Positions 1 to 64,000 of a stretch of DNA of 64,000 nucleotides are shown piece by piece. Source of the stretch: Methanofastidiosum sp. (GTDB taxonomy: Archaea > Methanobacteriota_B > Thermococci > Methanofastidiosales > Methanofastidiosaceae). Location of the stretch: NCBI GenBank assembly GCA_013178285.1, contig JABLXD010000001.1, forward strand, positions 1-64,000, written 5' to 3'. Numbering within the stretch: position 1 is the stretch's first letter; every line of letters starts with the position of its first letter. Below the pieces are notes generated by a model. That model saw only the letters and a program-made list of their open reading frames with translations. It was not told the origin of the DNA and searched no databases. A program made the translations under genes and the position numbers.

Positions 1-311
1 GCACCTTGATACGCCATGTTGGAATATTTGTATCTGTCCGATATTACAATTTTATTTTGATCTAGAGCATTCTTTATTTTAAGATAGTGCTCGTGTCTGT
101 CAGCGGCATAAAGCATTGCGACAGTCTCAGATGCTAATGATATTTTTTTTTCAAGATTTGATTTTATGATTTTCCCTATTGGTTCATCATATATTGGCTC
201 ATGAGTCAGTAGTACCTCAAATCCATTATTTTCAAGAAATGATGCGAGTAATTTTGCTTGTGTTTCTTTTCCAGATGCATCAATGCCTTCAAACACAATG
301 AATCTTTTCAT
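1..311 (-). CDS. tmk: thymidylate kinase (dTMP kinase), 3' part cut by window edge
   Basis: Reading leftwards from an ATG at 311, about 103 codons remain open to the window edge. The start of the protein carries the P-loop FEGIDASGK, then a THEP stretch and a [13 protein letters not shown] segment, the dTMP-binding DRY/S region of thymidylate kinases. The family phosphorylates dTMP to dTDP with ATP in the cytoplasm for DNA synthesis. The C-terminal half, including the lid, lies outside the window. It is divergent from the archaemetzincin gene at 405, with a short AT-rich intergenic region between them. Identification rests on both motifs in the right order and spacing. Confidence 0.9.
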
Positions 312-404
312 AGATTGCTTAAAGACAAATTCATTTTTATAGTTTAGTGTAAGAGTTTAGAACAATTTAGTAAGATTTTTAAGCCATATGGTTAATGAAC
401 ATTA

Positions 405-1007
405 ATGGTTTATAATAAACTCTACATCAGAATAGCCGCTGCAGGAAACTTTGATGAAAAGTTTCTTATTGATTTTCAAAAAGAACTACAGAGCCTTTTG
501 TGGGACACGCTTGGAATAAATGCAAGTTGCTATTACAATGTTTCAAATTCAGGAGGTATTCCAATATACAAAATACCTCCAACAGCATATACTCCTCATG
601 TAGGGAAATACAATACACAGAGTTTATTTGTATTTGGAAAACAAAGAAGAGAAGAATCTCTCAAAAAATTTGGAAAAGCTGAAGTTCTTCTGAAAGTACT
701 CGTATTGGTAGATTTTGAGATATACAGATCAGGATTTGCCGGAACTCTTTTTGGTGAGGCTGAAGTTGGAGGCGAGATAGCCATTGTTACAACAGCCCCT
801 CTAGAGAACCATTTCAAGAGTAGTTTTCTAATAAAGGAAAGGGCATTAAAAGAAGCATTGCATGAACTTGGCCACACACTTGGTCTTGACCACTGTAAAG
901 TTCCAGGATGTGCAATGAACATTTCTAAGGATATCTATGATATAGATGAAAAAAAGAAAACATATTGTAAAACATGTTTAAACAAGCTATTTGGTGGATA
1001 CACTTAG
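405..1007 (+). CDS. amzA: archaemetzincin, zinc metalloprotease
   Basis: A 200-residue protein with the extended zinc motif HELGHTLGLDHC followed by C-x4-C-x-M (CKVPGCAM) and a later CKTC pair about 16 residues downstream. This is the archaemetzincin signature, with a metzincin-type catalytic site plus a second four-cysteine zinc site. The family is a predicted aminopeptidase-like metalloprotease; its physiological substrate in archaea is not established. The ATG at 405 lies about 25 bp after a TTTTTAAG TATA-like box (375-382), consistent with a leaderless transcript; the ATG at 388 hits a stop after a few codons. Its 3' end overlaps the convergent gene at 1004 by 4 bp. Confidence 0.92.
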   Translation: MVYNKLYIRIAAAGNFDEKFLIDFQKELQSLLWDTLGINASCYYNVSNSGGIPIYKIPPTAYTPHVGKYNTQSLFVFGKQRREESLKKFGKAEVLLKVLVLVDFEIYRSGFAGTLFGEAEVGGEIAIVTTAPLENHFKSSFLIKERALKEALHELGHTLGLDHCKVPGCAMNISKDIYDIDEKKKTYCKTCLNKLFGGYT

Positions 1008-1480
1008 GAAACTCTTATATAAACAGTGTTTGGGAATCCAGAATCTGCCATTCCTTTGTAAGATACTTCTCCAGTATTTTTACTTACCTCAAACATTAAA
1101 GCATGGTAGCTTACAGTAAGATTATTTCCGTCTAATTTTCCAATTCCTCTCAACACCTCTATTTCATAAAAAGTTCCCTTATCTGTTACCTTGTAAGTTG
1201 GGCTATAGGGGTGAAAGGAGTACGACCTTGTACCTGCAATTTTCTGACCATTATCCCAAATATATGCATCTACAAGTTTCAGTGCATTTTTCTCTGAAAC
1301 TGGAATCATAGTCTCCATCTGTGTGTTTAGCCTATCTCTTTCTTCTGTTAGAAGATTTTTTTCAATAGTGAGGGTTTCAATATCTTCTTTCAAATCCTTA
1401 TTTTCGGTAAACATAAGATATGATGTAGCTCCAAAAATAAGTACAAGTATTCCGAGTATTGCGATTAAATTTTTGCTCAT
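1004..1480 (-). CDS. membrane-anchored coiled-coil protein of unknown function
   Basis: A 158-residue protein not assigned to a family. Residues about 5-24 form one hydrophobic segment (signal anchor), followed by a charged heptad-like helix (about 28-60, rich in E, K, L) and a C-terminal globular part of about 95 residues with alternating beta-type pattern (YKVTDKGTFYEIEVLRG, TGEVSYKG), which recalls PepSY-like extracytoplasmic domains without being a secure match. Topology would place the globular part outside the cell. It stands alone, convergent with the archaemetzincin gene. A TATA-like ATATTTATATAGATA (minus strand, about 1512-1526) and a perfect palindrome at 1537-1557 lie upstream. 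Confidence 0.65.
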   Translation of the reverse strand: MSKNLIAILGILVLIFGATSYLMFTENKDLKEDIETLTIEKNLLTEERDRLNTQMETMIPVSEKNALKLVDAYIWDNGQKIAGTRSYSFHPYSPTYKVTDKGTFYEIEVLRGIGKLDGNNLTVSYHALMFEVSKNTGEVSYKGMADSGFPNTVYIRVS

Positions 1481-1536
1481 AGTATCACTTTTTAATAAGA
1501 TTTCAAAAAATATCTATATAAATATTTGTAAAAACT

Positions 1537-1557
1537 GATAATTAATTATTAATTATC
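1537..1557. promoter_or_regulatory. 21-bp perfect palindrome, candidate operator
   Basis: Arms GATAATTAAT and ATTAATTATC flank a single central T. It lies between the divergent genes at 1480(-) and 1646(+), directly upstream of the TATA-like box serving the minus-strand gene. A second, weaker symmetry (ATCGT ... ACGAT, about 1558-1595) follows. Position and symmetry suggest a dimeric regulator site; the regulator is unknown, and an AT-rich palindrome can arise by chance. Confidence 0.4.
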
Positions 1558-1645
1558 ATCGTTATCTAAAGAAATTGCTATAGATTATAGACGATAGTTT
1601 AATCTTTTTAGAAAGATTTAAATATTCTTTTCCAAAATGTTGTTT

Positions 1646-2758
1646 ATGAATAGGAAACTTAGGATGGGTATCTCACTTTCTCTCGTTTTATTCACTTTGT
1701 CATTGTTTATAGCTTACGCTGCAGCTGAATCTGCAGCTAATTCTCAGCATTATAGATTTCAAATGAAGTTTTTAGGCACAGAGGGGACTGTAAGACCAGA
1801 TGAAAATCTCAGAATCTCTGATGTCAGATTTATAATAAATAAAGATACAATTACTCTAAAGATGAATGTCTATATTCCAAGGAATTCTGGAATTGACAAA
1901 ATGGAAATTTCTTTTGTCAATGATCCCGATCGTTCAAAAAGATTTTTCCTTGAGCCTGCAGAGGCTAAAGGTGTTGTAAGTTCAATTAAACCACTTTATA
2001 TGAATGCATCTCAATCTTATTTCTTGAGGGATGGAGATGTCTCTAGGAAGGTATCTATATTGACCCTTACATACAAAAGAGTGGGAGACTATTATTACCA
2101 ACTGCCTTTAAATGCAACAGTCGATTCATTTTACGGTGAATTTTGGATAGTCTTTGATAGAGGTACAGATGATCCTTCGATATTACTTGAAAACAACAAC
2201 ATTAATATTTCATTTTCATACCCATATGGAGATGCCGGAATAAATGGGATTAAAGTCCCAGATGATTACACAATAGCTACAGTTACCCCTGAGACAACAG
2301 AGAGAGTAAAATCATTCATTGTCTATTACTCAGCACCACCAACTAGTGTTTTCATAGAAGCTGTGAGAGGTCAGACAGAACCAACTCCTCTAGAAAAGTT
2401 AAGTTTATGGGGCAATTCAAATCTTGGTATATTTCTTATTATCTTCACATTCATTTGTGGTATAGATTCCTCTATGGTTTTCCTTTCAAGTTGGAAGAAA
2501 TCTTTTGGAAATAAGAAAAACGTTAAAGTAACTATCAAAAAAGAAGAGTGCGAAGAAAAACCTCCTCCTGAAAAACCTAGACCAAGACCTATACCGGCAC
2601 CTGTTGAAAGAGAAAGGCCTGTAAGAAGGGAAGAGCCTGTTAGTAGATATCAGCCATATGGTAGAGTGGACAGCACAAAAGACCTTATTGATGATATAAA
2701 AAGACTTGAAAAGGCAATGGAAGATTATGAAAACTCAGTAAGATTAAGAAAGAAATAA
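1646..2758 (+). CDS. type I-like membrane protein with extracellular domain and charged tail
   Basis: About 370 residues, no recognised family. The N-terminus is a signal peptide or signal anchor ending near IAYAAAES. An extracellular beta-rich region of about 210 residues follows, then a hydrophobic helix (NLGIFLIIFTFICGIDSSMVFL, about residues 255-277), and a cytoplasmic tail with a Pro/Arg/Glu-rich linker (EEKPPPEKPRPRPIPAP) and a terminal charged helix. A TATA box TTTAAATATT at 1617-1626 places the transcription start near 1646-1648. The ATG at 1646 is therefore preferred (leaderless) over the ATG at 1637. It is followed closely by rpiA with no functional link apparent. Confidence 0.7.
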   Translation: MNRKLRMGISLSLVLFTLSLFIAYAAAESAANSQHYRFQMKFLGTEGTVRPDENLRISDVRFIINKDTITLKMNVYIPRNSGIDKMEISFVNDPDRSKRFFLEPAEAKGVVSSIKPLYMNASQSYFLRDGDVSRKVSILTLTYKRVGDYYYQLPLNATVDSFYGEFWIVFDRGTDDPSILLENNNINISFSYPYGDAGINGIKVPDDYTIATVTPETTERVKSFIVYYSAPPTSVFIEAVRGQTEPTPLEKLSLWGNSNLGIFLIIFTFICGIDSSMVFLSSWKKSFGNKKNVKVTIKKEECEEKPPPEKPRPRPIPAPVERERPVRREEPVSRYQPYGRVDSTKDLIDDIKRLEKAMEDYENSVRLRKK

Positions 2759-2770
2759 AGGTTGAGATAC

Positions 2771-3436
2771 TTGGATGATAAAAAATCAGTTGGTACATAT
2801 GCGGCATCACTTGTAAAAGATGGTAATGTTGTAGGGCTAGGAACAGGAAGCACTACTGCATTCACAATAACAGAACTTGGAAGAAGAATAAAGGAAGAAG
2901 GCATCTCAATATATGGTATACCTACTTCATTCCAAGCAAAGCTTTTGGCTGTAGAATCAAATATACCAATTACAACTCTAGATGAACATGATATAGATAT
3001 ATCGATTGACGGTGCGGATGAAGTGGATCCAACTCTTTGCCTCTTAAAGGGTAGGGGTGGGGCCTTATTACAAGAGAAGATAATTGACTACAATGCGAAT
3101 AGATTTGTTGTTGTTTGTGAAGAAAGAAAACTTGTAGAAAGGCTTGGAAAAAATTTTCCTGTGACTATTGAAGTATTTCCACTTGCATATAGAAAGGTCT
3201 TTGAATCATTGACTTCATTTGGTAAGCCTATATTGAGAGATGGGGGCAAAAAAGATGGCCCGGTAATGACAGACAATGGAAACTTCATAATTGACTTATT
3301 TACATCTGTTGAAAATCCTAAATCCATGGAAAGAGAACTAAATGACATACCAGGTATATTTGAAAATGGGATATTTACTTCAAAATGCGAAGTAATATTT
3401 ATGAAAAATAATAAGATAGTAGTTCTTAAATCATGA
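2771..3436 (+). CDS. rpiA: ribose-5-phosphate isomerase A
   Basis: Interconverts ribose 5-phosphate and ribulose 5-phosphate. The sequence shows the family landmarks GLGTGSTT near the N-terminus, DGADEVD at about 79-85, and KGRGGALLQEK at about 92-102. The reading frame is open from a TTG at 2762, but that codon abuts its only purine-rich upstream sequence. The TTG at 2771 has GGTTGAG just before it and gives 28 residues up to the end of the GTGST loop, as in other RpiA proteins, so I place the start there. It begins just after the stop of the membrane protein gene (2758) and may be cotranscribed with it. In archaea RpiA supplies ribose for nucleotides; AMP phosphorylase is encoded 2 kb downstream. 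Confidence 0.93.
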   Translation: MDDKKSVGTYAASLVKDGNVVGLGTGSTTAFTITELGRRIKEEGISIYGIPTSFQAKLLAVESNIPITTLDEHDIDISIDGADEVDPTLCLLKGRGGALLQEKIIDYNANRFVVVCEERKLVERLGKNFPVTIEVFPLAYRKVFESLTSFGKPILRDGGKKDGPVMTDNGNFIIDLFTSVENPKSMERELNDIPGIFENGIFTSKCEVIFMKNNKIVVLKS

Positions 3437-3480
3437 TAAATTATTTATAATATAATTTAAATAAATAGTCAGGTGATAAA

Positions 3481-3921
3481 ATGAAAGAATATGCCAAGGA
3501 AATAAAAATCAATGTTCCAGAAAAAAGCGATATAGATAAAGGATTAATGGATATGCTAAAATTCTTTTTAGACACAGAATCAAAAGTAAAGATCTATTTG
3601 TATCTCTTAAAAAAAGGCAGCTCTACCTATGACAGTATTGCCGAAGGGACGGCAATATATCCAAGTATGTGCCGTGAATCTTTAGCTTCAATGGAACAGA
3701 TGAAGGTAGTGGAGAAGTCACCAGGAGATCCAGAAAGGTATTCTGCAGTTTCGCCTTCGCAGCTTGTAGATCGAAAAATTGGTCAAATTGAGAAGGAGCT
3801 AAATGAATTCTTAAAACTTGAAGAGATAGTAAAAGAGAAAAAAGAGATTAAAACTCCCATACTTCCTTTCAAAATAAAGATAGAAAGGGTAGAAAATACG
3901 GATAGTAAGGATGAGGAATGA
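3481..3921 (+). CDS. winged-helix (TrmB-like) transcriptional regulator
   Basis: A 146-residue protein. Residues about 20-95 form a helix-turn-helix/wing pattern (ESKVKIYLYLLKKGSSTYDSIAEGTAIYP, then SLASMEQMKVVEKSPGDPERYSAV), typical of TrmB/MarR-like winged helices. A charged helical segment of about 40 residues follows and could dimerise. A clear AGGTGAT ribosome binding site (3471-3477) precedes the ATG, and a TATA-like TTTATAATATAATTT lies at about 3443-3458. It starts a compact cluster with the JAMM protein (gap 6 bp) and the asparagine-synthase-like gene (4-bp overlap), so it may regulate that cluster. Ligand and target are unknown. Confidence 0.7.
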   Translation: MKEYAKEIKINVPEKSDIDKGLMDMLKFFLDTESKVKIYLYLLKKGSSTYDSIAEGTAIYPSMCRESLASMEQMKVVEKSPGDPERYSAVSPSQLVDRKIGQIEKELNEFLKLEEIVKEKKEIKTPILPFKIKIERVENTDSKDEE

Positions 3922-3927
3922 AATCTT

Positions 3928-4290
3928 TTGTTAAAGATTAGTAATGAGCTCTTAGATTTCATATCTCATGCTGCAAAAAGTACCCACCCGAATGAATTTG
4001 CTGCTTTTTTAAGAGAGGATAATGGAGTTATTTCTGAAGTTATTTTTTCTCCTTTTAGTATATTTGGAAAGAACTCATCTACAATCTCCCACTTTAGTCT
4101 TCCAATTGATGCGTCTATTGTAGGCACAGTCCACTCACATCCTTCTGATAATGGACTTCCTTCAGAAGGAGACTTAAACTTTTTTTCCCGCTATGGAAAA
4201 ATACATATAATAGTCAGATACCCCTATGGTGCAAAGGATTATTTCTTTTACTCAAGGGAAGGGGAAATATTAGAATACGAGGTTTTATGA
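3928..4290 (+). CDS. JAB/MPN (JAMM) domain metalloprotease-like protein
   Basis: A 120-residue single-domain protein with a complete JAMM zinc motif: a glutamate near the N-terminus (NEFAAFLRE) and HSHPSDNGLPSEGD, matching HxH-x7-S-x2-D. Archaeal JAMM proteins can act as isopeptidases on ubiquitin-like SAMP proteins or cleave modified C-termini; the substrate here is unknown. The TTG start at 3928 follows the wHTH stop by six bases, with GAGGAATG upstream. The stop overlaps the start of the next gene (ATGATG at 4287-4292), indicating translational coupling. All catalytic residues are present, so it should be active. Confidence 0.85.
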   Translation: MLKISNELLDFISHAAKSTHPNEFAAFLREDNGVISEVIFSPFSIFGKNSSTISHFSLPIDASIVGTVHSHPSDNGLPSEGDLNFFSRYGKIHIIVRYPYGAKDYFFYSREGEILEYEVL

Positions 4291-5099
4291 TGCAGCTAAA
4301 AGAAGAGCTTTTTAAAGCACTTTCAAAATCTGCTTTAGACCTAGTAGGAAAAAGAAAAGAGGTACCGATCTCATTTTCTGGCGGTGTTGATAGCTACATC
4401 ACTGCAGCCTTAGTTAAGAATTATTCAAATCCAATCCTTTATACTATTGGAAACGCAGAATCAAAGGACATAGATTATTCAAAAATTGCATCTGAATCCT
4501 TAGAATGCTCCCTTGAAATAATAAGCTTATCCGATGAAGATATAGTAAAGGGAATCGAAGGAACTATTGGGATTATAGGCAGAGAGAATAGCCTTGACAT
4601 CTTGATAGGTACGACCTTTTATCTTATTGCAAAAAGAATAAATCAAGATAGATTCAATATCTGTCTATCAGGTCAAGGTGCAGATGAGTTATTTTTTGGA
4701 TATGATAAATATAGAAGGGCTATGGCAAAAGGTGAAGATCCTGATGGGTTAAGAAATAAGGATGTAATGGGGCTAGGAGAGATATTGAATAAACGAGAAT
4801 ACAAGATATTTGGAAATTTTGGTATAAAATTCTTATCTCCTTTTTTAGATGAAAATGTCAGAAAAATAGGCCTGCAGATTGAAAGGCACTATAATCTGAA
4901 AAACTCAAGTGACAATTTAAGAAAACATCTTCTTAGAGAAATCGCACATGATTTAGGGGCCCCTCCAGAGATTGTAAATCGTAAAAAGAAAGCTCTGCAA
5001 TATGGCTCAGGAATCCTTGATGATGTTAGAAGGATATCCAGAGAAAAAGGATTGGCTTATTCTCTTAATGCTTATCTAGAATCTATTAAAAAATCGTAA
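4287..5099 (+). CDS. asparagine synthase-like ATP pyrophosphatase domain protein
   Basis: 270 residues matching only the C-terminal synthetase half of asparagine synthetase B. The PP-loop SFSGGVDSYITAAL is at about 29-42, LSGQGADELFFGYDKY at about 127-142, and a C-terminal KxALQYGSG segment at about 231-238. The N-terminal glutamine amidotransferase domain is absent, so it would need ammonia from another source or carry out a different adenylation chemistry. Stand-alone synthetase-type proteins of this kind occur in archaea without a firm function. It overlaps the JAMM gene by 4 bp, which suggests the two products act together. Confidence 0.82.
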   Translation: MMQLKEELFKALSKSALDLVGKRKEVPISFSGGVDSYITAALVKNYSNPILYTIGNAESKDIDYSKIASESLECSLEIISLSDEDIVKGIEGTIGIIGRENSLDILIGTTFYLIAKRINQDRFNICLSGQGADELFFGYDKYRRAMAKGEDPDGLRNKDVMGLGEILNKREYKIFGNFGIKFLSPFLDENVRKIGLQIERHYNLKNSSDNLRKHLLREIAHDLGAPPEIVNRKKKALQYGSGILDDVRRISREKGLAYSLNAYLESIKKS

Positions 5100-5131
5100 C
5101 TCTTTTAATAATAGTTTACAATATATATATT

Positions 5132-6652
5132 ATGGAACTTAAAATAAAATATCTTGATATTCAGGAAATCCAAGATATTGTTTTCTTAAATGTAAAGGAT
5201 GCTATAAAGGAAAGAATAGACCCTGGAGAGAAAATTATTATTAAAAAAAATAATTATTCTTATTCATCATCTGCAGTGCTAACCAAAGGCCTAGTAGCAC
5301 AAGGATTTATTGGGATACCTCTGGAAAAATCAAAGCATTACAATCATTTAGAAAACGAAATAGTTGAAGTATTCCCTGATGTTAATATGGAACTAGTCCA
5401 TATATCAAAAAAGAAAATAGATGGAAAAATACTGACTAATGAAGAGATAACAAAGTTTGTAGGCGGGATTATTAACGGGAATATTGATAGTGTAATAATC
5501 TCTAGCTTTCTTACAACAACTCAAATACTTGGAACATCTACAAAAGAAATAGAATACCTTACTCGTGCAATGGCTGAAACTGGAACAATGATAAGATTTG
5601 ACAAAGGTCCTATAATGGATGTTCATAGCATTGGAGGTGTTCCAGGAAATAAAACTGCACTTCTCACAATACCAATAGTTGCATCTGCTGGCCTTTACAT
5701 TCCCAAAACATCTTCAAGGGCAATAACATCTCCTGCAGGGACGGCCGATGTTGTAGAAGTAATATCGCCTGTTGATTTTTCTCCAGAAAAATTAAAAGAA
5801 ATTGTCAAAACAACAGGAGGATGTCTTGCATGGAGTGGAGTCTTGAATTTATCGCCAGCAGATGAGAAGATAGTTGAAGTTGAAAGGAGACTTCATATAG
5901 ATCCAGAACCGATCATCCTTGCAAGTGTTTTAAGTAAAAAATATGCGATGGGTTCAGAGTTTCTTCTTATAGATATACCAATGGGAGATGGAACTAAAAT
6001 TAATAGTTGGGAAAATGCAAGGAAGCTTGCATCTAATTTTACAGAACTTGGATCGTCTCTTGGAATGCATGTCGAAGTTGCTGTAACCTATGGAGGGCAG
6101 CCTATTGGAAATGCCGTTGGGCCAGCACTTGAGGCAAGGGAAGCTTTAATGGCCTTAGAGGGGAAGCGAACTGGAAGCCTTACCGAAAAGGCCATTGGTC
6201 TTGCAGCTATACTACTTGAGCTTGGAAAGAAGGTAGAAGTTGGCAAAGGCAAATCAATGGCAAGAGATATCCTTGAAAGTGGAAAAGCCTTAGAAAAGTT
6301 TAGAGAGATCATAGAGGCCCAAGGTGGTCAATCTGATATAAAACCTGACGAAATACCCTTGGGGGAGTTTAGAGAAACAATCCTATCAGAAGATTCTGGG
6401 TATATAACTAAAGTTGATAATGACACTATTGTTAAAGTTGCAAAAATATTGGGAACCCCTTTTGATAAGGGAGCGGGACTCCTGTTAAATTATAAAGTAG
6501 GGGACCGTGTTGAAAAAGATGATGTAATTGTAGAACTTTATGCAGAAAGCAAGGAAAGACTTTTATCTGCAAAGAGATTTTTGGATTACAATAGGATATT
6601 CCAAACTGAAGGAATGATCCTTAAAAGATTTCCAGGACTTAGGGTGATTTGA
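5132..6652 (+). CDS. AMP phosphorylase (archaeal DeoA-like)
   Basis: A 506-residue protein, the size of archaeal AMP phosphorylases, which carry an N-terminal domain of about 85 residues ahead of the thymidine phosphorylase fold. Recognisable segments are SIGGVPGNKTALL (phosphate site, about 169-181), SSRAITSPAGTADVVE (about 194-209), and a lysine-rich C-terminal domain. The family converts AMP plus phosphate to adenine and ribose 1,5-bisphosphate, which archaea can route through R15P isomerase and form III RuBisCO. Neither partner is in this window. The start follows a TTTTAATAA box by about 25 bp, consistent with a leaderless message. The stop overlaps the start of the next gene (TGATG). 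Confidence 0.93.
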   Translation: MELKIKYLDIQEIQDIVFLNVKDAIKERIDPGEKIIIKKNNYSYSSSAVLTKGLVAQGFIGIPLEKSKHYNHLENEIVEVFPDVNMELVHISKKKIDGKILTNEEITKFVGGIINGNIDSVIISSFLTTTQILGTSTKEIEYLTRAMAETGTMIRFDKGPIMDVHSIGGVPGNKTALLTIPIVASAGLYIPKTSSRAITSPAGTADVVEVISPVDFSPEKLKEIVKTTGGCLAWSGVLNLSPADEKIVEVERRLHIDPEPIILASVLSKKYAMGSEFLLIDIPMGDGTKINSWENARKLASNFTELGSSLGMHVEVAVTYGGQPIGNAVGPALEAREALMALEGKRTGSLTEKAIGLAAILLELGKKVEVGKGKSMARDILESGKALEKFREIIEAQGGQSDIKPDEIPLGEFRETILSEDSGYITKVDNDTIVKVAKILGTPFDKGAGLLLNYKVGDRVEKDDVIVELYAESKERLLSAKRFLDYNRIFQTEGMILKRFPGLRVI

Positions 6653-6990
6653 TGGAACCTGATTATTATAATCTTAAACATAGGAGAATCTTGGAAGATG
6701 CTAGAAGGAAAAGAGAGGACGGAATTATCCTATTTTTTGCACTGTTCTTGTCATCTCTATTCTTATTCCTAGTGGGGTTCGGGTTCTCTGTTGTTCTTAT
6801 CGTTGCTGGAGTTATTGTTCTATTGTTAGGGGTCTTGTTGTTTATTTATGAAGACTCACAAAGTAGGAAATTCCTTGATAAAGCCTCTGAAATGGAACAT
6901 CCTCTTGAAAATCCAGTTGAAAAAGAAGTGGAAAATGCAATCACTGATCTTTTGATTGAAGGAATCTCTTATCTGATGAAACATGACTAA
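6652..6990 (+). CDS. small membrane protein, two adjacent TM helices
   Basis: 112 residues, no family recognised. A basic N-terminus (KHRRILEDARRKRED) precedes two closely spaced hydrophobic helices (about 23-45 and 47-66, forming a hairpin), then an acidic helical tail. AGGGTGAT at 6641-6648 is a good ribosome binding site for the ATG at 6652, which overlaps the AMP phosphorylase stop; the TTG at 6649 is disfavoured. The 3' end overlaps the DUF362 gene by 8 bp, so the three genes look like one operon. Confidence 0.7.
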   Translation: MEPDYYNLKHRRILEDARRKREDGIILFFALFLSSLFLFLVGFGFSVVLIVAGVIVLLLGVLLFIYEDSQSRKFLDKASEMEHPLENPVEKEVENAITDLLIEGISYLMKHD

Positions 6991-8110
6991 AACAGTATAC
7001 ATTAGAAAGGCTCAAGACTACGAAAAAAGTCTCTCAGAGAGTATAAATAAAATCCTAAACGATTTAGGAGGTATAGAAAGATTTGTAAAAAAAGGTGACA
7101 GAGTCGCTCTTAAACCTAATTTGTTAGTTTTTTCGTCACCTTCAAAGGCCATAGTAACTCATCCCCTTTTCGTATTCGAAGTCTTTAAGAAAATAATTGA
7201 AGCAGGTGGAGAGCCTTTTGTAATAGATAGCCCAGGAAGTGGGATACCTTTCACAAAATCTTCTCTTAAATCCCTATATAGATTGACAGGTTACTGGGAT
7301 ACCTTCAAAGATTATTCTGACTGCCTTAACACAGATACCTCTAAAGTCAATGTAGAAGTTGAAAATGGCCTTATCCTCAAGAGAATCGATATTTTAAAGC
7401 CAATTCTAGATGCAGATGTCATTATTAATCTGCCAAAAATGAAGACTCATACTCTTACATTTCTTTCGGGTGCAGTGAAAAATATGTATGGTTCAATTCC
7501 AGGTATGGAAAAAACACGTTATCACTCAAGATTCACAAATGTACACGATTTTTCAAAGGCCATACTCGATGTTTGGAACGTTACAAAACCTGATTTGACA
7601 ATAATGGACGGGATACTCTCTCTTGAGGGTGATGGCCCTGCAATGAGGGGGCTCCCAAGAAAAACTGAAATAATATTGGGTTCAGAAGACTCTCTGTCAA
7701 TGGATCTAGCTATATGTAAGTTGATTGGATTATCGTATAATGAAATACCTTACTTAAAGGTCGCAATAGACAACAACCTTTCTGATGGAAACTTTAATCT
7801 AGTTGGAGAAATTCCAGAAATAGATAATTATATCCTTCCAAGAACATACCACGGTAAGATATCTTTAGACCCGGTATCATTGTATAATTATATCGTATTC
7901 CCAATATTCACCAAGTTTTTAGTTGAAAAGCCAAAGATACTAAAGAAAAAATGTATAAGATGTGGTGTATGTCTAAGGAGTTGTCCTGAAAAGGCAATAA
8001 CTATGGGTAAAGAATCAGCCATTATAGATTACAGTAAATGCATTAAATGTTATTGTTGCCACGAGCAGTGCCCCGAGGGTGCTATTGACCTTAAAAGAAT
8101 TAACTTATAG
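6983..8110 (+). CDS. DUF362 domain protein with two 4Fe-4S clusters
   Basis: 375 residues. Residues 1 to about 290 match the DUF362 pattern (GDRVALKPNLL near 40, PKMKTHTLTFLSGAVKNMYG near 150). Two ferredoxin motifs follow at the C-terminus: CIRCGVCLRSCPEKAI and CIKCYCCHEQCPEGAI, each a CxxCxxCxxxC set that can ligate a 4Fe-4S cluster. DUF362-ferredoxin proteins are common in anaerobes; the reaction is unknown, so a redox role is inference from the clusters. It overlaps the upstream membrane protein gene. Confidence 0.88.
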   Translation: MTKTVYIRKAQDYEKSLSESINKILNDLGGIERFVKKGDRVALKPNLLVFSSPSKAIVTHPLFVFEVFKKIIEAGGEPFVIDSPGSGIPFTKSSLKSLYRLTGYWDTFKDYSDCLNTDTSKVNVEVENGLILKRIDILKPILDADVIINLPKMKTHTLTFLSGAVKNMYGSIPGMEKTRYHSRFTNVHDFSKAILDVWNVTKPDLTIMDGILSLEGDGPAMRGLPRKTEIILGSEDSLSMDLAICKLIGLSYNEIPYLKVAIDNNLSDGNFNLVGEIPEIDNYILPRTYHGKISLDPVSLYNYIVFPIFTKFLVEKPKILKKKCIRCGVCLRSCPEKAITMGKESAIIDYSKCIKCYCCHEQCPEGAIDLKRINL

Positions 8111-8153
8111 AAATCCATTTAAATATAAGTATTTTCATGTATTTGGTGATAAA

Positions 8154-8477
8154 ATGAAAGAAGAAGTTTTCTACGGAAGAGGTATGAAAAAGATCAGGAC
8201 AGATTGCCCAGAAGTATATGATGCAATTATAAAATTAAATGATGCCGTATACACAGGTAAGGCTTTGGATTACAAAACACAGAAACTAATTGCTATAGGG
8301 ATTGCGGCGTCCAGATGTGATCAGAGTGCAACTGAAAAGCAGATGAGATCAGCAATGAAAGAGCTTGGGGTAACATCTGATGAAATAGCAGATGTCTTAA
8401 GAGTAGTATTGCTCCTCTCAGGTATGCCGTCTTTTACAAAGGGCATGAGGATTCTAGAAGAAATAGAAAATAAATAA
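8154..8477 (+). CDS. carboxymuconolactone decarboxylase (AhpD-like) family protein
   Basis: 107 residues of the small all-helical CMD/AhpD fold (LDYKTQKLIAIGIAASRCDQSATEKQMRSAMKELG). The reading frame is open further upstream (from 8079), but GGTGAT at 8145-8150 and a TTTAAATATAAG TATA-like box at about 8117-8128 support the ATG at 8154. Members with peroxidase activity carry a CxxC pair; here the equivalent reads CDQS, with only one cysteine, so the disulfide chemistry is probably absent. It lies between DUF362 and nfo, probably on its own promoter. Confidence 0.8.
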   Translation: MKEEVFYGRGMKKIRTDCPEVYDAIIKLNDAVYTGKALDYKTQKLIAIGIAASRCDQSATEKQMRSAMKELGVTSDEIADVLRVVLLLSGMPSFTKGMRILEEIENK

Positions 8478-8498
8478 AATAATTAATTTACTATTTTT

Positions 8499-9335
8499 AT
8501 GCTAAGAATAGGATTTCACGTATCTGTAGCCCAAGGATTCCTAAAGGTCTTTGATAACGCAAAAGCCCTTGGGGCTAACTGCTGCCAGATATTTACTCAC
8601 TCACCAAGAAGCTGGAAATTTAACGTAGTATCAGAAGACCTTGGAAAGATATTCAAGGATATGTACCAAAAAAATGATATTAGGCCCATAGTTGTCCATG
8701 ATTCTTATCTACCAAATCTTGCTTCTGAAGATGGAACTATGTTAGATAAGTCAATTGACTCTATCAAAAAAGAATTTATCTCGTGTAATAGATTAGGCCT
8801 AGAATTTTTAAATATACACCCTGGTGCGCATAAAGAACAGGGAAAAGAGAAAGGATTAATTCAAATTTGTAAATCGCTTAACTCAATTAAAGATTATGTA
8901 GAAAAATCTACACTGTTATTTGAAAATACATCTGGGAGTGGATCCGTTTTAGGATCTAGATTTGAAGATCTTAAATTTTTGCTTGAGAACACGGATTTCA
9001 GTTGTGGAATAACACTTGACACCTGCCATCTTTTTACTTCTGGTTATGACATATCGAATAAAGAAGCTCTTGAAAATACGCTGTCTAGTTTTGACAAGAT
9101 AGTGGGCCTAGAAAATTTAAAATTAATACACCTAAATGATTCTCAAGGAGAGTTAAATTCAAAAAAAGATAGGCATGAGCATATAGGTCTTGGAAAAATT
9201 GGGCCAGAAGGATTTAAAGCTATAGTAAATCACGATTATCTAAAGAATATACCTATGATAATGGAAACTCCAGTAAATGAAAAAAGGGGAGATAAAGAAA
9301 ATATTATTTTTTTGAAGAAAATGATAGGGATTTGA
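8499..9335 (+). CDS. nfo: endonuclease IV (AP endonuclease)
   Basis: 278 residues, normal length for the family. Cleaves 5' to abasic sites in base excision repair using a tri-zinc centre. Metal-ligand regions are visible: GFHVSVAQG at the start, VHDSYLPNLAS around 67-77, NIHPGAH around 106, LFENTSGSGS around 141, LDTCHLFTSGYD around 172, LNDSQGELNSKKDRHEHIGLG around 207 and METPVN near the C-terminus. It is read from its own AT-rich promoter; the 3' end overlaps the convergent radical SAM gene by 32 bp. Confidence 0.95.
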   Translation: MLRIGFHVSVAQGFLKVFDNAKALGANCCQIFTHSPRSWKFNVVSEDLGKIFKDMYQKNDIRPIVVHDSYLPNLASEDGTMLDKSIDSIKKEFISCNRLGLEFLNIHPGAHKEQGKEKGLIQICKSLNSIKDYVEKSTLLFENTSGSGSVLGSRFEDLKFLLENTDFSCGITLDTCHLFTSGYDISNKEALENTLSSFDKIVGLENLKLIHLNDSQGELNSKKDRHEHIGLGKIGPEGFKAIVNHDYLKNIPMIMETPVNEKRGDKENIIFLKKMIGI

Positions 9336-10866
9336 GGTTTCTGTGACTTTGTATATTCTTATCCCTGTTCTGTTTTTCCCATACATCTAAAGGTATTGCA
9401 TACTCTTTCTCTATTTTTTCTCTGTGTAAGCTGTTGTAAGTACAAAATGGAATAACTTTTCCCCCTGGGACTGCATAATGTATGGCGCATCTCTTGACCC
9501 TCTCAACATCAAAATTATATGGGTCTTGGAAATGCATGCATCCAATTAACATTGTGTGATAACTAAAGTCAGCCAATGTATCTACATCCCCTTCTCTAAG
9601 CACGCTCAACAAAAGCTTCTTGATATCAAGATTCTTTGGCTTCCTCTTTAAGTCAATTAGGTGAGGCAACTCCCTTGTTATTTTTGCAATTGCCATTGTT
9701 TTACTGATTTTTCCCCCACCTTCTACCTTTTCGGTCAGATCTTTTAGTAATCCAAAAAATCCATCTACATCAATAAAATGAGTGATTGGAGTAAGTTTTC
9801 CTTCGTCGTCAACGAATACATAAGTTGCAACACCGCAATGCTCGTGACAAGTAAATCTAACCTGAGGTGTTTGTCTCCAAGCTTCGATAAAATCTGAAAA
9901 TGCATTAACGCTTGATGGGGTGTAAAAATCTTCTGCCAATACTTGCCCTTCGGTTTGCTCTTCAACAAGTTTTGTAAAATCAGGAATAGTAATCCTCATT
10001 TTTTCCAGTTCTTCTGTATCTATTCTGCCTGCAAAAGAAACAGGTTGGAAGTTTATACCTCTAACAATATCAAGATTATTTACGCCAAAGCGTATTATGT
10101 CGCCAACTTGATCGTCGTTAATACTTTTGACCAGGGTTGGAACTAAAACAACGCTTGTTAAATTTGATTTCCTAAAGTTCTCAAAAGCTTGAAGTTTTAT
10201 AGGCAGCGCATTAAAACCTCTAGCGGCGATATATGGCTTCTCAGTCACTCCGTCAAACTGTAAATAAATAGTATTAAGTCCTTTTTTCCTAAGCTCCTTA
10301 CAAAAATCAAGATCTCTAGCAAGACGGACCCCATTAGTTGCAATCTGTGCCAGTGTAAATCCTAATTTTTTTGCATCTTCTACAATCTCTGGAAGATCAT
10401 CCCTTATTGTTGGTTCTCCTCCGGCAAATTGAACAACCATACACGGAACAGGCTTTTCATCTCTGACTAACTTCATCATTTTAACTAGTTCTTCTCTAGA
10501 AGGTTCAAGAACGTAGCCTGCAGTCTGAGCATTTGCAAAGCATATAGGGCATTTCATGTTGCACCTATTGGTGACGTCAATATTGCAAAGAACAGTGGGT
10601 GTAAAGTGTTCTGGGCAAAGCCCACAGTCGTATGGGCAGCCTTTTTTTGTTTCTGTGTTTGGATTGTCTAGTTTTGGGCCATCTACATGATATTTTTTGG
10701 CATGTTTAAACATTTCATAATCTGACCAGTAAGTATCTTCAAAGTTGCCGTGTTCAGGGCAGTTCTTTTTTATGAGTACCTTGCCCTTACTCTCAACAAT
10801 ATCTGCACTAATGACATTTAAACAGACAGGACATATTGACTTAGTTTTATCAATTAATTCCGACAT
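9304..10866 (-). CDS. radical SAM protein, probable tetraether lipid synthase (Tes-like)
   Basis: 520 residues. The N-terminus has CPVC and a CPEHG segment (a zinc/iron-binding module), then CPYDCGLCPEH. The radical SAM motif CNMKCPIC is at about 101-108, followed by FAGGEPTIRDDLPE. More cysteines near HEHCG and in the C-terminal half (IGCMHFQDPYNFD, RCAIHYAVPGGKVIPFC) could bind additional clusters. This layout matches the archaeal Tes family, which joins phytanyl chains to make macrocyclic and tetraether membrane lipids. The assignment is by recognition of the N-terminal module and length, so a related radical SAM enzyme remains possible. The start has GGTGG upstream and a TATA-like box near 10907-10920. 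Confidence 0.72.
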   Translation of the reverse strand: MSELIDKTKSICPVCLNVISADIVESKGKVLIKKNCPEHGNFEDTYWSDYEMFKHAKKYHVDGPKLDNPNTETKKGCPYDCGLCPEHFTPTVLCNIDVTNRCNMKCPICFANAQTAGYVLEPSREELVKMMKLVRDEKPVPCMVVQFAGGEPTIRDDLPEIVEDAKKLGFTLAQIATNGVRLARDLDFCKELRKKGLNTIYLQFDGVTEKPYIAARGFNALPIKLQAFENFRKSNLTSVVLVPTLVKSINDDQVGDIIRFGVNNLDIVRGINFQPVSFAGRIDTEELEKMRITIPDFTKLVEEQTEGQVLAEDFYTPSSVNAFSDFIEAWRQTPQVRFTCHEHCGVATYVFVDDEGKLTPITHFIDVDGFFGLLKDLTEKVEGGGKISKTMAIAKITRELPHLIDLKRKPKNLDIKKLLLSVLREGDVDTLADFSYHTMLIGCMHFQDPYNFDVERVKRCAIHYAVPGGKVIPFCTYNSLHREKIEKEYAIPLDVWEKQNRDKNIQSHRNLKSLSFSSKK

Positions 10867-11017
10867 TTAACCACCGATAAAATGATATAATAGGGTATCC
10901 TAAAATAATATTTAAAAGCTTTTCCTTGATATTTTTTTTCTCATTTCTTATATTTTATAATAATTTAATTAAAAAAACTTGGGTATTAATATTATTAGTT
11001 ATATTTTTACTCAGACA

Positions 11018-11551
11018 TTATTTAATTATTTTAACTTTTTTCATGCCTGCCTCGAATGCATTAAGATTTAAATCGAGCATTTTAGGTATACTATCTTTTA
11101 TTGACTCCGTCATTGAATCTCTTGAGATCAAGTTGCACAATTGATTGAATGCTCCAAGCATGACAATGTTTGCAACAATTTTAGTTCCAAGTTCTGATGC
11201 AATTCTAGTTGCATTAATTTCTGCAAGTTTAAAGTCGCCTTCGATTTTATTATCTGGAATCAACTCTGGGTCATAGATTATAATGCCTTCTCTTTTTGTT
11301 CTTGATGCGTATTTAAAGAAAGCTTCTTGACTCATAATTATAGAAATCGCGGCAGATTCAACTTTTGGATAGTCAATTTCTTCATCGGATATAACTACTT
11401 CAGAGCGTGTTGATCCACCCCTCGCCTCTGGCCCATAAGATTGAGTCTGGACTGCATTGAAACCTTCAAGTACTGCTGCCTTACCCACTATAACGCCAGA
11501 AAGTATTATCCCTTGACCACCAAATCCACTTATTCTAATACCTGCCTTCAT
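11018..11551 (-). CDS. korC: 2-oxoacid:ferredoxin oxidoreductase, gamma subunit
   Basis: 177 residues. GFGGQGIILSG at the N-terminus and QSYGPEARGGSTRSEV at about 37-52 are hallmarks of the gamma subunit of 2-oxoacid:acceptor oxidoreductases. With KorA, KorB and KorD it forms a cytoplasmic complex that oxidatively decarboxylates a 2-oxoacid, or runs in reverse to make it from acyl-CoA and CO2, coupled to ferredoxin. It is last in the operon, with a 4-bp overlap with korB. 2-Oxoglutarate is the likely substrate from gene order D-A-B-C and subunit sizes; other 2-oxoacids cannot be excluded. Confidence 0.9.
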   Translation of the reverse strand: MKAGIRISGFGGQGIILSGVIVGKAAVLEGFNAVQTQSYGPEARGGSTRSEVVISDEEIDYPKVESAAISIIMSQEAFFKYASRTKREGIIIYDPELIPDNKIEGDFKLAEINATRIASELGTKIVANIVMLGAFNQLCNLISRDSMTESIKDSIPKMLDLNLNAFEAGMKKVKIIK

Positions 11552-12375
11552 TTTAACTCACCACAAAATTTTTTGTATTTAGTGTTAAAGTCTTCTTTCT
11601 CTATGTCTACGAGTTCGCCGATTACCATCTTATCAGTAGACTTGCCCTCTGCCAACATTTTTTCATAAACTTTGATATTTATTGTTGATTCCTTAAAATG
11701 CTTTGTCATGTCAAGAGTTGTCCCCATTTTATTTAATCTGCCGTAAGAAGTAGGGCAAGGAGACAGTACTTCTACAAATGAAAATCCAGTTTTTTGAAGT
11801 GCTTTCTTAATAGAACTTATGCATTGGACTGGATGTGCTGTGGTCCATCTAGCTACATAGGGGGCACCTATTACCTTTGCCATCATTGAAAGATCAATAG
11901 GGTATTCTATGTTTCCATAAGGTGTTGTTGTTGTTTTAGATTTAAGCGGAGTGGTAGGAGCTACCTGGCCCCCAGTCATCCCATAAATAAAATTATTAAT
12001 TGAAATAACAGTAATGTCAACGTTCCTTCTTATTGCGTGGAGAAAATGATTGCCACCAATGGCTCCACAATCCCCATCTCCAGTGAAAACTATGACCTTT
12101 AATTCAGGATTAGCAAGCTTAACACCTGTAGCATAGGCAATTGCCCTACCGTGTAAAGAGTGAAGCCCATCTGAATATATATAACCGGGTACCCTTGATG
12201 AACATCCTATCCCTGATACAAAAACTGTTTTGTTCATATCTATATTTAAATCATGGATAGCACGGAGAGAGAAATTCATTACACTTCCTATACCACATCC
12301 TGTGCAAAATATAGTTGGGAGCATGTCCTTCCTTAAGTATTTCTCTACAACTATGTCATTAGAAATAAAGCTCAA
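11548..12375 (-). CDS. korB: 2-oxoacid:ferredoxin oxidoreductase, beta subunit (TPP-binding)
   Basis: 275 residues. It contains FCTGCGIG near the N-terminus, GIGCSSRVPGY around 55, the thiamine diphosphate/Mg motif GDGDCGAIGGNHFLHAIRRN around 98-117, and NFIYGMTGGQVAPTTP around 126-141. Together these identify the TPP-binding subunit of the KOR family. Start and stop overlap korA and korC by 4 bp each, so the three are translationally coupled. Confidence 0.92.
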   Translation of the reverse strand: MSFISNDIVVEKYLRKDMLPTIFCTGCGIGSVMNFSLRAIHDLNIDMNKTVFVSGIGCSSRVPGYIYSDGLHSLHGRAIAYATGVKLANPELKVIVFTGDGDCGAIGGNHFLHAIRRNVDITVISINNFIYGMTGGQVAPTTPLKSKTTTTPYGNIEYPIDLSMMAKVIGAPYVARWTTAHPVQCISSIKKALQKTGFSFVEVLSPCPTSYGRLNKMGTTLDMTKHFKESTINIKVYEKMLAEGKSTDKMVIGELVDIEKEDFNTKYKKFCGELK

Positions 12376-13544
12376 TTTTTATCCCCCTCTATGACTCTTA
12401 AAATCTCGTAAGGTGTGTGTATTGCACCACCAATTTTTGGTACTGAAACAACTTTAGTATCCTTACCAACTGTTTCTCGGATAGGGTGAATCATCTGCCC
12501 AAGATTCATCTCAGGAACAATTACGGTATGGGCATTTTTCAATAGCTCTTTCATCTTACCGTAGTTAAATGGCCAGATTGTAATAAGCCTTATATGCCCA
12601 ACTTTAATGCCATTTTTTCTAGCTTTTTTGACAGCACTTGCTGCAGGCCTTGAAGTTGTACCATATGAAACGACGATTATTTCTGCATCTTCTAAAAATG
12701 AATCTTCATAATACCATATAGTGTCAATGTCGTCTTGAACTTTTTCAATCAATCTTCTTACAAGCTCCTCGTGAACTTCAGCTGAAGTTGTTACTGGGAA
12801 TCCTCTCTTGTCATGGGTAAGGCCTGTGACATAAGTCCTATAACCTGAGCCAAATGGTGCAAATTCGGGTACTTTTGAGGGTCTTGTAAATCCAGTTCTG
12901 TATGGCCTATACTTATCAGGCCCTATTGTAGCGGGAACTCTTTCATCAACTTTTACAGTTGTGACTTCAGGCAACACAACTTTTTCCCTCATATGCCCTA
13001 TTTCGGCATCCAATAGAAGAATAACAGGAACTCTGTAATCCTCTGAAAGATTAAAGGCTTCAATTGTGAGGTCAAGTGTTTCCTGAACAGATTTAGGGGC
13101 CAGTGCAATTATCTGATGATCGCCATGTGTACCCCACATAGCCTGCATAACGTCGCCTTGCGCTGCTTCTGTCGGCTGACCGGTACTCGGCCCACCCCTT
13201 TGAACGTTAACAATGACGCAGGGTATCTCTGCCATGCATGCATACCCTATACATTCTTGCATCAATGAAAATCCAGGCCCACTTGTTGCAGTCATAGACT
13301 TTACCCCAGTACAAGATGCCCCTATAACTGCGGCTATGCTTGCTATCTCGTCCTCCATCTGGACATATACCCCGCCGAGTCTTGGCATCCACATTGCCAT
13401 GCCTTCTGCAACCTCTGTAGCAGGTGTGATGGGATAGCCTGCAAAAAATCTACAATCAGCGAGTAATGCGCCATAAACAGCGGCTTCATCACCCTGTACA
13501 AAAAGATTTTTTTTACCTAAAAGCCTAATAACATCATTTGTCAT
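12372..13544 (-). CDS. korA: 2-oxoacid:ferredoxin oxidoreductase, alpha subunit
   Basis: About 390 residues. GDEAAVYGALLADCRFFAGYPITPATEVAE (residues about 18 onwards) and NVQRGGPSTGQPTEAAQGDV (about 113-132) are the CoA/TPP-domain motifs of KorA-type alpha subunits. The C-terminal third is the transketolase C-like domain. GGAGG six bases before the ATG at 13544 fixes the start; an earlier in-frame codon at 13568 lies deep inside korD and is not supported. It overlaps the end of korD by 11 bp. Confidence 0.92.
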   Translation of the reverse strand: MTNDVIRLLGKKNLFVQGDEAAVYGALLADCRFFAGYPITPATEVAEGMAMWMPRLGGVYVQMEDEIASIAAVIGASCTGVKSMTATSGPGFSLMQECIGYACMAEIPCVIVNVQRGGPSTGQPTEAAQGDVMQAMWGTHGDHQIIALAPKSVQETLDLTIEAFNLSEDYRVPVILLLDAEIGHMREKVVLPEVTTVKVDERVPATIGPDKYRPYRTGFTRPSKVPEFAPFGSGYRTYVTGLTHDKRGFPVTTSAEVHEELVRRLIEKVQDDIDTIWYYEDSFLEDAEIIVVSYGTTSRPAASAVKKARKNGIKVGHIRLITIWPFNYGKMKELLKNAHTVIVPEMNLGQMIHPIRETVGKDTKVVSVPKIGGAIHTPYEILRVIEGDKN

Positions 13545-13743
13545 CTTTATCCTCCACAATAATTGCAAAGTCAGGACACATCAATTCACATAAGTGACAT
13601 TTTATACATTTTTCAGGGTACTTGACTTCAGGAGGGAAAACGCCCTTTTTACTTAGTTTTTCAGATTTTATGTACACTTTTTTAGGACAGTATTCCACAC
13701 ACAAAAGACATCCTTTGCAGTAGTTTGTGTTGACATGAATCAA
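13534..13743 (-). CDS. korD: 2-oxoacid:ferredoxin oxidoreductase, delta (ferredoxin) subunit
   Basis: A 69-residue protein with two 4Fe-4S motifs, CKGCLLCVEYCPKKVY and CIKCHLCELMCPDFAI, a two-cluster ferredoxin that carries electrons from the KOR core to soluble ferredoxin. It is the first gene of the korDABC operon. Upstream on the minus strand, a CTTTATAAAAGGTTTAAAT stretch (about 13772-13790) can serve as TATA region. Confidence 0.92.
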   Translation of the reverse strand: MIHVNTNYCKGCLLCVEYCPKKVYIKSEKLSKKGVFPPEVKYPEKCIKCHLCELMCPDFAIIVEDKDDK

Positions 13744-13861
13744 AAAATCACCGTAATAATAAAGAGAAGAAATTTAAACCTTTTATAAAGTTTATCATTT
13801 AAATGCTTATATTAACTTAACAAATAAAAATAATAGGACATTTGTCCAAAAAATAATCTTT

Positions 13862-15079
13862 TTATCGTCCATATTCAATATGGGCTTTTGCAAGATGTCT
13901 TGCTGCAAGCGCCCCTATAAGGGATATTTCCCCTGCCAATACGGTTGCGGCGCATATCTCAGATAATGCCTTTGAGTTGTCACCGCTATTTTTGCCGCCG
14001 CCTGAGATGCCAAGTATACCAAGGGCTTCTTTCTGTGTCTCTATCTTAGTTCCACCGCCAACAGTTGCAACTTCAAGAGAAGGAAGTGTGACAGCAAAGT
14101 ATACTCCATCTTTATCTGATTCTACTGTTGTAAATCCCTGGCTTCCCTCAACGACCTGGGCAATATCCTGACCGGTAGCTAGAAAGATTGCTGCCACAAT
14201 ATTTGCAAAGTGAGCATTGAATCCGTATGAACCTGCTTGTGCTGAGCCAATCATATTTTTTCTGTAATTTACTTCAATTAATGTATTTGCATCTGTCTTA
14301 AGTTTAGTCTCTATTATTTGATTAGTGATATATACTTCGGCAGTAATGCTTTTCCCCCTCCCTTCAATTAGATTTATTGCAGAAGATTTCTTGTCAGTGC
14401 AGAGGTTTCCAGATAGTGAAACACTTTTGACCTCTGGAAAAGTATCCTCAATCAACTTTAGAGCGGCGTCTGTTCCAATAGTGACGCCATTCATACCCAT
14501 GGAATCCCCAGTGTCATAGACGAACCTTAAGAAAAGATTTCTTCCGACAAGATAGGGGACTATTTTCTGAAGCTTTCTAAATCGTGAATCTTTTTCTGCT
14601 TCTTTTTTAATCTGATCAAAGTTATTCTCAATGAACTCAGTTATTTTGTAATAGTCTCTTGAGGAAGTTAGTCTTAGCACAGGGGCTCTGGTCATGCCAT
14701 TTCTAAATATTGTTGTTATCGCCCCGCCAGATGAAGAGATAACAGAAGCCCCTCTGTTGGTACTTGCAAGAAGTGCCCCTTCTGATGTCGCCATAGGTAC
14801 ATAGAAGTCCCCATTTGCATAATTACCATTAACCTTCAAAGGGCCTATGACTCCCATTGGAACTTGTACAGAGCCGATCATATTTTCTATATTGGTTCCA
14901 AAAAGATTGTCTGGATTTAGAGAATATTTCCCGATGTAATTGAGAGAAACATTTCTTATTTTCTGAATTGCTTCTCTCCTTATTTCTACCGCTTCTTTAG
15001 GAGTTTTAGTAAAATTTTCTATTTGATATATTTTAATCTCGCCATCGATTACCTTTTTTAAAATCTCTTCTTTTTCCAT
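13862..15079 (-). CDS. hmgA: hydroxymethylglutaryl-CoA reductase (NADPH), class I type
   Basis: 405 residues, the length of archaeal class I HMG-CoA reductases. It makes mevalonate, the precursor of archaeal isoprenoid lipids. Visible motifs are ENMIGSVQVPMGVIGPL (about 65-81), PMATSEGALLASTNRG (catalytic Glu, about 95-110), DTGDSMGMN (about 191-199, nucleotide site), and HLAKAHIEY near the C-terminus with the catalytic His. GAGAGG five bases before the ATG supports the start. It is the last gene of a four-gene mevalonate operon, 9 bp after the DUF35 gene. Confidence 0.95.
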   Translation of the reverse strand: MEKEEILKKVIDGEIKIYQIENFTKTPKEAVEIRREAIQKIRNVSLNYIGKYSLNPDNLFGTNIENMIGSVQVPMGVIGPLKVNGNYANGDFYVPMATSEGALLASTNRGASVISSSGGAITTIFRNGMTRAPVLRLTSSRDYYKITEFIENNFDQIKKEAEKDSRFRKLQKIVPYLVGRNLFLRFVYDTGDSMGMNGVTIGTDAALKLIEDTFPEVKSVSLSGNLCTDKKSSAINLIEGRGKSITAEVYITNQIIETKLKTDANTLIEVNYRKNMIGSAQAGSYGFNAHFANIVAAIFLATGQDIAQVVEGSQGFTTVESDKDGVYFAVTLPSLEVATVGGGTKIETQKEALGILGISGGGKNSGDNSKALSEICAATVLAGEISLIGALAARHLAKAHIEYGR

Positions 15080-15088
15080 CTAATCCTC

Positions 15089-15496
15089 TCATGGATGGGC
15101 ATATTCAACGATTGGCCTAAATTTATAGCCATAACATATTATGCCTTCGTCATTATACTCCATTATCTTCCTTGTGACCATTTCAACTTCCATGCCAATT
15201 TCAAGTTCTTCGGCTCTTGCATCTGTTATCTGGGCCGTTATAACTGGCCCTTCCATAAGCTCTATGAGTGCAACTGCAAATGGCAAATTATATTTGTGCT
15301 CCTTTGGAGGGCTGTTGATGTTGGTAAAGGATATTATCTTCCCTCTGCCAATAAGCTGATAGTTCTCATGATTTCTACTCTTGCATTTAGGACAAACTGT
15401 CCTATATGGAAATGACAATGCCTCACAATCTTTGCACTTTGAACCTACAAGCCGGTATCTCCTAATCTGTTCTCTCCAATGTCTCGGTACATCCAC
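15089..15496 (-). CDS. DUF35 / Zn-ribbon OB-fold scaffold protein of the thiolase-HMGS complex
   Basis: About 135 residues. A rubredoxin-like zinc ribbon (CKDCEALSFPYRTVCPKC) is followed by an OB-fold with GRGKIISFTNINSPP. In methanogens this protein holds acetoacetyl-CoA thiolase and HMG-CoA synthase together in a channeling complex. GGTGAT followed by GTG at 15496, one base after the thiolase stop, is the likely start; the longer open frame to 15550 would lie inside the thiolase gene. The order synthase, thiolase, DUF35, reductase supports the assignment. Confidence 0.9.
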   Translation of the reverse strand: MDVPRHWREQIRRYRLVGSKCKDCEALSFPYRTVCPKCKSRNHENYQLIGRGKIISFTNINSPPKEHKYNLPFAVALIELMEGPVITAQITDARAEELEIGMEVEMVTRKIMEYNDEGIICYGYKFRPIVEYAHP

Positions 15497-15497
15497 T

Positions 15498-16646
15498 CTA
15501 ATCACCCCTCTCAAGAACAGATACAGATATTGTTGCTCCGCTGCCGCCAATATTTTCTGCTAATCCTCTTTCAGCATCTACACGCCCATCTCCCCTAAGG
15601 CTAGAAACAAGCTCTCCTATCTGGTATACGCCTGTAGCGCCAACAGGATGGCCCCTTGCTTTAAGCCCACCGTAGAGATTAATTGGAAGCTCTCCTCCAA
15701 TGTAATGCTGACCTTCTAGCGCCATCTTTGTGCCTTCGCCCTTCTTTGCAAATCCCATGTCTTCTATAGACAGAGCGCTCATTATGGAAAATGCGTCGTG
15801 GATTTCGGCTATATCAATATCCTTTGGAGTAACGCCGGCCATCTTGAAAGCCTTCTTGCTTGCAGCAACAGCGGCAGAAAGAGTTGTCATGTGCTTTCTG
15901 TCATGAACGCCCAATGTGTCTGTGGCAAGTCCAACTCCCGATACAATAATTGGCGTATCTGTAAACTCCCTTGCTTTCTTCTCAGAGCATAAAATTACTG
16001 ATGCCGATCCATCACATATTGGAGCACAGTCCATAAGTGTAAGTGGATCTGCTACTACGGGCGAATTTATTACTGTTTCAAGAGAAATTTCTTTTCTATA
16101 CATGGCATGTTTACTGAAAGGCGCATTTTTGTGGGATATTACAGGAAATATTGAAAGATCTTCTCTTTTAATATTAAATTCATGCATGTAACGTCTCATG
16201 ACAAGTGCATTTAGAGCTACAAAAGATACGCCGTGAAATGCTTCATAATCTCTGTCCGATGCATTTGCAAGGATTGATGTCGTCCTTGATGGGAGAACAT
16301 CAGTCATTTTTTCAACTCCTGTAACAAGGACATAATCATACATTCCTGATTTTACACCCATATAACCTTCAATGAAAGCAGCCCCTCCAGATCCGCATGC
16401 TGCTTCTACTTTGACAGCTGGTATCGGCCCAAGCCCAGCAAAATCAGCTATCAATGCGCCAAGGTGCTCCTGGTCTATAAAAGGTCCAGATGACATGTTT
16501 CCAACATAAAGTGCATCAACTTTATCTATACCGCTATCTTCAAAAGCCATCCATATCGACTCTATTGCAAGGTCCCTCAATGATTTTTCCCAGTGCTCCC
16601 CTACTTTTCCAAGTCCAACTCCAATTACGGCAACATTATCGTCCAT
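15498..16646 (-). CDS. acetyl-CoA C-acetyltransferase (archaeal thiolase)
   Basis: 382 residues of the thiolase superfamily. The nucleophilic cysteine sits in EAACGSGGAAFIEG (about 82-95), AEIHDAF (about 279-285) carries the catalytic His, and GGLKARGHPVGATG (about 326-339) is the C-terminal thiolase signature. It condenses two acetyl-CoA to acetoacetyl-CoA, the first mevalonate step, and is thought to hand the product directly to HMG-CoA synthase in a complex. It starts 4 bp after the synthase gene. Confidence 0.93.
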   Translation of the reverse strand: MDDNVAVIGVGLGKVGEHWEKSLRDLAIESIWMAFEDSGIDKVDALYVGNMSSGPFIDQEHLGALIADFAGLGPIPAVKVEAACGSGGAAFIEGYMGVKSGMYDYVLVTGVEKMTDVLPSRTTSILANASDRDYEAFHGVSFVALNALVMRRYMHEFNIKREDLSIFPVISHKNAPFSKHAMYRKEISLETVINSPVVADPLTLMDCAPICDGSASVILCSEKKAREFTDTPIIVSGVGLATDTLGVHDRKHMTTLSAAVAASKKAFKMAGVTPKDIDIAEIHDAFSIMSALSIEDMGFAKKGEGTKMALEGQHYIGGELPINLYGGLKARGHPVGATGVYQIGELVSSLRGDGRVDAERGLAENIGGSGATISVSVLERGD

Positions 16647-16650
16647 TTGA

Positions 16651-17694
16651 TCACATCCTTATCTTCTTTCTATACCTTGCATAGCGTGCATAGTCAATCT
16701 CTTCCCTTCTCTCGATATACGATCTAACTGAAGGCGCTTTTACTTTCCTATCCGCAAGTTTATCTGTAACTTTAAGGGAGAATGCGTCACTCCCTGCGCC
16801 AGACCCGTAAGAAGCACAGAATATTCTATCCCCTTCTTTGGCCTTATCAAGTACTGCTGCAAGCCCCAAAAGAGCAGAACCTGCATAAGTATTACCTATG
16901 TAGGGCGAAACTAATCCATCAATAACCTTTTCTTTTGGAAATCCAAGTATCTTTGCAATTTCAAGCGGAAACTTTCTATTTGGCTGGTGGAAAATGGCAT
17001 AATTATAATCATCAGGTTTTGTTCCAAGTTCTTCCATTAGTGCTTTTGAGCTGCTGAGAACATGCTTAAAATAAGAAGGTTCTCCTGTGAATCTATTTCC
17101 ATGTTTTGGATAATGCTCATGTTGTCTCCTCCAGAAGTCAGGGGTATCGGTAACATAGGATAATGAGCCTTCAATGACGGCCAAACTTTCTTTTGCACTT
17201 CCAATTATGTACCCTGCGCCTCCAGCTGCTGCTGTGTATTCCAGTGCATCGCTTGGAGCTCCTTGGGCAGTATCCACACCTATGCCAAGGGCGTACTTTG
17301 CCATCCCGGAACCTACATAGGCTATGCATGCCTGTACAGTTTCACTTCCTGCTTTACAAGCAAACTCCCAGTCTGCAGCGTTAACAAATGGTGTAGCTGC
17401 AATAGCTTCTGCAACTATTGTGGAAGTCGGTTTTACAGCATAGGGTTTGGATTCAGTACCAACCCAAACTGCTCTCAAGTCTTTTGGATCTATGCCAGCC
17501 CTCAGAAGGGCATTTCTGGCTATTTCTATGGCTATAGTAACAGAGTCCTCATCTGCACCTGGGACTGATTTTTCTCTAATTGGTACAAGGTTTGGATCAT
17601 TTCCCCAAACTCTTGCAATTTCCGTGTTCTGTATTCTGTATTTTGGGACATAAGCACCATAGCCTATAATACCTACAGATTTACTAGGCTTCAT
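16651..17694 (-). CDS. hydroxymethylglutaryl-CoA synthase
   Basis: 347 residues. [14 protein letters not shown] at the start, [28 protein letters not shown] (catalytic Cys in FACKAG, about residue 113), the catalytic His in [12 protein letters not shown] (about 235), and [15 protein letters not shown] (about 266-280) identify archaeal HMG-CoA synthase. GGAGG six bases upstream favours the ATG at 17694 over a TTG at 17697. It leads the mevalonate operon. The promoter region (17700-17820) contains a TTATATAT box and two AAATATT-CGG half-repeats (about 17782 and 17801) of unknown meaning. Confidence 0.94.
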
Positions 17695-17823
17695 CAAATT
17701 CCTCCTCTAACAAAGACGATTTACCATAGATAAAAGAGATATAATCGGAACGATATATAAGATGGAAAATAAAATATATATAAATATTTCGGTATTAGTG
17801 AAATATTGTATCGGCAAAAAACG

Positions 17824-19341
17824 TTATTTTTTGATTTCCTTTATGTAAATTGACTTTTCTTTATTGAAATCAATTTTTACTTTGTCAAGGTCGATTTTAC
17901 CAACTATATTTGTTCCATCGAACTCTTCCCCAGTTGGGCCGTATGCCTTGTCATCCTTCAATCTGACCCCTATCAATCCTTTATGCTGTCTTGACATGTT
18001 TGTAATGCCAACATCCCCCCTACTAGAAACACCAACAGGTGAGTTCTCTGGGGTCAAACCCCCAGCTTCAACGCTCCCCCCTTCAAATGCTACAAGAGAA
18101 ACAGTTGGATGGGCAAATTGAATGTCAAGCTTCCCAACTGGTTTGTTTACAAGGCCAGTAATCTTCCTAAAGTATTTTACTGTGCTTGGAGCTTTATCTT
18201 CATACAGTTCAATTTCAATTATACTATTTTTATCGACGCCTAGGGTCTTTGTAGCTTTAGTTTTTAGAACTTCTGCAGTATATGGCGGCTCCTGCTCCAC
18301 TATAACTGCCCCATCAGATGTATCCCCGGACCTTTCCTGTTTGATACCTTCTGCATTAAGTCTATTTTCAGCTTCTTTTTGATTGAGCCCAAGTAAAGAA
18401 AGGCTTTGTGGAGAGGTCCTAACCATTACTTTATCCCCTTTTTTTAGCATCTCGATTAGCTCAGACCCAGAGGTAATGACAGCCGCAACTGAGTGATTTG
18501 GTGTGGTGATCCTTTCCTTTTTATATATGTAAACTACACCTGTATTCTTACCTTCGGTTCTGACAGAAACAGAGTTTTTCTTTCTTAGATTAGAGTTTTC
18601 ATTTTGGACATCAAACCCAATCAACCCCTCAGAAGCTACATATGACTCTGTTGTATTATCAATTGTAATCTGGCCATCCTTAGTAAGGGAAAAAATATGC
18701 TCCATTGCCATTGGGGTATTATCATTAAGCTTCATAAGTATTTGAGAGAATATTCTCTCGCCATTCTTTGGCTTGTAAGATAGGTCAGTTGTAGTTTCAA
18801 AATCCTTTTCAACAGTAAAGACTTCAACTGGTTCAATTGAAATTATCTCATCCCCTTCTTCTATCAAAGATAAAACATGCCTGCCTTGGGTAATCTTTCC
18901 AATAGTATTCTTGGTCCCGTAACTTCCTTTCTGGATCTTTTTAGAAAGGGCGATATATGTTGTATTGTTGTCAAATCCGGCCAATATGAAAAAAACGTCC
19001 CAGGGATTATAGGTCTTCTCTTCTTTTGAAGGGACTAATGATGTGGAAACTGATCCTATCGCAATAAGAGTTGAGGTTTTCCATCTGACATTCTTTTTTT
19101 CAAACTGTTTTGAGATTTCTTTGAATACTTTTCCCTCTTCAGAGCCTTTAATCTTAATGACAAAAGCCCCTTTATTTGTTGTAACTAGAAACTCATCAAG
19201 GTAGGAAGACTTTTCTGTTTCCTTCTTGATTACCCCCACAGTAGAACCTTTTTGATAAGAAATATTATTATTAGAAAAAATTTGATTTAAGGTGGCTCCT
19301 TCTTTTGTCTCAATTTTATTTCCGTCAATTTCAATTTGCAT
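17824..19341 (-). CDS. methanogenesis marker protein 3 (UPF0288)
   Basis: About 505 residues. It matches the conserved methanogen protein known as methanogenesis marker 3, a multi-domain protein with an N-terminal ubiquitin-like or TGS-like beta domain (IEIDGNKIETKEGATLNQIF) and a C-terminal cyclophilin-like segment (YEDKAPSTVKYFRKITG, then FEGGSVEAGGLTPENSPVG). Its role is unknown; it is found with methyl-coenzyme M reductase genes across methanogens, so it is a strong taxonomic pointer. Two ATGs are possible (19347 and 19341); GAGG lies at proper distance only from the second. It overlaps or abuts the HerA-like gene, its operon partner. Confidence 0.85.
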   Translation of the reverse strand: MQIEIDGNKIETKEGATLNQIFSNNNISYQKGSTVGVIKKETEKSSYLDEFLVTTNKGAFVIKIKGSEEGKVFKEISKQFEKKNVRWKTSTLIAIGSVSTSLVPSKEEKTYNPWDVFFILAGFDNNTTYIALSKKIQKGSYGTKNTIGKITQGRHVLSLIEEGDEIISIEPVEVFTVEKDFETTTDLSYKPKNGERIFSQILMKLNDNTPMAMEHIFSLTKDGQITIDNTTESYVASEGLIGFDVQNENSNLRKKNSVSVRTEGKNTGVVYIYKKERITTPNHSVAAVITSGSELIEMLKKGDKVMVRTSPQSLSLLGLNQKEAENRLNAEGIKQERSGDTSDGAVIVEQEPPYTAEVLKTKATKTLGVDKNSIIEIELYEDKAPSTVKYFRKITGLVNKPVGKLDIQFAHPTVSLVAFEGGSVEAGGLTPENSPVGVSSRGDVGITNMSRQHKGLIGVRLKDDKAYGPTGEEFDGTNIVGKIDLDKVKIDFNKEKSIYIKEIKK

Positions 19342-19343
19342 GG

Positions 19344-21767
19344 TCATAACCTCAATAATACTATGTCCCTAATGTGCTCGTCTTTCTTGCCTCTGAAAGC
19401 ATCAAAGACTTCTCTTCTCTCCTTTCCTTTAGAGTTTTGATATACGACAAGCCAGTATGGAAGGTATACCTCTTCAGTTCTCCAGATTTTTGCATTTCCT
19501 AAAGATTCAATGCCTTTTGAAACGTCATTTTTTGATATAAGGGGGTCAATTACTTTGCCCGATATTTCCTTGCTATTTAGGGATAAATTCAGTTTTTTAA
19601 GTTTTTTATCCTCAAAGCCCCTTACCAATTTAAATTTTATCTTTGGCCTAACGCTGAGATTGCCCCCATCTTGCTTATACTCTATTAATCCTTTTGATTC
19701 TAGGCTTGAGATCAATGAATGCGTTTTTCTAGGCGTAAGACCTGTTTCCTTTTTAATATCTGAAAGAGTTGGATTTTCTCTGTCTATTAGATAGTCCAAA
19801 AACCATTTGTCATCAGGCTTTAGTTTGTAGATTTCAGAAAATCCTACAGTTCTTGAAATCTTTCCGTCCCAGATAAGTAGTTCCCCTGTAATTCCATCAA
19901 AGAAGCATGACATGCTCTTGTAACTGCCCTTCTTTGGCATATAATCAAAAAACACCATTGTGAGAGGATAGTAAATAGGATATATTCCCTTTATCTCCTC
20001 AGACCTAAATGATATTTTTTTCTTATTTTTTGAGGCAATTTCTTTCATCTCGTCATAGGATATTTCGGCGGATATAATCGGGGCTATCCTAATTCCTTTA
20101 AACTTAGCTTCGCCTATCTCTTGAGCTTCATACTCCTCAAATAGCTCAACTTCTTCCAAAGAATCCTCTTCCTCATCAATCATGGGGATGTCGAGGACAA
20201 CTGGCTTTGGTTCCGGTTTAGGTTTTACTTCCTCCTTTACATCAAATTCTCCATCAAGCCTTAGCTCTTCGATAATATCTTCAAATGAAAATTTTAGCTT
20301 ATACTCCTGATTTGCTATATTTACAACTTCTTCCATTTCAGCAAGCGGCCTCTTCTGGCGATATTTTTCTAATATAAGATTTTTAACATTTGTCTTCATA
20401 AGTTCGGGATCAATCTCAAGCATTGGCTGCCTTTCTCTTCCCTCATGCTGGCTTATTCTAGGCCTAACAGATATCAAAAATGCCCTGGAAGTAGACTCTT
20501 CCTTGTCACCAATTATTGCACTTCCTATTGGGAGGGATCTTATGAATCTAAAATCAGAAAGTTTATTTGGTATTTCAGACGGCATCCTCTGAAGGACCGC
20601 TTTGATATCGTCCTGATAGACAAGCTTGTGGCATATTAGTAGGTCAACTTGAGAAAGAATTCTTGAATCAATAGCTGAGGGCTGCTGAGTTGCAAGGACA
20701 ATGGAACAGCCTGGCTGCCTCCCCTGCCTAACATATTCAATAAGACTATCAGTTGCTGCTGTTACTTTACCGCCTCTTGGAACAAGGATGTGTGCTTCAT
20801 CTATCATGAGCCATGTGACTGGTACATTTCCTAAGATATTTATATCACCCATGGCTTCCTGTCTTGAGATGACTTTTCTAGTATTGAGGATATTCCTTGA
20901 AAGGAGCCCAACAACAAGAGCCCTGACGTTATCCTCTAAGAAGCTAACATCTATGACAGAAACTTGGCCCCTCTTTGATAGATCATTTAGTTTTGTTCCG
21001 TTCTTGTCAAATATCCCCCACTGGATTGCACCTGTGAGCCTTGCATTGAGGGCCCTTCTTGTGTTCTCCTTAAATCCACCTTCACGGGAGGATATGCTCT
21101 CTTCGTTTTCAATTGTCTTGATTAGATCCTCGATATCATAATCATCACCAAGCCCGGCAACATGTTTTTCATCAATAGTTGTGTATCCTGACTTTGTCTT
21201 CTCAATTACCCTCTCAATTAGAAGGCCCATTGTGTCAAACCTTTCAATATCAAAGGTAAGGCACCAATCTTCAACCCTTAACTCAGATGGTTTTATCTTG
21301 AAGACATCATCCCACGTTTCTTTGGGTGCCTTGTGGACGTAACCTTTTGGGATAAAGACCCTAACATTTTTTATCCCTGTGGGCTTTAATCCCCACCTCT
21401 CAAGCATTTCTCCCTCGCTTGCGGTCTTGTTTTTTTGCTTCATGCTCCAGAATATGCCCATCGGGTCAATTATCAAAATCCCGACTGCATCGTTTTTCAT
21501 AGCCATCTCTTCAACTATGACCCCAAGTGTGTATGACTTACCGCTTCCCCTCATACCACAGATGAATATTGCGTGAGGGCTTATGCTATCAAGAAGAACC
21601 CTCCTATTCAGGTAGTTAGTCCACTGTCGGCTTGTTTCATTTACCTTGCCAATGTAAAGAGCAGCTTTACCCTTATACTTCTCAAAGGTACTCTTTTTTC
21701 TACCAACGTATGCCCCTTCTTCATCAGAAAGAAGTTCCAATTTTTCCTCAATATCGATCATGTTCAC
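19344..21767 (-). CDS. HerA/FtsK-like ATPase with C-terminal winged-helix region
   Basis: About 805 residues. The Walker A motif GMRGSGKSYTLG is at about 71-82, Walker B WLMIDEAHILVPRGG at about 322-336, and VLATQQPSAID (sensor-like) at about 362-372. This fits the DUF87/HerA hexameric ATPase group acting on DNA or protein. The C-terminal 300 residues include an acidic linker and a winged helix (LSDIKKETGLTPRKTHSLISSLESKGLIEY). The substrate is unknown, but linkage to the methanogenesis marker gene is suggestive. The start is GTG at 21767 or ATG at 21761; a TATA-like box on this strand at about 21785-21797 would make it nearly leaderless. It is divergent from the TGT gene. Confidence 0.82.
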   Translation of the reverse strand: MNMIDIEEKLELLSDEEGAYVGRKKSTFEKYKGKAALYIGKVNETSRQWTNYLNRRVLLDSISPHAIFICGMRGSGKSYTLGVIVEEMAMKNDAVGILIIDPMGIFWSMKQKNKTASEGEMLERWGLKPTGIKNVRVFIPKGYVHKAPKETWDDVFKIKPSELRVEDWCLTFDIERFDTMGLLIERVIEKTKSGYTTIDEKHVAGLGDDYDIEDLIKTIENEESISSREGGFKENTRRALNARLTGAIQWGIFDKNGTKLNDLSKRGQVSVIDVSFLEDNVRALVVGLLSRNILNTRKVISRQEAMGDINILGNVPVTWLMIDEAHILVPRGGKVTAATDSLIEYVRQGRQPGCSIVLATQQPSAIDSRILSQVDLLICHKLVYQDDIKAVLQRMPSEIPNKLSDFRFIRSLPIGSAIIGDKEESTSRAFLISVRPRISQHEGRERQPMLEIDPELMKTNVKNLILEKYRQKRPLAEMEEVVNIANQEYKLKFSFEDIIEELRLDGEFDVKEEVKPKPEPKPVVLDIPMIDEEEDSLEEVELFEEYEAQEIGEAKFKGIRIAPIISAEISYDEMKEIASKNKKKISFRSEEIKGIYPIYYPLTMVFFDYMPKKGSYKSMSCFFDGITGELLIWDGKISRTVGFSEIYKLKPDDKWFLDYLIDRENPTLSDIKKETGLTPRKTHSLISSLESKGLIEYKQDGGNLSVRPKIKFKLVRGFEDKKLKKLNLSLNSKEISGKVIDPLISKNDVSKGIESLGNAKIWRTEEVYLPYWLVVYQNSKGKERREVFDAFRGKKDEHIRDIVLLRL

Positions 21768-21812
21768 TAAAAAGATATAAAAAGCTCTATAATTAAAACC
21801 TTTTCGGATTTA

Positions 21813-22853
21813 ATGGAAGCGATTTCTAGAATTAAGACTGCTCACGGAGACATCAAAACACCTACCCTTCTCCCTGTGTGCGCACTTACCTATGGCGTTT
21901 GGGACGTTTTCATTGAAGAAAAGGTAATTCCTCCGTGGAAACTTTCAGATGCTACACTTTTCTCATTAGAGTATGTAAGAAACACAAAATATGAGGAGAA
22001 GGTCATAGATGGCTTCCACAAACTTTTTTCAGAAAAGAAGCCCATATTTGTTGATTCAGGTGGATTCCAATCTATGAAAAAGGGCATTGATAGGGATCCT
22101 ATAGATGTGCTTAGATTCCAGGAAAAACTCAAAGCTGATGTCGCTGCCACCTTTGATTACCCTGTTCCACTAAATGTTGAAAGACCCGAATATATGAAAA
22201 TGCTTCAAAAAAGTATTGACAGCGCTAATTTGGCCCTTGAAAATAAAGAAAGAGAAGAGATGTTACTATATTCTTGCGTTCATGGATTTTCAGAGGAAGA
22301 GATAGACTGGTATTTTTCAAAACTATCTAGCGGCTTTGATGGATATGCAATGGGCTCCCTTGTTCCAAGAAAAAATGATTATAAAACATTAATAGAGATA
22401 ATCCATAGGGCAAAGATGCATGTACATGAGCGCGGAAAGCCACTTCACATATTTGGAGTTACTGGATTTCCCATGCTTTATGCATTGAGCTATATGGGAA
22501 TTGAAACAATGGACTCCTGGACCTATCTTGTTGCATCAATTTACAAGGAATACATACACCCAGAAACCTTGAAAAGGGTGAGGATGAGAAAAACTGGGAA
22601 GATACCAGAGTGCGACTGTTTTATTTGTAAGGAACGTGGGATGGAGGATTTTCTTGGAGCTACGAGTGTTCCACAAGCGTATCTAGCGATTCATAATTTG
22701 AATATGTTCATGCGGGAAATGAAGTTGATAAAAGAGCACATGGATGAAAATAGCTTTGAAGAGCTAGTTGAACAAAAAAGCAAATACAATCTCAGGATAA
22801 AAAAGGCCTATGAATATGCAAAGCAACATATGAATAGAAATTCAAGTTTTTAA
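21813..22853 (+). CDS. divergent tRNA-guanine transglycosylase (TGT) family protein
   Basis: 346 residues with the TGT barrel: FVDSGGFQSMKKG (catalytic Asp, about 84-96), TFDYPVPL (about 112-119), and the zinc site CDCFICKE ... HN near 268-295. Canonical archaeal TgtA, which makes archaeosine in tRNA, continues into extra C-terminal domains including PUA; this protein ends after the zinc domain. The usual GGLSVGE substrate loop reads GSLVPRKND here. It is therefore a paralogue of uncertain substrate; tRNA or DNA 7-deazaguanine insertion are both possible. A GATATAAAAAG box (21772-21782) lies about 35 bp before the ATG. Confidence 0.8.
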   Translation: MEAISRIKTAHGDIKTPTLLPVCALTYGVWDVFIEEKVIPPWKLSDATLFSLEYVRNTKYEEKVIDGFHKLFSEKKPIFVDSGGFQSMKKGIDRDPIDVLRFQEKLKADVAATFDYPVPLNVERPEYMKMLQKSIDSANLALENKEREEMLLYSCVHGFSEEEIDWYFSKLSSGFDGYAMGSLVPRKNDYKTLIEIIHRAKMHVHERGKPLHIFGVTGFPMLYALSYMGIETMDSWTYLVASIYKEYIHPETLKRVRMRKTGKIPECDCFICKERGMEDFLGATSVPQAYLAIHNLNMFMREMKLIKEHMDENSFEELVEQKSKYNLRIKKAYEYAKQHMNRNSSF

Positions 22854-23000
22854 ACTAAAAATTAAATAAGCTTTTTTGATTTTATATAAACTACTACAAT
22901 CTAGGAGAACTCATGCTCTATTTTATATTATATATATTTAATCAAAATAAGAATTATTAAAATAATAGAAAAATAGATAAATATGTTTGACATATAAATA

Positions 23001-23027
23001 ATGGCATATTAATTCATAATTTGCCAT
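23001..23027. promoter_or_regulatory. inverted repeat in leader of propeller lipoprotein gene
   Basis: ATGGCA (23001-23006) and TGCCAT (23022-23027) form an inverted repeat just downstream of a TATA-like CATATAAATA and directly before the GAGGG ribosome binding site of the gene at 23040. It sits where the transcript should begin, so it could be a repressor operator or a leader hairpin. Confidence 0.4.
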
Positions 23028-23039
23028 AAAGAGGGAACA

Positions 23040-25661
23040 ATGAGAGGTTTAAATAAAGTAATTGAAAGAATATCGATTTCAATAATCTCAATTACTCTTT
23101 TACTTTCATCAGGCTGTTCTGGTACTCAAGTCATACCTGCAGATACAAATGTTGATGCGATTGCAGTATGGCAGTACTACGTGGATGATCCTGTAAGGGG
23201 CGCAGATTGGGACACTTACTATTCATTGTGGGACGATGATAACAAACGCTGGTGGACTCCAAATGGGACGCCCGTATACTGGATATCGGATCAGATTGGG
23301 GATGATTTTGATCCGAATGTCGAGTTTGGACCGTCAAAGACTGCAATTGCCGTATGGTCAAATCAGAATACTGGGGATATATACTACTCTAAATGGAACA
23401 CGGACAAACTGATCTGGACAGATGAATTACCTGTGTCTAGCATATCAGGGTTGGATATCGACCCAGATATAGCATACAACTTTGATGGAAATGCAATTAC
23501 AGTTTGGGTCCACATTGATGAGGAAGGAAGCAGGTTGATATACTACTCCGTTTATGATGGAACTAATTGGTCAGCAGGAAAACCATTGGTAGAAAACTAC
23601 TCTCTTAAATGGGGGCAGCTACCCGAAATAACATTTGTTTCAGAATTTTATGGAATGGATGCAATTGCTATATGGACTGACTACCAAGGTAGTCTCCCCA
23701 GAATTTACTATTCACAGTTTAATGGGGCTAGTTGGACAACACCGCAACCAATTCCAGGTCAGACTGAGCCGCCGCTAGTTGACTTTTATAACTTCACGCT
23801 TACAAGAAATGGAATTTCTGAGTTTGGTAGGGTCAAAGCTGTGTGGTCAACATTTAACAAAGATAGCTGGAATGTTTTCTATTCTCTATGGGACGGCACC
23901 ACCTGGTCAAAACCAACTATAATTGGAAGCCACTACATGCCAGAGATTGATTGTGACGCTTATGATTATTCAATGACAGTTTACTCATACTTAAATCCAG
24001 GATTGGATATTTACTCCTCCTATGAAGGGGATAGTTTCGCACCAAAATCTGTTGGAGACACAGGAAAAAATGATTGGAGGCCTGCAGTTACATATCTTGA
24101 AAATGGGGCAGCAATAGCCGTATTCTGGTCGGAGTCTTCTGATCAAGACATGTACTACTCAAGATGGGACGGCAACTGGAGCCTTGTTAATCTGATATAC
24201 CCAGAAGAGAATCTAAAAGGATCCACAAGAAATCCTGAAATATCTTCAGATACCCTATTGCCATCAAAGAGAACTTGGTGGTGGAAGTGGACCCCAAGGT
24301 ACCCACCAGGTAGACCACCAGACCCCCCGCCTGGTGAGCCTCCCCCTGATGGTAGACCCCCTCCACCTGGAGAGCCCCCGACAGGCATACCTGCACCGCC
24401 AAGGTTGCCCCCAGAACCTCCTGAAGACCCAGTTCCGGCAGATGGGAAACCTACTGAACAGCCCAGAGAACCTGAAGGGACAGATGTCTGCCATTGGGAT
24501 TTAAAGACAAAAGCTTGTATCGGGGGGTGTAGCCCTGGATATGAGTGTACTAGAACGGCAGGTCCTGGCGCCACAAGCCCATGTGCATGCCTAAGCAAGG
24601 ATAGATACAACTTACCATGCAGATATAGCAGAATGGAAGGCAAATGCATTGGAGTCTGTGAATCAACTGGCGAATGCAAACAAATTTCTGCAGAAGAATG
24701 TAGGTGTGACACCATTATCGAACCTGACTCATTCTTTGATGTTTTTACAGAAATTACCCTAGTTGAAAAATGCAACTCGGGAGAGCTATGTAGGGCATTT
24801 GCCAAAATAAGCAATCTTGGTAATAACAAAGTATCCAATGTAGAATATAAGGTAGAAGTTGGGAGTAAGTCATATGGCCCATACTTATACGAGGGAGAAA
24901 TTAATCCAGGCCAATCTGTGGATATAGCGCTAACCCTTTCTTTCACAACCCCCGGAACATACAACTTCAAATTCATAGCAGATCCTCAAAATAGAATCAA
25001 TGAATCAGATGAAAACAATAACATTGCTACTCAGAAAATAACTGTTGAGGGAACTGAAATGCCGCCTGAAGCTGTGAATCTATCAATGAATAAAATAACT
25101 ATTATGACCGAGCCCTTAGTGGGACAACCTACGCTCTTTGTATTTGATTTCGGATTTAATTTACCCAGTAGTTCAGTTGATTCTTACCCGGTCAGCATAA
25201 TCGTCAAAAAAAGTGATGGGATGTCAGAAACAATAACTGGAATGGTAAATCCGGATATTCCTCAATATACCTTACCATATATCTTCCCATACCCAGGAGA
25301 ATACACAGTCCAATGTATAATTGATCCTAATAACATAATTGCAGAGACAAATGAGGCAGATAACTCAAAAGTTATTCAGGTGTATGTAGAGGGCAGTTCA
25401 ATTCCCAGCGGGGCAGAAGATATTGTAGAGAAGATAAATGAAGCCCAAGCCACTCAAAATCTTGCAAAAGTTCTATTAGATCAAAAAATAAGTCAGGGTT
25501 ATACCGATTTACCGTGTGAAGACATCTACAGCAATGGGTCAGACATATACAGCATGGCCATCGTCCAGTATAATCTAGGGGACTATGCAAATGCTAACGC
25601 ACTTATAGATCAAGCTATCAATACATTCCAAAACTCAATTGATTGTCTAGAGACACATTAA
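23040..25661 (+). CDS. large secreted lipoprotein: 7-bladed propeller, Pro-rich linker, CARDB domains
   Basis: 873 residues. The N-terminal signal ends in LLLSSGCSG, a lipobox, so the protein is probably lipid-anchored outside the membrane. Residues about 35-410 hold seven repeats of the type AIAVW ... YYSxWDGxxW, expected to fold as a seven-bladed BNR-like propeller. A proline/glycine-rich linker (about 413-475) is followed by a cysteine-rich module with about ten cysteines (about 482-560), two CARDB-like Ig domains (about 563-670 and 680-783; NEADNSKVIQVYVEG closes the second), and a helical C-terminus. Likely role: adhesion or ligand binding at the cell surface, by inference from architecture. 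GAGGG precedes the ATG. Confidence 0.8.
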   Translation: MRGLNKVIERISISIISITLLLSSGCSGTQVIPADTNVDAIAVWQYYVDDPVRGADWDTYYSLWDDDNKRWWTPNGTPVYWISDQIGDDFDPNVEFGPSKTAIAVWSNQNTGDIYYSKWNTDKLIWTDELPVSSISGLDIDPDIAYNFDGNAITVWVHIDEEGSRLIYYSVYDGTNWSAGKPLVENYSLKWGQLPEITFVSEFYGMDAIAIWTDYQGSLPRIYYSQFNGASWTTPQPIPGQTEPPLVDFYNFTLTRNGISEFGRVKAVWSTFNKDSWNVFYSLWDGTTWSKPTIIGSHYMPEIDCDAYDYSMTVYSYLNPGLDIYSSYEGDSFAPKSVGDTGKNDWRPAVTYLENGAAIAVFWSESSDQDMYYSRWDGNWSLVNLIYPEENLKGSTRNPEISSDTLLPSKRTWWWKWTPRYPPGRPPDPPPGEPPPDGRPPPPGEPPTGIPAPPRLPPEPPEDPVPADGKPTEQPREPEGTDVCHWDLKTKACIGGCSPGYECTRTAGPGATSPCACLSKDRYNLPCRYSRMEGKCIGVCESTGECKQISAEECRCDTIIEPDSFFDVFTEITLVEKCNSGELCRAFAKISNLGNNKVSNVEYKVEVGSKSYGPYLYEGEINPGQSVDIALTLSFTTPGTYNFKFIADPQNRINESDENNNIATQKITVEGTEMPPEAVNLSMNKITIMTEPLVGQPTLFVFDFGFNLPSSSVDSYPVSIIVKKSDGMSETITGMVNPDIPQYTLPYIFPYPGEYTVQCIIDPNNIIAETNEADNSKVIQVYVEGSSIPSGAEDIVEKINEAQATQNLAKVLLDQKISQGYTDLPCEDIYSNGSDIYSMAIVQYNLGDYANANALIDQAINTFQNSIDCLETH

Positions 25662-25703
25662 TTTTAAAATTTTAATTTTTATTTTTTTAAAAAAGAAATT
25701 TAA

Positions 25704-26132
25704 TTAATAGTTGTGATTTTTAGTGAACTCGTAGATATTAAAGTTATAAAACCCTTCCTCATTTAATATCCCTGAAAAACTAAGGACTATTTTTTCCTTT
25801 TCTTGTTGGTATTTCATCGCAGTTTCAAAGTCATCTTCGAGCATGGCAAGCCTTTCCTCACTGCTGTATGCAGCATACTCAGTTTTTAGATTTTTAAGTT
25901 CGGAAATATCTACACCTTTCAGTTCAAGAGCGTCTATCGCGTCCTGCATTTCTTTTGCCATATTGAAGTCCTTAATCTCATTTGATACAATTGGATCTTT
26001 TGGCAAAATTGCATTTTGGTCGGTAGAATCATCACCAGTATTCAAATTCAAAGTATCACCTAAGATTAAGATTGGAATTGTTATCAGTAGTATCAAGGCC
26101 AAAACGAGGATAAGTGTCTTTATTTTTCCCAT
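25704..26132 (-). CDS. single-TM membrane protein with GVDIS-type helical motif
   Basis: About 142 residues from the ATG at 26132, which has GAGGA upstream; an earlier in-frame codon at 26201 would extend through the promoter region. One TM segment (TLILVLALILLITIPILIL) is followed by a low-complexity stretch and a helical domain containing LELKGVDISELKNLKTEY. The same short motif occurs in the proteins at 26698 and 27800. Function unknown; exposed outside the cell if the TM is a signal anchor. Its upstream region carries a TGCACCAGAA element and ACAAAGGTAT (26181-26220) shared with other promoters of this region. Confidence 0.65.
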   Translation of the reverse strand: MGKIKTLILVLALILLITIPILILGDTLNLNTGDDSTDQNAILPKDPIVSNEIKDFNMAKEMQDAIDALELKGVDISELKNLKTEYAAYSSEERLAMLEDDFETAMKYQQEKEKIVLSFSGILNEEGFYNFNIYEFTKNHNY

Positions 26133-26180
26133 ATGATCTTCCTCTTGAAAAGAAGATATTGTTTGATTATAAAGCGATTC

Positions 26181-26220
26181 TGCACCAGAATTATAATACA
26201 ATCTTATAGAACAAAGGTAT
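26181..26220 (-). promoter_or_regulatory. shared upstream element of the 26-36 kb envelope genes (copy 1)
   Basis: TGCACCAGAA (26181-26190), ATACAA, and ACAAAGGTAT (26211-26220) occur in this order upstream of the gene at 26132. The same order is found at 33084-33123. A TATA-like CTTTATAATC (minus strand, about 26164-26173) lies between the element and the start codon, so the element is upstream of the core promoter, as expected for an activator site. Confidence 0.5.
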
Positions 26221-26252
26221 TATATGAAAATAGTAAAATAAAAAATAAAGAT

Positions 26253-26561
26253 TTATTTTCTGTCAGGAGGGGCAAAGTTCCCATCTTTTGGGAAATCAGG
26301 CCTTACTCCTGGAGTAAAGTTTCCGTCTTGGGGCGGCATTTGCCTATCGCCAGGGGAGAAATTACCCTGATTCTTTGGAACTTCTTGAGGGGTCTCAAAT
26401 TGAGTATTCTCAGTTGTAGTTTGAGCAGAAGCTGTGCTCTGTTGTTCGGCACAACCCGCAAGAAATACTGCCAGGATCCCCAAAATTGCCAATCCCAGTA
26501 TTATCTTCTTTTTGTTTGTAATGGTATTTATGTCATCACCAGAGATAGCTTTAGTTCCCAT
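26253..26561 (-). CDS. small lipoprotein with disordered Pro/Gly/Asp repeats
   Basis: 102 residues. KKKIILGLAILGILAVFLAGCAEQQ gives a clear signal peptide with lipobox LAGC at about residue 37. The mature part is disordered: Q/T/S-rich, then repeats of the type (D/Q)GNF(S/T/A)PG/PxxRP (NQGNFSPGDRQMPP, QDGNFTPGVRPDFP, KDGNFAPPDRK). No family recognised; probably a small surface lipoprotein. The first ATG gives an unusually long n-region of about 19 residues and lacks a clear ribosome binding site, so the true start may differ. Confidence 0.6.
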   Translation of the reverse strand: MGTKAISGDDINTITNKKKIILGLAILGILAVFLAGCAEQQSTASAQTTTENTQFETPQEVPKNQGNFSPGDRQMPPQDGNFTPGVRPDFPKDGNFAPPDRK

Positions 26562-26599
26562 TTAATAGGGATTTTGTAATTTAGTTTCGGGTAAATCTC

Positions 26600-26610
26600 T
26601 TGTAACAAAG
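26600..26610 (-). promoter_or_regulatory. TTGTAACAAAG element upstream of the small lipoprotein (copy 2)
   Basis: TTGTAACAAAG is followed by TCATATAAAA, the same TCATATAA context as at 33107-33114. It lies 39 bp before the start of the gene at 26561(-). TAGGGATTTTGTAA (about 26567-26580) adjoins that start and recurs at 27003-27016. Confidence 0.45.
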
Positions 26611-26616
26611 TCATAT

Positions 26617-26669
26617 AAAAAAATCTCCGGCAAGATGCTTTAAGGGGCATATAGAATTTCTTGCCGAAG
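26617..26669 (-). terminator. strong stem-loop followed by T7 (terminator or structured RNA)
   Basis: On the minus strand CTTCGGCAAGA (26669-26659) pairs over 11 bp with TCTTGCCGGAG (26635-26625), with one G-U pair and a 23-nt loop that can itself form a short TGC/GCA stem. The stem is followed by A and seven Ts (26623-26617). It sits directly downstream of the gene at 26698-26955 and fits an intrinsic terminator. The long loop and additional AGATGC/GCATCT complementarity (about 26693-26699) leave room for a small RNA. Confidence 0.6.
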
Positions 26670-26697
26670 TTTAAAAACGGAGGTTAAACGCAGCATC

Positions 26698-26955
26698 TCA
26701 TATGATCTGGGGTTGTCTATTCATGAAATTGAATACCCTTCTTTTTAGACTCACATACTGCCTAAATATTTCGTTTCTAATATGAGGATCGTAATTATTT
26801 GTTTTGATACTATCAGTTATTTCAAAGTAAATCGAATCAAGCTCATCTTTGAAACTTGAGACTTCAAGACCTTCAGATTCTAGTATGCCCAAGGAATTTC
26901 GGAGAATATTAATCTTATAGATTATATCCCCAAAGTAGTTATATTTTACATGCAT
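26698..26955 (-). CDS. small helical protein with GLEVS motif
   Basis: 85 residues, soluble, all-helical in pattern, no known family. LESEGLEVSSFKDELDSIYFEI resembles segments of the proteins at 25704 and 27800, and all three lie within the same region. A TTTTGTAACATTGTCAT element lies upstream at 27009-27025. It is followed by the stem-loop terminator at 26617-26669. A coiled-coil adaptor role is only a guess. Confidence 0.6.
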   Translation of the reverse strand: MHVKYNYFGDIIYKINILRNSLGILESEGLEVSSFKDELDSIYFEITDSIKTNNYDPHIRNEIFRQYVSLKRRVFNFMNRQPQII

Positions 26956-27000
26956 TCTATCACCGTCCCGGCCAATGTATTTTTTACCATCATTTACTAA

Positions 27001-27073
27001 TATAGGGATTTTGTAACATTGTCATGGGAGAAATGCCAAATTTGTAGGAACAAAGGTATATAATATATATAAA
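27001..27073. promoter_or_regulatory. divergent promoter region with two copies of the shared element (copies 3 and 4)
   Basis: TAGGGATTTTGTAACATTGTCAT (about 27003-27025) faces the minus-strand gene at 26955. TTGTAGGAACAAAGGTATA (27042-27060) runs directly into the TATA box TATAATATATATAAAC (27059-27074) for the winged-helix gene at 27129. The placement against the TATA box of the regulator gene suggests autoregulation. Confidence 0.5.
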
Positions 27074-27128
27074 CAAATGTTAATGACTGTTGTTATAGTT
27101 ATATTTTACAGCCTTTCTAGGTAATCCC

Positions 27129-27419
27129 ATGAATACTGAGTATAGAACAAGTAACGTCATAATCCTGAACATATTGGAATGTGTCTTGAAGAAAAGTTCA
27201 TGTAACAATGACGTTCTAAAGTCCCACATACTTCAGTACGCAAACATGAAGACAACAATGGCCGAGAGATACCTTAAGGTCTTGGAAGATGCTGGGTATC
27301 TAACAAAAGAGGAAAAAGATTGGGGAAAAAGAAAGGTAATCTGTTATAGGGCAACTGAGAAAGGCATTGAAAGGTACAAGTGGTTTTGTAAAATTAATGA
27401 AGAGCTTGGAGGAGTATGA
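27129..27419 (+). CDS. winged-helix DNA-binding regulator (HTH_45-like), copy 1
   Basis: 96 residues, a single compact winged helix: NVIILNILECVLKK (helix 1), LKSHILQYANMKTTMAERYLKVLEDAGYL (HTH with recognition helix), then RKVICYRATEKGIERYKWF (wing and last helix). The paralogue at 33230 has the same length and is similar along its whole length. The stop is immediately followed by the ATG of a two-TM membrane protein. The shared element in its own promoter makes it a candidate regulator of this region. The target is inferred, not shown. Confidence 0.8.
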   Translation: MNTEYRTSNVIILNILECVLKKSSCNNDVLKSHILQYANMKTTMAERYLKVLEDAGYLTKEEKDWGKRKVICYRATEKGIERYKWFCKINEELGGV

Positions 27420-27803
27420 ATGGAAGAAAGTTTTACTAATCTTCTCTACGGACTTATCGACTATATGGAAAAAGAGAAGAAAAAATTATATTTAGCGGTA
27501 GTATTCACTTTGATAATAGTCCAGATTGGACTTTTAATAAACATTGGGACATATCTATCAATGAGGTACCATATTGAGTTCCTAATGCGCATAATGAGAG
27601 TATTTGATTTTGGTCCCAGAGGCTCTCCTCCATTCTTTGTAATCTTAAACTTTATCTCCTCGCTAGTTATCATCTACGGTGGAGTAAAGATCCTCTTGTT
27701 CCTAAGGCAATGGGAACACAAACTGAAGAATATAAGGGAATTTGAAAAAGAGACATTTGAAGATGTCATGAAAGGACAGATAATAGAAGAGGAAAAAATC
27801 TAA
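27420..27803 (+). CDS. two-TM membrane protein paired with the winged-helix regulator, copy 1
   Basis: 127 residues. A short amphipathic N-terminus (LLYGLIDYMEKEKKKLYLA), TM1 (about 23-45), an extracellular stretch of about 30 residues, TM2 (about 77-97), and a charged cytoplasmic helix. GGAGGAG seven bases before the ATG and zero spacing to the regulator gene indicate cotranslation. The paralogue at 33520 sits behind the second regulator. Such a pair suggests a membrane sensor or anti-regulator that controls the DNA-binding partner; this is inference from the duplicated arrangement. Confidence 0.75.
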   Translation: MEESFTNLLYGLIDYMEKEKKKLYLAVVFTLIIVQIGLLINIGTYLSMRYHIEFLMRIMRVFDFGPRGSPPFFVILNFISSLVIIYGGVKILLFLRQWEHKLKNIREFEKETFEDVMKGQIIEEEKI

Positions 27804-28087
27804 GACTTGTGAATTTCATTTTTTATTATATCCTCAATCTGAATTTTTATAGAGTCTATAATCTTCTTTCTTAAGAAAAGGCAGTCTGTGGAGATCTCTT
27901 TTCTAATCTTAGAAAGTATTTCCTCATTGCATTCCTTTTTGTAATCCTCAATTCTTTCTGAGATCCGAGTAAGCTCTCTCTTCAAAGCTGAAACGTCAAC
28001 TCCCTGCTCTTCAAGCTTCTTTATTGATAATCTAAATTGAGAGAGTGTGTCCAATATCTCATTTAATCCTGAATTATTTATTTCCAT
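27800..28087 (-). CDS. small coiled-coil protein with GVDVS motif, last gene of ABC operon
   Basis: 95 residues, all-helical, charged, without signal or TM. LEEQGVDVSALKRELTRISERIEDY resembles segments of the proteins at 25704 and 26698. It begins 2 bp after the permease stop and so belongs to the CARDB/ABC operon (33024 to 27800, minus strand). It may be a cytoplasmic accessory of the transporter; no family recognised. The 3' end meets the convergent two-TM gene with a 4-bp overlap. Confidence 0.65.
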   Translation of the reverse strand: MEINNSGLNEILDTLSQFRLSIKKLEEQGVDVSALKRELTRISERIEDYKKECNEEILSKIRKEISTDCLFLRKKIIDSIKIQIEDIIKNEIHKS

Positions 28088-28089
28088 AT

Positions 28090-31029
28090 CTATTCGTACC
28101 TTAAAACACTTAGTGGCCTAATTTTAACTATATTATAAGCTGGTATAATAGATGCAAATACTGATATCAATACAGACAAACCTATTAATTCTACCATAAA
28201 TATAAGGCTTATGATTGATTTATCGAGCCCTAAAAACATGGACATTAGTTGTGATGCGAGATAGAGCACCAAGAGGGAAGTAAATCCTCCTGTAAGGCCT
28301 GCCGAGATATTTTCTATGGCGATATTCTTTAATACACTCCTATTCCTTGCACCAATTGCCTTCATGATGGCAAATTCTCTTTTCCTGTCGAGTGTTGATA
28401 TGTACATCATATTTGCAATCACGATAACTGCTACGAATAGAGAAAACGATGCAATAATAGATATTGGTATAAGGACCTGGTCAATTATTCTTGTAACCAT
28501 TTCCTGTATTCTTGATACCTCAAATATCCTGTAGTCGGGAAACATCAAACTAAGTTTTTTCATGGCAATTTCTTCGTACCCTTCTTCTGCATCAATAGCC
28601 AGTGTATAAGTATATATTCCAGAGAAACTATCTTTCAGAGAACTATAAGGGATTATTATATTTGCCTCAAGATTAAAGGGCCCTTCTCTAATTTCTCTTA
28701 CTTCAAATGTCTTGGTCTGCTCATTTAATTCCAATGATATTGTGTCCCCAACTTTAAGCCCGGTTAAGTTAGATAGGGCTTTAGAGATAATGACTGAGTT
28801 ATCCTCGTAGATTGGAAAATATTCATTTTCAAGTCCGTTTCCAACAATATTTACCGTAACAGATGACGTTGCTACTTCACTGCCGTTTAATTCAATGATG
28901 TTAAAATCCTTGTTATTGGATGTTTTCCTGATTCTTTCAACTGTTTCATATGAAGTCATGAGCCCAAGGTTTGTTGATCCCCCTCCCCCTGGTCCAAAAG
29001 TTGATGTCTGTGTGTACAATCCGACGACCGTCATCTCAATGGGATAATCTTGATATTTAAAAAGGATCTTATCTCCAACTTTTATTCCAAAGTAGTTTGC
29101 CCCCCTAGAGGTAATTATAATATTGTTCCTTCCTATATCTTCTTCACTAAGTAGCCTTCCAGAAACAATCTGCTGATTAACAATATCTTTTCCAATATTC
29201 TGCCCAGAAATGGAGACACCAGCCATGTACCTATCTTCCACAAACTCCCGATCTTCATCTGACATGCGATAAAGATAATTACTAATCGGTCGCCCGTTAA
29301 TACTTTCTATGTAGCAGTCGGAAATACTAATGGAGTATCTATAAATATTAGATATGCCCTCGGTGAGCAAGATTCTCTCTTCTACCTGTTTTATAGTAGA
29401 TTCAGGTATTGACATGATTTGCATATCATAGTTTAAGTTGTTTGAAAGGCTCTCACTGACAGAAGATTTTACACTCTCCCCTGCAATTAGGACCGCACCT
29501 ACCGTTCCAAGGCCAATTGAAATTGCTAGTAGGGCTGTTGCTATTGTCCAGCAGTTTCTCTCAAGATTTTTAAGGGCCATTTTTATAGAAAGAAATCCAA
29601 AAGTAGGGATATGTGATATTGCCTTGACAAGATATCTACAAAATATCGTGAATCCTAGCATTATTATAATCATAACATAGATTATGAGAACTAAAGACCA
29701 TGAGTTGAGATTGATATTAATGATGGCTCCAAAGATTAGGAGAGCTAAAATGGTAATAATAAAAAATCCAATATCTTTGTAAAATGGATCATCACCTTCC
29801 ATATCCTTCAATACTATTATAGGTCTAATCCGGCTACCTATATATGCAGGCAAAAGCTGGAAAACCATTGTAGAAAAGAGGCCCAATAAAAATCCATATA
29901 ACAGCGTATCAGTATTAATTGTCCATATAAGGGATGTTCTAAAAATACTGCTGGCTACAACTGCAAGTTGTTTTGAAAGTAAGATTCCAAGAACTACACC
30001 TGCAGAACTTCCTATCAATCCGAGAAGAAGTGCTTCAACTATGAAAAAGAAGATCACATTGATATTCTTTATTCCAATAGCTTTCATTATGCCTATTTCT
30101 TTCTTCCTCTCTTTCATGGAAATGTACATTGTAGTTATGATCCCTAGACCTCCAACTAGAAGCGCCACTATTCCAGATAACTTAAAAAAAGTGAATACAA
30201 TTTCTAATGAACTAAGAGTGTTTTCGCTCTGTTCTATGTATGTCGTCGTCCTGATGTTATATTTCTCCCTCTCATTTAGCTCAGATTCAATAAGATTAAC
30301 TGTATCTTCCATTAAATAATCATTTTGAGTCCTTATAACTATTTGACTTGGTGGATTTTCATTAACATCATAATTGAACAATTCCTTAAAAGAGGCCATT
30401 TCCATGTAGGCATAGTCACTAATGTCTCCGGTGCCTGTAGAAACTACCCCTGCTATGTTTAGTTCAACTAATTGATCATCAATAATTACTAGTATAGTAC
30501 TGCCACTTTCAAGACCTAGATTATCTGAAAGTGTATCTGTTATTAAAATGTCATTAGTATCCTGAAATAGTAGGCTATAGTCCCCTACATTAGGCTCAAT
30601 AGTAATTATCTCACCATAAAGGGGATACACACCCGGATCAATAGCTACAAATCTTATCATTGTTGGCTCATCTGAATCTGTAACAGCCATACCATTAAGA
30701 GTATAGGTATATTCTTCTATAGTTCCAGCGTCTTTTAATCCAGAGAGAAAATCTTCAATTAGATCAAAATCTATAGTCGTTGTTGTTGTGCCCATTCCAG
30801 GCCCTTGAAACCCTCCTCCTCGCAAATTAAGCCTTAGATCTCCACCAAGATCACTCTTGACCGTCCCCGATATGGTATACTCTGCTGAATAGCTTACAAT
30901 GCCTATGGCTATAATCGCTGCAACACTTAGGGAAATAGCCAATAGAGAGAAGAGTGTCTTTTGCTTTCTTCTTAGAAGCGAACTAGAGGCATATTTAAAA
31001 TAAATGCCAATTCTAGAGATGAGGCCCAT
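28090..31029 (-). CDS. ABC transporter permease, duplicated MacB/FtsX type
   Basis: 979 residues. The order is: TM helix (about 25-48), periplasmic-core-like extracellular domain (about 50-260), FtsX block of three TMs (about 270-400, with SMKERKKEIGIMKAIG between helices), two further TMs, then a second TM/extracellular domain/FtsX unit (second KREFAIMKAIG near 895). The repeated KxxxIMKAIGxxN loop is the coupling signature of FtsX permeases. Proteins of this type do mechanotransmission or export of lipoproteins or other envelope substrates rather than classical import. It overlaps the ATPase gene by 17 bp and is read with the CARDB membrane protein. Confidence 0.88.
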   Translation of the reverse strand: MGLISRIGIYFKYASSSLLRRKQKTLFSLLAISLSVAAIIAIGIVSYSAEYTISGTVKSDLGGDLRLNLRGGGFQGPGMGTTTTTIDFDLIEDFLSGLKDAGTIEEYTYTLNGMAVTDSDEPTMIRFVAIDPGVYPLYGEIITIEPNVGDYSLLFQDTNDILITDTLSDNLGLESGSTILVIIDDQLVELNIAGVVSTGTGDISDYAYMEMASFKELFNYDVNENPPSQIVIRTQNDYLMEDTVNLIESELNEREKYNIRTTTYIEQSENTLSSLEIVFTFFKLSGIVALLVGGLGIITTMYISMKERKKEIGIMKAIGIKNINVIFFFIVEALLLGLIGSSAGVVLGILLSKQLAVVASSIFRTSLIWTINTDTLLYGFLLGLFSTMVFQLLPAYIGSRIRPIIVLKDMEGDDPFYKDIGFFIITILALLIFGAIININLNSWSLVLIIYVMIIIMLGFTIFCRYLVKAISHIPTFGFLSIKMALKNLERNCWTIATALLAISIGLGTVGAVLIAGESVKSSVSESLSNNLNYDMQIMSIPESTIKQVEERILLTEGISNIYRYSISISDCYIESINGRPISNYLYRMSDEDREFVEDRYMAGVSISGQNIGKDIVNQQIVSGRLLSEEDIGRNNIIITSRGANYFGIKVGDKILFKYQDYPIEMTVVGLYTQTSTFGPGGGGSTNLGLMTSYETVERIRKTSNNKDFNIIELNGSEVATSSVTVNIVGNGLENEYFPIYEDNSVIISKALSNLTGLKVGDTISLELNEQTKTFEVREIREGPFNLEANIIIPYSSLKDSFSGIYTYTLAIDAEEGYEEIAMKKLSLMFPDYRIFEVSRIQEMVTRIIDQVLIPISIIASFSLFVAVIVIANMMYISTLDRKREFAIMKAIGARNRSVLKNIAIENISAGLTGGFTSLLVLYLASQLMSMFLGLDKSIISLIFMVELIGLSVLISVFASIIPAYNIVKIRPLSVLRYE

Positions 31030-31699
31030 GGTTGGATACCTCTCTTATTTTCCCATCCCTGATGTAGATTATCCTGTCAGCTATTTTAGCAACTTCATCT
31101 GAGTGAGTCACAAGAAAAATAGTTGTTCCAAATTCTTCTCTCAATTTTTCGAATAGGTGCAATACCTTTACTTCAGTCTTAGAATCAAGATTTCCTGTAG
31201 GTTCGTCACCAAAGAGTATTTTTGGATTATTGATTAAGGCCCTTGCTATGGCAACTCTTTGCTGTTCACCGCCGCTCATCTCTGTAGGTTTGTTGTTTCT
31301 CCTATGGCCCAGACCAACAATTTCAATTAGCTCATTCGGATCTTTCTTTTTTCCATTTGTAAAATAAGAAGGCAGCGCTATATTTTCTAAAGCAGTCAAT
31401 GTCGATACAAGATTGTATGCCTGAAAAACAAATCCAATTTTTGTCCCTCTAATCTCGGCAAGTTTACTTTCAGGGAGTCTTGTGATATCAATGCCATCGA
31501 TTAATATGCTTCCTGATGTAGGTAAATCAAGTCCCCCAAGTATTCCAAGGAGCGTACTCTTTCCAGAGCCTGATGGCCCCATAAGCGCAACTATCTCGCC
31601 AGAGCCCACTGTGAGATCTATGCCCCTAAGTATGGGCACTTCTGTACTCCCTAAGTTATAGGATTTGTAAATACCTCTCGCCTCGATTACGTTTTTCAT
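31013..31699 (-). CDS. ABC transporter ATP-binding protein (MacB/LolD type)
   Basis: 228 residues. Walker A GPSGSGKSTLLG, Q-loop FVFQAYNLVSTLTALENIALP, signature MSGGEQQRVAIARAL, Walker B ILFGDEPTGNLDS and H-loop LVTHSDEVA are all intact. LDS after the Walker B Glu and the Q-loop context are typical of MacB/LolD ATPases that drive FtsX-type permeases. AAGGTGGAT before the ATG at 31699 supports that start over a TTG at 31714. It overlaps the permease gene. Confidence 0.93.
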   Translation of the reverse strand: MKNVIEARGIYKSYNLGSTEVPILRGIDLTVGSGEIVALMGPSGSGKSTLLGILGGLDLPTSGSILIDGIDITRLPESKLAEIRGTKIGFVFQAYNLVSTLTALENIALPSYFTNGKKKDPNELIEIVGLGHRRNNKPTEMSGGEQQRVAIARALINNPKILFGDEPTGNLDSKTEVKVLHLFEKLREEFGTTIFLVTHSDEVAKIADRIIYIRDGKIREVSNHGPHL

Positions 31700-31716
31700 G
31701 TAATCCACCTTCAATT

Positions 31717-33024
31717 TCAGTGCTCTTCTGGAGTTGGAGGTACAACTTCTTTCTTGGATTTCTTTTTCTTTCTATAGATCAAGCCGCCTGCTATTGCAGC
31801 TACTAGAACAATTATGGCTGAAACTATTGGAATTATAGGTATAGTTGGAGAGGATTGTGTTCTAGCAAATGGAACACCGCCCTGTTGTCTTGATCCAGAA
31901 GATGTCTGTGGTGAACTGGATGAAGAGGTACTTCCAGCCCCTGGAGGTCCTGAACCGATGGATAGGGTAAATTCCCTTTCAGATTTGAACTCGCCCTGAC
32001 TATCAATATAAGTTACTATTAATTTGCAAGGAACCGTTCCCATAGTTTGTGCTGTGTTAAGGTAAAATACCCCATTTGCATAATCATTTTTCTCTATTTT
32101 TCCAAGAAATGCTTGAGGATTTCCAGTGAACTTGGAATCCAATTGAAGCTTAACGTTATCAGCGTCGGCCGTCCCAATATTTTCAATCTTTAGAGTCAAA
32201 ACAAAATCTGAGCCTGGAGAGAGGGTAGAAGGATTTGTGGAGATCCTGCCAATTTCTAGCTTTGGTTTACCAACTATTAGAAGGCCTATCTCTTCATTCT
32301 GCGTATATTTATTTCCCAATGCATCTTCAAATTCTAAGGTCAGGCTCATCTTTTGATTTCTTGGGGCCAAGTTTTTATCTATGGCAATATTGAAAACTGG
32401 CCTTGCATAAGAGCCTGCACGGATATTGGTAAAAGTTTCACTTAGTGAAGAGCTAACAGGGATGATATTGTCATTATTGGTATTAAGTGTCACCTTGGCA
32501 TTCTTGATATCATTCCCGCCAGAATTCTTCAAATTAATAGCAAGATCAAATATGTCCCCAGGGTTAACAGTGGCGTTGCTCACACCGTCAATTGTGACAG
32601 AATCAACTTTTAGAACAGTCTGCCCCACCACTTTTATTTCAACTTCATCCATGAAAGTGCCTACATTAGTAACTATCCTTACCGGTACTGTGTATGTCCC
32701 GTATTTTGCACCGCCGTCAACGTTGACTGTGAAATAAGCGGTAACAAGGGTGTCTGTTAAATTTCCTATATGAAACTCGTTTGAGTTCTCACTTGATTTT
32801 GAGAAAGGATATGAAAGGTCTAGATACGCCTTGACATTGGAAAAGTCAGTTGAAATTTTATTATTAATTCTTATAGTAATTTGATTGTTTTCTGTTCCTG
32901 CATAAAGTGTCGATCCACCAGAGATTTCTGCTTCTATATCTTTTTCTTCTTCAGAAAAAACTTGGGCCATACTGGCCGTTGAGATTAGGACTAATGTGAT
33001 AAATAAAATCGGAATAATTTTCAT
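31717..33024 (-). CDS. CARDB/COG1361-type membrane-anchored extracellular protein
   Basis: 435 residues. A signal peptide (LFITLVLISTASMAQVFS) is followed by three Ig-like domains: about 30-135, about 138-255, and about 258-360 (GKPKLEIGRISTNPSTLSPGSDFVLTLKIENIGTADADNVKL is CARDB-like). A Ser/Gln-rich linker, one TM (IPIIPIVSAIIVLVAAIAGGLIY) and a KKKKSKKE tail end the protein. As the first gene of the ABC operon it probably serves as the extracellular partner of the FtsX-type permease, like adaptor subunits of MacB systems. The promoter carries the shared element at 33084-33123. Confidence 0.82.
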   Translation of the reverse strand: MKIIPILFITLVLISTASMAQVFSEEEKDIEAEISGGSTLYAGTENNQITIRINNKISTDFSNVKAYLDLSYPFSKSSENSNEFHIGNLTDTLVTAYFTVNVDGGAKYGTYTVPVRIVTNVGTFMDEVEIKVVGQTVLKVDSVTIDGVSNATVNPGDIFDLAINLKNSGGNDIKNAKVTLNTNNDNIIPVSSSLSETFTNIRAGSYARPVFNIAIDKNLAPRNQKMSLTLEFEDALGNKYTQNEEIGLLIVGKPKLEIGRISTNPSTLSPGSDFVLTLKIENIGTADADNVKLQLDSKFTGNPQAFLGKIEKNDYANGVFYLNTAQTMGTVPCKLIVTYIDSQGEFKSEREFTLSIGSGPPGAGSTSSSSSPQTSSGSRQQGGVPFARTQSSPTIPIIPIVSAIIVLVAAIAGGLIYRKKKKSKKEVVPPTPEEH

Positions 33025-33083
33025 GTAATACCTCCGTTATGTACCTTATATCGTAAAACGTTAAATTACATATAAAGACATTA

Positions 33084-33123
33084 TGCACCAGAAAAACGAT
33101 ACAAAGTCATATAACTTTGGTAT
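33084..33123. promoter_or_regulatory. shared upstream element of the 26-36 kb envelope genes (copy 5)
   Basis: TGCACCAGAA (33084-33093), then CAAAGTCATATAACTTTG (33102-33119), an inverted repeat with CAAAG/CTTTG arms, then GTAT. It lies between the ABC operon (start 33024, TATA-like CTTTATATGT on the minus strand at about 33068-33077) and the second winged-helix gene. A related GTTACAAATATATAAGG (33172-33188) overlaps the likely TATA box of that gene. Confidence 0.55.
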
Positions 33124-33229
33124 ATTAGTCCTTTAAAGCTTTTTTATATAGTAATATAGGATTTAAAATCCGTTACAAATATATAAGGCCGCCTTGATTA
33201 TTCTCTATATTTATGAGAAGGATAAGGTC

Positions 33230-33520
33230 ATGAACAACAATTACAGGAACAGCAATCAGATAATACTGAAAATATTGGAGTGTATACTCAAAAAGAAGTC
33301 TACACAAGGAAAGGTCCTAAAGACCCACATAATGCAGTATGCAAATCTAAAGACAACTATGGCCGAGAAATATCTAAACTCATTGGAGAACGCAGATTAT
33401 ATCAAAAGAATAGAGGATACTTGGGGAAAAAGAACCGTGATCTATTATGATATCACTGAAAAAGGAATCGAGAGGTATAGGTGGTTTTCAAAAATTGATG
33501 GAGAGCTGGAGGGAGTCTAG
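33230..33520 (+). CDS. winged-helix DNA-binding regulator (HTH_45-like), copy 2
   Basis: 96 residues from the ATG at 33230 (AAGGT upstream), the same length as the copy at 27129. LKTHIMQYANLKTTMAEKYLNSLENADYI is the HTH and WGKRTVIYYDITEKGIERYRWF the wing. The recognition-helix segment is nearly identical between copies, so both probably bind the same DNA element. The stop overlaps the GTG of the two-TM gene by one base. Confidence 0.8.
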   Translation: MNNNYRNSNQIILKILECILKKKSTQGKVLKTHIMQYANLKTTMAEKYLNSLENADYIKRIEDTWGKRTVIYYDITEKGIERYRWFSKIDGELEGV

Positions 33521-33912
33521 TGGAGGATAGTTCAATTAGCGTTTTGTATGACCTCATTAGTTACATGGAGCGAGAAAGAAAGAGACTACGTCTTGCCACA
33601 ATAATAGTCCTGCTATTGGTCCCGATAGGCCTAACATGGAACGCCATCTCACTTTTTTCAATTCTGACTGAGGATCAACTTATTATGAAATATGCTGTGG
33701 ATTTGACAACAACACTTGGTATTGGAAGGCACAGTATATTCCTGATAATTTTGATTTCAAACATTGCAACCTCAATAGGCCTTGTATACCTTGGAGCGAG
33801 GAATCTATCATTCTTAAACTCCTGGGGAAAGAAGCTTGATAAGATAGAGGGCATTGAAAAAAAGATATATGATGAAGTAATAAAAGATGAAAAGATTTCT
33901 GGAGAAGAATAG
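33520..33912 (+). CDS. two-TM membrane protein paired with the winged-helix regulator, copy 2
   Basis: 130 residues from a GTG start, with GGAGGGAG just before. The layout is the same as in the 27420 protein: a YDLISYMERERKRL segment, TM1 (about 25-47), an extracellular loop, TM2 (about 74-95) and a charged cytoplasmic helix (SWGKKLDKIEGIEKK). Sequence similarity to copy 1 is clear at the N-terminus and after TM2 and weaker in the loop. That is what one would expect if the loop senses different signals while the cytoplasmic contacts stay constant; this is inference. Confidence 0.73.
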   Translation: MEDSSISVLYDLISYMERERKRLRLATIIVLLLVPIGLTWNAISLFSILTEDQLIMKYAVDLTTTLGIGRHSIFLIILISNIATSIGLVYLGARNLSFLNSWGKKLDKIEGIEKKIYDEVIKDEKISGEE

Positions 33913-33915
33913 ATA

Positions 33916-35832
33916 TTATAGATAGTGCCTTGAAAAGGTTATGAAGTCATCTATTGTTCTATTAAGTGAATCTGAATCTTTTCCGCCAACAATCACAATT
34001 CTCTTCCCATAAAGGCCGAACTCGATGAACTCCCATTCCCCATGAGAGGTGCTCCACTTTATCTTTGTAAATCCGGTATTATAAAGTTCATCAATTAAAA
34101 TATTGTCAATTTCATTTCCAATCAAAATAAAATTCTTCTTTATTTTATCCAATTGTGTGACTTCCCTATCAAGCTTGACTATGGCAGAAGGATCAATCTT
34201 TATTGTTTTATCATACGTAATCGTTCTAATAACAACATCCTGGGATACTTCTAGGCTCACTCCGTCTTTATCTATATTTTCATATTTTGGATCTGTTATT
34301 TTAATGTCAAAGTATCCATTTGGACCTTTTAAAACAATAGGCTCACAGCATTCAAGATCTATCTTATCGCAGAGAACAACTTCAATGCCATCGTAATTAC
34401 ATTTCTTAAATCTTGGGTGCGAAGCGTTTATATCAAGAAAGTCATCGCACGTGCCATATATTCCATCTTTTCCAGGATTTATATATACTGGAGAATTCAT
34501 TGGGGGGAACTTAATTGAAGCGTTGCACTCTTCTGTTAGAGATTCATAAACGGGAATATTTTTCTCTGATGAAGATATATTACCATCTAAATTGATATCA
34601 ACTCCTCTTTCAATAATATTCTCAACATAATTAACTACCCTTAAGCTGTAGTTATTTGGATTTGTCAAGAAAGGTTCACAACAAGAGGTATCATAAATTA
34701 CTCCAAAGTCCTTTAGAGAGTATACATTAAACTCTGCAAGGTATTCTCCATTTGCACCTTCAAATACTTTTATCCCGTCAATATAAAATGTCGGAAAAGA
34801 CCATACGGCTTCCTCCACCCCATCAATTAGCATGTATTCCTTTTCAACTATATAGTAAGGATCATTTTCATAGTTATTAGAAGAGTTCAATGAGAAAGAG
34901 TTATTTCCTCCATTTGGATCGCATTTCGAAGGATTGCAACTGCAACATGATCCGTTGGCATCCATTACCATTACGAACTGCTCATTTCTTCCCTTAAAGT
35001 CAGAAACTTCTAGAAAAACTTTGTATTCGCCTGAAAATGTCCCCGAACTTGGAACTTTGAACTTATCCCCAGAAGATGTTTCTTCCGTCTGCTGACCCTG
35101 AATATCGAGAAGATTTACAGTGTACCATCCAAAATCTTTTCTCTGGCCAACTTTTAGTATAACACCATTGCTCATCTGCCTTGTTCCGTAGACAAAGTAT
35201 TTCAAACGAACATTTCCTTCACTGTCCCTGAAATCACCGTTACGCAAAAGGTAATAGTAGTCATCAAAGAACTTGATTTTCTGTGAGGAAGATAGTATCT
35301 CTATGTTAAAATCACAGTTCCATAAACTTGATGTGGATTGTTTTGGGATATTTACAACACGATAGATAGTTCCTGATGAATTGAAGTCGATGCAATAATC
35401 CTTTGGAGTGTCAGTGTCCCCCATCACCAATAATATTTCTTCATGTAACGAATCTGGGTCATACTTATTATTTTCACTGTCTTTATTTGAATACCATAGA
35501 GAAGTAAGGCCATCTGCAAATTGAAATCCATTGACATATGAGTACAAAGGATCTATGGCAACTATATCGCCATAGCTCACATTATCAATTGTTGCTGAAT
35601 AGTATTCAGATCTTTCAATTTCAGTGCTCTTTGTGTAGTAATTTGCAATAAGCGATGCAAGTTTGGATGCTTGGATGACTTCATTTGAGGATGCATTTGA
35701 TCCAAGCACAATCATTGCATCTACACCATCTTCACCATAGAAGAAATCATTTCCAAATGGTGCAGCCAGTGCACTATTATAGAAGGAAATAAATATAATT
35801 ACAGTTAGGAATATTACGACTTTTTTTATCAA
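33916..35832 (-). CDS. S-layer-like secreted protein
   Basis: About 638 residues. A signal peptide (VVIFLTVIIFISFYNSALAA) is followed by DAMIVLGSNASSNEVIQASKLASLIANYY, which resembles the N-terminal domain of methanogen S-layer proteins. The end (KKNFILIGNEIDNILIDEL ... GKRIVIVGGKDSDSLNRTIDDFI) resembles their C-terminal domain. Between lie beta-rich segments with paired cysteines (CCSCNPSKC, CCEPF, CCEPI) and many N-x-S/T sites. The frame opens with TTG at 35844, but GGTGG is correctly spaced only for the TTG at 35832. It could be a secondary S-layer protein. The promoter carries the shared element. Confidence 0.65.
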   Translation of the reverse strand: MIKKVVIFLTVIIFISFYNSALAAPFGNDFFYGEDGVDAMIVLGSNASSNEVIQASKLASLIANYYTKSTEIERSEYYSATIDNVSYGDIVAIDPLYSYVNGFQFADGLTSLWYSNKDSENNKYDPDSLHEEILLVMGDTDTPKDYCIDFNSSGTIYRVVNIPKQSTSSLWNCDFNIEILSSSQKIKFFDDYYYLLRNGDFRDSEGNVRLKYFVYGTRQMSNGVILKVGQRKDFGWYTVNLLDIQGQQTEETSSGDKFKVPSSGTFSGEYKVFLEVSDFKGRNEQFVMVMDANGSCCSCNPSKCDPNGGNNSFSLNSSNNYENDPYYIVEKEYMLIDGVEEAVWSFPTFYIDGIKVFEGANGEYLAEFNVYSLKDFGVIYDTSCCEPFLTNPNNYSLRVVNYVENIIERGVDINLDGNISSSEKNIPVYESLTEECNASIKFPPMNSPVYINPGKDGIYGTCDDFLDINASHPRFKKCNYDGIEVVLCDKIDLECCEPIVLKGPNGYFDIKITDPKYENIDKDGVSLEVSQDVVIRTITYDKTIKIDPSAIVKLDREVTQLDKIKKNFILIGNEIDNILIDELYNTGFTKIKWSTSHGEWEFIEFGLYGKRIVIVGGKDSDSLNRTIDDFITFSRHYL

Positions 35833-35918
35833 ACTGGCCACCAATTAACAGATGTAATACAATTATTATAGTGTAAGTTAAATGTATCTATAAAGGCATT
35901 ATGTAATTTAATAATAAT

Positions 35919-35942
35919 ACAAAGTAATGTAACAAAGGTATA
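35919..35942 (-). promoter_or_regulatory. shared upstream element of the 26-36 kb envelope genes (copy 6)
   Basis: Two direct ACAAAG copies 13 bp apart (35919 and 35932), the second continuing into GTATA. The flanking GGCATTATG and TATA-like CTTTATAGATA (minus strand, about 35886-35896) closely resemble the promoter of the ABC operon at 33061-33123. It lies upstream of the S-layer-like gene. Confidence 0.55.
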
Positions 35943-35968
35943 CCAAGAAACGTGTTAAAATAAAAATA

Positions 35969-36448
35969 TTATTTTATAATTAAAACTGGGATCTTAGAGT
36001 TCTTGACAACTATTGAGGCAACCTTGCCCAATGCGTCCTTATGCGACCTGGAGAATCCGTATTGGCCCATAACAATCAACTCATATTTACCGTCCTCTGC
36101 CTCTTTCAAGATTTCCTCTGAGGGAGTTCCGGTTCTTGCCTTAGTTTTTGGTTCAAATCCAAACTTCATTAAAAGCTTGTATGCATTCTCTAGTATCTTT
36201 ACACTGACATCAACTGATTTTAGATTCTTTAATTCCTCCACTGTTTCTACATTTTTGAGTTCAACTTCTTTTAACTTCCTAACTTCTTCATCGAACTTTC
36301 TTTCATAGAACTTAAACTCTTCATGCACATGAGGCATGACATAAAGAACCACTATCTCATGATCTCCTGAACTACAGAATAGCTGGGCGCTGTAAGCCAG
36401 AGTTGTGTCTGAATAAAAAGACCCATCTGTACATATCAAAATCTTCAT
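35969..36448 (-). CDS. universal stress protein (UspA family)
   Basis: 159 residues. KILICTDGSFYSDTTLAYSAQL opens the fold, and GQYGFSRSHKDALGKVASIVVKNSKIPVLII is the C-terminal G-x2-G-x9-G-x(S/T) ATP-binding pattern, here with GKVAS. An insertion of charged helix (about 45-85) is longer than in minimal Usp proteins. It is read 10 bp after the antiporter gene and probably modulates it or responds to the same stress. Confidence 0.9.
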   Translation of the reverse strand: MKILICTDGSFYSDTTLAYSAQLFCSSGDHEIVVLYVMPHVHEEFKFYERKFDEEVRKLKEVELKNVETVEELKNLKSVDVSVKILENAYKLLMKFGFEPKTKARTGTPSEEILKEAEDGKYELIVMGQYGFSRSHKDALGKVASIVVKNSKIPVLIIK

Positions 36449-36458
36449 ATTATCACCG

Positions 36459-37886
36459 TCACATATATGGTATTAAAAATATCAGTATTATGTTAGCAAT
36501 CAATGTAGATATACCCCCTACCGCAAGCCCTATCCACAGCCATTTCAAAAAACTCATCCGGTATTTCTTCCTTTTTTCAAGTATACCTAAGGCAACTATG
36601 TTTGCCGTGCTTCCTATCATAGTTATGTTACCGCCATAGCATCCACCAAACAGCAAAGCCCACCAAAGTGGAAATGTATTAATTCCAAGAGCTTTGAAGC
36701 TATCTACAACTGGGATCAAAGCTGCAACTAACACAACGTTATCCAAAACACTTGAGCCAAGTGATGCTATCCATAAGACTATAGTTGTAAGTATGGGAAG
36801 GCTCCCTGCAACTCCCGCCACAGCCTGTGCCAAGACATCAGTTGCCCCCGTGAATTTCAAAGTACCAACCTTTGCAAAAAGCATCATGAAAAACACTAGG
36901 GTCCACCAGTCAACGTCTTTCTCAATATAATCTCTTGCTTTATTCCTCTTCCAGAGCATCACAAGGCTTGCCCCAAGTAATGAAGATACCAAAAGCAAAG
37001 TATTGTAAGGAAGGTCAAATAGTGTTTCTAATCTTCTGTGCATGGCAATAACTGCAATTGTAAAGATAAATATCCCCACCCCGATTTTAAAATCACGTTT
37101 GTTAGGGACAAACTCCCACTCGTCTTGGAAAGCCAATCTTTCAGTTGATCTAATCTTTAATCTTATTTTAGATTTAAAGAGGGAGATATCATTCCTGTAC
37201 CAGAAGAGGACGATTCCTATAGTAGCTATCAAAGATACCATTGCCACGGGAAATGCCCATACTATAAAGTCCTCAAATGACAGCTCACCCCTCATTGCTA
37301 TCAATATCCCAATGGGATTGCCCAAGACGGTCCCTGAGCTCCCTATATTAGTTGCCAAAACACACGAAATAACATAAGGCACAGGATTGACATCAAAATA
37401 ATCTGTTATTTCCAATAACACTGCAGTAATGAAGATAATTGAAGTTACCTCATCTATCGCCATAGCAAGGAATGCTGAGAGTATACAAAAAACAATGAGG
37501 AGTAGATGAGCTTCAAAGTTTGTAATTTTTATTATCTTAATCATCAACCATCTGAAAAATCCAACTTCCTTTAGCATCCCAACGACCGTCATCATACCGA
37601 CAAGGAATAAAATGACTTCAAGTGATGCAAACTCAATTAAATGGGGTATGTCAAGCGTCTTCGTCAATAACAAAGTAATTATCCCCATAAATGCTATGGC
37701 AACTCTAAATCCCCAAAAAAGCAGTGTGCCAACAACAGTTGCTGCGAGTATTGAGGAGGCTATGACCTGGTTCTGCTTGAGTCCTGCATAATCCAGTAAA
37801 ACTCCAATCGTTATAGTTATGAAAACAAGTATAAACGCATCTCTTTTGATATTAACATTTCCGCTCCCTTCGTATTCATCTGCCAT
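36459..37886 (-). CDS. ion transporter of the ArsB/NhaD (citrate transporter-like) superfamily
   Basis: 475 residues with about 11-12 hydrophobic helices. ALGSSVLDNVVLVAALIPVV in the C-terminal half and GSSGTVLGNPIGILIAMRG in the first half are the re-entrant-loop regions of the two inverted repeats, as in NhaD Na+/H+ antiporters and ArsB. The substrate cannot be told from sequence alone; Na+/H+ exchange is the most likely. It is cotranscribed with UspA. Confidence 0.83.
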   Translation of the reverse strand: MADEYEGSGNVNIKRDAFILVFITITIGVLLDYAGLKQNQVIASSILAATVVGTLLFWGFRVAIAFMGIITLLLTKTLDIPHLIEFASLEVILFLVGMMTVVGMLKEVGFFRWLMIKIIKITNFEAHLLLIVFCILSAFLAMAIDEVTSIIFITAVLLEITDYFDVNPVPYVISCVLATNIGSSGTVLGNPIGILIAMRGELSFEDFIVWAFPVAMVSLIATIGIVLFWYRNDISLFKSKIRLKIRSTERLAFQDEWEFVPNKRDFKIGVGIFIFTIAVIAMHRRLETLFDLPYNTLLLVSSLLGASLVMLWKRNKARDYIEKDVDWWTLVFFMMLFAKVGTLKFTGATDVLAQAVAGVAGSLPILTTIVLWIASLGSSVLDNVVLVAALIPVVDSFKALGINTFPLWWALLFGGCYGGNITMIGSTANIVALGILEKRKKYRMSFLKWLWIGLAVGGISTLIANIILIFLIPYM

Positions 37887-38006
37887 AGATTTTCACCATA
37901 AATAAGGATATTTGGAATTATGAGAATTTAAGCTTATCGGTATTTGACGAGAAGTAAAATCGATTAAAGAAGAAAATAAGTTTAGAAAAGAAAATTAAAT
38001 TAAAAT

Positions 38007-38798
38007 TTATTTCCAGAGCCATCCTAGAATTCCTTTATTATTTATTTCTTGATCTGCTAAAGTTTTAAGCCTCAATTGTTCCTGTTCTATGTTTTGAATC
38101 TGTTCCTGGAGTATAACTTTTGTTTGTGGGTCAAAGTCACTTTCTAAAATAAGTCTATTTAGCTCCCTGATCCTTTCTTCATTCCTTATTGTCTCCTGCG
38201 CTATAAGGGCTGCAGATTCACTATCCCCGCCCACAAAGAATTTGACAAATCCACTTCTACTTCTGATCTGTTCTTCTGCCCTAGTTGTAATCTCCAAAGA
38301 ATTTTTAATTTCGTTTGAGATATTAGAAATTTCTCCCTGGTTTTTGCCAAACATTGTAGCAGTTGCCCCCATTGTCTCAACTGCAATTTGGGCCATTACT
38401 TGATTTTGAGAAGAGTAACCTTGAGTAGAGTTTGCTTCTTGAGTTTTTTGCTGAACGATCTCCCTTACCTGTTGTTCCTTGTTTGAAGTTACTTGGTTTT
38501 GATTCTGGATATTTTGAGTTGTTCCTGAAACGTTGCCTTCCTGCTGATTAATTTGAGTTTGCTGTTGAGTCTGTATGTTCGAAGCGTTTCCTTGATTTGA
38601 CGTTTGCTGCTGAACATTCACTTGGTTTGCGTTTTGTGTTGGGGTGATATCTTTATTGCTAGCATTTGTAATATTTTTGGGTGTCGTATTAGAATCAGGT
38701 CCATTTTGATTTTGTTGCCCTTGATTGTTTGGTGCTGCTGCAATATAAGTTGAAGTAAAAAGAAATAAAATAATAAGAAAAATAAAGAGTTTTTTCAT
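38007..38798 (-). CDS. secreted Gln/Asn-rich protein with helical C-terminus
   Basis: 263 residues. The signal peptide LFIFLIILFLFTSTYIAAA is followed by about 95 residues of Q/N/T-rich low complexity without charge, then a helical region (about 115-255) rich in E, Q, I and R, ending NKGILGWLWK. No family recognised. It starts 11 bp after the gene at 38809, so the two form an operon. Possibly a surface or matrix protein. Confidence 0.7.
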   Translation of the reverse strand: MKKLFIFLIILFLFTSTYIAAAPNNQGQQNQNGPDSNTTPKNITNASNKDITPTQNANQVNVQQQTSNQGNASNIQTQQQTQINQQEGNVSGTTQNIQNQNQVTSNKEQQVREIVQQKTQEANSTQGYSSQNQVMAQIAVETMGATATMFGKNQGEISNISNEIKNSLEITTRAEEQIRSRSGFVKFFVGGDSESAALIAQETIRNEERIRELNRLILESDFDPQTKVILQEQIQNIEQEQLRLKTLADQEINNKGILGWLWK

Positions 38799-38808
38799 TT
38801 AATCCTCC

Positions 38809-39639
38809 TTATTTCTTGCCTCCGCCACCGCCATTGCCGCCACTGTTTCCATTGCCATTTCCGCCTGCATTGCTTGAGTTACTCTTAGAGCTGTTGCCTT
38901 TTTCGTCATTGTTCTTGTTACTGTTGTTAGAGTTATTGGTTTTATCTTCCTTCTTGTCTTGGATCATTTCTTTGATTCTTTCTCTTTCTTCAAGTTTTTC
39001 CTGTAACTTAAGCTCATTCTGTTCCTTTAGCTGTGTCCTTGTGGCATCCTTTTCCAAGTATCTCTCAGTTGCCCTAAGTCTTGCTTCAAGTGAGGTCAAC
39101 AATCCAAATGCCCTTCCAGTGTATCCGTCTTCTATTGCTAGCGATATCTTGTCAAGTGTCTTTGATATCTGGCTCAAGTGAGAGTAAACTGACTGGGGTA
39201 GATCAAAACTGTCTATGTAGTAAGATGTTCCATCAACGTCAGTGAAGTAGTACCCATCTTCCTTTTCTTCAAAGTAGAATTCGTATTCACCAAGAGTGTA
39301 CATTCCTTCTTCAGGTGTTTCTTCTTCAGTTGTTGTCTCTTCGCCAGTTTCTTCCCCTGTTGGTTCTTCAGACGGTGGTTCCTCGCCGACTTCTTCTTCA
39401 GTTTCTGGTGTTACGCCGTATAGAACAAATATTTGTTCTATGGTCTCGTAAAATTCATTTGCTTTTTCAGTGAATTTTTCATCGATGACAGAGGGTTCAG
39501 AAGTTACATCTTCGATCTCTTCTGCCTCTTCAAATGCTACATTGCTGATATCTTCAATCGTACTTTCGGCCAGTGCCGGAGCTATAACGCTTAATAGGAG
39601 ACCTATTCCTATTAATAAGGCAATATTTGTAGTTTTCAT
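38809..39639 (-). CDS. secreted low-complexity protein: acidic, coiled-coil, Gly/Asn/Ser tail
   Basis: 276 residues. The signal peptide is LLIGIGLLLSVIAPALAES. Then come an acidic helix, an E/T/P-rich stretch (about 80-112), a small beta segment (YTLGEYEFYFEEKEDGYYFTD), a coiled-coil (about 155-232, SLEARLRATERYLEK...KLEERERIKEM), and a tail of N, S, G and K ending GGGGGKK. No family recognised. It is the first gene of a two-gene operon whose promoter region holds the decamer repeats at 39701-39790; a TATA-like CTTTAAATACTT (minus strand) lies at about 39662-39673. Confidence 0.72.
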   Translation of the reverse strand: MKTTNIALLIGIGLLLSVIAPALAESTIEDISNVAFEEAEEIEDVTSEPSVIDEKFTEKANEFYETIEQIFVLYGVTPETEEEVGEEPPSEEPTGEETGEETTTEEETPEEGMYTLGEYEFYFEEKEDGYYFTDVDGTSYYIDSFDLPQSVYSHLSQISKTLDKISLAIEDGYTGRAFGLLTSLEARLRATERYLEKDATRTQLKEQNELKLQEKLEERERIKEMIQDKKEDKTNNSNNSNKNNDEKGNSSKSNSSNAGGNGNGNSGGNGGGGGKK

Positions 39640-39700
39640 GCAAAAAATAGTTTTTTTTCAAGTATTTAAAGCTTTCTGTGCCTTTATTTCAAAATTAAAG

Positions 39701-39790
39701 CTTTATAATAGTTCATAATAGTTTTTAATCGTTCTTTATTGTTTATTTTGTTTTTTAATTGTTCATAATAGTTTATTTTAGTTTTTAGAA
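39701..39790. repeat. nine tandem ~10-bp repeats, helically phased
   Basis: Nine consecutive decamers on the plus strand, eight of nine starting GTT or CTT: CTTTATAATA, GTTCATAATA, GTTTTTAATC, GTTCTTTATT, GTTTATTTTG, TTTTTTAATT, GTTCATAATA, GTTTATTTTA, GTTTTTAGAA. The period of exactly 10 keeps every repeat on one face of the helix and also phases the T-runs, which favours intrinsic bending. The array lies about 30 bp upstream of the TATA-like box of the operon at 39639(-). Confidence 0.75.
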
Positions 39791-39889
39791 TTTAATTAAA
39801 ACTTATTAAATAGATTAAGACATAAATATGATTCAATATGTAAAAATACGTTAAAATTAAGAGTATATAGAAAAGAGAATAAAAAAGAT

Positions 39890-40393
39890 TTATTTTTTCT
39901 TACCAAAGCCTAGTATCTTCATGAATGCAGACATTGGTGAAGCTTTTGGAGTTATTGTTATTGTTACTGTATCTCCACAGTCTTCCTCGTCACTTGTAAA
40001 ACTAATTGTCCCAGGTTGGGTTCCTCTAAACGTCCAAGTTATCCATTTAATTCTTGGATCTGTTGGATTTGGAATAAATCCTGATTGTATTAGATTCCAA
40101 TTTTCATCAAAATATTCTACATTTATCAACTCGAGAGGCCCTATTTGATAAGGAAGTCCACCATTGGCCACAATACCAGTTACAATGTTATTGATTGTTT
40201 TATCGCCAATATTGACATCACTCGTAGCTTCTAGAAGTAAAGATATTGTTAAGGTATCCCCTACATGGGCTGAAGTTCTACTAATTCTGTAGTAGTCATC
40301 ACAAGAATAACTTACTCCGGCCATAGTCTGTGCTACTCCAAACACACTTGCTACAAAGAGCAAACTTATTACAATAGCAAATATTTTCTTCAT
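39890..40393 (-). CDS. secreted Ig-like protein with the array's C-terminal tail
   Basis: 167 residues. A signal peptide (KIFAIVISLLFVASVFGVAQTMAG) and one beta-sandwich-like domain (SAHVGDTLTISLLLEATSDVNIG ... WTFRGTQPGTISFTSDEEDCGDTVTITI) with two conserved cysteines. It ends SPMSAFMKILGFGKKK, a variant of the tail shared with seven other proteins in this array. GGTGAT before the ATG at 40393 sets the start. No lipobox. The closest sibling in architecture is the protein at 50751. Confidence 0.7.
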   Translation of the reverse strand: MKKIFAIVISLLFVASVFGVAQTMAGVSYSCDDYYRISRTSAHVGDTLTISLLLEATSDVNIGDKTINNIVTGIVANGGLPYQIGPLELINVEYFDENWNLIQSGFIPNPTDPRIKWITWTFRGTQPGTISFTSDEEDCGDTVTITITPKASPMSAFMKILGFGKKK

Positions 40394-40475
40394 AATTATC
40401 ACCTTTAAGCTATATTTTTTTACGGCAATTGGCTATATAAATATTTGCTTTTAATGTTTGATAATTAAAAAATTA

Positions 40476-40509
40476 ATTAAAATAAACTAATAAGAAAAGA
40501 AAATTAAAT
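40476..40509 (-). terminator. pyrimidine-rich T-tract downstream of the gene at 40510
   Basis: The minus strand reads TTTAATTTTCTTTTCTTATT just after the stop codon. Similar T/C-rich tracts follow other genes of the array (for example before 38007, 39890, 42827, 47171 and 49547). Archaeal RNA polymerase terminates at oligo-T tracts, so each array gene probably ends its own transcript. Confidence 0.45.
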
Positions 40510-41673
40510 TTATGGTATTGCAAAATCAATCTGTATTGTGTCAAATGTCCCATTTGGCGATAGAGCCAACATAGTCACCTTGTAGGTACCAGAGGGTACA
40601 TTTGGCCCAACTGTAAATGTTGCCTCGTAGTTTGCTATGTTATGTGCTTTTATCTTCTGGCCATTTGGAGATATATCGACTGTGACACCTACTGGAAGGC
40701 CCACAAATTTTACCATGGCATTTCCTTGTGTGAAGAAGCCCCTGTTTTCTATCTGGATTGTTGTCTTCTGAGTTCCAGGAGCTGCATTAAAGGCAGATAC
40801 AATCTTGCCGTCCTTAATTATTGTAGATCCGCCTACTATAGAAAATCCTTCTATATCGACCTTTGGATAGAGGATAGCTGCAGGCATAGATTTTTGTCTG
40901 CACTCATAGCAACATTTTCTTTCTAAGACTATCCCAAATCCATCTTGATCGAAATCTCCATCTGCAGTTATAGTTATGCTTGAGGGTAGACCTACTATAG
41001 TATTCATTTGACTATCTGGTTGGTCGCGGAAGTATACCCAAATATATTGCCCAAAATAATCTGATGAGGACATAAGAGTTGAAAATGGAAGCCCATTGAC
41101 ATATATTGTTCCTGAGCCCGAAAAATATAGCTTAAGATTATACTCCTCGCGCGCAATTTGGCAGACATAATTGTTTGGGATTGTACAGCCAAGAGCTATC
41201 TCAGAGTTACAATCACTCTCTGCAGGGCAATTACTTTCATCTATGCACTGAATGAAGCCAGAAAAGAGTTGTGACGCAGGCCCAGCCACGCTGCACCTTG
41301 GAACTGGGATTGATTGCCCAATAGTTATCGGTTTAGGAGAAGCGATTGTGGCTGCAAGTCTACAATATTCTCCACCTATATAAGGGGACTTTTCATACAT
41401 CCTACACTCTTCCAGACACTCTTCGCAGTCTTCACAGTCATCTTGACAATCCTCACAGTCATCTTGACAGTAAGCATTGCACCCTTCTCGCTGTATTAAT
41501 TGTGATGTGCTAATACAGTAGTTATAATCCTCTTCATCAAAATAAGGTTCATAAATAACATATTCCCATTTAAATCCTTCTAGATGGTCATCATATATTG
41601 TTACTTGAGAGCATCCTGCAAATAATGAAATTAAAATAAGTCCAGATAATAACAACACCATTTGTTTTTTCAT
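40510..41673 (-). CDS. surface lipoprotein, Cys-rich N-terminus and NEW3/Ig-like C-terminus (paralogue A)
   Basis: 387 residues. Lipobox SLFAGCSQ near residue 20. A cysteine cluster with a doubled CQDDCEDC unit follows (about 70-95), then a middle beta domain and CCYECRQKS(M/I)PAAILYP. The C-terminal Ig-like domain (QIENRGFFTQGNAMVKFVGLP ... VPSGTYKVTMLALSPNGTFD) resembles NEW3 or CARDB folds. The protein at 42827 is a full-length paralogue. It lacks the LP..ILKIL tail found in non-lipoprotein neighbours. Confidence 0.75.
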   Translation of the reverse strand: MKKQMVLLLSGLILISLFAGCSQVTIYDDHLEGFKWEYVIYEPYFDEEDYNYCISTSQLIQREGCNAYCQDDCEDCQDDCEDCEECLEECRMYEKSPYIGGEYCRLAATIASPKPITIGQSIPVPRCSVAGPASQLFSGFIQCIDESNCPAESDCNSEIALGCTIPNNYVCQIAREEYNLKLYFSGSGTIYVNGLPFSTLMSSSDYFGQYIWVYFRDQPDSQMNTIVGLPSSITITADGDFDQDGFGIVLERKCCYECRQKSMPAAILYPKVDIEGFSIVGGSTIIKDGKIVSAFNAAPGTQKTTIQIENRGFFTQGNAMVKFVGLPVGVTVDISPNGQKIKAHNIANYEATFTVGPNVPSGTYKVTMLALSPNGTFDTIQIDFAIP

Positions 41674-41774
41674 AGTTATCACTATTAATGTTTTACAATA
41701 ATAGTATTCATTACTATATAAAGTTTTCGGTAATCATTGTTTGATAACGAGAAAAGATAGAAAGAAGAAAAAAA

Positions 41775-42710
41775 TTAATTTTTGTTTTTCTTTAGGATCT
41801 CTAGGATCTTCATTATAGGTATCGATCCAGTGGGTCCTCTGTTTGATGCGTAGTGGAATCCCATATCAACTGTGCCTTTGTCCCATTTTTCATCCGTTCT
41901 AGTTGTAAGTCCGTTGTATAAGTCTAGGGCTGTTGACTGGGCAGAGCCAGAATCGACACAGGGGCTAGAGTATTCAAGGTAGTAATCTCCAAGCCTTCCA
42001 GTTACAAACTTTGGGTCACTTGAGATTGAGCCTAGCCCCATAGAATCCTCATAGTTTCCTACGGTGTTATCAAATGCATTACAGTAGTCTGTTATAACTC
42101 TTTCAGAAAACCCATAATTACTGTTGCCATAGGCAATACAGTTTATAGAATTGGCTTGAGTGTCCTGCTCATAGAATCCGTCGTAGCCGTTTTTGGCAGA
42201 GGTGCAGTTAATAAAAGTGCCCTCCATAATAGAATTAAATCCGGTACCTCCATTGTCATATGCCAAGCAGTTCTTTGCCATACCCCTGTCACCTATATCA
42301 AATCCAATATTTCCATTGTTATATGCTATGCAGTTTTCTAATGTATTGTCCGCATATAAATCAAATCCAGAACGATTTTGTGGCGCATTCCTAATTGTGA
42401 TGTTTTTGATTGTTATGTATCTTGCATTCCCTCCCTCAAGGCCATTGCCTGCTGAAGAAGCATCAATTATAGTATTGAAAGGGCTATCCCCAATAATTGT
42501 GATATTGTCATTATTGATGGTAATGTTATCAAGAGGATAATAAGTACCAGCATGTATGTATATCGTGTCGCCAGCGCCAGCACCTTCTATTATTGACTCA
42601 ATATCATCGCCAGGATAGATATGATGAGTTGCTCCAAGAATAGGATTTACCATAATCAAAATAGAAAGCAATAACAATCCGGATATTATTAAAGAGGTTA
42701 ATTTTTTCAT
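41775..42710 (-). CDS. secreted right-handed beta-helix protein with C-terminal tail
   Basis: 311 residues. The signal peptide is LTSLIISGLLLLSILIMVNPILGA. YPGDDIESIIEGAGAGDTIYIHAGTYYPLDNITI is the typical opening of pectate-lyase-like parallel beta-helices, followed by rungs such as NCIAYNNGNIGFDIGDRG, NCLAYDNGGTGF and NCTSAKNGYDGFYEQ. It ends GSIPIMKILEILKKNKN. The paralogue at 51304 shares the opening, the rungs and the DKGTIDMGFHYASN closing segment. Probable carbohydrate or surface interaction; no catalytic residues identified. GGTGAT precedes the ATG. Confidence 0.82.
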   Translation of the reverse strand: MKKLTSLIISGLLLLSILIMVNPILGATHHIYPGDDIESIIEGAGAGDTIYIHAGTYYPLDNITINNDNITIIGDSPFNTIIDASSAGNGLEGGNARYITIKNITIRNAPQNRSGFDLYADNTLENCIAYNNGNIGFDIGDRGMAKNCLAYDNGGTGFNSIMEGTFINCTSAKNGYDGFYEQDTQANSINCIAYGNSNYGFSERVITDYCNAFDNTVGNYEDSMGLGSISSDPKFVTGRLGDYYLEYSSPCVDSGSAQSTALDLYNGLTTRTDEKWDKGTVDMGFHYASNRGPTGSIPIMKILEILKKNKN

Positions 42711-42826
42711 TATAATCACCATTATCAGATATCAATAATAATTATCAATAGTATTTAAGTGTTACTATTTGAAAAATCACTGATTAAAGGATTAAAGAAA
42801 ATATCTAAAAAAGAGAAAAATTAAAT

Positions 42827-43840
42827 TTATGGAACAACTATCTCAATGACAATCCTATCAAATGTCCCGTTCAGTGAAAAGGCAGTCATTACAACTGGGT
42901 ATCTGCCTGAGGGAACATTTGGATCAACGGTGAATGTTGCTTTGTAAGTTCCGATCTTGTGGGCTTTTATCTTCTGTACTCCAGGATCTAGGTCAAGAGT
43001 TATTCCTTGAGGCAGTCCATCAACTCTGACCCGGACATCATTTTGAGTAAAGAATCCCCTGTTCTCAATCTGTATCTCTGTCTGCTGAGCGCCGGGCGAT
43101 ATGTTAAAGCTTGATATGGTCTTTCCATCTTGAATAATTGTATCTCCGCCAACTATCTGGAAGGCCTCGATGTCAACATTTGGATAGAGGATTGCTGCAG
43201 GTATAGATTTTTGTCTGCACTCATAGCAACATACACTTGAAAACTTTACACCGGCAATTCCTAATTCATCACCTGTAATTGTTACAGATGAGGGTATGCC
43301 CACAATTGAATTTGGAGTGACATCTGGGCCCTCCTCAGGCCTATCTAAAAATGTAACAGTTAAACTGCCAGGTACTACAAAGGGCGTTCCATTTACATAT
43401 ACAGTCCCAGAATAGAATATTTCAAGTTTATAAGATTCACCAACAACTTGGCACCTATAGTTACTTGGCAAAAGGAAATTTGAGCATGGCGTACCGTTGC
43501 ATTCCTTCCCAGGTGTGCAGCCTGTGTAGTCAGTGCATGTTGATGTATTTTTAAAATCCTCCCTAGCGTTATTTGGATTGCACCTTGGAACAGAGAAGGT
43601 GTAAGGTAAAGTCACTTGTTTAGTTATTGCAATAGTGCATGAAGTTTCACAATCTGGATTTTGAGTTGAGCCACATTGGGCCATACAATTTTGATCTAAG
43701 ACAAGTTCATAAATAATTGGTCTAGTCTGACACCCTTCAACATGATCTGGATATATGTTAACATATGATGTTTCTAAACAACCACTCAAAAGCGAGATGG
43801 CAAAGATCCCAATAATTAATAAAGAAATTGATCTTTTCAT
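42827..43840 (-). CDS. surface lipoprotein, NEW3/Ig-like C-terminus (paralogue B)
   Basis: 337 residues. Lipobox ISLLSGCLET near residue 20. It parallels the protein at 40510 through NIYPDHVEG, CRQKSIPAAILYPNVDIEAFQIVGG, and QIENRGFFTQNDVRVRVDGLPQGI to the end, but lacks the doubled CQDDCEDC block. It ends IVIEIVVP, with no tail. The two probably arose by duplication around the beta-helix gene that lies between them. GGTGATTATC precedes the ATG. Confidence 0.75.
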   Translation of the reverse strand: MKRSISLLIIGIFAISLLSGCLETSYVNIYPDHVEGCQTRPIIYELVLDQNCMAQCGSTQNPDCETSCTIAITKQVTLPYTFSVPRCNPNNAREDFKNTSTCTDYTGCTPGKECNGTPCSNFLLPSNYRCQVVGESYKLEIFYSGTVYVNGTPFVVPGSLTVTFLDRPEEGPDVTPNSIVGIPSSVTITGDELGIAGVKFSSVCCYECRQKSIPAAILYPNVDIEAFQIVGGDTIIQDGKTISSFNISPGAQQTEIQIENRGFFTQNDVRVRVDGLPQGITLDLDPGVQKIKAHKIGTYKATFTVDPNVPSGRYPVVMTAFSLNGTFDRIVIEIVVP

Positions 43841-43889
43841 GATAATCACCATTATAATTACAGATATTTAAAATATAAACTATTTAAAG

Positions 43890-43916
43890 TTAATTCCTAA
43901 AGCTTGTAACTGATGC
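43890..43916 (+). repeat. partial copy C of the UPF0210 gene 3' end
   Basis: 27 bp, TTAATTCCTAAAGCTTGTAA then CTGATGC, matching the first 27 bp of the unit at 45459 with one mismatch. It lies directly downstream of the VapC-like gene. Beyond it the sequence diverges, although a second GATGCCG occurs a few bases on. Confidence 0.75.
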
Positions 43917-43943
43917 TAGATGCCGTGGAAAAATAATCAGGAT

Positions 43944-44438
43944 TCAAGGCCTAAAGATATTCAAAAAATTCACTCTATTGAAATCACTGTCATTTGTTGC
44001 TATATTCTCAATATTATATAATTTGCAAGTTGCTACATTAATAGCATCATTTGGGAGAAGGGAGTATTTAGAAATAAAATATTTGATATCTGCTTCTGGT
44101 CTATATTCTAAGAATTTTATATTCTCAAGTGACAAGATCTCTTCTACGACCTCAATTGAAATTTCACTCAAAATCTCGGGTTTATCTTTAATAAGTTTAG
44201 GAACATCCTTTATCGAGATATTATATTTTTCACTTATTTTTACCCTTAGATAGTTGAAATATGTTTCAGAAATAACAATTGAGTTAATGAATCCAATAAG
44301 TTTCTTTTCATCTATCCTTTTAAAAAATAATTTGACATTGTTATAATACTCTTCACGTTTCAAAAGAAAGTAAGTAAACATATTAGAATCTATAAAAATT
44401 CTTGAGCCATCTGGGAGGCTAGAAATGTTATTCAACAT
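43944..44438 (-). CDS. PIN-domain protein, VapC-like toxin
   Basis: 164 residues. PIN-fold acidic residues can be placed: FIDSN (Asp, about 17), ISETYFN (Glu, about 61), LLPNDAINVAT (Asp, about 133) and ATNDSDF (about 152). PIN toxins cleave RNA when their antitoxin is lost. It overlaps the small gene upstream by 11 bp, the usual antitoxin-toxin arrangement. It is flanked by copies C and B of the UPF0210 3' end. Confidence 0.82.
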   Translation of the reverse strand: MLNNISSLPDGSRIFIDSNMFTYFLLKREEYYNNVKLFFKRIDEKKLIGFINSIVISETYFNYLRVKISEKYNISIKDVPKLIKDKPEILSEISIEVVEEILSLENIKFLEYRPEADIKYFISKYSLLPNDAINVATCKLYNIENIATNDSDFNRVNFLNIFRP

Positions 44439-44634
44439 CTACACCGTATTCAGTCATTTCAATGCTTTCATCAATAAGCTCTTTTTTTGACTGGACAAGT
44501 TTTTTTTCTATTTCATCGATTTTTGATCTTCTTATTTCCAAAATAACTTTTTCACCGTCGATTCCAAGTTTGGAAAGATCCTCATCTGTTTTAATAATCC
44601 CATCTTTAATTTTTGCATGAACAATAATGCCCAT
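44428..44634 (-). CDS. VapB-like antitoxin (AbrB/DUF104-like)
   Basis: 68 residues. The N-terminal half (IIVHAKIKDGIIKTDEDLSKLGIDGEKVILEI) has the short beta-strand pattern with a Gly-Glu-Lys-Val turn seen in AbrB-like and DUF104 antitoxins; the C-terminal half is a charged helix that would bind the toxin. It is paired with and overlaps the PIN toxin gene. Confidence 0.7.
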   Translation of the reverse strand: MGIIVHAKIKDGIIKTDEDLSKLGIDGEKVILEIRRSKIDEIEKKLVQSKKELIDESIEMTEYGVDVE

Positions 44635-44709
44635 ATTACTCAGTTAAAAAGAGTTCTATTTAAATCTACTTATTACTAATTAGTATTTTTGAGATAAGAA
44701 AAATATAAA

Positions 44710-44785
44710 TTAATTCCTAAAGCTTGTAACAGATGCCGGGATCCTTCCGCCCCTTTTCACAAATTTAGAGCAGTCAACCTTCTTT
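44710..44785 (+). repeat. copy B of the UPF0210 gene 3' end, 76 bp
   Basis: Matches 45459-45534 over all 76 bp with three mismatches. It lies between the MntA-HepT and VapBC-like modules. Its right end contains the last codons and the stop of the HepT gene: the native GTCGAC reads GTTGAC here, which creates the TGA. Confidence 0.9.
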
Positions 44786-45112
44786 GATTTTGATAATATT
44801 TTCCTTTAATTCTTTTAAATCAGAAGAGATAATTAACCAAACTCTAGTCATGCTTACCCCAGAATACTCATGAATCAATATATCTCTAAGTCCAGAAATA
44901 CTCCTCCAAGGCACTTGAGGATATTTTTCCCTAACCTCTTTAGGTATTTTCTTAACAGCTTCACCTATTATTTCAAGCCTTCTAATAACTGCATCTTGTA
45001 CAATGGTATTTTGATAAAATTCTTTTTCAGATACGCCTTCTGTATATTTCTCAATAGATTCGATGCTATCTATTATGTCTTCAAGATATACGTCGATGCT
45101 TTTTTTCAGAAT
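44774..45112 (-). CDS. HepT-like HEPN toxin (DUF86)
   Basis: 112 residues. The HEPN RNase motif Rx4HxY is visible as RDILIHEY near residue 80 in [14 protein letters not shown], preceded by [17 protein letters not shown], the standard DUF86 segment. No ATG, GTG or TTG is available; AGGAGG is followed by ATT at 45112 and CTG at 45109, so an unusual start codon seems to be used. The start overlaps the MntA gene by 7 bp. The C-terminal KEG and stop lie in copy B of the gene-end repeat. HepT cleaves RNA and is silenced by MntA through AMP addition. Confidence 0.8.
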
Positions 45113-45399
45113 AGGCCCTCCTGATCTTTTAAGATGTATTTCTTCAAAGAAGGTTTAATTGTGGAATATTCTACAAGATCAACTTTTCTCTTTGTCGCAT
45201 CCTCTATCTCGAGTTTAATGTCTATAAAATCTAAAAGACTTAGATCGTCATCTAATTCAACTAGAATGTCTATATCACTTTTATCTGTATAGTTGCCACT
45301 AACTATAGATCCAAATAGCGATGCCCTCTTTACATTATGTTTTTTTAATATTGGGATAATTTTTTCCCTCATACTATCTTTGTTGGATACAGTTTCCAT
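45106..45399 (-). CDS. MntA-like nucleotidyltransferase antitoxin
   Basis: 97 residues of the minimal nucleotidyltransferase fold: [24 protein letters not shown] has the GS-x9-DxD site, and a third carboxylate lies in KRKVDLVEY. In MntA-HepT systems this enzyme adenylylates the HEPN toxin. It overlaps the HepT gene downstream. Followed on the right by the intact 3' end of the UPF0210 gene. Confidence 0.88.
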
Positions 45400-45458
45400 C
45401 TAACAATATAAGACATAATTGTATATAAATATTGTTAGTAAAAATATAAGAAAAGAGA

Positions 45459-45534
45459 TTAATTCCTAAAGCTTGTGACTGATGCCGGGATCCTTCCGCC
45501 CCTTTTCACAAATTTAGAGCAGTCGACCTTCTTT
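45459..45534 (+). repeat. copy A, native 3' end of the UPF0210 gene
   Basis: The last 76 bp of the UPF0210 coding sequence, stop codon included, repeated at 44710-44785 and in part at 43890-43916. All three copies have the same orientation, so the modules between them are flanked by direct repeats. Confidence 0.9.
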
Positions 45535-46811
45535 ACAGGCATTACTGCACCTTCTCCGAGTAGCCCTCCGAAGTGGACGTAGTCCCCTTCCTTCTTTCCT
45601 TTGATTGGGACAAGTCTTGCACCCACTGTTTTATTATTGTAAACTCCTATGGCCATCTGATCTGCTATAATCCCTGCGATAATTTCTGCTGGCGTGTCTC
45701 CTGGAATTGGAACCATGTCTAATCCTACAGAGCAGACTGAGGTCATTGCTTCAAGCTTTTCAATGTTTATGTATCCCGCCTTTGCAACTTCTATCATGCC
45801 CCTATCTTCTGATACTGGAATAAATGCACCACTGTATCCTCCAATACGTGAGCTTGCCATTATGCCGCCTTTCTTTACAGCGTCAGTTAGAAGCGCCAAT
45901 GCGCATGTAGTCCCGGGCCCACCACAGTGCTCTATGCCCATGTCCTCAATGATCTTTGCAACGCTGTCCCCTACTGCTGGTGTTGGTGCGAGAGATAGAT
46001 CAATAGATCCAAAGTCGACTTTCATTCTCTTTGCAACCTCTTCTCCAATTAGCTCTCCGGCTCTAACTATCTTAAAAGAGACGCGCTTTATTGTGTCGCA
46101 GAGGTCCATGAAGTTCCCATCGGTCTTTTCTACTGCTGCCCTTACTACCCCAGGCCCGCTGATACCAACGTTGATTGATGCGTCAGAGTTTCCAATACCA
46201 TGATAGGCTCCAGGCATAAAAGGTATATCCTCTGGTGCGTTTGCTAGTACAACTAATCGTGCACAGCCTGTGTCAGAAATCTCAGAGGTCTTTTTGATTA
46301 TCCGGCCCATCCTGAGGATCTCGTCCATGTTGATGCCATCACGAGTTGAAGCAACGACAACTGATGTGCATAATCTCTCTGTTGCGTCCATTGCCTCAGG
46401 TATTGATTCAATGAGAATGTTGTCTCCTAAAGAAGCGGAACGATGCACTAAAGCTGTATAGCCTCCAATAAAATTGATACCTAGATCTTCAGCAGCCTCG
46501 TCTAAAGTTGTAGCGATCTTTACTGCTGCTTTTTTAGAGGGCATTCCTAGGGCATTAATTAATAATGATATTGGTGTGACAGATATCCTCTTATTGACTA
46601 TCGGGATGCCAAAGTCCTCCTGCACCCCATTTACAATTTCGACAAAATCTCCAGCTTTATCGATAAGCTTATCAGTAATCCTTTCGCATGTGTGGCCAAC
46701 ATCATTTTTAGCACAGTCCAATAGATTAATTCCTAGCGTGACAGTTCTAATGTCAAGCTGCTCGACCTTTACCATCTTGATTGTTTCAAGAATCTCATCT
46801 GACGTTACCAT
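45459..46811 (-). CDS. UPF0210 (PFL-like, DUF711) family protein
   Basis: 450 residues. It matches the conserved archaeal and bacterial UPF0210 family (LDIRTVTLGINLLDC near the start, GGPGTTCALALLTDAVKKGGIMASSRIGGYSGAFIPVSEDRGM in the second half). A TTG at 46820 is open, but the ATG at 46811 gives the usual family N-terminus. The enzyme activity is unknown; the fold is related to glycyl radical enzymes without the radical motif. Paired with an ACT-domain gene, an arrangement conserved in many genomes. Its 3' end seems to be an insertion target. Confidence 0.9.
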   Translation of the reverse strand: MVTSDEILETIKMVKVEQLDIRTVTLGINLLDCAKNDVGHTCERITDKLIDKAGDFVEIVNGVQEDFGIPIVNKRISVTPISLLINALGMPSKKAAVKIATTLDEAAEDLGINFIGGYTALVHRSASLGDNILIESIPEAMDATERLCTSVVVASTRDGINMDEILRMGRIIKKTSEISDTGCARLVVLANAPEDIPFMPGAYHGIGNSDASINVGISGPGVVRAAVEKTDGNFMDLCDTIKRVSFKIVRAGELIGEEVAKRMKVDFGSIDLSLAPTPAVGDSVAKIIEDMGIEHCGGPGTTCALALLTDAVKKGGIMASSRIGGYSGAFIPVSEDRGMIEVAKAGYINIEKLEAMTSVCSVGLDMVPIPGDTPAEIIAGIIADQMAIGVYNNKTVGARLVPIKGKKEGDYVHFGGLLGEGAVMPVKKVDCSKFVKRGGRIPASVTSFRN

Positions 46812-46816
46812 ACACT

Positions 46817-47104
46817 TCAAACCCTGTGCATCCTGTCAAATATCTCCTTCCTCTGAATGAGAAGATTAATGTTAAGTTTTGTTCCTTCGTCTTCAAGGTC
46901 TTTCTTTATCTTCTTAAAGTCATAGCCTGACGTTTTGATATCAGCTATGGCAATCATCGAGAACACGCCGTCAAGAACGGTCTGGCTTAACTCTAAAATA
47001 TTGACATTTAAGTCAGCAAGAACCCTTGTGACACCTGCCACGATGCCGGGTCTATCGGCTGATAATACGGTAATAACAATCTTTTCTCCAATTTGGTCTG
47101 CCAT
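46817..47104 (-). CDS. ACT-domain protein (UPF0237)
   Basis: 95 residues, a single ACT domain: KIVITVLSADRPGIVAGVTRVLADLNVNILELSQTVLDGVFSMI. The DRPGIVAGVT loop binds a small ligand in ACT proteins, usually an amino acid. It probably regulates or partners the UPF0210 protein, whose gene it adjoins. Confidence 0.9.
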   Translation of the reverse strand: MADQIGEKIVITVLSADRPGIVAGVTRVLADLNVNILELSQTVLDGVFSMIAIADIKTSGYDFKKIKKDLEDEGTKLNINLLIQRKEIFDRMHRV

Positions 47105-47170
47105 GAGTAAAAAGATGTTTATTATCTTAAAAAGTTAGTGGAAAAAAGAGAGAAAGTAAATAAAGAAAAG

Positions 47171-48250
47171 TTACTTTTCTTTATTGAGTTTTAATATCTT
47201 CAATATCTGTGCTATTGGGAGAGATTTACTCCTTGGAGGAACGCCCTGGTACTTAATTGTAAAGTAGTTTTCTTCTGTGTCATTGTACACATATCCTGTT
47301 ACAACAATATTGTTTTGTGAGTCTACTGCAACATCGTAAGCATCGTCATGGGCACCCAAAGTAAAGTCATAATCCCTTTCCCAAATTGTTCTACCATTTG
47401 AATCATATTTCACTGTTAACCACTGGTATTTTTCTCCAGAAGGATCATATTTTCCTCCGGCCAATACTATATTGTCGTAAGAATCTATCGCAACTTTGTA
47501 GCTCCATCTGCTCCCAGAATTATCATATATCCTCCATATCTCTGTCCCGCCAGTGGCCAATTTTATTGTGCATGATGCATAATTAATTGAAGGATCAGGA
47601 TCGTTAACCCAACCGGTAACGACAATGTTATCGTGAGAGTCTACAGCAACACCCACCCCATAATCAGAACCTGAAGTAATATCAATAGTTTTATCCCAGA
47701 GCATATTGCCGTTTGGATCACGCTTTTCTATGAAATAACTATCTCCATCTCCAATTACAATTATGTTATCGTGAGAGTCTAATGCAACGTCATCCCCACT
47801 AATTCCAATTGCACTCGGCCACAATGGAGTTCCAGTTGAATCGTATTTTCTCGTACCCGAACTGCCTGTTACTATTATGTTGTTATTTGAGTCAACTACG
47901 ACAGCTTCACCACCAAAAGTGATTGCGCTTGCCCATAGAGGATTACCATTTGGATCGTACTTCATTGTCTCTGAGCCGTCTGTTAATATTATGTTGTTAT
48001 TTGAGTCAACTGCGACATCATTGCCATAAATGGAGTGGGCCCATAGTTCGTTGCCATCTGGACCATACTTTACTGTACCGCCGTCTCCTGTAACAATCAC
48101 ATTGTTTTGGCGGTCAACTGCAACACCGTATGGTTCATTATCGTTGCTATCGTATATCTTAGACCATATGATATCCCCATCTGCAGCATATGCCGCCCCT
48201 ATGGATGCTAAAAACATTATAGCTAATATAATAGAGATTAGTTTTTTCAT
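47171..48250 (-). CDS. secreted SBBP/delta-60-type beta-propeller with C-terminal tail
   Basis: 359 residues. The signal peptide is ISIILAIMFLASIGAAYAADG. About seven repeats of the type VAVDSxNNIIVTG ... KYDPNGNxLW follow, predicting a seven-bladed propeller. The end is KSLPIAQILKILKLNKEK, the array's C-terminal tail. GGTGAAAAAGT precedes the ATG. No lipobox. Confidence 0.8.
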   Translation of the reverse strand: MKKLISIILAIMFLASIGAAYAADGDIIWSKIYDSNDNEPYGVAVDRQNNVIVTGDGGTVKYGPDGNELWAHSIYGNDVAVDSNNNIILTDGSETMKYDPNGNPLWASAITFGGEAVVVDSNNNIIVTGSSGTRKYDSTGTPLWPSAIGISGDDVALDSHDNIIVIGDGDSYFIEKRDPNGNMLWDKTIDITSGSDYGVGVAVDSHDNIVVTGWVNDPDPSINYASCTIKLATGGTEIWRIYDNSGSRWSYKVAIDSYDNIVLAGGKYDPSGEKYQWLTVKYDSNGRTIWERDYDFTLGAHDDAYDVAVDSQNNIVVTGYVYNDTEENYFTIKYQGVPPRSKSLPIAQILKILKLNKEK

Positions 48251-48393
48251 ACTTTTTCACCTATGGATACCCTAGAATAGACAAGCAAGAATATATAAAA
48301 TTATTGGTTGTTATTGATAATCAATATTAAAAATAGAGCTTGGTCTGTAAGGTGGAAAGTTAATAATGAGAAAAGTGGAAAAAATAAAAGAAA

Positions 48394-49416
48394 TTAGTTG
48401 TTCTTGAATTTGCCAAGCCCAAACTTCTTCATAATCCAGTCCATCGGGAGTGGCTTCTTTGGTGTTTCGCATACCACATCAAGATTTGCAAGGAAGATCT
48501 GGTATCTGGATAAGTCTTCACTAGAATGATAAAAATTTTCGTGCCAGACAACTCTGCCACAGTATATGGCGGGATATTCCAAATTGTAAGGATCCGCTGA
48601 GTCTCTTATCAAAAACTCTTGCCCAGTTAATAGATTGTGCCCGTATATACTGTATTCGCCTTCCCGCCAGACGACTATGTCCCCGTAAATATCAGGGTAT
48701 TGTGCATATGTAATCATATCAGAGGAAATAGAAACTTGCTCTCCTGTCTTTAAATTATGTTTCCATATTTTGGTGCCCTCTTCCCATACGACTATGTCGC
48801 CGTATACTACCGGGCGGTATGCACCGTCCGTATCTCTTATCAAAAAAGGTGTGGTACTTGACTTTAGATTGAATCCGTAGATATCTCCACCATCTTCCCA
48901 TACGACTATATCTCCATTGATTGCCGGATAGTCTGCCATATCTGAATCAGATATCGTTCTAAAGACGCCTGTTTTTATATTGTAAGAGCGTATGTCCCCG
49001 TTCTCACTCCATACAACTGTGCCATCATAAATATCAGGCCAGTAAGCTTTGTCATCGTTACCGCCTACAAGCGTTGCCTGTTTTGTCTTAAGATTATAAA
49101 TGGAGATTTTGCCATCCTGCATCCAGACAACGTAATCCCCCCATATGGCAGGGTATCCGTTTTCGCCAATATCTTCAGCTATCACAAACTGCTGATTGGT
49201 ACCAAGATTGTAACAGTAGATGCTGTAGAGCGCCCCCTCATCTATGACTGTATTGTCCCAGACTATTATGTCGCCATAGATATCAGGGTATTGATTATCA
49301 TTCGATGGGTCATTTGTTATCTGCTGTTGGGATAGAACCTTCGTCCCTAGTACGGAGGCCGCCATTGAAAACATCAACACAAACATTATAAAAAATATCA
49401 TTAAGGATTTTTTCAT
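48394..49416 (-). CDS. secreted TolB-like beta-propeller with C-terminal tail (paralogue A)
   Basis: 340 residues. A signal peptide (MIFFIMFVLMFSMAASVLG) and about six to seven repeats of the type YPDIYGDIVVW ... IYxYNLKT. This pattern is known in methanogen and Methanosarcina surface propellers. The tail is a variant: KPLPMDWIMKKFGLGKFKNN. The protein at 49547 is a paralogue with the same repeat type. Confidence 0.8.
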   Translation of the reverse strand: MKKSLMIFFIMFVLMFSMAASVLGTKVLSQQQITNDPSNDNQYPDIYGDIIVWDNTVIDEGALYSIYCYNLGTNQQFVIAEDIGENGYPAIWGDYVVWMQDGKISIYNLKTKQATLVGGNDDKAYWPDIYDGTVVWSENGDIRSYNIKTGVFRTISDSDMADYPAINGDIVVWEDGGDIYGFNLKSSTTPFLIRDTDGAYRPVVYGDIVVWEEGTKIWKHNLKTGEQVSISSDMITYAQYPDIYGDIVVWREGEYSIYGHNLLTGQEFLIRDSADPYNLEYPAIYCGRVVWHENFYHSSEDLSRYQIFLANLDVVCETPKKPLPMDWIMKKFGLGKFKNN

Positions 49417-49546
49417 AATTACACCTTTAAGTCAATATGAAAAATATTTATTTCATATATAAAGATTTTGTTTTTTCTTGAGAATATACCAATTATAAAT
49501 GAAAATTACTAAAAAAGAATATTAAAAATAGATAAAAAAAAGAGAA

Positions 49547-50593
49547 TTATTCGTTGTCTTTATTTTCCTTGAGTATCTTTAGAATCTTATCCATTGGTAG
49601 GGATTTGTGTGTAGTGCAGACAACATCAAGGTTTGCAAGATAGATGTCATAGTTACCGTTTCTGTAATCCTGGTAGACCACACGGCCACAGTATATTGAA
49701 GGCTGCTCCTGACTTGAAGTGTTGGTAGTTATCTGAAACTCGGAGTTTGTCATAAGATTGTATCCAAATATATCGTTATTTCCTGTTTTGGTATCTTCCC
49801 ATACAATTATATCGCCGTAAATCCCTGGTGAATCCTTATCAAATGTATCTGCAGTTATCGGGAACTGCTGCTTTGTCTTTAGATTATACCCCCAGATGTC
49901 ATAGTTTGTTCCGTCCCTTCTGTCTCGCCATACGACATAGTCGCCGTATACCTTTGGCTGTCCTTGAACACGAACCTCTTGGCATATGAGAAATTCAGAT
50001 TTTGTATTTAGGTCATATCCGTAAATATCGTTTGTGCCGTTCCTATCGTCTCGCCATACGACAATATTACCGTATATCGAAGGCTGATACTGGTCGGCTG
50101 GGTTTGTACATATCGGGAAAATCTGCTGGGTCTTTAGATCATACCCAAATATATCATTGTTGCCACCATTTTTCGTATCAACCCAGACGACTATATCGCC
50201 GTATATCGCCGGCTGTTCTTTATCAGAGGAATCTGAAGTTATAGCAAACTCTGTTTTGTTCCTTAGATTGTACCCCCAGATGTCATAGTTTGTTCCGTCC
50301 CTTCTGTCTCGCCATACGACATAGTCGCCGTATATCGCAGGCCATCCTTGGGCACGTGCTGCTGTGCAAATGGCAAACTCTGTATTTGTTCTGAGATCAT
50401 ATCCGTAAATGTCATTGTTACCATTTCTATCGTCCCTCCAGACTATTATATCTCCATATATAGCTGGCTGCATCTGATCATAGGTGTCTGTAGTTATCCT
50501 AACTTCTGACAATACTTTAGTACCCATGACAGTAGAAAAGGTGGCAAATGCCAAAACAGATATCATAAATAATATTTTTAGAGATTTATTCAT
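49547..50593 (-). CDS. secreted TolB-like beta-propeller with C-terminal tail (paralogue B)
   Basis: 348 residues. The signal peptide is LKILFMISVLAFATFSTVMG. Repeats AIYGDIIVWRDDRNGNNDIYGYDLRT and YGDYVVWRDRRDGTNYDIWGYNL alternate about seven times. The end is KSLPMDKILKILKENKDNE. Blade units are very similar to each other, and some stretches of DNA are nearly identical between blades (for example around 49905-49945 and 50277-50325), which suggests recent internal duplication. GGTGACTAAT precedes the ATG at 50593. Confidence 0.82.
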   Translation of the reverse strand: MNKSLKILFMISVLAFATFSTVMGTKVLSEVRITTDTYDQMQPAIYGDIIVWRDDRNGNNDIYGYDLRTNTEFAICTAARAQGWPAIYGDYVVWRDRRDGTNYDIWGYNLRNKTEFAITSDSSDKEQPAIYGDIVVWVDTKNGGNNDIFGYDLKTQQIFPICTNPADQYQPSIYGNIVVWRDDRNGTNDIYGYDLNTKSEFLICQEVRVQGQPKVYGDYVVWRDRRDGTNYDIWGYNLKTKQQFPITADTFDKDSPGIYGDIIVWEDTKTGNNDIFGYNLMTNSEFQITTNTSSQEQPSIYCGRVVYQDYRNGNYDIYLANLDVVCTTHKSLPMDKILKILKENKDNE

Positions 50594-50750
50594 ATTAGTC
50601 ACCATTAATTGTTATGAAGAAAAATTTAGCATATTTAAAGTTTGTGCTAGATATTGTGAATTTAGCAATGGAAAATAGAATATAAGAAAAAAGAATGCTT
50701 AAAATTAATAAAAAAGATATTTGAGAAAAAGAAGAGAAAAATAAAAGAAA

Positions 50751-51218
50751 TTAATTGCCTTTGTTCTTTTCTAAGATCTTCATGAACTGGTGCATTGGGT
50801 ATTCCTTTGGGGTTACAGTAATATTGAGTTTGTTCTCGTTGCAAGTAAAAGTTGCACCGACAACACCAGGGCTCAATGCCCTAAGTTTGTAGACTTGAAC
50901 TGTACCACATCCACACCCAGTACCCCCTGATGACCCTTTATCTGAAGATATAACTTCAAAATTATCGCAGAAAATAAATGCACTGCTTTGTAGATTACAA
51001 TCAAAACCGTATATTTCTACAGTAATGATGTCACCTACGTGAACTAAACTGGGCCCATAAATATTACAATAACTTCCACATGGAGAACAGGGTGACGGAT
51101 TACATATTAAACAATAAATGTAACATGCTTTATCAGAGGGTTCACAAAATCCAGTAACAGAAGTTAGAGTCGTGACTGCAAACAGCAAGCTTATCAATAT
51201 AGCCATTATCTTTTTCAT
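50751..51218 (-). CDS. small secreted Cys-rich Ig-like protein with C-terminal tail
   Basis: 155 residues. The signal peptide is IMAILISLLFAVTTLTSVTGF. A cysteine-rich stretch (CYIYCLICNPSPCSPCGSYC) follows, then a beta-domain (SLVHVGDIITVEIYGFDC ... VYKLRALSPGVVGATFTC) that resembles the protein at 39890. The end is YPMHQFMKILEKNKGN, the array tail. No family recognised. Confidence 0.7.
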   Translation of the reverse strand: MKKIMAILISLLFAVTTLTSVTGFCEPSDKACYIYCLICNPSPCSPCGSYCNIYGPSLVHVGDIITVEIYGFDCNLQSSAFIFCDNFEVISSDKGSSGGTGCGCGTVQVYKLRALSPGVVGATFTCNENKLNITVTPKEYPMHQFMKILEKNKGN

Positions 51219-51303
51219 AATGTCACTATTAAGTTAAGAATAAAAGAGAGTAGTAATATTTAAATTTATCTGTAAGAAGAAATATATTAAAAAAAGAAGA
51301 GAA

Positions 51304-52293
51304 TTATTCCTGATTTTCTTTTAAGATTTTAAGGATTCTATAAATTGGTAATCCTGAAGGTGGTGGACTGTTATTCGAAGCGTAGTGGAACCCCATATCA
51401 ATTGTGCCTTTATCCCAGATTCCATCTGTTCTTGTTGTGAATCCTTCATATAATCCAAGAGCAGCTGATGATGTAGAGCCTTTGTCAACACATGGGCTGC
51501 TTGGCAAAAGATAGAATGTATTTATTCCATCGACAAACTTTGGGTCAACTGAGATTGATCCAGTTCCAGCAGGTGTTTCATCATAATTACCGTTAAGATT
51601 ATTCCATGCGTTACAATATATCACTTCTGAAGAGATATTATTTTCAATATCAAATCCATTGTCACCATTTCCAACTGCTATGCAGTTTATCACTTTAGTT
51701 CCGCCATCGTCACTGTAGAATCCATCGTAGACGTTTCCAAAAGAGGTGCAGTTGATGAATGTGCTGTAGCCATTATCTCCAATCCCATCACATCCATTAT
51801 TGAATGAAAGGCAATTTTTAACTGTAGCATAATCGGCAACAAGAATGCCGTTTTCTACATATGCAAAGCCATTGTTGTGGGTGATACAGTTCTCAATAGT
51901 TGCATACTCTCCACCCACCCAATTTCCACCAACATTTTGTTGATCCATAAGAATTCCATATCCCGGCGCATTTCTTACGGTAATATTTTTTATAGTTATA
52001 TATTTTTTCAATGAGTAGAAGCCGCCTCCGCCAGAAGATGTTGCATCAATTATAGTATTAAAAGGACTGTCGCCTATTATTGAAATATTATCTGCATTTA
52101 TAATAATTGTATCATCTATAAGATAAGTTCCGGCGTGGACATAAATTGTATCACCTGTAGATGCAGCTTCAATTATTGCCTCAATATCATCGCTAGGGTA
52201 GACATTAAAAGTAGCCGCAGAGACCGGGCTTAATATCATAAAAATACTTACTAAAAGTATTGACATTATTAGTATAGATTTCATTTTATTCAT
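51304..52293 (-). CDS. secreted right-handed beta-helix protein with C-terminal tail (paralogue)
   Basis: 329 residues. Signal peptide around MKSILIMSILLVSIFMILSPVSA, then YPSDDIEAIIEAASTGDTIYVHAGTYL and beta-helix rungs (NCITHNNGFAYVENGILV, NCLSFNNGCDGIGDNGYS, NCTSFGNVYDGFYSDDGG). It closes with DKGTIDMGFHYASN and ends SGLPIYRILKILKENQE. It is a paralogue of the protein at 41775. ATG at 52293 preceded by GGTGTTTAT. Confidence 0.82.
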   Translation of the reverse strand: MNKMKSILIMSILLVSIFMILSPVSAATFNVYPSDDIEAIIEAASTGDTIYVHAGTYLIDDTIIINADNISIIGDSPFNTIIDATSSGGGGFYSLKKYITIKNITVRNAPGYGILMDQQNVGGNWVGGEYATIENCITHNNGFAYVENGILVADYATVKNCLSFNNGCDGIGDNGYSTFINCTSFGNVYDGFYSDDGGTKVINCIAVGNGDNGFDIENNISSEVIYCNAWNNLNGNYDETPAGTGSISVDPKFVDGINTFYLLPSSPCVDKGSTSSAALGLYEGFTTRTDGIWDKGTIDMGFHYASNNSPPPSGLPIYRILKILKENQE

Positions 52294-52394
52294 AATAAAC
52301 ACCATTATAATGTTAAAAATAAAAGAAAATAATACTATTTAACTTTTTGGGTTTTGATTTTCAAAATAATTAAGAAAATAGAATTTAAAAAGAT

Positions 52395-53645
52395 TTATTC
52401 GTTGTCTTTGTTCTTCTCTAGTATCTTAAGAATCCTGTCTATGGGAAGTGATTTTGGCTGTAAAGTTAATTCTCTACCGAGGTTTAAGTTGTTATGCTGG
52501 AATTTTGGCCAGGGAGAGTCCGCATAAACACTCATTGATCGTTGGTATGCCGCATAGGTCCATCCTGGGCTACCGCTTAATGCATAGAGATTATAGTCAC
52601 TGCTTCCTACATAGATCGTGCCGTCAGAGCCGATTGTAGGGGATGACCTACCATCATTATGGATGTTCGTCCTCCACTTGTAGTCAGTGCGATTGCCACT
52701 TCCTGTTGGGCTTATCGCATAAAGGTAATTGTCTTTGCTTGCAATGTATATTGTGTCATCTGCACCAATTGCAACAGATGCCGGAATGGCACCACCTGTT
52801 TCAAATGTCCATTTCAAGTCCCCGCTTGTTGGGGTTATTGCATAGAGGTAGCCGTCAGACCCGCCTATATAGATTGTTCCGTCAGTCCCTATTGTAGGAG
52901 AAGCACGACCCATACTGCTACCTGTGGAGTAACTCCATTTTTCAGAACCATCTGGATTTATTGCAAAAACGTTTCCACTCCAGTCCGCTACATAGATTGT
53001 TCCATCCCTACCAACTGCAGGGGACGAGCCAATACTGTCTTCAGTCTCAAATGTCCACTTTTCAGAACCATCTGGATTTATTGCGTAGAGGTAGTAGTCA
53101 ACGCTCCCCACATAGATTGTGCCATCTGCACCAATCGCAGGGGAAGAGCGTGCATAAGAAGTGCTGTCAATATCATAATCCCACTTTTTAGTACCGCTTG
53201 GCGTTAATGCATAGAGGTAGCCGTCATGACTGATAAAATAGATTGTGCCATCTGCACCAATCGCAGGGGAAGAGCAAATGTAACCAATGCTGCCATCATT
53301 ATCAAATATCCATTTTACAGTTCCGTTGGGATTCATTGCATAAAGGCCGTTGTAATAGTGCCCGATATAGATTGTGCCATCCATACCAATTGCAGGAGAG
53401 GAAGCGGTGAAATATTCTCCGCCTGTGTCATATTTCCACTTTAGGGCTCCACTTGGCGTTAATGCATAGATAAATCCGTCATAGTCCCCGAAATAAATGG
53501 TACCGTCTGCACCAATCGCAGAGGAAGTATAAACATAATCTTCTGCAGCATATGTCCACTTTATATCTCCGTCTGCGGCAAGAACCGCTCCAAAAGACGT
53601 TAAAAATATACCAACTAGTAAAATAACTGTTAATCTTTTATTCAT
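52395..53645 (-). CDS. secreted PQQ/BamB-like beta-propeller with C-terminal tail
   Basis: 416 residues. The signal peptide is LTVILLVGIFLTSFGAVLAADG. About eight repeats of about 40 residues (SSPAIGADGTIYFGDYDGFIYALTPSGALKW type) predict an eight-bladed PQQ-like propeller. The end is KSLPIDRILKILEKNKDNE, the clearest copy of the tail. PQQ here is a fold name; cofactor binding is not implied. GGTGATTTTT precedes the ATG. Confidence 0.83.
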   Translation of the reverse strand: MNKRLTVILLVGIFLTSFGAVLAADGDIKWTYAAEDYVYTSSAIGADGTIYFGDYDGFIYALTPSGALKWKYDTGGEYFTASSPAIGMDGTIYIGHYYNGLYAMNPNGTVKWIFDNDGSIGYICSSPAIGADGTIYFISHDGYLYALTPSGTKKWDYDIDSTSYARSSPAIGADGTIYVGSVDYYLYAINPDGSEKWTFETEDSIGSSPAVGRDGTIYVADWSGNVFAINPDGSEKWSYSTGSSMGRASPTIGTDGTIYIGGSDGYLYAITPTSGDLKWTFETGGAIPASVAIGADDTIYIASKDNYLYAISPTGSGNRTDYKWRTNIHNDGRSSPTIGSDGTIYVGSSDYNLYALSGSPGWTYAAYQRSMSVYADSPWPKFQHNNLNLGRELTLQPKSLPIDRILKILEKNKDNE

Positions 53646-53742
53646 GAAAAATCACCGTTATAATTATCTAAATATAAATTCAAATTATTATATAAAGTTT
53701 TGCCTAGAATTAGAAAAATATTAAAATAATTTAAAAATAAAA

Positions 53743-55779
53743 TTATCTTATCTTTGCACCGGTCTTCATTTCCTTATCTGCTTCTAAAAGTGATACAAGC
53801 TTTCCGTCGTCAGCTGCCAAAAGCATCGCTTCACTCTTGACACCACGGATTGTTGCTGGCTCCAAGTTGCATATCGCCACTATCTTCTTTCCGACTAGCT
53901 CTTCCTTCTTATAGTAGCTCTTTATACCTGCAACTATTGTTCTTTCTTCCCCCACATCAATCTTCATCACGTAGAGCTTGTCAGCCTTCGGGTGGTCATC
54001 GACTGAGATGATCTTTCCAGTCCTTATATCAAGTTTTGCAAACTCATCAAATGGTATCATGGGTGTTTCCTCCTTCTTTACCAGTGTCTTCTTCATTGGC
54101 GCTGGGTTATCAAGCTTTTGTATCTGGCGCTTTATCTCCTCGTCAGGGACTTTGGAGAATATAGGCTCCGGTTTTTCTAAAGGCTTCCCCTGCTTTAATA
54201 GGAGCTTTGCACTGTCATCCCAGACAAACTTATTGATGCCTATTTCTTTTAGCATCTTCTCTGTTGAGAAAGGCAAAAATGGATTTAAGACCATTGAGAG
54301 TGTCTTTGCTAGCTCTAGTGATATGTAGATAGTGTTTGCTGCTTTTGCTTTATCGGTCTTTACTAGCTTCCACGGCTCCTTCTTGTCAAAGTACCTGTTG
54401 CAGCTCTTTGCAAATGAGACGACCTCTTTCAATGCGTCCTTCATCTTGAATACCTTTATCAGGTCAGAGACCTTTGTACCGATCTCTTCCATGTTCTTTA
54501 TGGCTTCCCTATCGTCATCATCTAGGAGTGATTCATCCATCTCTGGGATCTTGCCGTCAAAGTTATTGTAGGCAAATGTGATACTCCTGTGGACAAAGTT
54601 TCCTATTATGTCGTTTAGCTCGTCATTTATCCTCTTCTGGAAATCTTCCCAGAGGAAGTCAGAGTCCCTTGATTCAGGTGCTACAGTTGTGAGGTAGTAT
54701 CTTAAGTAGTCAGGCGGGAAGTCCTTTAGGAAGTCGCCAAGCCATATCGCCCAGTTCCTTGATGTTGAGGTCTTCTTTCCCCCGATATTTAGGTACTCAT
54801 TTGCCGGGACATCGTATGGTAATTTCCATTTCCTGCCTTCGTACTCACCGTACCCGAGCAAGAATGCTGGCCACATGATAGCGTGGAACGGAATGTTATC
54901 CTTACCTATGAAGTGGACTATTTTCCCATCTAACCAATAATCCTTCCATGCGTCTGGTTTTCCCATTCTCTCTGCCCACTCCTTTGTGGATGAGACGTAT
55001 CCAATTACAGCTTCAAACCAGACATAGAGAACCTTGTCCTTACCCTCCTCTAGTGGGACCTTAATACCCCACTGCAAATCACGAGTGATTGCTCTATCTT
55101 GCAGACCTTCCTTGATCCAGTTCAGGCAGAAGTTAACGACATTAGGCCTCCAGTGCTTGTTTGACTTCATCCAGACTTCAAGCTCGTCTTGAAAGTCGCT
55201 TAGCCTGATAAACCACTGGAACGTTTCCTTTACCTCTGGCGTTGTGCTACAGGTGATGCACTTTGGGTCGACTAGCTCGATAGGCTCCAAGACTTTTCCG
55301 CATACCTCGCACTGGTTTCCCTTTTGGTCCGGGGCGCCGCATGTCGGGCATGTCCCCTCGACGTATCTGTCCGCCAAGAACATGTTGCACTTGGGGCAGA
55401 ATGCCTGGACAACAGTCTTTCTCTCAATATGGCCGTTCTTCAAGATCTTTAAGAAGAAGTCTTGAGAGGTCTTATGGTGAACGGGAAGTGAAGTTCTTGA
55501 AAAGTTATCATAGGATATGCCTAGATTTTTAAAATCTGTCTTCATATCCTCATAGTAAAAGTCAACAAGTTCCTTTGGCGTGACGCCATCCTTTAGGGCC
55601 TTTATCTCTATTGCCGTTCCATGTTCGTCTGTTCCACCTACATAAACTATATCCGCGCCAGCTAGCCTATTGTACCTGACATAGGTATCTGCTGGAAGGT
55701 AAGCCCCTGCTATATGGCCTACATGGAGGGGGCCATTTGCATAGGGAAGAGCGGAAGTGACAAGTATTCTTTCTCTCAT
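53743..55779 (-). CDS. metG: methionyl-tRNA synthetase
   Basis: 678 residues. HVGH (the HIGH motif) at about 19-22, two zinc-knuckle regions (CPKCNMFLADRYVEGTCPTC and CEVCGKV...CITC), KKTSTS (KMSKS equivalent) at about 334-339, and the C-terminal anticodon-binding domain. Residues about 570-678 form a fused EMAP/Arc1p-like tRNA-binding OB-fold (LDIRTGKIISVDDHPKADKLYVMKIDVGEERTIVAG). It charges tRNA-Met for initiation and elongation. Full length and complete. Confidence 0.96.
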   Translation of the reverse strand: MRERILVTSALPYANGPLHVGHIAGAYLPADTYVRYNRLAGADIVYVGGTDEHGTAIEIKALKDGVTPKELVDFYYEDMKTDFKNLGISYDNFSRTSLPVHHKTSQDFFLKILKNGHIERKTVVQAFCPKCNMFLADRYVEGTCPTCGAPDQKGNQCEVCGKVLEPIELVDPKCITCSTTPEVKETFQWFIRLSDFQDELEVWMKSNKHWRPNVVNFCLNWIKEGLQDRAITRDLQWGIKVPLEEGKDKVLYVWFEAVIGYVSSTKEWAERMGKPDAWKDYWLDGKIVHFIGKDNIPFHAIMWPAFLLGYGEYEGRKWKLPYDVPANEYLNIGGKKTSTSRNWAIWLGDFLKDFPPDYLRYYLTTVAPESRDSDFLWEDFQKRINDELNDIIGNFVHRSITFAYNNFDGKIPEMDESLLDDDDREAIKNMEEIGTKVSDLIKVFKMKDALKEVVSFAKSCNRYFDKKEPWKLVKTDKAKAANTIYISLELAKTLSMVLNPFLPFSTEKMLKEIGINKFVWDDSAKLLLKQGKPLEKPEPIFSKVPDEEIKRQIQKLDNPAPMKKTLVKKEETPMIPFDEFAKLDIRTGKIISVDDHPKADKLYVMKIDVGEERTIVAGIKSYYKKEELVGKKIVAICNLEPATIRGVKSEAMLLAADDGKLVSLLEADKEMKTGAKIR

Positions 55780-55917
55780 GATTATAACTCCTATTTAGTA
55801 TTTAATAGTGCTTAAAAAATGTTTAAAAGGCTTTGTGAGGGGGGAAATGGGGAGGAAAATATGTCCTAATTTTAGATATTAATCAAATTATATAAATACT
55901 ATATTTTTAGAAAATGT

Positions 55918-56415
55918 ATGCAAGAAGTACCTAAAAAAGTCTTTGAAGATATTAAGAAGAATTTAGAGGAATTTCCAATTATAAAAGAATTATTTGGCTC
56001 AGATTGGATTGATTCTCAATTTGAGGTAAAATATCTCAAAGAATTACACCCTTTTTTTAAATCTTTTTATAACAAAGATTTTCTTGAAAAGATATCTACA
56101 AAGCTTATACTTATTAAAAATAAAACAGATAAAATAAAACGTATAATAAAAAAAATTAAAACAAATGAGGATGAAGATACGACCCGTTCTATATTAAGTG
56201 AAATAGAAGTTTTATCCTTTTATTATAACAAAGAAAATAATAATTTTAAAGTTGAGTACGAACCGATCTTAGAAAACTTAGAAAAAGTACCTGACATTAA
56301 ACTTACAATTGCAAATAAAGAGTATTTTGCCGAAATTATTACCATATTAGATGATCAAAATTTTAGGGAAATCGGCAGAATCCAAAACATAATTGAAGAT
56401 AAAATTAATGATTAG
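55918..56415 (+). CDS. hypothetical protein, 5' half of a probably frameshifted gene
   Basis: 165 codons before a TAG at 56413. Charged helical N-terminus, then LSEIEVLSFYYNKENNNFKVEYEPILENLEKVPDIKLTIANKEYFAEIITI, a D...E-I pattern that recalls PD-(D/E)xK nuclease cores; no family recognised. A TATA box ATTATATAAATA (about 55886-55897) makes the ATG nearly leaderless. The reading continues in another frame (TTA at 56412 onwards) with coherent residues (LENNPYAICFGTEADFV), so the natural protein is probably about 352 residues and spans to 56975. Confidence 0.55.
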   Translation: MQEVPKKVFEDIKKNLEEFPIIKELFGSDWIDSQFEVKYLKELHPFFKSFYNKDFLEKISTKLILIKNKTDKIKRIIKKIKTNEDEDTTRSILSEIEVLSFYYNKENNNFKVEYEPILENLEKVPDIKLTIANKEYFAEIITILDDQNFREIGRIQNIIEDKIND

Positions 56416-56459
56416 AGAATAACCCATATGCAATTTGTTTTGGCACTGAAGCAGATTTT

Positions 56460-56975
56460 GTGGATGAAGATATAGATGATTTTATAGAATTAATCAAATC
56501 AATAATAAATGATCATGATTCTATTAATTTTGCGGAGACCTATTATTATACTAAAAACGATAAAGGGATAGCACATTTCATTATTGGCAAAACTACTAAT
56601 GGAAAAGGTGGAGTTGCTTCAAAAATGGTGGGCGGATTACTAAAGGATGCTGGAAGAATCAAAAATAAACTTCTCGGCGAAATAAAACATTTCCCAGAAA
56701 ATGTTCCGATAATAATTATAGTGGATTTATCATATGTGATTGGAGATTTTGTTATATCTGATGAGGTATGTATAGGACAACAAGTTGTTCGGATAATCCC
56801 TGAAACTTCTGAATCATTTCCTGCAATCCTTGATAACAGTATTTTTAACCACGATAGGGGAAAACTAATATCATTAGTAATTGCGTACAGAAAACACAAC
56901 TATGAAGACAGAGTTGTATATCCCAATTCTAAATCACCTTACCTAATTAGTGATGACGTAATAAGCAGATTATAA
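56460..56975 (+). CDS. hypothetical protein, 3' half of a probably frameshifted gene
   Basis: 171 codons from a GTG, with no ribosome binding site before it. The frame is open upstream to 56412 and encodes plausible protein there, so the GTG is unlikely to be a real start. The protein ends in a beta-rich domain (VPIIIIVDLSYVIGDFVISDEV ... LISLVIAYRKHNYEDRVVYPNSKS). Function unknown. It neighbours restriction-related remnants, so a defence role is possible but not shown. Confidence 0.5.
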   Translation: MDEDIDDFIELIKSIINDHDSINFAETYYYTKNDKGIAHFIIGKTTNGKGGVASKMVGGLLKDAGRIKNKLLGEIKHFPENVPIIIIVDLSYVIGDFVISDEVCIGQQVVRIIPETSESFPAILDNSIFNHDRGKLISLVIAYRKHNYEDRVVYPNSKSPYLISDDVISRL

Positions 56976-57018
56976 TTTTAAATAAATCATAGATTTAAGG
57001 CCTAATAATATATACACT

Positions 57019-58224
57019 TTAATCTTTTTCCAATCTTCTAGCTAAATCCTCAAAACTAGTGACTCTGTGTTTGATATAATCAAACTTAACTTGTGGAACT
57101 TTCAAGTAATTCCACGAATTACCTGTTTGTTCTGACACATCTTGGCACCATTTTTTTATAGCTTCATCTTTTCTATCAACATCTTCGTATTCTCTGCCCT
57201 TAGTTTCAATTATCCAGTTTTTTATATTATCTTTACAATTTTGTACTGCGACGAAATCAGGATGATAGAATCTAGTGGCTCCTTTTGAGCTTAGATAATC
57301 TATCTTAAAAGGAGTTGTTTCTAGAGAAGCAAATTTAAATATATCATTAAATCGCCTATCAAGAAATTCTGCAAACTCTGCTTCAAAATTATTTCTAACT
57401 GCTACGTAATTAAAAATAGTTTTATCGAGCCTAACATGTTTTCTGTTCCATGGGCTGATTTCAGTTTCAGAAAGTTTAATCGATTTTTGGAGAATAAGTG
57501 TATCTGTTTTTTCTGCAGTTAATTCACCGATATATTGAGTCAGAATAGATATTATGCCTTCTAATACATCTGATCTACTTAAAGCCTTTTTAGTTAAAAT
57601 AGAATCAATGCTATCAATCTGAGTATCAAAGCACTTATTCAAAACATAATCCTCTACAATTGGGCATATCTCATTAAATTGACATGTAAGTCCCGCCCTT
57701 TTCATTATATTATTAACAATATAAGATATTTTTTCTCTTATTTCATAATCTGTTTTGAAAATAATTTCTTCTTTGTGGATATGAGATCCAGTTGTAGCAA
57801 ATTCCATCCTTAAGGTAGATTTCCACTCTTCTTTTAGAACCTCAGAAGCAAATATGTTTGGTATGGAATTAATATTGATCTCAGATAATTTCTTATAATT
57901 TCTTTTGTATCTAAGACCAATTTGTGGTATTTCTATATCATATTTAAGACGTGACAGTTCTACCGATATGTTAACCCCTTGTGGTGGTGGAGAGTGAACG
58001 GTATCTATGTTGACCCCTTCCGACTCTAGATTATCTTTTACAAATTTTTCAAATTCATTTGTGCCCATTACTTCTAGAGTTTGTATATATTCAGATGTTA
58101 TCCCGCTCATTAATCTAAGTCCTCTCCCAATAGTTTGTTCTGGAAGAATCTTAGCCTGAGCATTATATGGCCTTAGCCCCAAGCAAACTGTAACGTTTTG
58201 AACATCCCATCCTTCCCTTAACAT
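57019..58224 (-). pseudogene. type III restriction enzyme Res subunit, C-terminal remnant
   Basis: 401 codons matching the end of type III Res proteins: LMLREGWDVQNVTVCLGLRPY, then EQTIGRGLR (helicase motif VI), and the C-terminal nuclease site HPDFVAVQ ... WIIETKGRE (PD and ExK). Everything upstream, including Walker A and DEAD-box, is missing. The Res frame stays open to 58266 (giving LIKVISSVL before the first Met) and then meets a stop in unrelated sequence. No Mod methyltransferase is nearby. Restriction activity is not expected. Confidence 0.8.
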
Positions 58225-59533
58225 TAAGACACTTGAAATTACCTTGATTAAAAAAGGATAGTAATTTTATTAGTTTTAGGATTTTGTTTGAAGCATCTAA
58301 TTCAATAGCTTCGTCAATGACTTCTTCAATTTCTTTGTATCTTCCTAATAAATTCAAAATTCCTATTTTGTAAGGTAAATAAATATCTGGATTAACTTTT
58401 AAAGCTTTATTGATTAGAGTTAGAGCTTCTTCCAATTTTTCTATAGTATCAGGTTCAAGTCTTTTAGACACTGTATTAATATTTTTTGTTTCTTTTTCAA
58501 TAATCATTTTATTATTTTCTATTTGAGACAATAGGACTGATTTCAGGAACCAGTAGCTTACATCTTCTTCTTTTATTTTTATAACTTCGTCAAGTGCTTC
58601 CATAGACTCTTCAAATCTTTCTAAGGACATCAATGCTAATGATTTAAAATAGAAATACATCGGATTAGAGCCATCAATTTCTATAGCGTTATTAATACAT
58701 TCTAATGCGTATTCGTAATCCTCCAATTTAAGAAGAATTTCTCCTTTTAGCCACCAAGCACTAGAAACATTCTTTATTGAATCTAAAAATATATTTATAG
58801 AAGACAAAGCTTCTCCAAGCCTATCTAATTTTTTCAGACAAATAGATTTAACTAGATTATTGTGTATATTATTATCATCTAGTTCCATTAGTTTTTCAAT
58901 GAACTTCAGCGCTTCAGCATATTCTTCTTTATAGATTAATATTTCTATTTTACTTTGAATAAGTGATACTTCTTTAGAGTTAATTTTAAGACCATTTTCA
59001 ATAATTTCTTCAGCGTCTTTTAATTTTTCTTTTTTAATAAGGATTCTACTCTTTAATACATAGGGGTAAAGATAATTTGGATTAACCTCAAAAGCCTTAT
59101 CTAAAAAAGGTAATGCTTCATCATCCAAATTCAGATTAATCAGGCAAGCAGCTTTAAACGTTAAAACTTCAAAATCCTCGGGTGAGAGATCCAATGCATT
59201 ATTAAAAATACTTAAGGCTTCTTTGAATCTGCCTAAATGGAACAATGCATTGCCTTTATATACTAAGTAAGGTATATTATTCGGATTTAATTCGAGCAGA
59301 GGATTCAAAATTTTTATTAAAGATTCATATTGTTCAGAATTATATAGGCTTTTAATTTTATAATCCAATAAAAAAATTGTTACTGTTTCATTACCAGAGA
59401 ATATTGTTATAATAGAATCTATAAGTTCAATGATTTTGACATATTCTTCTTCAAGATACAATGTTTCTATTCGGTCTATTAGCGTTAACATAATATTTTC
59501 TTTGTTTTCTATATTGTTCTCAGTAGCGACCAT
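58163..59533 (-). CDS. TPR-repeat protein with out-of-frame restriction-gene tail
   Basis: 456 residues. At least ten tetratricopeptide units (for example YLVYKGNALFHLGRFKEALSIFNNALDLSPED) form an all-helical solenoid for protein interactions. The last about 30 residues (NFKCLNVKGRMGCSKRYSLLGAKAI) are the Res sequence read in another frame, so the original C-terminus was lost at a junction near 58235-58255. It has no coiled-coil tail, unlike the other two TPR proteins here. GTGATTAA precedes the ATG. Confidence 0.75.
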   Translation of the reverse strand: MVATENNIENKENIMLTLIDRIETLYLEEEYVKIIELIDSIITIFSGNETVTIFLLDYKIKSLYNSEQYESLIKILNPLLELNPNNIPYLVYKGNALFHLGRFKEALSIFNNALDLSPEDFEVLTFKAACLINLNLDDEALPFLDKAFEVNPNYLYPYVLKSRILIKKEKLKDAEEIIENGLKINSKEVSLIQSKIEILIYKEEYAEALKFIEKLMELDDNNIHNNLVKSICLKKLDRLGEALSSINIFLDSIKNVSSAWWLKGEILLKLEDYEYALECINNAIEIDGSNPMYFYFKSLALMSLERFEESMEALDEVIKIKEEDVSYWFLKSVLLSQIENNKMIIEKETKNINTVSKRLEPDTIEKLEEALTLINKALKVNPDIYLPYKIGILNLLGRYKEIEEVIDEAIELDASNKILKLIKLLSFFNQGNFKCLNVKGRMGCSKRYSLLGAKAI

Positions 59534-59610
59534 TTAATCACGTAGTTATAGATTATATTCTGATTCTTCTACTTTTCGACTTATCTTAAATTAATTTTGT
59601 TTAACAATTT

Positions 59611-61659
59611 TCAAATCTCAAGCTTTTTTCTTAATTCCTCTTTAATCTCGTCGTACTCTTTAGGGTATTTCTTTTTAAGAACTTCTTTAACTTGAAATGT
59701 TTGCTCTTGGATCTTTTCAACTTTGTCATCGATAGAATTTGCTGAGTTTTTTATTTCTGCCAGAGTGCCACCATATGAAGATATTAGAGAACTTATGTCA
59801 TTTAGTCTTCTATGAGTAAATCTATGCGCATTAATATTATTTTGATTATAATTGTCTAATTTCTTATTTAATTCTTTGAAATAAACTTCTATTTTGGCCT
59901 TATCTTCTAACTCCTTCTTTAATCTCAGCTTTTCATTTTCATCTTTCTCATTTCTATATTTCTGCATTTTAATGTATAATTTGGATATATTAAGGAAATC
60001 TTCTTCATTTAGACTGCTTTCGGCTTTTTTAATTACTTTATCAATGAGTTCATAATCATCTAATTCAAAACTACTATTAAGAAGGCCTTCGAGTTCATCG
60101 TAATCTAATTTTTTCTCATATAGTAGCGAATATATCAATGTCAGTGCATCGGCCTTAGATCCTAATTTTATCAATGCACTAATTTTACCTCTTACAGCAA
60201 TAATATAGTAACTATCATTTGCAGGTATCGACTCAAAAAAAGAAATGGCTTTTGAAAGTTCTCCTTTTCTTAAATAATAATATCCTTTATAAAAAATATA
60301 ATCTGAATTAGTTTTTTCCAATTCACCTAATTTTTCTATATATTTTTCAGCATCAGAAAAACTCTTTAACTTTATCAATCGTATGACTAAAGAGATAATC
60401 AATGACTTTTTAGAATTTGGATGAGTTTTAATTATTTTTTCTAGAGGATTTATTTGTTTTTCATATATATTTTCAATTTCCTTAGCATAGCCTTCTTTTG
60501 CAAGTAAATTAATTAAACTATCAAAGGGGTAATAGAAACTATTATAGAACAACTCGTTTGCAGTTATATGCCCCAATATTTTAAGTAGTTCCTCATATCT
60601 TTTTTTCTGGGTTAATAATTGATCTAATCCATCCATATCTATATTGGTACTTCCATTTTCAAGAAGTTTCCAAACACAAGTTAAAGCAAAATTTACATCG
60701 ATTTTTTCTTGGAATTCTTTGTAACAGTTCAGCATTACTATAAAGTCAAGACATGAAGAATAAATACTAAGGTTTTCAGGAAATAATTCTATTCCGATCT
60801 CTAAGACTTTCATTCCTTTGTATAACTTTGTCGGATCATGTACGTTCGAACCTATTGTTACTTTTTCATAGTAATTTTCAAAGTAAATCCTAGTAGCTTC
60901 TGGATCAATTTCAAAAGTTATTCTGAAAAATTCCTTAGCTTTATCATATTGACATAAATCAATATAATTTAGGGCAATATTAAATAAAGTAGTTATATCG
61001 TGATTATCAAGTTCAAGGGCCAAATTATAATATTTTAAGGACACAAGATAATTCTCTTGGGATTGGTAAATATTGGCAATATTATTAAAATACATAATAT
61101 GAGGAGATAAAGATATTGCTTTTTCAAAACATTTAATTGATTCAAAAAATTCATTTAAGTATTCTTCTTTTTTTGAATAAATTGATTTCCAAATGGCAAA
61201 CTCACTTAATGCAACACCTAAATCGTTCAAAAAGAGTGGATCATTAGGATTCTTATCGACTAATAATCTGTACAAATTTATAGAATCTGTATACTCTCCA
61301 TTTAACAAAAGTGCAGAAGCTTTAAACTTCAGTGCTTCTAAGTTATATGGATCAATCTCCAAACACCTATCAAAGCATTTTATAGAATTATCATATGAAA
61401 GTTCAAGCCAATCGTCTGGTCCTGGAAGGCCTAGTATTATATGATTACTACCAAGAATTTTTCTTTTAAGTAATAGTTCTCCTTTTTTAAGCCAAGCCAA
61501 AGAATTTTCTGAATCTACTTTTATGATATCTTCATACTTGGATATTTCAATTTCAAAATTTGGATCTTTCCATTCGTCTTTTAGAGCCCATTCAAATGAT
61601 AAACAGGAATTACGTCCTTGATAAACGTAAAAATACTCGGTATAGTTTCTATTACCCAT
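59611..61659 (-). CDS. TPR-repeat protein with conserved coiled-coil C-terminus
   Basis: 682 residues. TPR units (SLAWLKKGELLLKRK, NLEALKFKASALLLNGEYTDSINLYRLL, NNIANIYQSQENYLVSLKYYNLALELD) cover most of the protein; the last 110 residues are a coiled coil ending SIDDKVEKIQEQTFQVKEV and a KKYPKEYDEIKEELRKKLEI segment. The protein at 62407 has nearly the same C-terminus but a more divergent body. GGTGAACC precedes the ATG. No signal peptide or TM; cytoplasmic. Confidence 0.8.
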   Translation of the reverse strand: MGNRNYTEYFYVYQGRNSCLSFEWALKDEWKDPNFEIEISKYEDIIKVDSENSLAWLKKGELLLKRKILGSNHIILGLPGPDDWLELSYDNSIKCFDRCLEIDPYNLEALKFKASALLLNGEYTDSINLYRLLVDKNPNDPLFLNDLGVALSEFAIWKSIYSKKEEYLNEFFESIKCFEKAISLSPHIMYFNNIANIYQSQENYLVSLKYYNLALELDNHDITTLFNIALNYIDLCQYDKAKEFFRITFEIDPEATRIYFENYYEKVTIGSNVHDPTKLYKGMKVLEIGIELFPENLSIYSSCLDFIVMLNCYKEFQEKIDVNFALTCVWKLLENGSTNIDMDGLDQLLTQKKRYEELLKILGHITANELFYNSFYYPFDSLINLLAKEGYAKEIENIYEKQINPLEKIIKTHPNSKKSLIISLVIRLIKLKSFSDAEKYIEKLGELEKTNSDYIFYKGYYYLRKGELSKAISFFESIPANDSYYIIAVRGKISALIKLGSKADALTLIYSLLYEKKLDYDELEGLLNSSFELDDYELIDKVIKKAESSLNEEDFLNISKLYIKMQKYRNEKDENEKLRLKKELEDKAKIEVYFKELNKKLDNYNQNNINAHRFTHRRLNDISSLISSYGGTLAEIKNSANSIDDKVEKIQEQTFQVKEVLKKKYPKEYDEIKEELRKKLEI

Positions 61660-61743
61660 TGGTTCACCTTTGAATATAAATAAAATTGATTGGCTATATT
61701 TCTGCTTTCTGATTTATATTAAATAAATTTCATTCAACATAAC

Positions 61744-62406
61744 TCAAATCTTATGAATCAGATTATAAATGATTGATTCTTTTATATCGTCCTGCCCCAA
61801 AACAGACTCTCTAACTCTCATAGCATCATTTTTGCCTTTTGATTCAGTATGGGCTGCACCATTTCTGTCATTATGATACAAAAGAAATATTTTCTTAAAC
61901 ATGTTAAATTTTGTTTCGTCCATATTACCTTTAAGGGTATATAAGAAGAGGAACGTGTTATACATGAACATATCCCAGCCCCAGTCACTAATCCTTCTCT
62001 GAAATTTATATTCGTTAAAGATCTTGCTTAATTTTTTGGCAACTAAAGGTGCATAAAATGCATTCTTATTTCCAATCACAGTTTCTTCTTCCATTTTACT
62101 AATCCATGATTCTTTATCGGGTTCAGAGAGTAATATTTTAGTGTCTCTATTTTCAATTGTAAAATTCAAAAAATCCTCTAATTCATCTATAATTTTATTA
62201 TTTTTATATTTTTTTGATTCAAGCTTTTCGATAGCTTTGCAATAAAGAATTATTATTCCGGAATAATCTGCTATGAAATCACAATTGTTTTCTTCATCAG
62301 ATAATTTTCTCATAATTAACTCTGCAGTTGCTAGAAAATCCAATATCTCTTCTTTGTCCGAAGACTCAAGTTTTTTCTTTAGATCAGTTTTCATAGGATT
62401 AGACAT
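61744..62406 (-). CDS. HEPN-like protein between TPR genes
   Basis: 220 residues, all-helical. Near the C-terminus FLLYHNDRNGAAHTESKG contains RNGAAH, the Rx4H pattern of HEPN ribonucleases (RN-x3-H). The rest is not recognised. The start lies directly after the stop of the TPR gene at 62407 (GGAGATATAA before the ATG), so they are cotranscribed. A HEPN effector next to TPR sensors is seen in several toxin or defence systems; here it is only an inference from the motif and neighbourhood. Confidence 0.6.
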   Translation of the reverse strand: MSNPMKTDLKKKLESSDKEEILDFLATAELIMRKLSDEENNCDFIADYSGIIILYCKAIEKLESKKYKNNKIIDELEDFLNFTIENRDTKILLSEPDKESWISKMEEETVIGNKNAFYAPLVAKKLSKIFNEYKFQRRISDWGWDMFMYNTFLFLYTLKGNMDETKFNMFKKIFLLYHNDRNGAAHTESKGKNDAMRVRESVLGQDDIKESIIYNLIHKI

Positions 62407-64000
62407 TTATATCTCCAACTTTTTCCTCAATTCCTCTTTTATTTCCTCAAATTCATTGGGATACTTCTTCTTAAGAACATCTTTCACTTGTATAGTTTGT
62501 TCTTGGATCTTTTCAACTTTATCGTCAATTGAATCTGTAGACTGTTTTATTTTTGTTAGTTTCTTGCCATATAGAGACATTAATGAACTTAGATTGTCTA
62601 GTTTTTTATGAGTGAATCCATGTGCTTCCATGGCTTCTTTGTGTTGCTTATCCATTTTTTCTTCTAGTTTATTAAAATCAATTTCTATTTTAGATTTTGT
62701 TATTTCTTCTTCCAACTCCTTCTTTAATCTTTCTTTTTCTGTTTCATCGTTTTCATGAATGAACTTCTGGATTTTGTTATAATCGGCTACAAATGTTTTT
62801 AGCTCTTCATTCTTTAAAGTATCAAAACCTCTACTAAAGATTTCTTCACAAAGATTGTAGTTTTTTAATTCAAAAGAAATATTAAGTAAGTATCTATAAT
62901 AATTATCGGGTAATTTTGAAATGCCTGCTAATTCTTTAATTAAATTTAATGCATCGTTTTTTAAGCCAAGGTTGGATAGAGAACTTATTTTCAATATTTT
63001 AGAATAGTTATTATTTGGATCTATTTCAAGAGATCGATCAGAAAAATAAACTACTTTAATAAATTCTTCTTTATTATAATATATAGCTTCATAATTATGA
63101 ATGAATTCAATATCATCAGGAAAATAATTATTATTACTTTTTAATACATTTAATGCTTCATCGTATTTTTTTAAGCTTATTAGCATCTCCACTTTATCGT
63201 TTAATAGCATTTTTAGCGTCGATAAATCATTTTTCTCTATTAAGATTGGAGCAAGATTATCCATTATAAATATACATTTATTAAAGAATTCTTTTGTCCA
63301 ATCTTCAAATCCTCCGCTAGATATTTTATTCCCAAAATAGAATAAATTAAAAGCATATCCAGATTTTCCAGATAAGTAGTATTTTTCTATATTAAAATTA
63401 TCAAGTATATCCATGGCTTCATGAATCATTTCTTTTTTTATCAACTCCTCAATAAATTCTGACATTATGTAATGGTCATAACCATAATTATTAGTTATTA
63501 GATTATTTGCTATATTTATAAGAAAATCAATTTCTTTAGCAAAGCAATTTGCATAGCCACACATTAACACCCAATCGTTAAATCTTAGATTTTCTGGATA
63601 TATTTCCAAAGCTATCTTAGATAATTCGTATTCGTCGTTGCCGCCCCCCATAACAAATAGAGGAATTTCTTCAAAATAAACTAAAAGTAAATTTGAATCT
63701 ATTTCGAAAGCTCTTTTATATAACTCTTTGGCTTTTGAATAAAAGTTCATTAAAATAAAAGATTCAGATAATTTTATAATAGTATCAAATTTGTCTTTAT
63801 CTTTTTCTAAAATCAAATTATAGTAAATCAATGAAGAAAAATAATTATTTAAACTACGATATAAATTTGCTGCGTTGTACAAAGCGCAAGTATAGTCAGA
63901 TTTAAGTTCAATAGACTTTTTAAAACAATTGATAGATTCAAAAAATGGATAATTATCTAATATATTCTTATTTTTTTTCATTTGGTTTAGTCCTAATTCA
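62407..64000 (-). CDS. TPR-repeat protein with conserved coiled-coil C-terminus, 5' end outside window
   Basis: About 530 codons visible. An ATG lies at 63981, but the frame continues to the window edge (ELGLNQ before the Met aligns with the NDLGVALSE region of the protein at 59611), so the gene is cut by the right edge. TPR units (TCALYNAANLYRSLNNYFSSLIYYNLIL) are followed by a coiled coil and a C-terminus almost identical to that of the 59611 protein (SIDDKVEKIQEQTIQVKDV ... EEIKEELRKKLEI). Confidence 0.8.
   Translation of the reverse strand, partial: ELGLNQMKKNKNILDNYPFFESINCFKKSIELKSDYTCALYNAANLYRSLNNYFSSLIYYNLILEKDKDKFDTIIKLSESFILMNFYSKAKELYKRAFEIDSNLLLVYFEEIPLFVMGGGNDEYELSKIALEIYPENLRFNDWVLMCGYANCFAKEIDFLINIANNLITNNYGYDHYIMSEFIEELIKKEMIHEAMDILDNFNIEKYYLSGKSGYAFNLFYFGNKISSGGFEDWTKEFFNKCIFIMDNLAPILIEKNDLSTLKMLLNDKVEMLISLKKYDEALNVLKSNNNYFPDDIEFIHNYEAIYYNKEEFIKVVYFSDRSLEIDPNNNYSKILKISSLSNLGLKNDALNLIKELAGISKLPDNYYRYLLNISFELKNYNLCEEIFSRGFDTLKNEELKTFVADYNKIQKFIHENDETEKERLKKELEEEITKSKIEIDFNKLEEKMDKQHKEAMEAHGFTHKKLDNLSSLMSLYGKKLTKIKQSTDSIDDKVEKIQEQTIQVKDVLKKKYPNEFEEIKEELRKKLEI

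Follow-up and report, generated by a model that had tools for sequence, protein, structure and literature searches.

Why should a single archaeal promoter carry nine copies of a 10-bp unit, one directly after the other? The window (the whole 64,000-nucleotide stretch of DNA that was analyzed, from a genome of 2.1 Mb in 102 contigs of Methanofastidiosum, a methane-making archaeon) has such an array upstream of a gene for a secreted protein. The original prediction offered three readings: curved DNA, a wrapping site for histone or Alba-like chromatin proteins, or a cooperative operator. We found support for the last of these. The array has a fixed position in its promoter, its letters and unit number are conserved, and it goes with one target gene.

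The array and its promoter

The features of the region, from promoter-distal to promoter-proximal, are as follows.

39701-39790, minus strand: array of nine 10-bp direct repeats (plus-strand consensus GTTyWTWATW), the upstream part of the promoter of 38809-39639
39761-39790, minus strand: triad 3, promoter-distal, GTTCATAATA GTTTATTTTA GTTTTTAGAA
39731-39760, minus strand: triad 2, GTTCTTTATT GTTTATTTTG TTTTTTAATT
39701-39730, minus strand: triad 1, the promoter-proximal 30-bp unit, CTTTATAATA GTTCATAATA GTTTTTAATC
39672-39689, minus strand: conserved block between array and TATA box, AAATAAAGGCACAGAAAG, with BRE-like purines and a AAATAAAGGCA element
39663-39671, minus strand: TATA box, CTTTAAATA, invariant in five genomes
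38809-39639, minus strand: target gene, the first after the array, encoding a 276-aa protein with a signal-peptide-like N-terminus
38007-38798, minus strand: second gene of the presumed operon, encoding a 263-aa Gln/Asn-rich secreted protein

The nine 10-bp units are present, as had been claimed, and they are well beyond chance. Identity at a lag of 10 bp was 0.65 in the array versus 0.42 ± 0.05 in dinucleotide shuffles, and none of 10,000 shuffles was as high. The best 90-bp segment at the array scored 0.66 and was the top period-10 segment in 256 kb of its own genome (the window and ten further stretches, each 12-20 kb long); the runner-up scored 0.56. An equally strong period-10 signal in AT-rich DNA of this genome, named in the original prediction as grounds for rejecting it, was sought and was not found, because the array outranks all other segments in the 256 kb.

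Every unit faces the same way; that is, the array contains direct repeats only. The proposed consensus described the units, except that the first one in the window starts with CTT, not GTT, and there is a 30-bp superperiod on top of the decamers. Identity at a lag of 30 bp was 0.67-0.75 in all four nine-unit arrays that we found, and when the order of the units was permuted, 59 of 5000 permutations gave a triad signal at least as strong as that observed. The 30-bp consensus, GTTyATAATA GTTyATwwTA GTTTTTAATy, is present three times. The units had also been described as exactly in phase with the helix. This is approximate only: by arithmetic, with 10.0 bp per unit and 10.5 bp per turn, the array slips about 150 degrees out of phase over its nine units.

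The array could in principle be an intrinsically curved upstream element that boosts promoter strength without a specific protein. It is AT-rich, and short T-runs recur in it at 10 and 30 bp. However, the bend predicted by a wedge model was 48 degrees over 90 bp, the 72nd percentile of the genome, and 43% of shuffles were as high. Predicted bends in three congeners were between the 44th and 75th percentiles. In addition, T5 tracts occur every 30 bp, not every 10, and the exact letters are conserved, both of which speak against curvature. With a predicted bend this ordinary, the curved-DNA reading did not hold up, and we consider it very unlikely. The array had no Rfam match up to E 1, and the idea of a known RNA element was rejected.

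A spacer of 11 bp separates the array from the AAATAAAGGCACAGAAAG block, which is retained in congeners and in the sister family. The purines in this block probably constitute a BRE, judging from their position. The TATA box is about 23-28 bp from the ATG (39639), so near that the mRNA of 38809-39639 is predicted to be leaderless or to have a very short leader.

The target protein has a confidently predicted, conserved core of beta and helical structure and a disordered C-terminal tail rich in Asn, Ser and Gly; the fold prediction is of low confidence outside the core. Neither a Pfam family nor a PDB match (E ≤ 0.001) was found for it. As noted at the outset, the array precedes two genes for low-complexity secreted proteins, 38809-39639 and the adjacent 38007-38798. 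It is the first of these that the array goes with; the second is absent or replaced in some relatives.

The Gln/Asn-rich protein has a conserved C-terminal part, and its gene adjoins the target gene in some relatives only. Its place after the target is taken by a receiver-like protein (L014 1416-1760) in genome G018, which belongs to another family of the order. Elsewhere in the window, 52934-53350 contains imperfect tandem repeats of about 120-126 bp, probably repeated modules within a gene.

Conservation and specificity of the array

Four congeneric species have nine ungapped units exactly 38 bp from TATTTAAAG, and core promoter and array align without gaps among them. The target proteins of the nine-unit species are 64-88% identical to that of the window. 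Array identity to the window was 0.81, 0.88 and 0.81 in the congeners, versus 0.61-0.65 for the flank beyond the array. Among the 36 units of the four species, position 2 is T in all 36, position 3 is T in 34 and position 1 is G in 25. G018, whose target protein is 42% identical, has two triads (six units) located 37 bp from the same TATA box and containing an exact match to GTTYATAATAGTTYATWWTWGTTTTT. Periodicity in orthologous promoters, on which the original prediction had been staked, is thus kept in four congeners and G018 but is missing from G002 (target protein 41% identical), which has no periodicity upstream of its target gene. The upstream region in G016 ends at a contig end, and this genome was left out of the co-occurrence count of array and regulator. 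The two closest species, taken by themselves, show unexceptional upstream conservation; we did not count it as support because several other promoters equal it.

The array has two of the properties looked for in a cooperative operator: repeats beyond chance and a fixed distance from the core promoter in orthologues. The same comparison bears on the notion that it is a neutral tandem repeat produced by replication slippage. Direct repeats within AT-rich intergenic DNA fit slippage, but this explanation is disfavored: the four species share one unit number and one phase to the TATA box even though their flanks have diverged. Furthermore, the nearest units are not the most alike; units three apart are more similar than those at other lags. 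We regard slippage as scarcely credible.

We searched 21 genomes of the order with a 26-bp core pattern, allowing up to three mismatches. It was found at the array promoter only, plus one match in G013 that is inside a coding gene; that match is therefore attributed to chance and was rejected as a second site. With a sequence model of the array, the four orthologous promoters were the only places to reach an E value of 1e-18 or better; G018 reached 9e-4. The array is a single-gene element. A genome-wide operator or regulon was rejected, there being no further copies in the 21 genomes. Weaker 30-bp matches in the background stretches (L057 18322, L055 13472) looked like chance.

Is the array a histone phasing site? 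As such it would position a row of three histone dimers, 90 bp at 30 bp per dimer, just upstream of the promoter and keep the TATA box either free or occluded. In archaea each histone dimer wraps 30 bp, and the structure of a 90-bp complex with three dimers has been solved (PMC10516927). The superperiod has this length, with three 30-bp repeats in congeners and two in the sister family, and histone genes are present in 20 of the 21 genomes. For that very reason histones cannot alone explain one site: they are in nearly all relatives, whereas the array is at one promoter. The conservation of its letters, position 2 above all, also goes beyond what histone phasing alone needs. Known histone-positioning DNA typically has GC/AT alternation, which the array does not have. 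The part of the histone-wrapping idea that stands is the match between dimer footprint and superperiod; we consider a phasing site unlikely. Wrapping by Alba is unlikely as well. At least one Alba gene is present in 19 of 21 genomes, and none was found in G016 or in the array-bearing G018 (an incomplete genome).

A candidate membrane-anchored binder

The array is probably a sequence-specific, cooperative upstream site (UAS/operator) of 38809-39639 that is bound head-to-tail, and the most likely binder is a DUF7345-DUF7343 protein. We infer that it most likely functions as an activator site.

The candidate comes from G018, in which the gene directly upstream of the array and target, on the same strand, codes for a protein with a membrane helix and a DUF7343 winged helix. 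In the window's genome, its close homologue is on contig C15 (L068 1498-2391), unlinked to the array. This protein matches DUF7345 and DUF7343 and has a single membrane helix, with the winged helix at its C-terminus; its structure model has a secreted domain, a helix at 207-229 and a winged helix at 239-296. As modeled, the candidate is a membrane-anchored regulator with a transmembrane helix and a DNA-binding domain in one chain.

Regulator homologues with E values below 1e-23 are present in all five array genomes, and homologues with E values below 1e-20 are also present in G008, G009, G011 and G014. That is, the regulator is found in 5 of 5 genomes with the array versus 4 of 15 without it (G016 left out). 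In G002, where the target gene is present but no array precedes it, there are distant, weak homologues only; the regulator appears to have been lost from this genome, the sole congener with the gene but without the array. This co-occurrence is a lead, not proof, because the five array genomes are related. Given four genomes with the regulator and without the array, either the regulator has other targets or the link is accidental. It also counts against the candidate that the DUF7343 winged helix is MarR-like and that such domains usually bind palindromes, not direct repeats as here. No array was found upstream of the candidate regulator's own gene.

Some observations concern the regulator gene elsewhere in the order. 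In the f3 genomes G011 and G014, the upstream regions L073 1-228 and L072 1-260 share a well-conserved block, ATAAAAGGTTTTGAATACTATAAAACT...GAACAATAAGAACCTTTTTATGGCAG, without a decamer array. In G011 the regulator gene is directly downstream of a gene for a secreted helical protein. In G009, which does not have the target gene, the regulator gene (L071 1064-1962) is split between two frames that overlap, pointing to decay or an assembly error.

It is possible that the same operator is bound by another, soluble regulator and not by the DUF7345-DUF7343 protein. The link to DUF7343 comes from one neighboring pair and a patchy co-occurrence, and these genomes encode many winged-helix proteins. 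Against a different binder, regulator, array and target lie directly side by side in G018, and regulator and array both appear to have been lost from G002. We view a soluble regulator as a possible but not a probable alternative.

If the array is a cooperative operator, a winged-helix regulator would occupy the decamers in head-to-tail order, with one protomer at each helical turn and a binding unit of probably three protomers (30 bp). It would assemble cooperatively as a filament ending 38 bp upstream of the TATA box, and the TATA-proximal end of this filament could help or hinder recruitment of TFB and TBP. The likely binder would be a one-component regulator, with a signal peptide, an extracellular DUF7345 domain, one transmembrane helix and a cytoplasmic DUF7343 winged helix. 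Being anchored, it would hold the promoter at the membrane and make production of the secreted protein depend on an external signal. A more elaborate version is that the receptor polymerizes head-to-tail on the nine sites and pins the promoter at the membrane near the place of export of its product, assembling by 30-bp triads (each either three protomers or a single unit in alternation with a histone dimer). We think this full version rather improbable.

Relation to known systems

Few archaeal activator sites are known. Here nine units, constant in number and with a 30-bp superperiod, go with one target per genome and have a linked candidate for a membrane-anchored regulator. This makes the array a compact system in which to study how the one-component receptors of archaea work at promoters, and whether the register of regulators is the same as that of 30-bp histone footprints. 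Direct precedent for archaeal 10-bp tandem operators was not found in the literature. Bacterial OmpR/PhoB operators are head-to-tail direct repeats spaced about one helical turn apart, usually two to four units of 10-11 bp. Those operators bind bacterial response regulators, however, and none is linked to the array.

The sites of archaeal hypernucleosomes have a repeating footprint of 30 bp per dimer (PMC10516927), equal in length to the superperiod of the array. Histone binding is genome-wide and weakly sequence-dependent, in contrast to the array with its single site and its conservation of individual letters. ArnR and ArnR1, which act at Sulfolobus flaB, are membrane-anchored one-component HTH regulators, and both ArnR boxes are needed for binding (PMC6396743). 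The candidate binder is also membrane-anchored with a DNA-binding domain, and ArnR acts on a surface-structure gene. ArnR has its HTH at the N-terminus, and its two boxes are inverted repeats, TCGAC-N5-GTCGA. In contrast, the array consists of direct repeats of another sequence, and in the candidate the winged helix is C-terminal and accompanied by an extracellular DUF7345 domain.

The closest known analogue is the repeated EarA boxes of Thermococcales archaellin promoters. EarA boxes (Methanococcus and Thermococcales arl/fla) have the sequence A(C/G)(C/G)TACA(T/C), occur in one to three adjacent copies about 9 bp from the BRE, and are bound by an activator thought to recruit TFB; the longest array in the Thermococcales paper has three boxes (PMC10665913). 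Like the array, they are adjacent short repeats at a fixed distance upstream of BRE and TATA box, and EarA serves one surface-appendage locus. The array differs in having nine GTTyWTWATW decamers in triads, 38 bp from the TATA box, that are not the EarA motif, and its target is no archaellin (the target proteins have no Pfam family). By sequence it belongs with neither EarA nor ArnR boxes. Relative to these systems, the array is a real and conserved single-locus tandem element, a predicted operator that is new in its length and in its arrangement in triads.
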